Of a stretch of DNA of 33,958 nucleotides, positions 1 through 33,958 are shown one piece after another. The stretch is taken from positions 1 through 33,958 of the IMG/VR virus record IMGVR_UViG_3300042351_000045, one strand, 5' to 3'. A program made the position numbers and the translations under genes. Positions within the stretch are counted from its first letter, which is position 1, and each line of letters starts with the position of its first letter. The notes beneath the pieces were generated by a model, which had not been told where the DNA came from, ran no database searches, and saw only the letters and a list, made by a program, of their open reading frames with translations. This DNA is from a virus.

Positions 1-90
1 AACATTACTGGAATCAATCCCACGATTGAAACCAGCGAAGTAATTGAGAACGATGTTACTGATGTAGTTATCAGGGACATAGATGAGTGA
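1..90 (+). CDS. 3' end of unidentified gene upstream of terminase
   Basis: Frame 1 is open from the window edge to a TGA at 88-90, giving 29 residues rich in Asp, Glu, Val and Ile (ending VVIRDIDE). It overlaps the TerL start by 8 bases, the tight packing seen elsewhere in this genome. A small terminase subunit often sits here in phages, so TerS is possible, but nothing in the fragment identifies it. Confidence 0.5.
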   Translation, partial: NITGINPTIETSEVIENDVTDVVIRDIDE

Positions 91-1336
91 GTTAAACTTC
101 CAACTGTTGCGATGGCAACAAGAAGTGTTTAAAGACCATACACGATTCAAGGTCATTGCTGCTGGTCGTCGTTGTGGTAAGTCCAGATTGTCAGCAGTAA
201 CCCTACTGATTGAAGGGCTTAATTGTCCTGAAGGTTCTAGCGTGATGTATGTTGCACCAACGCTGGGACAAGCAAGAACGATTATGTGGGACTTGTTAAT
301 GGATTTAGGTAGACCTGTAATCAAGTCTGCTCACATTAACAACTTAGAGATTACCTTGGTAAACGGCAGGAAAATCCTCATTCGAGGCGCTGACAACCAA
401 GACTCGCTGCGTGGTGTGTCCTTGTCGTATTTGGTAATGGACGAAGTAGCGTTTATTAAAGCAGAGATTTGGGAACGGGTATTACGAGCTGCGCTGTCGG
501 ATAAAAAAGGTAGAGCGATGTTTATTTCTACCCCGTCTGGTCGTAATCACTTCTATGAGTGGTTTCAGCTAGGACAGTCAGGAACGGATGAAGATTGGAA
601 GTCGTGGCACTTTACCACTGCGGACAATGAAACGATTGACCCAAAAGAGATTGAGGCTGCAAAGCGAACACTGAGTTCCTTTGCGTTTAACCAAGAGTAT
701 TTGTCTTCCTTTAACAATGCTGGTTCAGGTTTATTTAAAGAAGAATGGATTAAGTTCGGTGAAGAACCTAATGATGGTTCATGGTACATCGCAGTAGACT
801 GCGCTGGTTTTGATGAGATTGGTAAAAAGAATACCAATAAACGATTAGATAAAACCGCTATTGCGTGTGTAAAGGTAGATAACAACAATGTGTGGTTTGT
901 GGACAAGATTGAAACAGGTCGCTGGTCGACTGAAGACACTGCGCTTAGAATACTTAAAAACATCCAAGAGTATCAGCCGCTGGCAGTAGGGATTGAGAGA
1001 GGTATCGCAAAGCAAGCGATTATGAGTCCACTGATGGACGCTATGCGAAGAATGAACTGTTACGCTCACATTGAAGAACTGACACACGGCAATAAGAAAA
1101 AAGTAGATAGGGTAACTTGGGCTTTGCAGGGTAATTTAGAGCATGGCAGGATTGTCCTAAACGCTGAAGGTGATTTTGATTTGTTTGTTGATGAACTCCT
1201 AATGTTCCCCACACAGGGAGTACACGATGACACGGTGGATGCGTTAGCGTACATCGAGCAGTTAGTCCGCCCCAACTTCGATGCTGACGATGGTGGTGAT
1301 GAGTGGGAAACTTTAGATGTAATTTCAGGATACTAA
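83..1336 (+). CDS. terL: Terminase large subunit (TerL)
   Basis: This is the ATP-driven motor and nuclease that pumps DNA into the prohead through the portal and cuts it. The 417 residues hold an N-terminal ATPase with a Walker A-type loop (GRRCGKS, about residues 28-34), a Walker B (YLVMDE, 116-121) and a coupling STPSGR motif near 149. The C-terminal RNase H-like nuclease begins near IAVDCAG (Asp239) and ends with an acidic cluster in GVHDDTVDAL. The length fits compact podovirus-type terminases. ATG 83 has an AGGGA ribosome site five bases upstream. It is followed one base later by a small hypothetical gene and then the portal, the usual packaging order. Confidence 0.95.
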   Translation: MSELNFQLLRWQQEVFKDHTRFKVIAAGRRCGKSRLSAVTLLIEGLNCPEGSSVMYVAPTLGQARTIMWDLLMDLGRPVIKSAHINNLEITLVNGRKILIRGADNQDSLRGVSLSYLVMDEVAFIKAEIWERVLRAALSDKKGRAMFISTPSGRNHFYEWFQLGQSGTDEDWKSWHFTTADNETIDPKEIEAAKRTLSSFAFNQEYLSSFNNAGSGLFKEEWIKFGEEPNDGSWYIAVDCAGFDEIGKKNTNKRLDKTAIACVKVDNNNVWFVDKIETGRWSTEDTALRILKNIQEYQPLAVGIERGIAKQAIMSPLMDAMRRMNCYAHIEELTHGNKKKVDRVTWALQGNLEHGRIVLNAEGDFDLFVDELLMFPTQGVHDDTVDALAYIEQLVRPNFDADDGGDEWETLDVISGY

Positions 1337-1337
1337 G

Positions 1338-1817
1338 ATGGACGAGTGGTTAAAAGAATATTACAAATTACAGGAAATGGACTGGTCGCCTACAAAACTT
1401 TCTACCGAAGAAGAAAGCCAGTTTAGAAATTGGATTACAGGTACAAAGCTATTTAACAACTTAAAACCTTTAATTGCTCAAGATTTAGAGAAGCCTTTAG
1501 ATAAAGTATCAAACGACGACATCATCAATGAAATGATTGCGTCAGGCGATTATGACTATCGTGGAGCATGGAAAAAGGGCGTAAACGAAGAAATTAGCCC
1601 TTATGACAATATGCCTCACTGGTCTTCCAGAGCTGCTGATGGTACATGGCTCAAATCACCAAAACACCAAACTGCATGGAAAGAACTGTTTATGCAGCAA
1701 TATGGTCAAGACCCCGATTCTCTAGGGTTAGATACGCTAGACAAAGCAGTTCAAGCTACCCCACAACAAATGGTCAACCCAATGTATGCTGACCCGTTTG
1801 GTAACTCAATTCAATAA
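1338..1817 (+). CDS. Hypothetical protein between terminase and portal
   Basis: A 159-residue soluble protein, not recognised with confidence. It starts one base after the TerL stop, so it is probably translationally coupled, and ends ten bases before the portal. It is rich in Trp, Tyr and acidic residues, has no membrane segment and no cysteine, and carries motifs such as YDYRGAWKKG and LKSPKHQTAWKELF. Proteins of this size are common between terL and portal in uncultured podoviruses. A packaging or head-assembly role is inferred from position only. Confidence 0.8.
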   Translation: MDEWLKEYYKLQEMDWSPTKLSTEEESQFRNWITGTKLFNNLKPLIAQDLEKPLDKVSNDDIINEMIASGDYDYRGAWKKGVNEEISPYDNMPHWSSRAADGTWLKSPKHQTAWKELFMQQYGQDPDSLGLDTLDKAVQATPQQMVNPMYADPFGNSIQ

Positions 1818-1826
1818 GGAAGAAAA

Positions 1827-3827
1827 ATGGCTGAAATGAACGATAGCAACGAAGGCGTACAATTTGAACAACCTTCGGAAGCTGACAAAGAGTTAGCGGC
1901 GTTTGTTATACAACACTGTGACCGCTGGCGTGACAGCCGTGACGAGAACTACTTAGAAGACTGGAAAGAATACGAGCGTATCTTCCGTGGTGTTTGGGCT
2001 TCTGAAGACCGTACTCGTGAGTCCGAGCGCAGTCGCTTAATCAGTCCCGCAACGCAGCAAGCAGTCGAGACTCGCCACGCTGAGATTATGGAAGCTATCT
2101 TCGGTAACGGAGAGTTCTTCGACATCAAAGACGACATCGTGGACTACAACGGTAATCCAATGGATGTCCAAGCAATCCGTGCTTTACTGATGGAAGACTT
2201 AACTGCGAACAAGATTCGTAAGTCGGTAGACCAGATTGAACTGATGGCAGAGATTTATGGTACTGGTATCGGTGAGATTATGGTTAAGACCGAGACAGAG
2301 TATGTGCCTTCAACTCAGCCTATTCCGGGCAGTATGCAAGCTGCTTACGGAGTACAAGAGAAAGAATACTTCTGCGTTAAGATTAACCCAGTAAACCCTA
2401 AGAACTTCTTGATTGACCCTAACGCTACTTCGATTGAAGATGCGATGGGTGTAGCGATTGAAAAGTTTGTCTCTATCCACAAAGTGGTAGAAGGTATGGA
2501 AAAAGGTATCTATCGTAAGGTAGACATCGGACCTGCTGGAAACGATGACGACTTAGAAGTAACCCAAGAAGTAGTCCAGTATCAAGATGACAAGGTTAAA
2601 CTACTCACTTACTACGGATTAGTCCCAAGAGAGTACCTAGATGAGCTTGAGAACGAAGGCGACGAGATGGTTGACCTGTTCCCTGAGTCCAGCACTGCAG
2701 ACACCTACAGCGACCTCGTAGAAGCTATTGTGGTCATTGCTAATGATGGCTTACTCCTCAAGGCAGAGCGTAACCCCTACATGATGAAAGACCGTCCTGT
2801 AGTTGCTTACCAAGATGATACCGTTCCTAACCGTTTCTGGGGTCGGGGTACAGTAGAAAAAGCATACAATATGCAAAAGGCGATTGATGCACAGCTCCGC
2901 AGCCACCTAGACAGCTTGGCATTGACAACTGCTCCGATGATTGCAATGGATGCTACTCGTCTGCCCCGTGGCGCTAAGTTTGAAGTCCGTCCCGGCAAAG
3001 CAATCCTTACCAATGGTAATCCTTCTGAGATTATGATGCCATTCAAGTTCGGACAAACCAGCCCTGAGTCTGCTGCTACGGCAAGAGACTTTGAGCGTAT
3101 GCTGCTGATGGCAACCGGTACTCTGGATAGTCAAGGAATGGTGTCGCAAGCGACTCGTGATGGTTCTGGCGCTGGTATGTCGATGGCTGTTTCTGGCATC
3201 ATCAAGAAGTACAAGCGTACCCTGACGAACTTCCAAGAAGATTTCATGGTCCCGCTGATTAAGAAGGTTGCGTTCCGCTATATGCAATTTGACCCAGAGC
3301 GTTACCCTTCTGTAGACATGAAGTTCCTACCTACCGCTACATTGGGTATCATGGCTCGTGAATACGAACAGCAACAGCTTATCGGTTTATTACAGACTCT
3401 TGGACCTGATACTCCTGTATTGCCAATCATCCTCAAAGGAATCATTGCCAACTCCAGCCTGTCTAATCGTGCTGAGATGGAGCAAGCCTTAGAGCAAATG
3501 AGTCAGCCAAACCCTGAAGCACAGCAACAACAGCAGATGGCACAGCAAATGCAGATGGAACAGGCTCAGGCGCAGACACAATCGCTCCAAGCCCGTGCAA
3601 TGCGTGACCAAGCAGAAGCTCAGAAGACCGTAGTTGAGACCCAATTACTGCCTGAAGAACTCAAAGCCAAGGTTATTAGTTCACTTTCTACCAACATTGA
3701 TGGTCAAAACCAAGACAATGAGTTTGAAAAGCGTGCAAGAATCGCTGATTTGATGCTCAAAGAAAAGGACATTGACAACAAAGGTAAGATTGTTGAGCTA
3801 CAGATGCAGAAAACAGCTCAAAAGTAA
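1827..3827 (+). CDS. Portal protein (head-tail connector)
   Basis: A 666-residue portal, the ring at the unique capsid vertex through which DNA enters and leaves. The N-terminal region (CDRWRDSRDENYLEDWKEYERIFRG split over residues 30-55) and the RSRLISPATQQAVETRHAE segment resemble P22-type podovirus portals. The long helical C-terminus becomes Gln/Met-rich near residues 560-595, followed by a charged coiled coil, as expected for a barrel extension or internal tail. An AAGGAAG ribosome site lies just upstream of ATG 1827. The size is in the range of P22 gp1 (about 725) and larger than T7 gp8 (about 536). Position after terL supports the call. Confidence 0.9.
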   Translation: MAEMNDSNEGVQFEQPSEADKELAAFVIQHCDRWRDSRDENYLEDWKEYERIFRGVWASEDRTRESERSRLISPATQQAVETRHAEIMEAIFGNGEFFDIKDDIVDYNGNPMDVQAIRALLMEDLTANKIRKSVDQIELMAEIYGTGIGEIMVKTETEYVPSTQPIPGSMQAAYGVQEKEYFCVKINPVNPKNFLIDPNATSIEDAMGVAIEKFVSIHKVVEGMEKGIYRKVDIGPAGNDDDLEVTQEVVQYQDDKVKLLTYYGLVPREYLDELENEGDEMVDLFPESSTADTYSDLVEAIVVIANDGLLLKAERNPYMMKDRPVVAYQDDTVPNRFWGRGTVEKAYNMQKAIDAQLRSHLDSLALTTAPMIAMDATRLPRGAKFEVRPGKAILTNGNPSEIMMPFKFGQTSPESAATARDFERMLLMATGTLDSQGMVSQATRDGSGAGMSMAVSGIIKKYKRTLTNFQEDFMVPLIKKVAFRYMQFDPERYPSVDMKFLPTATLGIMAREYEQQQLIGLLQTLGPDTPVLPIILKGIIANSSLSNRAEMEQALEQMSQPNPEAQQQQQMAQQMQMEQAQAQTQSLQARAMRDQAEAQKTVVETQLLPEELKAKVISSLSTNIDGQNQDNEFEKRARIADLMLKEKDIDNKGKIVELQMQKTAQK

Positions 3828-3836
3828 AGAAAACTA

Positions 3837-3865
3837 TTGACTTTTTAACAAAAGTGTGGTAGAAT
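3837..3865 (+). promoter_or_regulatory. Sigma70-type promoter upstream of the scaffold/capsid genes
   Basis: TTGACT (3837-3842) and TAGAAT (3860-3865) are separated by exactly 17 bases, each one mismatch from consensus. Transcription would begin near 3872, about 45 bases before ATG 3918. It lies in the only sizeable gap of the packaging block and would boost two small genes, scaffold and major capsid protein above portal and terminase. Confidence 0.75.
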
Positions 3866-3917
3866 TGCAACAAAATAAGTAAGTAAATGCTCACTTCTCC
3901 TCAAAGGACAAAGAAGA

Positions 3918-4172
3918 ATGATAGATAAGAAACTTCAACAGTATTACGAGAACCGCTTTTCAATGATGTCTACTGAAGGGTGGCAAGACTTGATGGAAGA
4001 TGCACAAAATATGTTCAATTCGTTGAACCATGTGCTATCAATCCAGAGTGAAGCGGATTTAATGGTAAAGAAGGGACAACTGGACTTGCTTCAGTGGCTC
4101 ATTACCCTTAAACCTGCTTCAGAACAGGCTTACGAGCAGCTCATGTCGGGAGACTCAGCAGATGGCTCGTAG
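3918..4172 (+). CDS. Hypothetical 84-aa head-region protein
   Basis: A small, mostly helical soluble protein with no cysteine and no membrane segment. Not recognised by motif. An AAGGA ribosome site precedes ATG 3918, and it is the first gene after the promoter at 3837-3865. It overlaps the zinc-ribbon gene by 11 bases. Similar small helical proteins sit between portal and scaffold in many podoviruses. No function is proposed. Confidence 0.8.
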   Translation: MIDKKLQQYYENRFSMMSTEGWQDLMEDAQNMFNSLNHVLSIQSEADLMVKKGQLDLLQWLITLKPASEQAYEQLMSGDSADGS

Positions 4173-4392
4173 GATGTACGATTTCCAGTGTCAAGCTGGA
4201 CATATTACAGAAGGTTTTGTTGATTATGAGACAACGACAATCTCCTGTAGTTGTGGGAATGTAGCAAATCGAATTATCTCACCCGTGAGAATTAGTTTAG
4301 ATGGCACAGACCCAAACTTTGTGGCTGCCTACGATAGATGGGCGAAAAGACACGAAGACAAGCAGAAGCAAGAAGCAAAGCAAAACGCCTAA
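4162..4392 (+). CDS. FmdB-like zinc-ribbon small protein
   Basis: A 76-residue protein whose N-terminus (MYDFQC-Q-AGH, then TISCSCGN near residues 27-33) resembles the FmdB/CxxC zinc-ribbon family, here with Cys10, His14, Cys29 and Cys31 as probable metal ligands rather than a full four-cysteine set. The C-terminus is a charged Lys/Glu/Gln tail. FmdB-like proteins occur in phage head operons with unknown function; a role in DNA or nucleoprotein binding would be a guess. It overlaps the preceding gene by 11 bases and is probably coupled to it. Confidence 0.75.
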   Translation: MARRMYDFQCQAGHITEGFVDYETTTISCSCGNVANRIISPVRISLDGTDPNFVAAYDRWAKRHEDKQKQEAKQNA

Positions 4393-4397
4393 GATAC

Positions 4398-4414
4398 CTT
4401 TACCGCAGGTAAAG
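4398..4414 (+). other. Short hairpin between zinc-ribbon gene and scaffold gene
   Basis: CTTTACC (4398-4404) and GGTAAAG (4408-4414) form a perfect 7-bp stem with a 3-base loop. No run of T follows, so it is not a typical intrinsic terminator. It may protect or pause the transcript ahead of the scaffold gene, whose ribosome site (AGGAG) lies about 40 bases downstream. Confidence 0.4.
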
Positions 4415-4465
4415 CCTTAGATTACAAATCCTAAAATCACTTGATTCGGTGACAGGAGACTTTAA

Positions 4466-5293
4466 ATGGCAGCAAACTTTATTCAAGAAGAAGAACTGTT
4501 TAACGGCAGTGAGCAAGAAGAAGTACAAGACGTTACAACCCCAGTACCCGACAGCACTACTGTAGACAATACTGAAGCGGTTGATGTCAAAGAACCCGTA
4601 GAAGAATTACCAGAGAAGTATCGTGGTAAGTCTGCTATCGAGATTGCAAGGATGCACCAAGAAGCTGAAAAGCTGATAGGTCGCCAAGCGAATGAGGTTC
4701 ACGAAGTACGAAGTCTTGCAGACCAACTGTTAAAACAACAACTCGATTCTAAGGCTAAGGAAGCGAAGCCACTTGAAGAATCGCTCGAAGACGACTTTTT
4801 TGCAGACCCAGCTAGTGCGGTCAACAGACAAGTAGAGAAGCATCCTGCAGTTCTTGAAGCAAGACAAGCAGCGTTAGAAATGAAGCGCATGAAGACAGCT
4901 CAACAGTTGTCTTCAAAGCACCCAGACTTTGCAACCATCGCACAAGATGCAGGGTTTCAAGATTGGGTTAAATCTTCTGCTATTCGCTTAAACTTGTTTG
5001 CTAAAGCAGACGCTGAATTTGACTTTGAATCCGCTGATGAGTTGTTAAGTACCTACAAGGAACTCAAACAAATCAAACAGCAGAACCAAAATGTCCAATC
5101 AGCTAATGTAGAAAGCAAAGCTCAAGAACAGGCAATGAAGGCAGCTACAGTCGATGTTGGTGGTGCTGGTGAAACTAGCCGAAAAGTATATCGTAGAGCA
5201 GACCTTATTAAACTGAGAATGACCGACCCTGACAGGTATATGCAACTCTCTGACGAGATTATGCAAGCATACGCTGAGGGGAGAGTCAAGTAA
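4466..5293 (+). CDS. Scaffolding protein
   Basis: A 275-residue, highly charged, mostly helical protein with an acidic N-terminus (many Glu/Asp/Val/Thr in residues 1-50), long coiled-coil-like stretches around 60-140 and 190-220, and a basic C-terminus. It lies directly before the major capsid gene. These are the hallmarks of podovirus scaffolds (T7 gp9, P22 gp8), which guide capsid assembly and then exit; the basic C-terminus typically binds coat protein. The motif EKYRGKSAIEIARMHQEAEK is typical of this family in uncultured phages. Good AGGAG site before ATG 4466. Confidence 0.85.
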   Translation: MAANFIQEEELFNGSEQEEVQDVTTPVPDSTTVDNTEAVDVKEPVEELPEKYRGKSAIEIARMHQEAEKLIGRQANEVHEVRSLADQLLKQQLDSKAKEAKPLEESLEDDFFADPASAVNRQVEKHPAVLEARQAALEMKRMKTAQQLSSKHPDFATIAQDAGFQDWVKSSAIRLNLFAKADAEFDFESADELLSTYKELKQIKQQNQNVQSANVESKAQEQAMKAATVDVGGAGETSRKVYRRADLIKLRMTDPDRYMQLSDEIMQAYAEGRVK

Positions 5294-5324
5294 TTTTAGA
5301 ATTTCTAATTAAAGGAAAAATATC

Positions 5325-6287
5325 ATGGCATTAGTAGGCGCAGCATACCCCGGCGGTAGTACATCTATCGTCAACAAAACAAACGCAGACAAGTTCATTC
5401 CAGAAATCTGGTCTGATGAAGTTATCGCTGCTTACAAGAAAAACCTAGTATTGGCTAATCTTGTTCGCAAAATGTCTTTCAAAGGCAAAAAAGGCGATAC
5501 ACTGCACATCCCTAAACCAACTCGTGGCGTTGCAAGCCTCAAGGCTGCAAATACCGCTGTAACGGTTCAAGCCGATACCGAGAGCGAAGTACAGCTTTTA
5601 ATCAACCGTCACTTCGAGTACTCACGTTTCATTGAGGACATCGTCGAAGTTCAAGCTCTGTCGTCACTCCGTTCTTTCTATACGGAAGACGCTGGTTACG
5701 CTTTGGCTAAACAAGTTGATGACGACCTCATCGCTTTGGGTAAGTCTTTCGGCGACGGCGACGCTTCTGATTGGGTACACAGCAATGCGTACTTTATCGA
5801 TGCAACCACAGGTTTGACACTGTACGCTCTTGACACTGTAACCACCTCTGACTTGTTTACCGATGCTGGTTTCCGTAAGCTCATCCAGTTGATGGACGAC
5901 GCTGACGTACCAATGGATGGTCGTAAGTTTGCGATTCCTCCTTCATTGCGTAATGCAATCATGGGTATTGACCGTTACAACTCCAGCGACTTCGTTGATG
6001 GTCGTGGCGTAAACAATGGTCAAATCGGTAAGTTGTATGGCATTGACATCTATGTGTCAAGCAATATGCCTACGATTGAAACAGCCGCTGATAACTCTGT
6101 TGGCGACGCAATCAAAGCTGCTGTTTTGTTCCATACCGACACAATGGTATTGGGCGAGCAGTTAGGTGTTCGTTCACAGACTCAGTACAAGCAAGATTAC
6201 TTGTCTACACTTTACACTGCTGACACATTGTTCGGCACTAAAGTTGTACGTCCAGAAGCTGGCTTCGTATTGGCTGTAAACGCCTAA
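5325..6287 (+). CDS. Major capsid protein
   Basis: A 320-residue coat protein, assigned to the HK97-fold T7/P22-like class by size, position after the scaffold and content. Early residues (NKTNADKFIPEIWSDEV) are typical of podovirus capsids. The middle (DVPMDGRKFAIPPSLRNAI) is the P-domain motif seen in many coat proteins, and the end carries the usual GTKVVRPEAG stretch. An AAAGGA ribosome site precedes ATG 5325. The gene is followed by a strong terminator hairpin, which would allow much higher expression of capsid than of downstream tail genes. Confidence 0.93.
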   Translation: MALVGAAYPGGSTSIVNKTNADKFIPEIWSDEVIAAYKKNLVLANLVRKMSFKGKKGDTLHIPKPTRGVASLKAANTAVTVQADTESEVQLLINRHFEYSRFIEDIVEVQALSSLRSFYTEDAGYALAKQVDDDLIALGKSFGDGDASDWVHSNAYFIDATTGLTLYALDTVTTSDLFTDAGFRKLIQLMDDADVPMDGRKFAIPPSLRNAIMGIDRYNSSDFVDGRGVNNGQIGKLYGIDIYVSSNMPTIETAADNSVGDAIKAAVLFHTDTMVLGEQLGVRSQTQYKQDYLSTLYTADTLFGTKVVRPEAGFVLAVNA

Positions 6288-6299
6288 GTAGTAAAAATT

Positions 6300-6332
6300 C
6301 AAGCTCCTTAGCTTCGGCTAGGGAGTTTGTTT
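6300..6332 (+). terminator. Intrinsic terminator after the major capsid gene
   Basis: A 13-bp stem (CAAGCTCCTTAGC pairing with GCTAGGGAGTTTG, two G-U pairs) closes the very stable C(UUCG)G tetraloop at 6313-6316 and runs into TTTGTTT. It lies 12 bases after the capsid stop. It is probably a partial terminator, since the tail genes downstream have no obvious promoter before 12702. Confidence 0.75.
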
Positions 6333-6360
6333 AAGTGTATTCCTAGAGTGCATTTAAACA
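6328..6360 (+). other. Second long hairpin in the capsid-fibre gap
   Basis: TGTTTAAGTGTA (6328-6339) pairs over all 12 positions with TGCATTTAAACA (6349-6360), counting two G-U wobbles, with a 9-base loop. It abuts the preceding terminator stem, sharing a base or two so that only one can be fully formed. It ends six bases before the GGGAG ribosome site of the fibre gene. It could be an RNase III-like processing site, a 5' stabiliser or an attenuator partner. Confidence 0.55.
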
Positions 6361-6375
6361 AGTCAGGGAGAATAA

Positions 6376-7575
6376 ATGTCTATTTATCGTGGAGCTGGTG
6401 GTTCTGGTGATGCCGTTAACGATGCTTCTAGCGAAGCGATATTAACCGTTCAAGCTAAAGACGCAGCCATTGTTGCTCAATTAGCAGCAGAGGCTGCACA
6501 GACTGCTGCAGAGTTAGCCGAAACTAACGCAGAGACAGCAGAGACTAACGCTGAAACTGCAGAGACTAATGCAGAAACAGCTCAGGCTGCTGCTGCTTCG
6601 TCAGCTTCTAGTGCAAGTTCTTCAGCATCGGCTGCCTCAACGTCTGCAACTAATGCTGCAGCGTCAGCTTCTACAGCAACAACACAAGCAACTAACGCTT
6701 CATCTTCTGCTTCTGCAGCAAGCACCTCAGCCACTAATGCAAGCAACTCTGCAACTGCAGCGTCTACTTCTGCATCTAATGCTAGTACTTCTGCAACTAA
6801 TGCAAGTAACTCAGCCACTGCTGCAGCGTCTTCTGCTACATCTGCAGCAGCATCTTATGATAGCTTTGATGACCGTTACTTAGGTGCTAAGTCTTCTGCT
6901 CCTTCAGTAGATAATGACGGTAACGCACTACTAACGGGTGCATTGTATTTTGACACTTCAACATCTTCAATGAAAGTGTGGAGTGGTAGTGCTTGGTTAG
7001 ATGCGTATGCTTCTTTATCGGGTGCTGTAACTTCTGTATCTGCAACAGCTCCGATTACCACTACTGGTGGCACAGCTCCTACAATCGGTATTACTCAAGC
7101 TACCACATCGGCTAATGGATTCGTATCCAGCACAGATTGGAATACCTTTAACGGGAAACAAGCAGCTCTTGTAAGCGGTACAAACATCAAGACTGTAGCT
7201 AGTCAATCATTAGTAGGTGCTGGTGATGTAACTTTTAGTTCTATCTCACCGATTACAACTACTGGTGATATTATCATCGGTACTGCTACTAATACTTCTT
7301 CACGATTAGGTGCAGGAGATTCAGGATACTTACTAACCTCTAACGGTGCTGGTACTGCTCCTTCGTGGCAAGCTGCTCCAGTAAGTCTACCTTCTCAGAC
7401 TGGTAATGCCAATAAGTTCTTAAAGACTGACGGCACTGCTGCTTCATGGTCTACTCTACCTACAGTTCTACCAATCCTGATTCGTGCTGGTTCTACTGTA
7501 AGCGTTTCTGTCGGTAACGGAGTGTTACCAGTTACCAATCGTGCTGGCTCTACCGTTAATGTAGCCGTAAACTAA
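6376..7575 (+). CDS. Tail fibre protein with Ala/Ser/Thr repeat stalk
   Basis: A 399-residue fibre-like protein. Residues 1-48 are a helical head. Residues 49-69 are three copies of the heptad ETNAETA. Residues 70-160 are an Ala/Ser/Thr/Asn stretch of degenerate ASTSATNAS repeats, probably a trimeric helical stalk. The second half carries beta-rich motifs common in phage fibres (FDDRYLGAKS, SATAPITTTGGTAPTIGI, SSTDWNTFNGKQ) and ends in two RAGSTVxVxV repeats. It has no own promoter but a strong GGGAG site. It probably forms a receptor-binding fibre or the link carrying the next two proteins. Confidence 0.85.
   Translation: MSIYRGAGGSGDAVNDASSEAILTVQAKDAAIVAQLAAEAAQTAAELAETNAETAETNAETAETNAETAQAAAASSASSASSSASAASTSATNAAASASTATTQATNASSSASAASTSATNASNSATAASTSASNASTSATNASNSATAAASSATSAAASYDSFDDRYLGAKSSAPSVDNDGNALLTGALYFDTSTSSMKVWSGSAWLDAYASLSGAVTSVSATAPITTTGGTAPTIGITQATTSANGFVSSTDWNTFNGKQAALVSGTNIKTVASQSLVGAGDVTFSSISPITTTGDIIIGTATNTSSRLGAGDSGYLLTSNGAGTAPSWQAAPVSLPSQTGNANKFLKTDGTAASWSTLPTVLPILIRAGSTVSVSVGNGVLPVTNRAGSTVNVAVN
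6520..6855 (+). repeat. In-frame tandem repeats in the fibre stalk
   Basis: Three 21-base units (6520-6582) encode ETNAETA each. They are followed by degenerate GCA/TCT/ACT-rich units encoding Ala-Ser-Thr-Asn repeats to about 6855. Unit copies differ at synonymous positions, so the protein repeat is kept while the DNA drifts. Such arrays change stalk length by recombination or slippage. Confidence 0.8.
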
Positions 7576-7587
7576 TAGGAATATAAA

Positions 7588-8058
7588 ATGGCAAATCGTT
7601 ATCCTCTCGTACTAAACGGTACAACTGTACAAGAACTACAATCTGGTGATGCTGTAACTGGTTTAGTAATTGGTACTGATGTTCAAGCGTATGATGCTGA
7701 CACAGCTAAGACTGACGTGGCTCAATCGTTTACTGCTGCCCAGCGTGGTGCTATCTCTGCACTAACTGACGGTGCAACTATTACTCCTGACTTTGCTGTA
7801 GCTAATAACTTCTCAGTTACATTGGGTGGAAACCGTACTTTAGCTAATCCTTCTAACCTAACTGCTGGTCAGTCAGGCTCTATCTTTATCGTTCAAGACG
7901 GCACAGGTAGCAGAACATTAGCCTATGGAAGTCAGTACGACTTTATCGGTGGCACAGCCCCAACGCTCTCTACCGCAGCCAATTCTGTAGACCGCATAGA
8001 TTATGTAGTTCGTACTACAGGCTCTATCCATTGTGTATTTACAGCAAACTACAGTTAA
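7588..8058 (+). CDS. Small beta-rich tail/fibre-associated protein
   Basis: A 156-residue protein with a short N-terminal linker (MANRYPLVLNGTTVQELQ), a spacer (VQAYDADTAKTDVAQSFTAAQRG) and a beta-sandwich-like C-terminal half (FSVTLGGNRTLANPSNLTAGQSG, then IFIVQDGTGSRTLAYG). This combination recurs in fibre or appendage proteins of uncultured podoviruses, where the C-terminal unit is a tip domain. It sits between two adhesin genes 12 and 8 bases away. Function as a fibre subunit is inferred from content and position. Confidence 0.8.
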   Translation: MANRYPLVLNGTTVQELQSGDAVTGLVIGTDVQAYDADTAKTDVAQSFTAAQRGAISALTDGATITPDFAVANNFSVTLGGNRTLANPSNLTAGQSGSIFIVQDGTGSRTLAYGSQYDFIGGTAPTLSTAANSVDRIDYVVRTTGSIHCVFTANYS

Positions 8059-8066
8059 GGTAAATA

Positions 8067-10505
8067 ATGAGTGTAATTAACTCTCAGCCTCTTATTGGCG
8101 CATCTGGCAATCAAGGCGGTGCATATAACCTTACTCGCTCACTCCGCTTTCGGTCTAGTGCTTCTGCTAGGTTAAGCAGGACACCAAGTTCTACTGGCGA
8201 TAGACAAAAGTTTACTTGGTCTGGGTGGATAAAAAGAGGGACATTATCCTCTAGCACTGATTATGTATTATTTGATGCTCAGACTGACGCTAATAACTGG
8301 TTTACATTTTGGATTAGAAACGACTCAATAGGGTATGATGTATCTTGGACATCTACGGCTAATCGTATTATTACAATAAGCAACGCTGTGTATCGTGATG
8401 TCTCATCTTGGTATCATGTAATTGTTTCTGTAGATACTACACAAGCCACAGGGTCAAATAGAATACGAATATATATTAACAACGCAGAAATAACGGCTTT
8501 TTCTTATCCAACTGGCTCAGGTTTTATTGCTCAAAATACAAACATGAGCATTAATCTAGCTAGTACACCTCATAGCATTGGAGGCAGAAATACAGGAACT
8601 CCTGACAAGTTTTACGATGGTTACATGGCAGAGGTTAATTTTGTAGATAGTCAGCAATTAACCCCATCCTCATTCGGTGAAACATCCACTACTACAGGTG
8701 TATGGATTCCTAAGAAATACACAGGAACATACGGTACTAATGGATTCTATTTAGACTTTGAAGATACATCTTCTACTGCTGCATTAGGTTACGATGCTGC
8801 TGGTTCTAACGACTGGACAGTAAACAATGTAAGCCTCACTAGCGGTGCTACATACGACAGTATGACAGATGTACCTACGCTGACAAGTGCTACTGCTGCT
8901 AACTATTGTGTATTAAATCCTCTTATAAATTCCAATGGTGTTTTGTCCAATGGTAATTTAACTTATGCTGGAACTGCTGCTGGAAATAAGCCAGTTACTT
9001 TAACTGGTGGCTTTAAGCAATATGCAGAGATTACGATTGGCTCTGGAACTGCGTCTGTATTTGGGCTAGCTACTGCTACTGCCGATATGACGCAAAATAC
9101 TGGGCTAACAACCAATGGATTGTATGGCATTTATGACAATACATCTGGTTTTTATTTGTTTTCTAATGGAACAACCATAACCAATATTAGTGGACAAACA
9201 AGTGCTGGAGTAGTTTTTCAGCTTGCTTACGATGCTCCAAACGGAAAACTGTGGATTGGCAAAAATAACACTTGGTATAACAGTTCTTTAGGAACAACGG
9301 GAAATCCATCAGCAGGAACTAATGAAACACTATCTAGTCTGCCAACCGATTTAAGAATGTTTGTAGGAACTGGCAACTTTAGCACAACTTATAATGTTAA
9401 TTTTGGACAACAACCATTCGCCTACACTCCACCTACAGGCTTTGTAGCACTAAACACATTTAACTTACCTACTCCTACGATTGGTGCTACTGCATCTACA
9501 CAGGCTAATGATTACTTTGACGCAACAACATATACTGGCAATGGTTCAACACAGACTATTACCAATGCTGGCGGTTTTAGTCCTGATTTAATTTGGATAA
9601 AATCCAGAAGTAATGCTTATAACAACTTCTTAACAGATTCTGTTAGGGGTGCTAGTAAATATTTAATATCTAATGCGACTGATGCTGAAGCTGATGCTGG
9701 CTCTGCTGGTATTACTGCATTTAATAGCAATGGTTTTAGCATGGGTTCTGGCACAGCTTTAAATGCCAATGCTGCTACCTATGTAGGCTGGCAATGGAGA
9801 GGGTCTGATTCGTCTGCTGTATCTAATACGGCTGGTTCTATTACATCTACAGTAAGTGCTAATACCTCTGCTGGGTTTAGTGTTGTTAGTTGGACTGGCA
9901 CAGGCTCTGGTGCTGCTACTGTAGGTCATGGGCTAGGGGTTGCTCCAAAGTTTATTATTACTAAGCCTAGAGGAATTACAGCAGATTGGATTTGCTATAG
10001 TGAAAATTTAGGAAATAATGCTTATTTAGTTCTTAATTCTACAGCAGCACAAGTAACAGGCGCTACTACTGTTTGGGGAAGCACATCGCCAACATCAACG
10101 GTATTCAGCCTTGGTAGCGGATATAACTACAGCACTACAATGGTAGCCTACTGCTTTGCAGAAGTAGCTGGATACTCTAAGTTTGGTAGCTATGTTGGCA
10201 ATGGCTCGGCTGATGGTGCTTTTGTATATACTGGCTTTAGACCTAAGTTTGTAATGTTTAAGAGGTTAGACGGTGTAGTTGGGTGGGGGATGATAGATTC
10301 CGCACGAAATACATTTAATTTTTCTAATGATTTATTAGAGCCTAATACATCAAACGCAACTCAAGCATATTCAGATTTAGGATTTGATTTTGTTTCAAAC
10401 GGATTCAAGGTTCGTGGTGCGTCAGGAAACACAAACGCATCAGGTGGCACATACATATACATGGCATTTGCCGAATCACCCTTTAAATATAGTTTGGCTC
10501 GTTGA
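8067..10505 (+). CDS. Large LamG-like (DUF7483-type) tail adhesin
   Basis: At 812 residues this is the longest protein in the window. Residues about 20-230 form a concanavalin A/LamG-like jelly roll (KFTWSGWIKRGTL, FTFWIRNDS, SSWYHVIVSVDTTQ, YINNAEITAF, GYMAEVNFVDSQQLTPSSFGE). The middle (about 280-470) has a SPRY-like feel with LTGGFKQYAEITIGSG and WIGKNNTWYN. The last 330 residues contain a repeated beta unit typical of the phage DUF7483 family (NGFSMGSGTALNANAATYVGWQWR, split here, and APKFIITKPRG). It probably binds surface glycans on the host. It contains no catalytic motif that I can identify. Confidence 0.82.
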   Translation: MSVINSQPLIGASGNQGGAYNLTRSLRFRSSASARLSRTPSSTGDRQKFTWSGWIKRGTLSSSTDYVLFDAQTDANNWFTFWIRNDSIGYDVSWTSTANRIITISNAVYRDVSSWYHVIVSVDTTQATGSNRIRIYINNAEITAFSYPTGSGFIAQNTNMSINLASTPHSIGGRNTGTPDKFYDGYMAEVNFVDSQQLTPSSFGETSTTTGVWIPKKYTGTYGTNGFYLDFEDTSSTAALGYDAAGSNDWTVNNVSLTSGATYDSMTDVPTLTSATAANYCVLNPLINSNGVLSNGNLTYAGTAAGNKPVTLTGGFKQYAEITIGSGTASVFGLATATADMTQNTGLTTNGLYGIYDNTSGFYLFSNGTTITNISGQTSAGVVFQLAYDAPNGKLWIGKNNTWYNSSLGTTGNPSAGTNETLSSLPTDLRMFVGTGNFSTTYNVNFGQQPFAYTPPTGFVALNTFNLPTPTIGATASTQANDYFDATTYTGNGSTQTITNAGGFSPDLIWIKSRSNAYNNFLTDSVRGASKYLISNATDAEADAGSAGITAFNSNGFSMGSGTALNANAATYVGWQWRGSDSSAVSNTAGSITSTVSANTSAGFSVVSWTGTGSGAATVGHGLGVAPKFIITKPRGITADWICYSENLGNNAYLVLNSTAAQVTGATTVWGSTSPTSTVFSLGSGYNYSTTMVAYCFAEVAGYSKFGSYVGNGSADGAFVYTGFRPKFVMFKRLDGVVGWGMIDSARNTFNFSNDLLEPNTSNATQAYSDLGFDFVSNGFKVRGASGNTNASGGTYIYMAFAESPFKYSLAR

Positions 10506-10999
10506 TGAATAGACAGAGAGCAATCAAGGGCGATGACTGGACTGGACATGAGTACCAGTATGGGATTGTTTTATCTGAGCATTCTGTTGGATACTGGAAT
10601 ACGAAGTGCAAACTATGTGACAAAGTTCATGTAATGGAAACTCGTTCTTTGCGAGTTGGGGCTAGAAGCAAAAAATGCGAACAATATAGAGCGCCAAACT
10701 GGTCTGGATTTGAGCGTGAAGATGCTATCATGCGTAGGCAGTACGGCATATCAATGGAAGAATTTACTGGTCTTTTGGAATTTCAAGGCGGTGGATGCGC
10801 TATTTGCTCTAAGCCCATTGAAGAACTCCGTAGACGCATGAACATAGACCATGACCATAAGAATGGCAAAGTCCGTGGCATTCTTTGCTCTGGATGTAAT
10901 ACAGGATTGGGGCATCTTGGGGATAATATAGAAGGTCTTAAAAAAACCTTGTATTACCTTGAGAACACGCCTTTTGATGAATACGCTAACGCACGATAG
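10505..10999 (+). CDS. Free-standing HNH endonuclease, recombination endonuclease VII type
   Basis: A 164-residue nuclease. Cys98-x2-Cys101 and Cys128-x2-Cys131 form the structural zinc site, and the DHDH at 115-118 followed by KVRGILCSGCNTGLG is the T4 Endo VII/HNH beta-beta-alpha-metal core. An extra Cys pair (CKLC, 35-38) with KKC near 58 suggests an N-terminal DNA-binding zinc finger, as in homing endonucleases. A TTG lies just before, but the ATG at 10505 overlaps the stop of the adhesin gene (TGATG) and is preferred. It interrupts the fibre-chaperone block, which suggests a selfish insertion rather than a resolvase role. Confidence 0.85.
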   Translation: MNRQRAIKGDDWTGHEYQYGIVLSEHSVGYWNTKCKLCDKVHVMETRSLRVGARSKKCEQYRAPNWSGFEREDAIMRRQYGISMEEFTGLLEFQGGGCAICSKPIEELRRRMNIDHDHKNGKVRGILCSGCNTGLGHLGDNIEGLKKTLYYLENTPFDEYANAR

Positions 11000-11007
11000 G
11001 AATTATT

Positions 11008-11451
11008 ATGCCTTTTAAACTCGGAACTCAGACTATCCAACTGGATACTCCTTTTACACACAACGACATTCAATACCCTGCAAACTGGATTCGTCTAGCT
11101 ACAGAAGAAGATAAGGCTGCTATCGGTCTAGTCTGGGAAGCTGACCCTGTTCGTGCGGATGACCGTTTCTATTGGGATGGCGATATTAACAATCCTAAAG
11201 ACATCAACCAAGTTAAAGCTATGCTGATTGCTCAAAGTAAAGCTACTGCTGGTTCTATGCTGGCTCAATCAGACTGGAAGATTATTCGTGCTACTGAAAC
11301 TGGCGTTGCAGCAAGTGCTGAAACATTAGCTGAAAGAGCCGCTATTCGTACAGCGTCTAACGACAATGAAACAGCTATCAATGCTTGTACTACTGTGGAT
11401 GAGCTGGCTGTACTGCAACTAACTTTCCCACAGAAAGAGAATGAGGCATGA
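11008..11451 (+). CDS. Tail fibre assembly protein/chaperone
   Basis: A 147-residue protein with an N-terminal segment describing a beta strand unit (FTHNDIQYPANWIRLATEEDKAAIG), a conserved RFYWDGD motif, a Gln/Lys-rich helix and the SMLAQSDWKIIRATE core. The C-terminal helical region is RAAIRTASNDNETAI followed by ACTTVDELAVL. This arrangement matches DUF4376-like fibre chaperones that help trimerise fibres encoded next to them. Its natural partner is probably the adhesin at 8067-10505, now separated by the HNH gene. It overlaps the next gene through ATGA. Confidence 0.75.
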   Translation: MPFKLGTQTIQLDTPFTHNDIQYPANWIRLATEEDKAAIGLVWEADPVRADDRFYWDGDINNPKDINQVKAMLIAQSKATAGSMLAQSDWKIIRATETGVAASAETLAERAAIRTASNDNETAINACTTVDELAVLQLTFPQKENEA

Positions 11452-11654
11452 GCGACATTAACCCTGTAGAGTACGGTAAGTTAGTCAATGCCGTTGAGAA
11501 CCTAGAGCATAAAGTAAACTCAATGGATGCTGACATTAAACGATTAGTGGCTATGGCAGAGCGCAGTAAAGGTTCTCTGTGGGCTTTGATGGGTGTTGCC
11601 TCAGTTGCTGGTGCTTTTATCAGCTATCTATCTGAATTGTTATTTAAAAAGTAA
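11448..11654 (+). CDS. Small coiled-coil protein with C-terminal membrane segment
   Basis: A 68-residue protein with an amphipathic coiled coil (residues 12-40, VENLEHKVNSMDADIKRL), one hydrophobic span (about 43-64) and a basic LFKK tail. The layout resembles XhlA-like and other small accessory membrane proteins of phages. It could assist lysis, but the recognisable holin is at 20035, so its role is open. Start overlaps the previous stop (ATGA), indicating coupling. Confidence 0.7.
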   Translation: MSDINPVEYGKLVNAVENLEHKVNSMDADIKRLVAMAERSKGSLWALMGVASVAGAFISYLSELLFKK

Positions 11655-11657
11655 ACC

Positions 11658-12005
11658 ATGAGACCACATTCAATCGGTAATAACTTAACAGCGAATACGC
11701 TGACTACGTTATTTACTGTGCCAACGAGAAACATGGCTATTACGCATGATATTTTAATGACTAATAGAGGTGCTGGTAATAAACACATTTCTATTTATTG
11801 GTATGACAAAAGCACAAATACTAGCATTGAGGTAGTCCATGAAAGAACTATATCGGCTAAGACTTCTGCTACTATTGATAGTAATTTTTCTTTTGTAATG
11901 GACGAAGGAGATGAACTTCGTGCTATATCGGAAACAGGTTCAACCATGACAGTTGTAGCATCGTTTGATTTAGACGCTAGGTCAACTGTACAAAACTTTG
12001 CTTAA
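11658..12005 (+). CDS. Small beta-rich virion-type hypothetical protein
   Basis: A 115-residue protein predicted mostly beta by its alternating pattern (MAITHDILMTNRGAGNKHIS, then IYWYDKSTN, TVVASFDLDA). Similar small proteins appear in tail-gene clusters of T7-like and uncultured podoviruses and look like decoration or fibre-associated subunits. It has no cysteines, signal peptide or membrane span. It starts three bases after the preceding gene, with only a weak ribosome site. Confidence 0.7.
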   Translation: MRPHSIGNNLTANTLTTLFTVPTRNMAITHDILMTNRGAGNKHISIYWYDKSTNTSIEVVHERTISAKTSATIDSNFSFVMDEGDELRAISETGSTMTVVASFDLDARSTVQNFA

Positions 12006-12014
12006 AGGATTAAG

Positions 12015-12161
12015 ATGCCACTCAAAGCAGGTAAATCACAAAAGACTATCTCCTCTAACATCCGTAAAGAGATGAAGGCTGGGAAGCCACAGAAACAGGC
12101 TATCGCAATCGCTTTAAGCAAAGCAGGACAATCTAAACCACAACCCAAGAAAAGGAAGTAA
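12015..12161 (+). CDS. Very basic small protein, DUF6496-like
   Basis: A 48-residue ORF with an AAAGGA site before ATG 12015. The pattern [20 protein letters not shown], then [15 protein letters not shown], matches the small DUF6496-type proteins widespread in phages. It has 12 Lys and 2 Arg against one Glu (net about +13). It is the first of four consecutive basic genes. A nucleic acid-binding or DNA-compacting role is inferred from charge only. Confidence 0.8.
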
Positions 12162-12163
12162 TT

Positions 12164-12307
12164 ATGCCAATGGTCAAAGACAAGAAGTTCCCTTACACAG
12201 CTAAGGGTAAGAAAGAAGCTAAGTCGTATGCTAAGAAAACAGGAGCAAAGATGACTACTCCTAAAGCTAAACCAGCTAAGAAGATGGGCGCAAAGCGTGG
12301 CTACTAA
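12164..12307 (+). CDS. Very basic small protein (KKFPYTAKG family)
   Basis: A 47-residue ORF beginning MPMVKDKKFPYTAKGKKEAK, rich in Lys/Ala and ending KRGY. It has about 15 Lys and 1 Arg against 2 acidic residues. Similar short proteins occur beside DUF6496-like genes in many uncultured phages. It starts two bases after the previous stop and overlaps the next gene by 11 bases. Likely disordered; function unknown. Confidence 0.78.
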   Translation: MPMVKDKKFPYTAKGKKEAKSYAKKTGAKMTTPKAKPAKKMGAKRGY

Positions 12308-12449
12308 ACCGGGTTTGTATGCAAATATTGCAGCCAAGAGAAACCGTATCAAGGCTGGCTCTGGCGAGAAGATGCGTAAAGTAGGCGCTAAAGGCGCTCC
12401 TTCGGCTAAAGACTTTAAAGATGCTGCTAAGACAGCTAAGAAGAAGTAA
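12297..12449 (+). CDS. Very basic small protein with GTG start
   Basis: A 50-residue ORF starting at GTG 12297, inside the end of the previous gene. The sequence begins (M)ATKPGLYANIAAKRNRIKAG and continues SGEKMRKVGAKGAPSAKDF. This is a very recurrent short phage protein, usually starting MATKPGLYANI, which supports the GTG start. It has about 12 Lys and 3 Arg against 3 acidic residues. It joins the next gene by TAATG. Function unknown; probably binds nucleic acid. Confidence 0.78.
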   Translation: MATKPGLYANIAAKRNRIKAGSGEKMRKVGAKGAPSAKDFKDAAKTAKKK

Positions 12450-12694
12450 TGCCTAAGAAAGAGTTTCAGAACCCCAAAGGCGGTTTAAACCAGAAAGGTC
12501 GAGATTATTACAACAAGACCACTGGTTCTAAGCTAAAGCCTCCCGTGTCTGCTAAAGAGGCTGCAAAGTCGCCTAAAGCGGCTGCACGGCGTAAGAGCTT
12601 CTGCGCTCGTATGGGCGGTGTTGCTGGTCCAATGAAGGACGATAAGGGTAGACCAACCCGTAAAGCATTAGCATTAAAAAAGTGGGATTGTTAA
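12449..12694 (+). CDS. Basic protein, DUF6321-like
   Basis: An 81-residue protein resembling the DUF6321 family: an N-terminal NPKGGLNQKGRDYYNKTTG, a central VSAKEAAKSPKAAARRKSFC, then ARMGGVAGPM and a C-terminal TRKALALKKWDC. Two cysteines (about 52 and 81) flank the GGVAGP segment. About 22 Lys/Arg against 6 acidic residues. This is the last of the four basic genes. The promoter for the tail-tube genes follows directly. Phage copies are common; their role is not established to my knowledge. Confidence 0.82.
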   Translation: MPKKEFQNPKGGLNQKGRDYYNKTTGSKLKPPVSAKEAAKSPKAAARRKSFCARMGGVAGPMKDDKGRPTRKALALKKWDC

Positions 12695-12701
12695 AAAACA
12701 C

Positions 12702-12730
12702 TTGCTTTTTTTGTAAAAGTATGATACACT
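12702..12730 (+). promoter_or_regulatory. Probable sigma70 promoter with extended -10 before adaptor gene
   Basis: TTGCTT (12702-12707) and TACACT (12725-12730) are 17 bases apart, and TGA precedes the -10 hexamer as an extended -10 (TGn). The predicted start point (about 12737) lies only three bases before ATG 12740, so a transcript from here would lack the GGAAAG ribosome site at 12731-12736 and be almost leaderless. Confidence 0.5.
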
Positions 12731-12739
12731 GGAAAGAAT

Positions 12740-13396
12740 ATGCCATCTAAAAACTACTTAGAATTAACGAATGAAGTGTTAATCCGACTGCGTGAGCCAG
12801 AGGCTTCCTCAGTGTCGGATAACGCCTATGTTAAGCTGATTGCAAAGTATGTAAACGATTCTAAACGGCAAGCAGAGGATGCTTATAACTGGAACGCTTT
12901 GTCGGAAACATTATCAGCTACAACCACTGCTGATGTGTTTAACTATGTCTTAGTTGGTACTGGTCAACGCTTTCGTGTGATTGATGTCTTAAACGATACC
13001 AGTAATTTTGTTTTACGCAACGCCACTACCCGCTGGATGAACGACCAGTTCTTAATTGCGACTCCAGCTAAAGGCTCTCCTTATTATTACAACTTTAACG
13101 GTACGAACACCGACGGCGATACTCAAGTAGATTTATACCCTATTCCTAACGGCGTGTACAACATTCGTTTTAACGTCATTCGACCACAAGTTGAATTAGT
13201 TTTAAACTCAGACAAACTCTTAATTCCACATGAGCCTGTTATCCTTGGTGCATTAGCACGGGCGCAAGCAGAGCGTGGTGAAGATGGCGGTGTCCAGTCC
13301 GCTGAGACATATGCACTGTTTAAGCAAAGCCTTGCGGATGCGATTGGTTTAGAGTCTGCACGGTACTTTGAAGAAGAAGCGTGGTATCCAATCTAA
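12740..13396 (+). CDS. Head-tail adaptor, T7 gp11-like (tail tubular protein A)
   Basis: A 218-residue adaptor that forms the ring between portal and nozzle. The N-terminus (YLELTNEVLIRLREPEAS), the region KYVNDSKRQAEDAYNW and the C-terminal LARAQAERGEDGG segment match gp11-like adaptors of podoviruses; T7 gp11 has a similar length (196). The gene immediately precedes the nozzle gene, as in T7, and its stop overlaps the next start (TAATG). A GGAAAG ribosome site lies three bases before ATG. Confidence 0.85.
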   Translation: MPSKNYLELTNEVLIRLREPEASSVSDNAYVKLIAKYVNDSKRQAEDAYNWNALSETLSATTTADVFNYVLVGTGQRFRVIDVLNDTSNFVLRNATTRWMNDQFLIATPAKGSPYYYNFNGTNTDGDTQVDLYPIPNGVYNIRFNVIRPQVELVLNSDKLLIPHEPVILGALARAQAERGEDGGVQSAETYALFKQSLADAIGLESARYFEEEAWYPI

Positions 13397-15015
13397 TGGC
13401 TGGCGCACTCCAAACTTCCTCCATTGCCGCACCGGGTTTCTACGGACTCAATCTCCAAGAGTCTAGTGTAACGCTGTCTTCTGGCTTTGCATTAAAAGCA
13501 CAGAACTGCATCATTGACCGATATGGTCGTATTGGCGCAAGACGTGGTTGGACTCCACTGAACGCTACGAATAGCGACTTAGGTTCTAATGCAATTGAAG
13601 CAATGATGGAGGTGGTAGATGGTGGAAGCAATACAATTATATCAGCAGGTAATAACAAGTTATTCACTGGTCGCACAACACTTACACAACGTCTTGTCCG
13701 AAATGCAACAAATTCAGCAAACGCTACTTACACGATAACAGGTAACAACTGGCAGATGGCTGCAATGCCATATGGCGATGCTAACGACTTTCAGCCCCAT
13801 GCGTACCTTGCACAAGACGGACACCCGATGTTGGTGTGGCACGAGTTACCAGTCTCTGGTGGAGACCCACACGACCACGATAGCGGTACATTTGGATTCC
13901 AACAAGTAGGTGATGTAGGTACACTTCCAGCGAACCACACAACTGGGTCGTTTAAACCCAATGCAGTGTTCTCTGGCTTTGGTCGTATCTGGGTGGGTAA
14001 CATTGTAAATGACACACACACTGTGTACTTTAGCGATTTGTTGCGTGGTACTGATTTTACAACAGGTTCAGCTGGCTACTTAAATTTACAAGAAGTATTC
14101 CCTAACGGAGATAACATTGTCGCTATCTCAGGACATAATGGATTTTTAATTATCTTTGGTCGTAACAACATTGCTATCTATGCAAACCCAATCGACACTG
14201 GCGCATTAGTTCTTCAAGATATTATTTATAACGTAGGCTGTATTGCTCGTGATTCAGTTCAAAACATTGGCACAGACATCTTGTTCTTGTCTGATAGCGG
14301 TGTGCGTAGTCTTGCACGAGTGATTCAAGAGAAGTCACTACCAATGAATGACTTGTCTAAGAATGTCCGTGATGACTTAATGACAAACGTATTTTCTGAG
14401 ACTGACTTAGGTAAGGTTAAGAGTATTTACCATGACAGAGATGCTTTCTATCTACTGTCGCTACCTACAACGAAGTTTGTCTATTGCTTTGATACTCGTT
14501 CACGGATGCAAGATGGTTCTGCTCGTGTCACAATATGGGATAACTTAGAGCCAAAGTCTTTCTGCATTACTCAAGCTAAAGAACTCTTAATCGGTAAGCC
14601 TTCTTACATTGGTAAGTACTTTGGTCATTCGGATAATGGTGTGACATATCGGTTACAATATTACACCAACTACTTTGACTTTGATGCCTCTACTAAACTA
14701 AAGATTCTGAAGAAGATTGGTTGGGTCTTAATTGGTGGTACAAACCAGTCAGTTGCAGTTAAGTGGGGTTTTGATTACACCGAAAACTATCAAGCAACTA
14801 CATACTTCCTTGACACTGCTGTTGTGTATGAATATAACATCGGTGAATATAACATTGCAGAATACAGTTCTGGTATTGTCTTAGACCGTTTCTCAGTCAA
14901 TGCTGGTGGTCAAGGAACAATCATGCAGTTAGGTTTAGAGGCAGACATCAACGGTAATCCTATGTCAATTCAAAAGATTGACGTTGCCGTTAAAGCAGGT
15001 AAAACACTCGTTTAA
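13396..15015 (+). CDS. Tail nozzle protein, T7 gp12-like (tail tubular protein B)
   Basis: A 539-residue beta-rich protein forming the end of the short tail tube. The N-terminal APGFYGLNLQESSVTLSSGF and the segment NCIIDRYGRIGARRGW are typical of this class, and repeated beta-propeller-like strands follow (FSGFGRIWVGNI, ISGHNGFLIIFGRNNIAIY, TDILFLSDSGVRSL). It is shorter than T7 gp12 (about 794) but close to compact podovirus nozzles. The frame is open from a GTG at 13381, but ATG 13396 overlaps the adaptor stop (TAATG) and is preferred. Confidence 0.85.
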   Translation: MAGALQTSSIAAPGFYGLNLQESSVTLSSGFALKAQNCIIDRYGRIGARRGWTPLNATNSDLGSNAIEAMMEVVDGGSNTIISAGNNKLFTGRTTLTQRLVRNATNSANATYTITGNNWQMAAMPYGDANDFQPHAYLAQDGHPMLVWHELPVSGGDPHDHDSGTFGFQQVGDVGTLPANHTTGSFKPNAVFSGFGRIWVGNIVNDTHTVYFSDLLRGTDFTTGSAGYLNLQEVFPNGDNIVAISGHNGFLIIFGRNNIAIYANPIDTGALVLQDIIYNVGCIARDSVQNIGTDILFLSDSGVRSLARVIQEKSLPMNDLSKNVRDDLMTNVFSETDLGKVKSIYHDRDAFYLLSLPTTKFVYCFDTRSRMQDGSARVTIWDNLEPKSFCITQAKELLIGKPSYIGKYFGHSDNGVTYRLQYYTNYFDFDASTKLKILKKIGWVLIGGTNQSVAVKWGFDYTENYQATTYFLDTAVVYEYNIGEYNIAEYSSGIVLDRFSVNAGGQGTIMQLGLEADINGNPMSIQKIDVAVKAGKTLV

Positions 15016-15025
15016 GGAATAGAGC

Positions 15026-15682
15026 ATGGCAAATTATACAAAAGCAACTAACTTCGCTGCAAAGGATGGCTTACCTACAGGTAATGCTGGTAAGATTGTT
15101 AAAGGTACAGAGATTGATACAGAGTTTACCGCTATCGCTTCTGCTATTGCGTCAAAAGCAGACCTAAATAGTCCAGCCTTCACAGGCAGTCCTACAGCCC
15201 CAACTGCTTCGGCAGGAACAAATACAACTCAAATTGCGACAACAGCTTTCGTAACGGCTGCTGGTGGTCGTATTATCCAATCAGTTACTTCTGTGTTTAC
15301 TGGTACATATAGTACCACAAGCTCTAGCTATGTTGCTCCTAGCCATTCTGTTTCGATTACTCCTACCTCCTCGTCTAGTAAGATTTTGATTATTCAATCT
15401 GGTAAATTGTTTCAGACTGATGAGTATAATGCAAGTCAAAATGCCCATCTAACGCTTTATAGAGCTTCTACAAACTTAGGAGCATCAGGCGACGGTGCTT
15501 CTTTTGTGCAGATTAGCTCTGGATATGCTAATAGTATCTACACAGGTGAGTCATGCACAGTACTAGACAGCCCTGCTTCTACTTCATCTTTAACATATCA
15601 AGTTTATATTAAAGCAACTGGCGGTAATGCAACAGCGGTATATGCTGGCTATGCTACTTTAACGGTCTTGGAGATACTATAA
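15026..15682 (+). CDS. Second tail fibre/appendage protein
   Basis: A 218-residue protein. Its N-terminus (MANYTKATNFAAKDGLPTGN, then GKIVKGTEIDTEF) is the recurrent attachment module of podovirus fibres. It is followed by the phage-tail repeat motif DLNSPAFTGSPTAPTAS, then TNTTQIATTAFV. The last 130 residues form a Ser/Thr-rich beta domain (SYVAPSHSVSITPTSSSSKI, YQVYIKATGG) that probably makes the receptor-binding tip. It sits after the nozzle gene and one base ahead of its own putative chaperone. AAGGAATAGAG serves as the ribosome site. Confidence 0.85.
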   Translation: MANYTKATNFAAKDGLPTGNAGKIVKGTEIDTEFTAIASAIASKADLNSPAFTGSPTAPTASAGTNTTQIATTAFVTAAGGRIIQSVTSVFTGTYSTTSSSYVAPSHSVSITPTSSSSKILIIQSGKLFQTDEYNASQNAHLTLYRASTNLGASGDGASFVQISSGYANSIYTGESCTVLDSPASTSSLTYQVYIKATGGNATAVYAGYATLTVLEIL

Positions 15683-16026
15683 TGACAACGACATCACAAG
15701 CACTTAAATCTCTTTTTCCTACTGCTCAGTGGGGCATGGCAAACGAAGACTATAATACTTTACAATGGTTTGATACAACTACTACTAAACCAAGCAAGGC
15801 TACAGTTGATGCTGAGATAGCTAGACTAGAAGCGGATGCTCCTCTAGCAGCTTGTAAAGCAGAAGCTAAGAAGCGTATCGCTGCTACCGATTGGTCTGTC
15901 TTGCCTGATGTAAGCATTAGTAACCGTGCTGAGTTTGAGGAGTATCGTGCTGAATTACGAGCATTGATTATTACTCCTGTAGCAAACCCAAGCTATCCTG
16001 TTGAACCACAACCAGTTTGGCTGTAA
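15682..16026 (+). CDS. Tail fibre assembly chaperone
   Basis: A 114-residue protein with a short N-terminal module (LKSLFPTAQWGMANEDYNTL, then QWFDTT), a helical Lys/Ala/Glu-rich centre and the conserved DWSVLPDV, then EFEEYRAELRALIITPVANP. This C-terminal motif is typical of phage fibre-assembly proteins (XkdW/TAC-like). It overlaps the fibre gene by one base (TAATG) and probably folds or trimerises it. It is a functional counterpart of the 11008-11451 protein, with which it shares the SDW/TDW core. Confidence 0.78.
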   Translation: MTTTSQALKSLFPTAQWGMANEDYNTLQWFDTTTTKPSKATVDAEIARLEADAPLAACKAEAKKRIAATDWSVLPDVSISNRAEFEEYRAELRALIITPVANPSYPVEPQPVWL

Positions 16027-16316
16027 GTTATAAAGTACCGATTATAGAGCGTCCTGAGTACACAATGTATTTAGAGACGTATGAAAAGTATAATTGGTTT
16101 CACACAGATGTTAAAAAGTGGACAGCAGAGATTAAAAAGCAATACCTTGAAGATTTAAACAGTTTACAACAAGAGTTATCACCTTTTATCGTTTCGCTAA
16201 TTAGAGAAGATAATACAAAACTCGTAAAGTTTGCAAAGTCAATTAATTTTAAGTACGAAACAACAATTAAAGGTTTAGATAACATGAATCATCATATTTA
16301 CAGTAGGAGTCTATAA
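16017..16316 (+). CDS. Hypothetical protein, weakly like truncated GNAT-type phage proteins
   Basis: A 99-residue protein from a TTG at 16017, overlapping the chaperone by 10 bases; ATG 16065 would give 83 residues instead. The order HTDVKKWTAEIKKQYLEDL, then a short strand, then KLVKFAKSINFKYE and a final NMNHHIYSRS resembles acetyltransferase-fold-derived proteins found near internal virion genes in T7-like phages. It is too short for a complete GNAT enzyme, and I see no acetyl-CoA loop. The role is unknown. Confidence 0.7.
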   Translation: MAVSYKVPIIERPEYTMYLETYEKYNWFHTDVKKWTAEIKKQYLEDLNSLQQELSPFIVSLIREDNTKLVKFAKSINFKYETTIKGLDNMNHHIYSRSL

Positions 16317-17296
16317 TGGGTGGCTTAGTTAGTAGTATAGTAGGGACTGTCGGAGGTTTAGTCAGTGGCGGCAAAGCTGCTAGTGCAAACGCACAGCAAG
16401 CGGCGGCGTTTCGTAATGCTGCTACTTATGGTCGAGACCAAGCTGCGTTTCAACCTTTTGGAATGACCACTGGGTTTGGTTCGTCTCAGTTTGCAACAGA
16501 CCCAAATACAGGTAGAGTCACTTCTGCAGGATATACCTTAGACCCTCGTTTAGCAGGTGTACAAGGCAATATCTCAAACTTAATGACTGGGTATGACCCT
16601 AATCAAGTTGGACAAGCAGCACAGCCTCTTTATGGCGGTGCATCAAGTCTATTTAACTTAGGTCAACAGTACTTAGCCACTTCTCCTGAGCAAGCTGCAC
16701 AGCAGTATTTGTCTCAACAACAGGGACTGTTACAACCCGGTAGAGCTGCTGACTTTGCTAGACTGTCTGCTGCTAACTATGGTCGTGGTACAGGCGGTTT
16801 AGGTGTTAACACAGGCACTGGTGGCGGTCCTTCTAACCCACTAGCACAAGCATTGTTTAACGCACAAGCACAACAAGATGCTAGACTAGCAGCACAGGCA
16901 GACGAGTATGGTATGCAGCGTACTCGATTCGGTGCTGGTTTATTCGGAACAGGTAGCGAGTTGTTAGGTCGAGTACCAACTCTGACGAGTGCAGGTTACA
17001 ACCCATTGCGTACACAACTTGGCTTATTCAGCGACATTGAGAAGTTAGGTATGACTCCGTATGACATGAGTCTCGGCTTAGGTAAAACTATCTCTGATGC
17101 TGGTGCAAGACAGGCTGGTATTGTTATGGGTGGAGAGACAGCGGCAGCGCCATCGTCATTGGCTTACAGTTCATACAGCCCGTTGGGTTCATCGCTTAGC
17201 GGTGCTGGTTCTATCGGAGGAAGCAGTGGCGGACAACAACTAGGAAGTTGGTTTAGCGGATTGTTTGACAAAGGTCCAACATTGTTAGCAGGATAA
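16316..17296 (+). CDS. Putative internal virion/DNA ejection protein 1
   Basis: A 326-residue Gly/Ala/Ser/Gln-rich protein starting with a hydrophobic glycine segment (MGGLVSSIVGTVGGLVSGGK) that could insert into a membrane. The middle is Gln/Ala-rich helix (SPEQAAQQYLSQQQGLLQPG, AQAQQDARLAAQADEYG) and the end is Gly/Ser-rich. The composition and position after the tail genes match ejection proteins of podoviruses (P22 gp7/gp20, T7 gp14), which leave the capsid to form a channel across the envelope. Homology cannot be shown by eye; the call rests on composition and synteny. Confidence 0.65.
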   Translation: MGGLVSSIVGTVGGLVSGGKAASANAQQAAAFRNAATYGRDQAAFQPFGMTTGFGSSQFATDPNTGRVTSAGYTLDPRLAGVQGNISNLMTGYDPNQVGQAAQPLYGGASSLFNLGQQYLATSPEQAAQQYLSQQQGLLQPGRAADFARLSAANYGRGTGGLGVNTGTGGGPSNPLAQALFNAQAQQDARLAAQADEYGMQRTRFGAGLFGTGSELLGRVPTLTSAGYNPLRTQLGLFSDIEKLGMTPYDMSLGLGKTISDAGARQAGIVMGGETAAAPSSLAYSSYSPLGSSLSGAGSIGGSSGGQQLGSWFSGLFDKGPTLLAG

Positions 17297-17305
17297 GGAA
17301 AAATC

Positions 17306-18460
17306 ATGGCAGAAATCGTAGGCGGTTTATTTGGAGTATCTCCTGAGCAGTTAATTCGTCAGCGTCAAGTTACGGACGCAAACAATGCGTTTAGGTTTGC
17401 TAATCTTGACCCAATGCAAAGAGCGCAAATGGCTATCTATCAAGGTAGCGCAGGTGTCGCTCGTGGAGTGCAAGGATTACTTGGTGGAGACCCTGAATTA
17501 GAAAGAATATCACAGATTAAACAACTGTCTTCACAGTTTGATTTATCGACTCCAGATGGCGCTCGTCAATTCGCTCAAGCATTACAACCTTTTGCTCCGC
17601 AAGAAGCAATAATGGCTGTTCGTGAAGCAGACCGTATGGAGCAAGCTGGTCTAGGTCGTCAAAAGACAGCAGCGGACATACAGAGAACTGAAAGTCTTGT
17701 TGCTAAAGAGGAATTATCAGCCGCACAAGAAGAAAAACTAAGAAAAGAATTGTCTAATCTCCCTCCAAATGCAACAGAGCAGCAGATTCTTAGTGTTGTA
17801 ACTAAGTACGGTTCTCCAGATAAGATTCTACAAGTCTTAACACAATCACAAGATAGACGGGCTAGAATTGCCGCCGCTTCTGCTGGTAAAGCAGAGGCTC
17901 CAACAAAACCACTCTCGGCTAGTCTACAAAAGAGCGAAGACAAAGATATTGAGGCTATTGACACTTACTTAGCGCAAGGTGAAGCACTTAAACCATCTAT
18001 TTTGAATTTAACCCCAGATGCTAAAGGTGTACGTACATTAGAATTAGGACCTGCAAAGAACGCTAAATACATTGCTCAAAATGCACTAGGTAACTCTACT
18101 CCTGAAAGTCGTGCATACGAGGCATTAAAGTCTGCCGTTGATACAGCAGTTAATTTACAAGTGAGTGCTGAAAAAGGTGTACAAACCGACAAGGACGTAC
18201 TGCGTTTTGCCAATGCGTTAATTGCAGCTTATGGTCGTAATGATACCGAGGCTACATTGCAAGCACTGAAACGATACAACGAAGCTCTTGATAAAGCAAA
18301 GAACCGTACAGAGGCTCGTGTTGACCAGCGCCGTGTATCTCAAAAAGTTGAACCATTGTTTGGTGGTCAGCAAAGAACATCGGTAGCTCAACCAGAAAAA
18401 CCAACTACTGCTAAAACACGAACACTCAAGTCAGGTGTTACCGTAACTATTGAGGATTAA
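17306..18460 (+). CDS. Putative internal virion/DNA ejection protein 2
   Basis: A 384-residue helical, charged protein. The N-terminal part (VSPEQLIRQRQVTDANNAF, FANLDPMQRAQMAIYQGSAG) resembles ejection proteins of uncultured podoviruses. A Glu/Lys-rich coiled coil spans about residues 125-155 (SLVAKEELSAAQEEKLRKEL), and a basic tail ends with LKSGVTVTIED. Second of three putative ejection genes, spaced nine and two bases from its neighbours. An AAGGA site precedes ATG. No enzymatic motif seen. Confidence 0.65.
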   Translation: MAEIVGGLFGVSPEQLIRQRQVTDANNAFRFANLDPMQRAQMAIYQGSAGVARGVQGLLGGDPELERISQIKQLSSQFDLSTPDGARQFAQALQPFAPQEAIMAVREADRMEQAGLGRQKTAADIQRTESLVAKEELSAAQEEKLRKELSNLPPNATEQQILSVVTKYGSPDKILQVLTQSQDRRARIAAASAGKAEAPTKPLSASLQKSEDKDIEAIDTYLAQGEALKPSILNLTPDAKGVRTLELGPAKNAKYIAQNALGNSTPESRAYEALKSAVDTAVNLQVSAEKGVQTDKDVLRFANALIAAYGRNDTEATLQALKRYNEALDKAKNRTEARVDQRRVSQKVEPLFGGQQRTSVAQPEKPTTAKTRTLKSGVTVTIED

Positions 18461-18462
18461 TA

Positions 18463-20016
18463 ATGCCTAAGTATACAATTAATGGTGTAGTTTATAACTC
18501 ACCAACAGAATTGTCAGATGCAGATTTAGAAGAATTAGCAGGTGGACAACCTCAAGCAGCGCCAGTTCCTGCTGCGACAACAGCACAGCCACGACAGCCA
18601 CGGTCGACAGGGCAAGAACTTCTGCGTCAAGTAGGTCTGACAGGTCGTGCAGCTTATGAGGCTTTTACTTCTCCTGCAACGATGGTTTTAGAAGCAGTTA
18701 GAAGCGGTGTTAATTTAGGTTCTGAAGCACTTGGTTCAGACTATCGCATGGCTTCTCCTGCTGCAGCACAGAGTAGGATGCTGACACAAGCAGGTGTACC
18801 TGAGCCTGAGAACGCAATCGAACGAGCAGTTCAGTCTGGCACACAAGCAATGACCAGTACTGCTGCTTTAGCTAAAGCTGCTCCGAATATTCCTATCCTT
18901 GCTGCAGACTTAATTCGTCAAGTTCCTGCATCTGCTGCTGCTGGCTTAGTAGCACAACCTACTGCTGAAGTGGTAAAAGAAGTTACAGGTAGTGACACAG
19001 CCGCCACGATTGCTGGTATCTTGACAGGTACGGTTGCTGCAGCAACTACTGGTAAAGGTATTGATTATAAGTATCGTCCTCGTGAAACCATTGCTCAGGT
19101 CAAAGACAGGGCGGCACAATCGTATCAAGCAGTAGATGAAGCAGGGATTACCTTAAAGCCTGAGAGTGTTCAGAATATGTTTAAGAACATTGGCACAGCG
19201 TTAGATGATGCTCGTATGGTTCCCGGTACAGATTCAGCTAGAGAAGTAACTGCTCGTTTAAATGAAATGGCTCGAGTACTTGGAGACAGCCCTGTACTAC
19301 CTTTCAGTTCGTTAGACAAGATGAGAGCAATGTTGAATGACTTAAAAGGAAGCAAAGACCCTGATGTACGTCGCTTAGGCGGAGTTGCTGTCACAAAGGT
19401 TGATGATTATATTAGTAATGTATCAGGTAAAGACATTGTTGCTGGTAGAGACGGAATTGACAAAGCAGTAAAAGATGTTATGTCGGCTCGTAAGGACTGG
19501 CGCAATGCAAGTCGGGCGCAGACACTTGAAGATGCACTAAATGTAGCGGAAGTAAGAGCATTAGACCCTAAAGCATCTGATAGTGAGTTAATCCGTCGTG
19601 GTTTTATAAACTTAGCTGCAAACAAAGACAAGATGAAACTGTTTACCACGGCAGAACAGAACATCATTAAATCAGTAGCCAAAGGTGGTCCGTTTGATTC
19701 GGTTTTATCCATGATTTCAAGGTTTAGTCCATTACGGTCACAACTCGCTGCCGCTGGCGGAGCTGCTGTATATACACAGTCTCCAACTGCTGCGATTACA
19801 TTATCTGGCGGTGGTTTAACTGCTGACTTGTTACAAGGAGCATTGCGTAAGCGTGCAGCTCAGTCGGCTGTTCAGGAGATTGCTGCAGGAGCAACACCAA
19901 GAGCGCCTACTTCAGCCTATCAAGGTTTACTGACAGGGGCTTTAAACCCACCACAAGGACAAGTATCTGTTCAGGGGATAAGCGATGCTGAACTCCAACG
20001 ATTGTTGAGTCAATAG
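18463..20016 (+). CDS. Putative internal virion/DNA ejection protein 3
   Basis: A 517-residue protein beginning MPKYTINGVVYNSPTELSDA, a short N-terminal motif often seen on phage virion proteins. The rest is Ala-rich and helical, with a hydrophobic or small-residue region near 160-200 (AGLVAQPTAEVVK, TIAGILTGTVAAATT) and another near 425-460 (LAAAGGAAVYTQSP). It lies in the position of the large ejection protein (T7 gp16-like) but is far shorter and shows no transglycosylase catalytic motif that I can find. The virion role is inferred from location and composition. Confidence 0.65.
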   Translation: MPKYTINGVVYNSPTELSDADLEELAGGQPQAAPVPAATTAQPRQPRSTGQELLRQVGLTGRAAYEAFTSPATMVLEAVRSGVNLGSEALGSDYRMASPAAAQSRMLTQAGVPEPENAIERAVQSGTQAMTSTAALAKAAPNIPILAADLIRQVPASAAAGLVAQPTAEVVKEVTGSDTAATIAGILTGTVAAATTGKGIDYKYRPRETIAQVKDRAAQSYQAVDEAGITLKPESVQNMFKNIGTALDDARMVPGTDSAREVTARLNEMARVLGDSPVLPFSSLDKMRAMLNDLKGSKDPDVRRLGGVAVTKVDDYISNVSGKDIVAGRDGIDKAVKDVMSARKDWRNASRAQTLEDALNVAEVRALDPKASDSELIRRGFINLAANKDKMKLFTTAEQNIIKSVAKGGPFDSVLSMISRFSPLRSQLAAAGGAAVYTQSPTAAITLSGGGLTADLLQGALRKRAAQSAVQEIAAGATPRAPTSAYQGLLTGALNPPQGQVSVQGISDAELQRLLSQ

Positions 20017-20034
20017 TCTTTATACTATCACTAA

Positions 20035-20238
20035 ATGAAACTCTACGACAACTGGAAAGAAATATTACGCAAGGCTTGGTCTATTCGGTTCATGGTAATA
20101 GCAGGGGTGTTGTCTGGAATCGAGATAGTTCTGCCCCTGTTTGCTGACCAGTTTCCAAGACATATCTTTGCTTCGCTCTCTTTTGTGTTTGTCGCTGCTG
20201 CTTTTGTGTCTAGGCTTGTTGCTCAACGAGATGTTTAA
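20035..20238 (+). CDS. Holin-like two-span membrane protein
   Basis: A 67-residue protein with an amphipathic N-terminus (NWKEILRKAWSIR), two hydrophobic spans (about 17-35 and 43-61) and a short basic tail. The start NWKEILRKAWSIRFM followed by SGIEIVLPL is typical of a phage holin-like family (DUF7940 type). It lies immediately before the endolysin gene and overlaps it by 8 bases. As a class II-type holin it would form the membrane lesion or pinhole that triggers lysis. No clear ribosome site was seen upstream, so translation may be weak or coupled. Confidence 0.8.
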   Translation: MKLYDNWKEILRKAWSIRFMVIAGVLSGIEIVLPLFADQFPRHIFASLSFVFVAAAFVSRLVAQRDV

Positions 20239-20689
20239 TAGAAAACAAGTAGCAACCATCAGTCTCTCCGCTACTGCTCTAGTAGCGTTATTACTACACG
20301 AAGGATACCGAGAAAATGCTTATACTCCCGTGGCTGGAGATGTACCTACAATCGGTTTTGGAACTACTGCAGGAGTTAAACTGGGAGACCGCACATCACC
20401 AGAGAAAGCTCTCACAGTTGCACTCAGAGATGTGCAGCGTTTTGAAGGCTCGTTAAAAGACTGCGTTACAGTGCCACTGCATCAGCACGAGTACGATGCG
20501 TACATTAGTCTCTCTTACAACATCGGAAGCAGTGCTTTCTGTAAGTCTACCCTAGTTCGTAAACTGAACACAGAAGACTACACAGGTGCGTGTCAAGAGA
20601 TACTACGATGGGATAAGTTCCAAGGCAAACCACTTGCTGGACTGACTAAACGAAGACAAGAGGAACATCAGAAATGTTTGGGCTTATAA
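20231..20689 (+). CDS. Endolysin, GH24 lysozyme with probable SAR signal-anchor
   Basis: A 152-residue muramidase that cuts peptidoglycan. ATG 20231 overlaps the holin stop. Residues 7-22 (VATISLSATALVALLL) form a small-residue-rich hydrophobic segment directly before the catalytic Glu24 (HEGYRENAY), as in signal-arrest-release endolysins such as P21 R21. Asp37 and the VPTIGFGTT motif (38-46) complete a lysozyme active site. Four cysteines (78, 104, 121, 139) could form redox-controlled disulfides. A SAR endolysin with a pinholin-type holin would fit. Export by the holin alone cannot be excluded. Confidence 0.88.
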   Translation: MFNRKQVATISLSATALVALLLHEGYRENAYTPVAGDVPTIGFGTTAGVKLGDRTSPEKALTVALRDVQRFEGSLKDCVTVPLHQHEYDAYISLSYNIGSSAFCKSTLVRKLNTEDYTGACQEILRWDKFQGKPLAGLTKRRQEEHQKCLGL

Positions 20690-21090
20690 ATCCACTATAC
20701 AAGATTGCAGCCATTGTAGGGCTTGTGGCTGCGTTATTTGCTTTTGGGTACTACAAGGGTTACTCCTCTGAGAAAGCTCGCTTTGATGCGTTTAAAGCCG
20801 AAATAGAGGCAGCGACACTGGCTCAAGAGAAAGTCAACCAACAGATTATTAAGCGTCAGGATATAGTTACGAAAGGAATCACCAATGAATACAAAGCTAA
20901 AATTGCTCGTCTTGAGTCTATTTATAACGGGGTGCAGTACCGTGATTCCACAGCAGTGTCCTCCAATCCCGACACCGCCGCCGGAGTTAATGAAAAAACC
21001 CAAAACCTTGTACTTGATTGTGCAGTCACAACCCAGCAACTTGTGTCCTTACAAGATTGGATAGAAGAACAGCGGAAACAAGAGAAGTAA
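20674..21090 (+). CDS. Rz: Rz-like inner-membrane spanin
   Basis: A 138-residue i-spanin. An N-terminal membrane anchor (residues 7-27, LYKIAAIVGLVAALFAFGYY) is followed by a long charged coiled coil (30-75, KARFDAFKAEIEAATLAQEK). The C-terminus contains LDCAVTTQQLVSLQDW. It overlaps the endolysin by 16 bases. With the o-spanin encoded inside it, the protein spans the periplasm and fuses the two membranes in the last step of Gram-negative lysis. The call rests on topology, position and the embedded Rz1 frame. Confidence 0.85.
   Translation: MFGLINPLYKIAAIVGLVAALFAFGYYKGYSSEKARFDAFKAEIEAATLAQEKVNQQIIKRQDIVTKGITNEYKAKIARLESIYNGVQYRDSTAVSSNPDTAAGVNEKTQNLVLDCAVTTQQLVSLQDWIEEQRKQEK
20885..21064 (+). 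CDS. Rz1: Rz1-like outer-membrane spanin lipoprotein, embedded in Rz
   Basis: A 59-residue ORF in the +1 frame wholly inside Rz. It starts MNTKLKLLVLSLFITGCSTV: a lysine-rich n-region, a hydrophobic core and a lipobox (F-I-T-G-C17). The mature peptide is Pro-rich (PQQCPPIPTPPPEL), exactly as expected of Rz1 proteins, which are lipidated and sent to the outer membrane. Nested Rz1 frames are known from lambda and T7 (gp18.7 within 18.5). A second Cys in the mature part could form the dimer disulfide. No other frame here gives a lipobox. Confidence 0.88.
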   Translation: MNTKLKLLVLSLFITGCSTVIPQQCPPIPTPPPELMKKPKTLYLIVQSQPSNLCPYKIG

Positions 21091-21109
21091 ACTGTATCTC
21101 ATTTTCTAC

Positions 21110-21134
21110 AAAAAAAGACAGCCCCGAAGGGCTG
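21110..21134 (-). terminator. Intrinsic terminator of the leftward transcript
   Basis: Read on the minus strand, CAGCCC (21134-21129) pairs with GGGCTG (21124-21119) around a TTCG loop, followed after TC by seven T (21116-21110). It lies about 25 bases after the ribonucleotide reductase stop. On the plus strand the hairpin has no following T-run, so it should stop mainly the leftward transcript in this convergent gap. Confidence 0.8.
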
Positions 21135-21159
21135 CCATAAAGTTACAACATACAAGGAA

Positions 21160-23067
21160 TTAGATAGAGCATCCACCAGCGGTGCAACTTAACATCTGAG
21201 CGCCTTCGACATTATCGTCATACTCTTTGAAGTTCTCCCAATCTACCGTATCAGGAACTAACGACTTTAACTTGTTGTAAGTCTCCTCGTCACACTCCTC
21301 ATAAGGTGCTTGCTTGTAAGTTCCGCCATCCATCGGTAGGAACGACACACCTGTAACCTCGTCGAAGTGCTTAAACGTCCACGCACCGACATCCATCCAT
21401 TCTTTTTCCAAGACAGAGATAGTTACTGACGGCTTATGCTCACAGTAGTGACGTTGGAAGATTAACCACAAGCGCAGATGCTGAATCGCTGTCAAGTCTT
21501 CACGCAGTAAAGCACCATCAGCCACAGCAACAGGGAAGCTGAATACTGTTGTTGACTCAGGCTTCATCACACAAGGCTCTGCAACAAATCCTGCTTGAAT
21601 CATAAACTGAGTTAAAGGGTCTTTGTTATCAGCTCGTACACGGCGAATATAATGCTTACTATGCTGAGGGTGGATGCCAGATGCGGTAGAACAGAGTTGT
21701 GATACAGTTCCTTCCGGCTTAACAGCCGTAACCGCAACACTCTGATTGATTCCAATAGCGTTAGCAAACTCAGCGTTAGTAGCAACAGCAAGGTCACGAA
21801 GTTTCTCCAATCGAGCAGGTAGTGATTCATCATCAGGGTTGTTGAGTAAGGTATTGTCGCAGATACCAGTCATCGACACACCTAAGAGTGCTTCTTCCTC
21901 GGTGTTCTTTTGCCAAATCTTACGCAAGTATGGGAAGTCGGTAAGACTAGCCTGAAAAGTACCCAGAATGGTAGCAAGACGAATCTTACGACTAATATCA
22001 TCAATACTATCAGTGCTGCGAATGATGCAGCTAGATAGGTTACAGAATTGATAAGGACGTAGAATAATCTCTGAGCAGGGGTTCGTACCAAACGCATACG
22101 ACTCATCCCTACGACCATTCTTCGCAGCTTGCTTTTGACTTGCTTCACGATTGAAGATACCACGCTCACCGGAGTGTGATTCATAGATTGAACTCCATTC
22201 ACGCATAAATTGACCAATAGACGGAGTTTCAACATAGGTAGCAGAGTTGTTTGCTAACGCACGTTGTCCTTGACCGTCCCACCAGTTACCTGCTTTAGCG
22301 TGAGCCATTTTGTCGTCTGTCAAATCAGACAGGCTAATCATTGCCGAGCGTCGCACTCCGCCCACAACAACAACTTCCCCGATTTTGCAGAGAATATCAT
22401 GACATTCGAGTGATGATAAGCGCCGACCAACTGCCCCTCTAAATTTGGACACACAGAAACGATAAAGTTCTTCCAAAGGTCCGGGTCCAGAAGCACGCCC
22501 TCCGAAAGTTTTGAGTCTTGCTCCAGCAGGTCGAACCTTGGATACGTCAAACCTTGGAATTTCACCAGCATACAAAAGAGCAATGAGCTGTCTAAGCGAT
22601 TTTGCCCATCCTTCTTTAGAATCCGACACAACAACAGTGCTTTTACTATCAAACAACTGAGTAGGGACTTCGGGTAACTTAGAAACATATTGTTGCTCCA
22701 CAGAGAAACCGACACCAGTGCCACAGAGAAGGATGTACATGGCTTCGTCAAAGGCTTTGGGGTCGTCGATTGGTAAATAAGAACAGTTAAATGCTGCGAC
22801 ATTCTGACGCTCTAGCGCAGGTCCTGCTGTCATCACTGCTCGCATAGATGGTACGACATCCAATGTGGTTACTGCTGTTTGTAACTCATTACGCAACTCT
22901 TTCGTAAGTGTGTAATTCTGTTTAGTTTGTAGGTGCTTTTCCATAAAGTCAAAGTACCGTGCTACGGTTTCATCCCAATGCTCACGACGACCTTTTTCAT
23001 CCAAGTAACGGCTATAGCGGCTCTTGGCAATAAAGGTATTGTACGGGGTCATGTTATATGCTGCCAT
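21160..23067 (-). CDS. nrdJ: Class II (B12-dependent) ribonucleoside-triphosphate reductase
   Basis: A 635-residue monomeric ribonucleotide reductase that converts NTPs to dNTPs for phage replication, using adenosylcobalamin to generate the thiyl radical. The radical and active-site motif NPCSE is at 329-333. Reducible cysteines are Cys95 (FNCSYLP) and, by alignment order, Cys342 or Cys347. The phosphate-binding PEGTVSQL is at 451-458 and GGVRRSA at 236-242. The C-terminal swinging pair is Cys628 and Cys633 (CTAGGCSI). The length fits the Lactobacillus-type RTPR (about 739) in a compact phage form. The GGAAG site lies within the preceding small gene. Last gene of the leftward operon. Confidence 0.92.
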   Translation of the reverse strand: MAAYNMTPYNTFIAKSRYSRYLDEKGRREHWDETVARYFDFMEKHLQTKQNYTLTKELRNELQTAVTTLDVVPSMRAVMTAGPALERQNVAAFNCSYLPIDDPKAFDEAMYILLCGTGVGFSVEQQYVSKLPEVPTQLFDSKSTVVVSDSKEGWAKSLRQLIALLYAGEIPRFDVSKVRPAGARLKTFGGRASGPGPLEELYRFCVSKFRGAVGRRLSSLECHDILCKIGEVVVVGGVRRSAMISLSDLTDDKMAHAKAGNWWDGQGQRALANNSATYVETPSIGQFMREWSSIYESHSGERGIFNREASQKQAAKNGRRDESYAFGTNPCSEIILRPYQFCNLSSCIIRSTDSIDDISRKIRLATILGTFQASLTDFPYLRKIWQKNTEEEALLGVSMTGICDNTLLNNPDDESLPARLEKLRDLAVATNAEFANAIGINQSVAVTAVKPEGTVSQLCSTASGIHPQHSKHYIRRVRADNKDPLTQFMIQAGFVAEPCVMKPESTTVFSFPVAVADGALLREDLTAIQHLRLWLIFQRHYCEHKPSVTISVLEKEWMDVGAWTFKHFDEVTGVSFLPMDGGTYKQAPYEECDEETYNKLKSLVPDTVDWENFKEYDDNVEGAQMLSCTAGGCSI

Positions 23068-23068
23068 G

Positions 23069-23224
23069 TTATGTAACTTCCTTTTCGAGTTTATCTGCGT
23101 TTTCTTCTATTTTATCTGCAAAGGCAGACACTATGTCTTCACTGCTGATATTGAGTAGTTCTAGCAAGGTTACTTCATCAAGTGCGGTTAACCGTTCTTT
23201 TATCTCGTGGAGTAGCAAAGGCAT
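23069..23224 (-). CDS. Small acidic helical protein
   Basis: A 51-residue ORF starting MPLLLHEIKERLTALDEVTL and ending EENADKLEKEVT. It is helical and Leu/Glu-rich with no cysteine. It fills the gap between the DUF3310 gene and the reductase, ends two bases before the reductase start and carries the reductase ribosome site. Similar small LLHEIKE proteins occur beside replication genes in uncultured phages. No function is known to me. Coding is supported by the tight spacing. Confidence 0.7.
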   Translation of the reverse strand: MPLLLHEIKERLTALDEVTLLELLNISSEDIVSAFADKIEENADKLEKEVT

Positions 23225-23233
23225 AGTTTCTTT

Positions 23234-23554
23234 CTATTTGTAATACTTGTTGGTTACTTCGTCGTAATTCTCTATCAAAAACTCTAAATAATGCTGAATC
23301 TTTTTTAGGTCTTCTTTTCCGTTCTTGTAAGGGAAACGGAGAATGTATTTTACCACATTATGTGACCACGGGTCAAGTCCCCAATCAAGGGCAATAGTCC
23401 ACGGCTGTACACCTTTCTTGTAGTGTGTGCCACCAACTTGATGACTTAAAGTGTTAACCTCTTTAACCTTATTTTCGTATTCTTGAATCAAGTCGTTTAA
23501 GGTTTCTTCACGAAGATAGCCAAATGGTGTTGGCATTGCTATTGGGTTGGTCAT
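23234..23554 (-). CDS. DUF3310 protein
   Basis: A 106-residue protein with the DUF3310 core: VGGTHYKKGVQPWTIALDWG near residues 41-60, then HNVVKYILRFPYKNGKEDLK and KIQHYLEFLIENY. This domain forms part of T7 gp1.7, a nucleotide kinase, and also occurs alone in many phages. The placement between an exonuclease and the reductase fits a nucleotide-metabolism role, but the stand-alone domain is shorter than gp1.7. Its start overlaps the exonuclease stop (ATGA). Confidence 0.85.
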   Translation of the reverse strand: MTNPIAMPTPFGYLREETLNDLIQEYENKVKEVNTLSHQVGGTHYKKGVQPWTIALDWGLDPWSHNVVKYILRFPYKNGKEDLKKIQHYLEFLIENYDEVTNKYYK

Positions 23555-24288
23555 ACTATTCCTTTCACTTCTACACGACCACGAGTTGATTTAGTTCCTT
23601 GACTCCATGTACCACAATCACGGCACTGGTAACGCTGGTATGCACCAGTGGTAGACATTGCTGTACCACGCTTCTGTAAGTGCGTAGACGAGCAGTTAGG
23701 ACATACAGCGCCTTCGGAGAACATATTGTGATTTGGGTGATTCTTAATCCAAGGACGGAGTGTGTCGTATAACGATTCTAACAACACCACGTCTTGAATG
23801 TTGTACGACTCCATGCGCTTCCACGCATCTTTGTCACCCTTCATGCACTTTGTCCAGAGTTCCATGCCTTCATGCTCTTGCTTCTTACCTAAGCCAAGCC
23901 TTTGTGCTACGAAGTCCAGCTTGTTACTAGGAAACCGAAAGTTGCTACGAACAACACGAAGTAAATCAATCTGTTTATAGGGACTAGGAGGACTAAAACT
24001 GTTGAGGATAAATTCTTTATTGATAGTAGGCATATCAAACTTATTACCATTATAGTGAACCACAGCGTCTGCATCGGAGAGAAGTCCATGAAGTCCTTTC
24101 AACATCTTTTTGGTTTTGGAGTTATGAACAGAATCAAATAAAACAGTATCGTCTCCGTGCCACTTCGCAGCATAGCAGAGCATATTCGATGAATCAATGA
24201 TGTGGTTAGGTGAGATGTTCTGGTCCCACAGTCCCCACACCAAAGCTGTCATCGGCGCAGTTTCAATGTCAAGAAGAAGTATCTTCAT
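23551..24288 (-). CDS. DnaQ/RNase H-like 3'-5' exonuclease with C-terminal zinc ribbon
   Basis: A 245-residue protein. The N-terminal exonuclease fold shows Asp7/Glu9 (LLLDIET), HYNGNKFD (78-85) as Exo II, Asp108 (QIDLL) and YNIQDV (Asp166) as Exo III, similar to PolB-related or YprB-type exonucleases. After about residue 190 comes a zinc ribbon, Cys196-x2-Cys199 and Cys222-x2-Cys225, with QRYQCRDCG like the InsA transposase ribbon. It probably degrades or proofreads DNA ends, with the ribbon adding DNA binding. The polymerase in this genome already has its own Exo domain, so this is a second 3'-5' nuclease. Confidence 0.85.
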   Translation of the reverse strand: MKILLLDIETAPMTALVWGLWDQNISPNHIIDSSNMLCYAAKWHGDDTVLFDSVHNSKTKKMLKGLHGLLSDADAVVHYNGNKFDMPTINKEFILNSFSPPSPYKQIDLLRVVRSNFRFPSNKLDFVAQRLGLGKKQEHEGMELWTKCMKGDKDAWKRMESYNIQDVVLLESLYDTLRPWIKNHPNHNMFSEGAVCPNCSSTHLQKRGTAMSTTGAYQRYQCRDCGTWSQGTKSTRGRVEVKGIV

Positions 24289-24569
24289 AGGTTGTTTTGT
24301 GCTTCCATGAAGGATTCAAAGTCTTGTTTAGAAATACAAAGTTCACCCGCTGTTCCAGTATGACATTCCGGATAAGTAACTACAAAGCGTATCTTTTCCT
24401 TTAAGTCGTAACCGTAGTATGCGGACAATCCGTCAGCTACTTTAGCCATAACTGTTGTCCATGACTCATCGTAAGGCAAAGTAAACTGTTTGGTAACTGT
24501 ATCATTACTATCTTCAATAGTAAGACTTACTGTGAAAGTGTCATTGTTGTCATCATAATTCATAATCAT
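24285..24569 (-). CDS. Hypothetical 94-aa protein
   Basis: Several in-frame ATGs lie at the N-terminus (24581, 24575, 24569, 24563). ATG 24569 is six bases after GGAG and is preferred, giving a protein starting MIMNYDDNNDTFTVS. The sequence looks like an alternating beta strand (TFTVSLTIED) followed by a helix (TVMAKVADGLSAYYGYDL) and a strand (IRFVVTYPE). Not recognised. It overlaps the PD-(D/E)XK gene at one end and the exonuclease at the other (ATGA), so it belongs to the replication operon. Confidence 0.72.
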   Translation of the reverse strand: MIMNYDDNNDTFTVSLTIEDSNDTVTKQFTLPYDESWTTVMAKVADGLSAYYGYDLKEKIRFVVTYPECHTGTAGELCISKQDFESFMEAQNNL

Positions 24570-24912
24570 CTTCATCTCCATTGTTAGCCATCAAATCAAA
24601 TAAAAGTTCTGCATCAATCACAGCGAGTGGCTTAGAATTGTTTTGCTTGATAATCACAATCGGTTCACCATCGCCGTGCTTCTTGCACTGTTCGTAGTAG
24701 TTATACACAGCAATCTTTGCTAAAGACTTACACTCAAATGTTGCTGGTAGTTCCTCTTTAGCAAACTGAGACATCACGACATCTTCGCCATGACTACCCA
24801 TTGGACAACTGCGTAAGTCCTTGTCCGTCAACTGTGGATACCTCTCTAGCAACTGCTTTACTGTCCACTGCTGGAGCAGCCTTCCTTTTTGTTTTGCGGA
24901 GCTTGTTTTCAA
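24553..24912 (-). CDS. PD-(D/E)XK nuclease-like protein (TTG start)
   Basis: A 119-residue protein with SSAKQKGRLLQQW near the N-terminus, then SHGEDVVMS (Glu43, Asp44) and FECK (Glu60, Lys62), which together match a compact PD-(D/E)XK site. The segment IVIIKQNNSKPLAVIDAE follows, as in a widespread phage nuclease family; a resolvase-like or end-processing role is possible. The only start is TTG 24912, with AAGGA nine bases before it. The first 119 bases overlap the end of the upstream gene in another frame. The acidic tail ends DEDDYEL. Confidence 0.75.
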   Translation of the reverse strand: MKTSSAKQKGRLLQQWTVKQLLERYPQLTDKDLRSCPMGSHGEDVVMSQFAKEELPATFECKSLAKIAVYNYYEQCKKHGDGEPIVIIKQNNSKPLAVIDAELLFDLMANNGDEDDYEL

Positions 24913-25108
24913 TTTTAATTTCCTTTACCTTTGTTAGCATCTTCTTGGGAATAGTGATACTGTTGTTACACATTCCTGCAGTGATGGTTCCTGCTAACTC
25001 AATTTGCTCATCGTCTTCAAACACCACAAAACCTACTGTCTTACACTTCAAATCTTCACGTTTACCTTCATGCCACTCACCCTGTGCTAAAGCATCTAAC
25101 CACTCCAC
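24794..25108 (-). CDS. Hypothetical protein, tail overprinted by nuclease gene
   Basis: The frame is open from an ATG at 25246, but that region is the coding end of the exonuclease gene. The in-frame GTG at 25108 overlaps the exonuclease TAG (TAGTG) and gives 104 residues; GTG 25159 is an alternative. The core (EWLDALAQGEWHEG, KTVGFVVFEDDEQIELAG, NNSITIPKKML) resembles a small beta-rich phage family of unknown function. The last 40 residues are Lys/Ala-rich, low complexity and lie within the overlap with the next gene. Confidence 0.68.
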   Translation of the reverse strand: MEWLDALAQGEWHEGKREDLKCKTVGFVVFEDDEQIELAGTITAGMCNNSITIPKKMLTKVKEIKIENKLRKTKRKAAPAVDSKAVAREVSTVDGQGLTQLSNG

Positions 25109-25791
25109 TAGGATGAGCTTGGCGGTGTCCAAGTCTGATTTAGACTTCTTTGTAGCCACAGAAGTTGTCCGTTCTCCAGTACTCGCTGCTGGTCGCCCTC
25201 GTAGGCTTTGAGGACTGCTTGATATAATTCGTTTTCGTTTGTACATTCTTCAAGAATCCTTTTAGCTTTAACAGGACCGATACCCTTCAGTCCAATGATG
25301 TTATCAATTCTGTCACCGGTTAAAATCTGAGTATAGAAAGAATGTAGCCCTTCAAACTCAGAGACATAATACTTTTCTTTCTTACGGTAGTTGTAATGCC
25401 ACCCTCTGAACTGATTGAGGTCTTTGTCGATGTGAACCATGATGGACTCATCTTCAGAGACCGCATACGCAGCGATACCGACTGCATCGTCTGCTTCGAT
25501 ACCTTGTACTACTTCAAAGCCCCAAGAGTTCACTAGGTGGTCTCTTAGAGCCTGTAAATGTACTGGCTTTTCAGATATTCTCTGACCCTTGTATGGAGCT
25601 GTAACTGCTATCGAATCACGGAAGTTGCCTTTGCCCGTTAGGAAGCCCTTGTAATCTTCACAGTCCAAGTCCATACAAAGTTCAGTCATTGTTTCTTCAA
25701 GCCTTGCTATCGCAATGTATTCCTCAGCATCGTTGCTAGAGAAACCCACGGCGTAGCAAAGACTATCAGCATCAATGAACGCTGTTATCAC
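25108..25791 (-). CDS. 5'-3' exonuclease, FEN family
   Basis: A 227-residue flap/5' exonuclease that removes RNA primers and degrades duplex DNA from 5' ends. Metal ligands are visible: Asp7 and Asp9 (FIDAD), Glu99, Asp101 and Asp102 (GIEADD), Asp122 and Asp124 (HIDKDL) and Asp160/Asp163 (GDRIDN). The helix-3-turn-helix GLKGIGPVKAKRIL follows, and Arg58/Arg71 lie in the helical-gateway region. The C-terminal NGQLLWLQRS, then WTPP is typical of podovirus homologues. It overlaps SSB by ATGA. The function corresponds to T7 gp6. Confidence 0.92.
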   Translation of the reverse strand: MITAFIDADSLCYAVGFSSNDAEEYIAIARLEETMTELCMDLDCEDYKGFLTGKGNFRDSIAVTAPYKGQRISEKPVHLQALRDHLVNSWGFEVVQGIEADDAVGIAAYAVSEDESIMVHIDKDLNQFRGWHYNYRKKEKYYVSEFEGLHSFYTQILTGDRIDNIIGLKGIGPVKAKRILEECTNENELYQAVLKAYEGDQQRVLENGQLLWLQRSLNQTWTPPSSS

Positions 25792-26198
25792 AGGATGTCA
25801 TCATCCAAGTCATCTGCAGCGCCTTCAGCACTGTATTTGACTAAGTCGGTAATGACAATCTTTGCCAGTGATGCACTCACGCCGTTCTTGTTCTTCCAAG
25901 TCCAGCTATAAGGCTTAATCAATGCCACAGCCCTAGAGCCGTTGCCTACGGTGTCCTTAATCTCATTGCCTTCTTTGTCATAAGGCTGGATAGCGTAGTT
26001 TGACTTGACTGTCAAGAACCAACCCTTCTCAGGTTTGTCTTCACGCTTGCGTGGCTCAAGACCAATCGACTCCAATGCTTCCACAGCCTTGTCAGACAGG
26101 TTAGCCAAGTCACACTGGAACTTGCCACTCATGTCGTTAACACGGTCAAAGAAAGCCCACTGAATTTCTGCTTCTATTTTTACTGGTTTAATTTCCAT
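25788..26198 (-). CDS. Single-stranded DNA-binding protein, T7 gp2.5-like
   Basis: A 136-residue protein with an OB-fold-like beta pattern (AEIQWAFFDRVNDMSGKFQC, GWFLTVKSNYAIQPYD, SRAVALIKPYSWTWKNKNGV) and a strongly acidic tail ending DDLDDDIL. The acidic C-terminus is the interaction tail of SSB proteins that recruits polymerase and helicase. It lies between the polymerase and the 5' exonuclease. It has a strong AAGGAG site and a possible own promoter at 26244-26249, which fits high expression. It is shorter than T7 gp2.5 (232 residues). Confidence 0.8.
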   Translation of the reverse strand: MEIKPVKIEAEIQWAFFDRVNDMSGKFQCDLANLSDKAVEALESIGLEPRKREDKPEKGWFLTVKSNYAIQPYDKEGNEIKDTVGNGSRAVALIKPYSWTWKNKNGVSASLAKIVITDLVKYSAEGAADDLDDDIL

Positions 26199-26243
26199 TT
26201 TAAAACTCCTTATCTACTACGGTTTATGAATACTGCTACAGCT

Positions 26244-26249
26244 ATTGTA
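26244..26249 (-). promoter_or_regulatory. Possible extended -10 promoter for the SSB gene
   Basis: On the minus strand TACAAT (26249-26244) is preceded by TGG, forming an extended -10 (TGnTACAAT). No good -35 was found at 16-18 bases. Transcription would begin near 26238, giving a 40-base leader with AAGGAG before the SSB start. Confidence 0.4.
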
Positions 26250-26255
26250 CCACAA

Positions 26256-26444
26256 CTACTGCAAGGTTTGGGTAGAGTAATTAAGACTTTCTTCTAGTGT
26301 CCCATCTTCTATATCCAACACTGCATCCTTTAAAAGTTCGTATGTTTCCTTTAAATCAAAGGACGAACTAAGCGAATAAGTCCCATCTTTGTAGGCAGAC
26401 ACAGCCACCATCCCAAGTAAGTTCTCGTCTTTTTCTTCTGTCAT
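26256..26444 (-). CDS. Small acidic hypothetical protein downstream of polymerase
   Basis: A 62-residue acidic protein from ATG 26444, which overlaps the polymerase stop (TGATG); an in-frame ATG at 26462 is also possible. It begins MTEEKDENLLGMVAVSAYKD, then GTYSLSSSFDL and a helical acidic end. No domain is recognised. Coupling to the polymerase suggests a replication-associated accessory, but no function can be seen. Confidence 0.7.
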   Translation of the reverse strand: MTEEKDENLLGMVAVSAYKDGTYSLSSSFDLKETYELLKDAVLDIEDGTLEESLNYSTQTLQ

Positions 26445-28126
26445 CAGTGTGTCTCTTTCCATGAGTTACCTACTTTGTATTCACCGTCCAAAGGACATCT
26501 TAATCGTTTCTTTGGATTAGGTGGGTTATTATCTAATACTTTTAATTCTTTTGCAACATCTATAATCGCCTGTTTTCCCATCTGTCCAGCTTCTTCTGCA
26601 CGGTTTTCTTCCACTTCAATCTGCCACTCGTCATGGACATTGGCAACCATCTTAAAGTCTATCTTGGCTTTTCGTAGTCTCTTGTGCAAAATAACTACAG
26701 CCTGTTTCATTACTATCGCACCAGCGCCTTGCAGTAGCGTGTTGAGCGCCGAGTGCTCCGCACGAACGAGTAGCTTGCGTCCGTCGAGACCTTGTAGCCA
26801 TCCTTCTTTAGCATAGAGACGAGCCACTTTCTCTCTGAGCCTTTTAAGTTTCGGTGTGTTTTGTAGAAAACTATCAATGAGTTTCTGTCCTTCTTTCGCA
26901 GAACCTCCAACAATCGACCCGATTTTGGCACTTCCTGCGCCATAGAGAAAGGCATAGATAAACGTCTTAGCTTGATTCCTCGTTTGCAACCCAGCAGCGG
27001 TTTGGTTCGCTGTGTGTATATCGCCTGATACAACCTCATTCGTATATTCATTGTCGTTCATATAGTGAGCCAGCATACGCAATTCTAATCCACTTGCGTC
27101 AATACCGACTAACTTATATCCTTTCTCTACTGTCCATAAATCCCTACACTCGTGTCCGTAGGGGCTACCGCTGTTAGGTACTTGTGCCATGTTCGGACTC
27201 ATGTGTGTCATGCGACCTGTGACAGCGCCGTTAGTAATGACACGACCATGAACCCTACCGTCACTACCAACTGCATCTAGCCACGATGTAATCTGTGCTA
27301 TTCGCTTTTGCAGCATCATGTATTCTGCGAGGGCTTTGGCTTCCGGGTAGTCAAGACTGGCGAGGACTTCTTCGTCGACGATGACGCTACCTTTTTCGGT
27401 ACGCTTTTTGGGTTTCCAACCCTTTTCTTGAAGTCTCTCTGCAATTTGCTGGCGGCTGCCGGGGTTGAACGGGGTGATGATGTCGTTAAGCGGCTTGCCG
27501 ATTTTGCTAATCCGATTCGCTTCAACTTTGGGCGGAAAAAGCTCCTGCATTGCAGTTTGAATACTATCCAACTTACTTTTAAGTTCAGCCAAAAGAGATA
27601 AAGCTGATACTTCGTTGAGTTTAAAGCCGTTGCGCTCTTGCTCGGCGATGATGATTGCGACTTGGTGTTCGAGGTCGATACTTTCTTTTGAGAAGTCATT
27701 TTCCATTTCCTTAGTTAAGTGTTTGTAAAGTTCTGCTGTTACTTTTGTGTCTTGAATACAGTACTGCAACATCTCATCGGTAAGACCGCCGTCAAAGTCT
27801 TTGAAGTCTCCCTTTTGGAAGCCTAGACGATTACCCCAAGCAGCAAGGCTGTGTCCGTCTTCTAGGCTAGGATTGTATAACCTAGACAATACCAGTGTGT
27901 CTACGACTTGGGACTTCTTTACCTGTATTCCCCAAACCTTCTTTAAAACAGGGAAATCAAAGAAGATGCCGTTATGCGTCACAATGCTGTCGCAGTTGTT
28001 CATAAAGTCTTGCAACATGGCTGGCTGCACAAACGTAGAGACAACATCCTTGTCAATGTCACGACACACAACACACCATATTTTATCATGGGTGCTGTTG
28101 GTCTCGATGTCAAGGACTATACGCAT
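26444..28126 (-). CDS. DNA polymerase, family A with 3'-5' exonuclease domain
   Basis: A 560-residue replicative polymerase. The proofreading exonuclease shows Asp6/Glu8 (LDIET), HNGIFFD (51-57) and QYCIQDT (Asp126). The polymerase carries motif A GIDASGLELR (Asp343, Glu348), motif B RNQAKTFIYAFLYGAG (383-398) and motif C VHDE (497-500). Compared with T7 gp5 (704) it is compact, and I saw no thioredoxin-binding-sized insertion. The start overlaps the preceding gene by 10 bases without a clear ribosome site, so coupling is likely. Works with the primase-helicase and SSB of this operon. Confidence 0.95.
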   Translation of the reverse strand: MRIVLDIETNSTHDKIWCVVCRDIDKDVVSTFVQPAMLQDFMNNCDSIVTHNGIFFDFPVLKKVWGIQVKKSQVVDTLVLSRLYNPSLEDGHSLAAWGNRLGFQKGDFKDFDGGLTDEMLQYCIQDTKVTAELYKHLTKEMENDFSKESIDLEHQVAIIIAEQERNGFKLNEVSALSLLAELKSKLDSIQTAMQELFPPKVEANRISKIGKPLNDIITPFNPGSRQQIAERLQEKGWKPKKRTEKGSVIVDEEVLASLDYPEAKALAEYMMLQKRIAQITSWLDAVGSDGRVHGRVITNGAVTGRMTHMSPNMAQVPNSGSPYGHECRDLWTVEKGYKLVGIDASGLELRMLAHYMNDNEYTNEVVSGDIHTANQTAAGLQTRNQAKTFIYAFLYGAGSAKIGSIVGGSAKEGQKLIDSFLQNTPKLKRLREKVARLYAKEGWLQGLDGRKLLVRAEHSALNTLLQGAGAIVMKQAVVILHKRLRKAKIDFKMVANVHDEWQIEVEENRAEEAGQMGKQAIIDVAKELKVLDNNPPNPKKRLRCPLDGEYKVGNSWKETH

Positions 28127-28500
28127 ACGTTAATCATTTTAACTAAACTTTGCAGATTAAGCAAATACAATCGTGAAGTGTTGTTATCACCACCACTCAC
28201 AATGCGTGGCATCGTCTGAATAATATAATTCCTGAGTATTTTAGTCGGGAATACTAAAGTCATCACAATGTCCTTATCAATAGCAAGGTTATGAAACCAG
28301 TACTCTGCTTCGGTGGTGGCGATGCCACTAGGCTTACCACGGCTCATAAACTCAATCGCAATGTTGCCGGTGCATTTCCACATATCTCGCTCTGTCTTAA
28401 CCTCTATTTTGCTGTGCTGCAGCATATCAGCAACCTTCTGCTCAAAAACCTGTCCGTACTTCAAGTCAATATCAAACCTTTTGTCGTTGTTCATAAGCAT
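28117..28500 (-). CDS. PD-(D/E)XK-like nuclease or DNA-processing protein
   Basis: A 127-residue protein (ATG 28500; ATG 28494 overlaps the previous stop and is an alternative). Glu20 (KYGQVFEQKVAD), Glu33-x-Lys35 (IEVKTERDMWK) and the following GNIAIEFMSRGKPSGIATTE motif fit a compact PD-(D/E)XK core seen in many marine and freshwater phages. It would cleave or process DNA beside the polymerase; the exact substrate is unknown. AGGAGG lies 12 bases before ATG 28500, a long spacing. It is distinct from the nuclease-like protein at 24553. Confidence 0.75.
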   Translation of the reverse strand: MLMNNDKRFDIDLKYGQVFEQKVADMLQHSKIEVKTERDMWKCTGNIAIEFMSRGKPSGIATTEAEYWFHNLAIDKDIVMTLVFPTKILRNYIIQTMPRIVSGGDNNTSRLYLLNLQSLVKMINVCV

Positions 28501-28694
28501 AATTTTATCAAGCCTCCTAAGTACATTGCTACCGCCACAAACTCAACGGTGAACAAGGCGTAGTCCTTCTGCTGAACACCTGACCAAGCCCACAACCCGC
28601 TACCAATTAATCCAAACCACAGGTTCAGTGGAAATATGTTTAGGCTGGTCAAGCCAATGCCAATCAGACAGAGGATAGTCCCAGCCCACTTCAA
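28491..28694 (-). CDS. Small three-span membrane protein (TTG start)
   Basis: A 67-residue hydrophobic protein with spans near 4-20, 24-40 and 47-64. The start is TTG 28694, which overlaps the upstream TGA and has a strong GAGGTG site five bases before it. This convincing ribosome site supports the unusual start. It lies among early replication genes, not in the lysis cassette. It could alter the host membrane or block superinfection, but nothing identifies it. Confidence 0.7.
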   Translation of the reverse strand: MKWAGTILCLIGIGLTSLNIFPLNLWFGLIGSGLWAWSGVQQKDYALFTVEFVAVAMYLGGLIKLCL

Positions 28695-28990
28695 CGAATC
28701 ACCTCTGCTGATTTAAGTTCGCCTGTTTCACCGTCAAAACACAGTTTTAAATTAGGCTGTGTTGGTGGGTGTACATCTCCTTCGCTATATATGCGTGCTT
28801 TGTAAGCGATATGCTTTGTATAGTAATTTGGCTTTTTCTCAGGTTTGATGCGATATTCATACAAATTATCACGCCATTGAGGGTTTGTTGTAGTTTTCCA
28901 CTCAGAGTTGACACACCACAGACTTCTACTTTCGATGATTGCTCCATCAGCCCATGCTTTAATTAACTCTGCGTATTTATGTTTTTTCAT
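28691..28990 (-). CDS. Early phage protein (KYAELIKAWADGA family)
   Basis: A 99-residue protein starting MKKHKYAELIKAWADGAIIE, a recurrent N-terminus of small phage proteins, followed by W/Y-rich strands (SLWCVNSEWKTTTNPQWRDN, LYEYRIKPE). It continues with PHPPTQP-like linker residues and ends FDGETGELKSAEV. The early-region location and frequent recurrence in phages suggest a host-interaction or regulatory role; its biochemical function is unknown. Joined by ATGA and TGA overlaps to its neighbours. Confidence 0.78.
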   Translation of the reverse strand: MKKHKYAELIKAWADGAIIESRSLWCVNSEWKTTTNPQWRDNLYEYRIKPEKKPNYYTKHIAYKARIYSEGDVHPPTQPNLKLCFDGETGELKSAEVIR

Positions 28991-29202
28991 TTCTTCTTAA
29001 CCGTTTTCTTCTTGATTACAAGCGGTTCTTCTGCTACTTCTACGGGCATTGGTCGTGGTTCTTCAAACATTGCAGCAAGTAGTTCCTGAATCTCAGGTTC
29101 AAGCAATGTGAAAGACTTACCGTTGTTCATGTGGACATCACGGTCAACGATGTAGCTGACGTTCATTGTTTCAATGACGATGTTATTTATCTTAACTAGC
29201 AT
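28987..29202 (-). CDS. Hypothetical 71-aa protein with basic tail
   Basis: The frame extends to a TTG at 29211, but ATG 29202 has AAGGA nine bases upstream and is preferred. The N-terminal half is beta-like (MLVKINNIVIETMNVSYIVD), the middle is acidic (LLEPEIQELLAAMFEEPRPM) and the end is Lys-rich (VIKKKTVKKK). It overlaps the previous gene by 11 bases. Not recognised. Confidence 0.72.
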   Translation of the reverse strand: MLVKINNIVIETMNVSYIVDRDVHMNNGKSFTLLEPEIQELLAAMFEEPRPMPVEVAEEPLVIKKKTVKKK

Positions 29203-29467
29203 TGGTTTCAATCCTTTTCAGTTCGTGTTCAATCATCTTCTGTGCGTTGCTGAGTGCCTTAATCAGTTGCTGACAATCTTCTACATGGTAATCCGCTACA
29301 ACATCAGTGCCTAATACTTTGTAAGCCTCTAGCGTATCTCGAATGAGATGCTTGAGTGTAGTTGTGAACTGCACTGGCTCATCGGCATCACCAAAGAAGA
29401 AACCGTAGTCCACTGCACCGTTCTCAGCAATCCATACAAAACCGTCTACTTTTACATTCTTACTCAT
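29192..29467 (-). CDS. Hypothetical early protein of 91 aa
   Basis: A 91-residue protein starting MSKNVKVDGFVWIAENGAVD, with a beta-rich first half (YGFFFGDADEPVQFTTTLK) and a helical second half (QQLIKALSNAQKMIEHELKR). No domain is recognised. ATG overlaps the stop of the previous gene (ATGA). Likely cytosolic. Confidence 0.72.
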   Translation of the reverse strand: MSKNVKVDGFVWIAENGAVDYGFFFGDADEPVQFTTTLKHLIRDTLEAYKVLGTDVVADYHVEDCQQLIKALSNAQKMIEHELKRIETNAS

Positions 29468-29697
29468 TTTCCTTTACACCTTTCAGTTGCGATACGCTCT
29501 AACACTTTTAACTTTTCTTCATCGGTCATCTTGTACCAAGTACTGATTTCCTCTTTGTTTCTACCACAATCGTTGCAACTCATAATTGTGATGTCGTAGG
29601 TGCATTTACCAATGCAAGGCGATTTTACCATCTCTGTTTTCCATTTCCAAAAGTTGTTCCAGTTCGGTAAGTGTAGTGGTGGACATTTCCAAACCAT
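29464..29697 (-). CDS. DUF1289-like cysteine protein
   Basis: A 77-residue protein carrying the DUF1289 signature: SPCIGKCTYD, then MSCNDCGRNKEEISTW and YKMTDEEKLKVLERI. In cellular genomes these small Cys-rich proteins have unknown function; the four cysteines may bind metal. ATG 29697 lies one base after the preceding stop. An in-frame ATG at 29631 would start directly before the domain (MVKSPC), so the first 22 residues may be untranslated. Confidence 0.8.
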   Translation of the reverse strand: MVWKCPPLHLPNWNNFWKWKTEMVKSPCIGKCTYDITIMSCNDCGRNKEEISTWYKMTDEEKLKVLERIATERCKGK

Positions 29698-29698
29698 A

Positions 29699-29932
29699 TC
29701 ATTTCTCTTGTGCCTTTCTTAGTATTGCTCTAGCAAATTCAATCCAGCCCTCATTAGAATCAATATGGTTTACAACTGCATTACCTACTGCAATTATTTC
29801 CTCATCTGTTAGTTCTTTTACTGGATGGGTATAGAGTGGAATCAAGTCTGTAAAACCCATTTCTACAAAGTAATCTGCACTTCTTGATACATCTCCACCT
29901 TGGCTCATCCACGCTACTGGTTCATTGTTCAT
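29699..29932 (-). CDS. Hypothetical early protein (PVAWM...PLYTHP family)
   Basis: A 77-residue protein with NNEPVAWMSQGGDVSRSA at the start and LIPLYTHPVKELTDEEIIAV after it. The PVAWM and PLYTHP pair is a common feature of small phage proteins of unknown function. A short helical acidic segment finishes it. Start overlaps the previous gene by ATGA. Confidence 0.78.
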   Translation of the reverse strand: MNNEPVAWMSQGGDVSRSADYFVEMGFTDLIPLYTHPVKELTDEEIIAVGNAVVNHIDSNEGWIEFARAILRKAQEK

Positions 29933-30255
29933 TTTCCCTCCGCTAAGAATTTATCAATTGCTACATCAATCTCATTGCCAATCATCCAGCGCCATTCCGA
30001 CATATCACCATTACAGGCTATAACCGATGGTGCAACAATTTTAGGGTCAATATCCCACGATGCACTCTTTAACCAGCGATAACGCTCGGCATCAGCATAG
30101 ACTTCGGTGTTATCTTGTATGCGACCCAAGACATCCTTATTCAAGGTGCGTAGCCTGTCAATCTCCAAGCACAAGGCATTGATGTAGTTACGAGTAACAG
30201 AGTATTCGTCTGTCTTGGCATACTGCCTTGCTTTTTCTACTAAGTCGTTGTTCAT
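29929..30255 (-). CDS. Hypothetical early protein (DAERYRWLKS family)
   Basis: A 108-residue protein with a helical N-terminal half (VEKARQYAKTDEY, NALCLEIDRLRTLNKDV) and the DAERYRWLKSASWDID motif near residues 53-70, followed by a C-terminal WMIGNEIDVAIDKFL. This DAERYRWL motif recurs in many phage and prophage early proteins; its function is not established. ATG overlaps the HNH gene stop by 4 bases. Confidence 0.78.
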   Translation of the reverse strand: MNNDLVEKARQYAKTDEYSVTRNYINALCLEIDRLRTLNKDVLGRIQDNTEVYADAERYRWLKSASWDIDPKIVAPSVIACNGDMSEWRWMIGNEIDVAIDKFLAEGK

Positions 30256-30809
30256 AGTGTGTCCTTTCCTTTGTGTAATTTTAACACGTTCTGCGCAAAC
30301 AAAACTAATTGTTCAATGTTTGCAGAACTTTTCATTGTGTTCGCCAAATTAGAGATAACTTGAATGTTTCCTTTAACATATCCAAGTTTAGGGTTTATCT
30401 TGTCCAAAGACGGAGAAGCCCACTCAGAGAACGGCTCTAGCTTTAGCCCCAAATACGGACAAAACTCGGGGATATGTATATCTTCTGCTGATATATCAAA
30501 CGCACTTCCGTACTTTTTAGCCCGTGCTTTTGCGTTCTGCACAAGATATTTTTCCTGATTGTTAATCTTCCATTGCTTTTGTTTTGCTAAGTCAGCGCAG
30601 GGGTCTTTATCATACTTTTCTTTTTTATTTGCTCTTGTTCTTTGGCAGATAGTGTCTTTGTTTTTCAAATAATACTCCTTGTTCCGTTCTTTAAGTGTTT
30701 CTTTGTTTTTTTCCCGATAGGCTTTTCCGCTAACCACCTTGCGTTCGGCAATGCTTTCTTTGTTCTCCAAATAGTACTGTTTATAGTACTCTTTCCGGTC
30801 TCTTGTCAT
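30252..30809 (-). CDS. Putative HNH-family homing-type endonuclease
   Basis: A 185-residue basic protein. Residues 1-95 are Lys/Glu/Tyr-rich repeats (YYKQYYLENKESIAERK, KERNKEYYLKNKDTICQ) that resemble the DNA-binding N-terminus of such nucleases. The C-terminal part carries FCPYLGLKLEP, SPSLDKINPKLGYVKGN and VISNLANTMKSSA, a well-known variant HNH fold in which the usual His is replaced in the DKINP segment. It has a GGAGG site and a perfect promoter just upstream. The separate promoter and its place in an otherwise fused operon suggest a mobile insertion. Confidence 0.82.
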   Translation of the reverse strand: MTRDRKEYYKQYYLENKESIAERKVVSGKAYREKNKETLKERNKEYYLKNKDTICQRTRANKKEKYDKDPCADLAKQKQWKINNQEKYLVQNAKARAKKYGSAFDISAEDIHIPEFCPYLGLKLEPFSEWASPSLDKINPKLGYVKGNIQVISNLANTMKSSANIEQLVLFAQNVLKLHKGKDTL

Positions 30810-30827
30810 AATTCCTCCAAAATTAGT

Positions 30828-30856
30828 ATTATAAACGAAAATAGCTCAGTTGTCAA
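30828..30856 (-). promoter_or_regulatory. Perfect consensus sigma70 promoter
   Basis: On the minus strand TTGACA (30856-30851), a 17-base spacer and TATAAT (30833-30828) match the consensus at all 12 positions. Transcription would begin near 30821, with GGAGG before ATG 30809. It drives the HNH gene and the leftward genes beyond. Confidence 0.88.
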
Positions 30857-30863
30857 CAAGTAT

Positions 30864-32465
30864 TTAAAGAGTGTTATCTTCAAAGGTTTCAATGAGCCTG
30901 TAAATATCCCTATCAAAGAACAAACTACCGGCAAAGCCTGTTTCTCCGGTGTATCGTGACTTCAGAACACGCAGCTTTGTTGTGTTTTTTTCTATCTCAT
31001 TGTCCGCTTGCTGATTTCTTTCCATCCCGATAACCGCATCAGAAAGTTGACTAATACCTTGTGTTCCTCGTAGGTGCGAAAGGCTAATTTCAACCCCATT
31101 CTCTAAACCTTTATTACCTTCCAACCTTCTCGTATGTGACACTCCGAACAAGCCAACCCCTGTTTCTTCGACAAAAGTACGCAACCGAGTAAGAAGCATA
31201 TCCAAGCCCTTACGCTCGTCCGTGTCAATCCCTGACAGAACCATTTGATAGTGGTCTAGGAATATCCACTTACAATCTTGTGCTTTCGCCATCCAGCGCA
31301 GTTTGCCGATAACCGTATCAATGTCTAACGAGCCAAAGTGGGCAAAAATCGTACATCTTCCAGTACCCATCGTGTTGTCAAAAGCCTGTTTATATTCCTC
31401 ATCGGTATAAACAGTATGTGGCAGATGCAGTGCTTTACGAGCCTCGAACGCCATAATACCTAACGCAGTTCTAGCGGCTTTTTCTTCTAAAAACGCTAAA
31501 CCAATATTGTCCGTAGTGGTTTGTAAAAGATGGTGTACTAACTGTCGCAACAGCGTGGACTTACCTTGTCCAGTCGCACTGGTGATAGTTATTAACTCAC
31601 CGCCTCGCAAACCACAAAGCATATTGTCTAAAGTAGCAAAAGGATAGTGGGCATCGGGATTCCGTTGCGGTTCTTTTAGTTCGTCCCACAAATCCCTTCC
31701 GTTAATTAAGCCATCGGGTCGGTATTGTTCAGCACCCCACCAAGCATCAATAAATTCTTTGCCTGAATTATCTTTAAGATAGTCACACGCATCCTTATAG
31801 CCTTTCCTATGTTTCATTACCTTGACTTTGCCACCAAAGAGTTCAGCGACAGCCTGTGAAGCCTTCTGTCCTGCTTCATCGGCATCAAACGCTATGACGA
31901 TATTCTCGAATGAATCAATCCATTCATACTGTGCTTTGCAGTCCTTTAGAGCCGCCGCCGCACCGTTTCTAACGCTTACGCATGGGTATTTACTACCCTG
32001 CATTTGATACGCCGCCATAGCGTCTAGTTCGCCTTCGCAGAGAGTTAAGTAGCGACCTGCTTTAGCAAAGAGTTGCTGTCCGAACAGCGTAGCGTTGTTA
32101 AAGTCACCCGCAATGCTGAACTGCTTATTAGCCACATCCCTCGTCTTCACTGCCGCCAGTGTGCCATCAGCATCATAGAATGGGTAATAGTGTTTACCAG
32201 TCGATTGTTTAACGCCGTAGGTCAGGCAAGTAGTCGAAGTAATACCACGGTCAGCGATACTAGAATTAGTAGCAGAGTCATAAAATTGTATGTCCTTAGT
32301 CATTGGTTTAACTGCCTTCATTGTTGTTGTTTCGCCAGTAGCACTGGTGTAGGTTTCACACTTAAAGCAATGTGTGTGTCCATCGTCATAGAGCGCATTG
32401 GCATTTGAACTGCCGCAATTCTCACACGGCAAGTGCTTAACGAACTTGCTGTTAGAAACTGGCAT
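30864..32465 (-). CDS. Replicative DNA primase-helicase, T7 gp4-like
   Basis: A 533-residue bifunctional protein (T7 gp4 has 566). An N-terminal zinc site (Cys14, Cys17, Cys33, Cys36) recognises primase sites. The TOPRIM domain shows CEGELDAMAA (Glu144) and IVIAFDADEAG (Asp194, Asp196). The C-terminal RecA-like helicase has Walker A SATGQGKS (296-303) and WIFLDHYQM as Walker B. It primes the lagging strand and unwinds DNA for the polymerase. ATG 32465 is chosen over a TTG six bases upstream; there is no strong ribosome site, so coupling to the upstream gene is likely. Confidence 0.93.
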   Translation of the reverse strand: MPVSNSKFVKHLPCENCGSSNANALYDDGHTHCFKCETYTSATGETTTMKAVKPMTKDIQFYDSATNSSIADRGITSTTCLTYGVKQSTGKHYYPFYDADGTLAAVKTRDVANKQFSIAGDFNNATLFGQQLFAKAGRYLTLCEGELDAMAAYQMQGSKYPCVSVRNGAAAALKDCKAQYEWIDSFENIVIAFDADEAGQKASQAVAELFGGKVKVMKHRKGYKDACDYLKDNSGKEFIDAWWGAEQYRPDGLINGRDLWDELKEPQRNPDAHYPFATLDNMLCGLRGGELITITSATGQGKSTLLRQLVHHLLQTTTDNIGLAFLEEKAARTALGIMAFEARKALHLPHTVYTDEEYKQAFDNTMGTGRCTIFAHFGSLDIDTVIGKLRWMAKAQDCKWIFLDHYQMVLSGIDTDERKGLDMLLTRLRTFVEETGVGLFGVSHTRRLEGNKGLENGVEISLSHLRGTQGISQLSDAVIGMERNQQADNEIEKNTTKLRVLKSRYTGETGFAGSLFFDRDIYRLIETFEDNTL

Positions 32466-32640
32466 ATTCAAATCCGCTATGCAGTTCTATTTCCATATCG
32501 CCAAAGTCTGCTTCTTTAATATCCTTCGGCATCAAGTTCTCAGCCGTGCTAAAGCAATCGTCTTCGGTGTCGCCTTCAACGGTCACATAGTAGGTCTTAG
32601 TCACTTTAAATGTTGCCATCAATCCTTTTGGTTCTCTCAT
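32452..32640 (-). CDS. Small early protein (TYYVTVEGDTEDD family)
   Basis: A 62-residue protein from ATG 32640, six bases after GGAG and one base after the preceding stop. ATG 32652 and ATG 32619 are in-frame alternatives. The body has beta strands (ATFKVTKTYYVTVEGDTEDD) and an acidic helix, then ADFGDMEIELHSGFEY. This layout recurs in small phage proteins of unknown function. It overlaps the primase-helicase start by 14 bases, so probably co-translated with it. Confidence 0.7.
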   Translation of the reverse strand: MREPKGLMATFKVTKTYYVTVEGDTEDDCFSTAENLMPKDIKEADFGDMEIELHSGFEYASF

Positions 32641-32641
32641 T

Positions 32642-32935
32642 TTATTCTCCATTCACTTGTATAACCCCATGACGCACTCGCCAAGGGAATTCTGATTCTA
32701 CATAAAAACACCTCGAAACGCCATCCTTAACACTAAGCCACCCGTGCCAGTAAGAATGACCCTTGTAATAGTTCCCACATACGGTATGCTCTAGTTCCCA
32801 TTTAGCGGCTTTGTAGCCACCGTAAGCCGAGATAAGGGCTACCCCTAGCACCACTAAAACAAACAGCTCCCAAGGCGTTTTAAAGCCCCTGTGAAGCCAT
32901 CTATCTTTGTTGGCTTCGGTAGTGTTTTTATCCAT
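32642..32935 (-). CDS. Small single-span membrane protein
   Basis: A 97-residue protein with one hydrophobic segment (about residues 22-40, WELFVLVVLGVALISAYGG) between a charged N-terminus and a larger W/Y/C-rich C-terminal part (YYKGHSYWHGWLS, SRCFYVESEFPW). The two cysteines (53 and 76) could form a disulfide if the part is periplasmic. It overlaps the preceding gene by 82 bases. Function unknown. Confidence 0.65.
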   Translation of the reverse strand: MDKNTTEANKDRWLHRGFKTPWELFVLVVLGVALISAYGGYKAAKWELEHTVCGNYYKGHSYWHGWLSVKDGVSRCFYVESEFPWRVRHGVIQVNGE

Positions 32936-33033
32936 AGTGTTTTATCCAATTCAATAAAATGCTCTGCTTCGTGTTTAGTGGCGAATCGTCTAACAATACC
33001 GCCCCACTCGTCCCTTACTTCGTATCTGAGCAT
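32854..33033 (-). CDS. Small early protein (RYEVRDEWGG family)
   Basis: A 59-residue protein from ATG 33033 with GAGG nine bases upstream; the frame is open further to 33081 but lies inside another gene there. It begins MLRYEVRDEWGGIVRRFATK, then HEAEHFIELDKTLWIK. This short motif pattern is widespread among phages. The last 27 codons overlap the membrane-protein gene in another frame. Function unknown. Confidence 0.7.
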   Translation of the reverse strand: MLRYEVRDEWGGIVRRFATKHEAEHFIELDKTLWIKTLPKPTKIDGFTGALKRLGSCLF

Positions 33034-33212
33034 TAGTTCATTTCCTCGTAAATTAGTGGTACACCGTCTTCGTTTAGACATAACATTGCATTGGCTTTAG
33101 CAGCAATCATTTCGTCTAAGTCGTTGATTACACTAGCATAACCGTATTCATCGACCAAATCCACCATATCCGATAAGACAAAATGGTAGTGTGCTTCATC
33201 GTGCTTGTTCAT
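33033..33212 (-). CDS. Small acidic helical early protein
   Basis: A 59-residue ORF from ATG 33212 with AAAGGG upstream, beginning MNKHDEAHYHFVLSDMVDLV. It is helical and acidic in the middle (INDLDEMIAAKANAML) and ends YEEMN. It joins the next gene by TAATG, supporting a real gene. Not recognised. Confidence 0.68.
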   Translation of the reverse strand: MNKHDEAHYHFVLSDMVDLVDEYGYASVINDLDEMIAAKANAMLCLNEDGVPLIYEEMN

Positions 33213-33249
33213 AAAAACCCTTTCGTATTAAAGACAACTTACATTAAAC

Positions 33250-33270
33250 ATTGACATATTAAAAGTCAAT
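33250..33270. promoter_or_regulatory. Inverted repeat, possible operator
   Basis: ATTGAC (33250-33255) and GTCAAT (33265-33270) form a 6-base dyad with a 9-base AT-rich centre. It overlaps the -35 of the possible leftward promoter for 33033-33212, so a dimeric repressor or activator could bind. It could also be chance in AT-rich DNA. Confidence 0.4.
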
Positions 33271-33293
33271 ACATAGACACAAAAATAAAAGAC

Positions 33294-33322
33294 TTGACAC
33301 AATTTCTTAAACTTCGTATAAT
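33294..33322 (+). promoter_or_regulatory. Perfect consensus sigma70 promoter on the + strand
   Basis: TTGACA (33294-33299) and TATAAT (33317-33322) are exactly 17 bases apart with no mismatch. It points right, against all surrounding genes. Transcription would begin near 33329. No + strand ORF follows, so the product would be a non-coding or antisense transcript of the gene at 33412-33663. Confidence 0.75.
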
Positions 33323-33411
33323 GCTTTACGACATAATTCTATCGTTGATTGTTTCTCTATGTGATTAAAAACTATTAAAACCTTACGACCCTGATTCTAT
33401 ATAGGTCTATA

Positions 33412-33663
33412 TTAACGTTCATTCCAATATTCGTCCATATCTTCGTCGCAATCGTCACCCGTAAAATCGTCTATATTGTCCATAAGCGATTCCAAATTAC
33501 CCGTATCCGCATCACTCAATAGGTCGTTCCTAACCTGTACTGGGATATAGGCATCGACAGTACGAATACAGGTGCTACACATCTCTAAGAATTGCTTAGT
33601 GATAGCATGGCGCATAGTCGATTCAAAATCGTTTAATGCTGTATTGCAACATTGGCATCTCAT
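33412..33663 (-). CDS. Early zinc-finger-like protein
   Basis: An 83-residue protein with two CxxC pairs: Cys3-x2-Cys6 (MRCQCCNTAL, the third Cys at position 5) and MCSTC (Cys29, Cys32). The motif CNTALNDFESTMRHAIT is typical of a short phage family starting MRCxxCN. After about residue 45 it is very acidic (DNIDDFTGDDCDEDMDEYW), which may mimic DNA or bind a basic partner. ATG 33663 overlaps the preceding stop. A host-takeover role is possible but not shown. Confidence 0.78.
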   Translation of the reverse strand: MRCQCCNTALNDFESTMRHAITKQFLEMCSTCIRTVDAYIPVQVRNDLLSDADTGNLESLMDNIDDFTGDDCDEDMDEYWNER

Positions 33664-33827
33664 TTAAACACCTCCGCTAAAGTTAAGACCGTGTTCGGAT
33701 AATATCCTCTGTCCGTGTTACTTTGTTCAATGAACTTTATTGCTTCATCATATGTCATGGGGTATTTCGTAATTAGTGAAATGTGCCCTTTGTTCGTGTT
33801 TACTGCAACAATTAAATAATTACTCAT
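33660..33827 (-). CDS. Small early protein of 55 aa
   Basis: A 55-residue ORF starting MSNYLIVAVNTNKGHISLIT, then KYPMTYDEAIKFIEQSNTDR. A GAAAGG site lies upstream, and the stop overlaps the next start (ATGA). The beta strand followed by a helix resembles small phage proteins of unknown function. Confidence 0.68.
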   Translation of the reverse strand: MSNYLIVAVNTNKGHISLITKYPMTYDEAIKFIEQSNTDRGYYPNTVLTLAEVFK

Positions 33828-33916
33828 TTAAAGCCTTTCTAAGCCGTTTTACGGCATTGGTAATGGGTAGGTATTAACTTCAATCAAAGTCGGCTAAAAA
33901 GCCAGTCATAGTCGTT

Positions 33917-33958
33917 CTAATACCATAAAAACATATCTTCTTCCTCGCAGTATCCTAG
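33917..33958 (-). CDS. 3' end of an unidentified early gene
   Basis: At the right edge, one minus-strand frame gives LGYCEEEDMFLWY before a TAG at 33919-33917. Acidic ends like this occur in small phage proteins, and position before 33660-33827 fits a further early gene. Only 13 residues are visible, so this is tentative. Confidence 0.35.
   Translation of the reverse strand, partial: LGYCEEEDMFLWY

Follow-up and report, generated by a model that had tools for sequence, protein, structure and literature searches.

Four small, highly basic late genes in an uncultured aquatic phage encode candidate head-associated proteins, one of them a DUF6321 protein

Introduction

The internal head proteins IPI–III of phage T4 are small and basic, are made late, and are presumed to lie inside the head together with the DNA. 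The cyanophage T4-GC119 protein, which ends in the domain DUF6321 (PF19846), has been called hypothetical (PMC3037559). DUF6321 is elsewhere a domain of unknown function, and neither it nor DUF6496 is named in the literature that we searched. Two further families of small phage proteins, phrog_2423 and phrog_16028, have no known function, and linkage with a DUF6321 protein is not recorded for either. Here, we describe a locus in which DUF6321 stands alone, as a protein that we call D, adjoining three other small basic proteins, A, B, and C. The locus lies in the genome of an uncultured aquatic phage, represented by a virus record of 33,958 bases, referred to below as the window.

Results

The four genes occupy consecutive positions on the late strand of the window (Table 1), and their open reading frame (ORF) coordinates bear out the lengths and the tight joining given in a first-pass annotation of this DNA: 2 bases separate A from B, B and C overlap by 11, and C and D overlap by 1. 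The B/C overlap is retained by nearly all relatives that have the ABCD order. The gene 3′ of the run, which had been taken for a tail tube gene, encodes instead a head-tail adaptor. The portal of the window phage is of the P22/T7 type, and among the matches listed, its major head protein is at most ~32% identical to those of cultured relatives. With pI values of 10.4 to 11.4 and a charge per residue of 0.20 to 0.30, compared with a mean of −0.022 (SD 0.041, maximum 0.076) for the other 39 genes, A–D are by far the most basic proteins of the window, and their computed net charges (Table 1) agree with the earlier count of about +12 to +16. Pooled pN/pS values calculated against 18 related loci were 0.31 for A, 0.15 for B, 0.15 for C, and 0.17 for D, which indicates that purifying selection acts on all four and that they are genuine genes. 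A 116-aa ORF on the opposite strand, lying across the run (12002–12352), was regarded as a mirror image of the lysine codons. Scans for promoters and terminators over 10900–13500 gave no excess relative to shuffled sequences. Between the fiber gene and the late small genes, the window also contains a Recombination endonuclease VII/HNH gene (PF02945; 10502–10999) with a TTG start.

Table 1. Coordinates of the four-gene run and of the genes on either side of it in the window
Feature	Coordinates	Strand	Length (aa)	Net charge	Remarks
Protein of unknown function	11658..12005	+	115		Constant upstream neighbor of the run in the window lineage
A	12015..12161	+	48	+13	
B	12164..12307	+	47	+14	
C	12297..12449	+	50	+12	GTG start inside B
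D	12449..12694	+	81	+16	
Head-tail adaptor, SU10 adaptor family	12740..13396	+			PF24175, 1.1e-13; constant downstream neighbor in the lineage

In Pfam profile searches with the four proteins, D alone reaches a family, DUF6321, scoring 98.5 bits against a curated cut-off of 28.5 (3.4e-28), and it matches DUF6321/phrog_4689 along its whole length, including a Cys pair and the terminal W-x-C. A matches phrog_2423 over 47 of its 48 residues (6.8e-18), and C gives a full-length match to phrog_16028 (3.5e-25), with a core of 33 residues (GLYANI..GSGEKMRK..KGAP) that is common to cyanophages, pelagiphages, and roseophages. The match of B to phrog_33179 is weak (E 0.051); B has no matches among 50,697 cultured phage records, and its family is confined to relatives of the window phage. 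It had been proposed that two of the four proteins resemble DUF6321 and DUF6496 and that the other two represent recurrent phage families. The first proposal stands for D, but none of A–D gives a profile match to DUF6496 (PF20106) at E ≤ 1; the second is borne out by A and C but not by B, which recurs only in the window phage's relatives. Hybrid proteins encoded at two loci (L012 and L070) match both DUF6496 and phrog_2423, which makes DUF6496 a relative of A rather than the family of A: the second half of A is common to both ("KQAIAIALS", pattern "[RK]xQA[IV]AIALSxA"), whereas the N-terminal half of A differs. B and A are themselves merged into one short gene in several relatives (L053, L058, and others), the product having the start of B, the second half of A, and sometimes the tail of B.

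Gene order was surveyed in 159 sequences including the window, some of the loci being one contig counted twice. The orders found were ABCD (29 sequences), ACD (22), BACD (18), AD (10), and AC (8), besides others. Most multi-gene loci have the same upstream 115-aa gene and downstream adaptor as the window, the adaptor giving 73 matches in related loci at 30 to 100% identity to that of the window. Because the flanking genes are shared, the survey draws largely on a single deep lineage, and a functional unit cannot be proved from it alone. The idea that the four genes form a coinherited module is therefore only partly upheld: an ABCD, BACD, or ACD order is present in most multi-hit loci of the relatives, but the four-gene unit is bound to that lineage. 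The full run is specific to the lineage and is built around a core whose genes are loosely linked and shared horizontally.

Outside the lineage, the distance between C and D was determined in the listed cultured or fosmid podovirus records in which both were found (n = 22). In 22/22 the spacing was ≤735 bp, with a median of 41 bp, and the records come from several podovirus groups; C precedes D in 9 pelagiphages, and D precedes C in the 13 others, mostly cyanophages. The sites that C and D occupy among head genes vary from phage to phage: C-D sits between scaffold and capsid in HTVC168P and directly 5′ of the portal gene in MEP301, D-C sits between capsid and tail tubular protein in P-SCSP1d, and D-C-A sits between terminase and portal in ctNMl277. 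At two loci (L180 and L195), C and D are fused as single ORFs. C and D also account for the main DNA match to cultured phages in the 4.5 kb around the run (12304–12672), at 68 to 76% identity to pelagiphages, roseophages, and cyanophages whose capsid genes are unrelated or distant, a similarity that fits either horizontal exchange or unusual conservation. Among 80 diverse DUF6321 loci drawn from prokaryote assemblies, C was found near D in 13 and A near D in 6, and no A, B, or C was close to D in 62. Of the A and C hits, 19/23 lay within 1.5 kb of D, compared with 37% expected, a clustering that was reached in 0 of 200,000 simulations. C recurs in association with D, and A does so more loosely, but the genes need not occur together and their order varies. 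Elsewhere in the region, a segment at 11052–11200, within the gene at 11008–11451, shows 76.5% DNA identity to the Methylophilales phage MEP301 at a place where little else resembles cultured phages.

For D, AlphaFold2 predicts a compact helical fold (pLDDT 92.1, pTM 0.72; helices at residues 15–25, 42–56, and 71–79) rather than an unstructured chain of the protamine type. For A, a helix-loop-helix is predicted (residues 9–21 and 26–36, core pLDDT ~93) together with a loose basic tail. Foldseek searches of the Protein Data Bank (PDB) with predicted D and A gave no significant match and recognized no DNA-binding fold, and PDB sequence searches with A, C, and D returned nothing significant. The viral fold matches of D were other DUF6321 proteins or proteins containing DUF6321. 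Two BFVD entries labeled "Ferritin/DPS" and "AAA" contain a DUF6321-like fold and are regarded as leads only. Cys52 and Cys81 of D are both present in 49 of 51 sequences and both absent from 2, neither ever occurring singly, a pattern of sequence conservation that suggests a disulfide or a shared metal site.

DUF6321 is nearly always found at the extreme C terminus, whether of stand-alone or of larger proteins. The T4-GC119 protein of T4-like cyanophages, encoded between the terminase genes, terminates in this domain. The T4-GC119 proteins at L160:670–3219, L175:2756–4243, and L262:42662–44215 are chains of basic, lysine-rich Cys-pair modules (for example, KDACYHKVKSRY..CRK and CWDGYEKKG..NC) joined by linkers, with DUF6321 last. 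Sites of the form [IL]xE[AGS] were enriched in one of the cyanophage fusions (p 0.02) and not clearly so in others, and because this enrichment is weak and inconsistent, T4-type protease processing of the fusions is not claimed; no prohead protease was recognized among the window head genes scanned. One ORF (L203:3486–5117) encodes a cytidylyltransferase that carries DUF6321 at its C-terminal end, and cytidylyltransferase/NMNAT-type enzymes occur in three cyanophage virion lists (PMC9602691, PMC9146016, and PMC10665884). In Acinetobacter phage AP22, A forms the N terminus of a DUF2213 head-maturation protease, and loci that contain A only adjoin portal, GroES-like, scaffold, protease, and head morphogenesis/minor head genes, as well as endolysin genes.

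Several other DUF6321 occurrences and neighbors were recorded. A fusion with a dihydrolipoamide-dehydrogenase-like, pyridine-nucleotide oxidoreductase in a Pseudomonadales assembly (L247:3672–5192) is probably a host/phage chimera, since the gene is truncated and runs into phage sequence close to the end of the contig, and it was not used as evidence. An isolate of Nonlabens xiamenensis has a DUF6321-like gene (L236:1321–1548) on a contig of 188 kb; this gene, which may be part of a prophage, is among the few matches outside metagenome-assembled or single-cell genomes. The S-SZBM1 protein gp082 (L173:3493–5616) starts with a DUF3008-like stretch that scores below the Pfam cut-off and has an S-adenosylmethionine lyase domain within a lysine-rich chain.

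Published virion data include two DUF6321-bearing proteins. The gp137 protein of cyanophage S-CREM2 (108049–109521), which carries DUF6321 (3.5e-10) and is acidic overall, was detected as ORF137 in CsCl-purified virions by 4 unique peptides at 4.1% coverage (PMC10665884, Table 3). In S-SCSM1, SSCSM1_29 carries DUF6321 (3e-22), and its product is given as "virion protein" in MK867354.2; the depositors' paper reports 45 virion proteins from mass spectrometry (PMC9602691), and 48 features of the record bear this label, so that label and published list agree nearly but not exactly. Both proteins are large fusions, and with 4.1% coverage in gp137, the peptides may lie outside the DUF6321 domain. 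The DUF6321 protein gp084 of S-SZBM1, equated with tag 192 by aligning gene order and lengths, is absent from the virion list (PMC9146016, Table 1) in which its neighbors 195 and 190 are present. Judging by record labels, the DUF6321 protein gp114 of Syn9 is not labeled structural. The main text of the P-SCSP1u cryo-EM paper mentions neither gp14, gp15, nor mass spectrometry, and the literature searched held nothing useful on virions of phage phiEap-2. Small lysine-rich proteins are under-sampled by trypsin, so absence from virion lists is weak evidence.

Discussion

The reading that we tentatively favor, at somewhat less than an even chance, is that A–D are late head-associated nucleic-acid-binding proteins, probably packaged inside the virion. 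Association with the head is argued for by the placement of the A, C, and D families among portal, scaffold, capsid, terminase, and adaptor genes of unrelated phages and by the fusion of A to the AP22 protease. Packaging is argued for by the two cyanophages in whose purified virions a protein with DUF6321 has been reported and by the fusion of D to the cytidylyltransferase; it is weakened by S-SZBM1 gp084 and Syn9 gp114, which are not among reported virion proteins, and by the fact that the reported proteins are fusions, none being a stand-alone A, B, C, or D. That no DNA-binding fold was recognized in predicted D or A also weighs against this reading. The proteins would be made late as a small basic set tied to head assembly, and charge-driven binding of DNA or of the inner capsid surface would package them with the genome. 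Stand-alone A–D, like the virion-reported DUF6321 fusions, would be packaged, and DUF6321 at the C terminus of larger cargo proteins, such as the cytidylyltransferase, may additionally serve to target them to the head or to anchor them to DNA. The first-pass annotation had offered packaged DNA-condensing proteins as one possibility; the two DUF6321-bearing virion proteins give packaging partial support, but D is predicted to be folded, not protamine-like.

The head-gene neighborhood, seen in most of the phages examined, is also a point in favor of A–D being prohead assembly factors, for instance scaffold partners or portal/terminase cofactors, that leave before the particle is complete. Proteins of the head-maturation protease class, to one of which A is fused, are normally lost when the head matures; this fusion and the two virion lists from which DUF6321 proteins are missing (S-SZBM1 and Syn9) point the same way. 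Set against this are the two DUF6321 proteins reported in purified virions and the charge of A–D, because a basic charge is unusual among phage scaffolds, and we place assembly factors on the unlikely side. A role in the cell, as late nucleic-acid-binding regulators or anti-host proteins that bind RNA or the nucleoid or shut off host transcription or translation, would suit proteins that are small, basic, and strongly conserved, one of which (A) is a predicted helix-loop-helix. The genes, however, lie mostly among head and packaging genes rather than early host-takeover genes, and the head protease fusion and the virion-reported proteins also count against such a role, which we judge unlikely.

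The four genes could also lack any shared function, being unrelated basic genes that accumulated at a tolerated spot in the late operon and are linked by common descent only. Most co-occurrence does fall in one lineage with the same flanking genes, and the 62 of 80 diverse D loci without a nearby A, B, or C agree with this; but descent alone sits poorly with the close spacing of C and D in either order in the 22 listed podovirus records, with their fusion in single ORFs, and with the clustering of A and C hits beside D beyond chance, and we find it quite unlikely. That A–D are chance ORFs in lysine-rich sequence, as their shortness, low complexity, and the antisense ORF across them might suggest, is so improbable that we reject it: pN/pS points to selection in all four frames, the proteins are conserved as far as unrelated phages, and the predicted fold of D is confident.

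A broader form of the packaging interpretation seems to us quite doubtful: aquatic phages would use DUF6321, A, and C interchangeably as basic head-packaging modules, either alone, as internal proteins bound to DNA, or attached to enzymes that they load into the particle for delivery at infection; the portable head-loading role of DUF6321 draws on one clean fusion, that to the cytidylyltransferase, and on the two virion reports. DUF6321 is present in 542 cultured phage records, mostly of cyanophages, and judged among the matches listed, the A–D families are abundant in viral contigs. If packaged, they would make up a class of internal proteins that is widespread among phages infecting Prochlorococcus, Synechococcus, and SAR11, and they might help to show which enzymes these phages inject.

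Compared with described DNA-condensing proteins (histone-like, Dps, and protamine), predicted D and A differ in that a known DNA-binding fold was not recognized in either. A–D resemble IPI–III of T4 in being small, basic, and late, but no sequence relation between the two sets was found, and no prohead protease was recognized among the head genes scanned in the window. The D-bearing proteins of T4-like cyanophages are encoded between two terminase genes. In the T4-GC119 protein of cyanophage S-SM1 (SSM1_115), DUF6321 forms the C-terminal domain, and the difference lies in architecture: T4-GC119 is a long chain of several basic Cys-pair modules, whereas the window phage encodes its small basic proteins as four separate genes.
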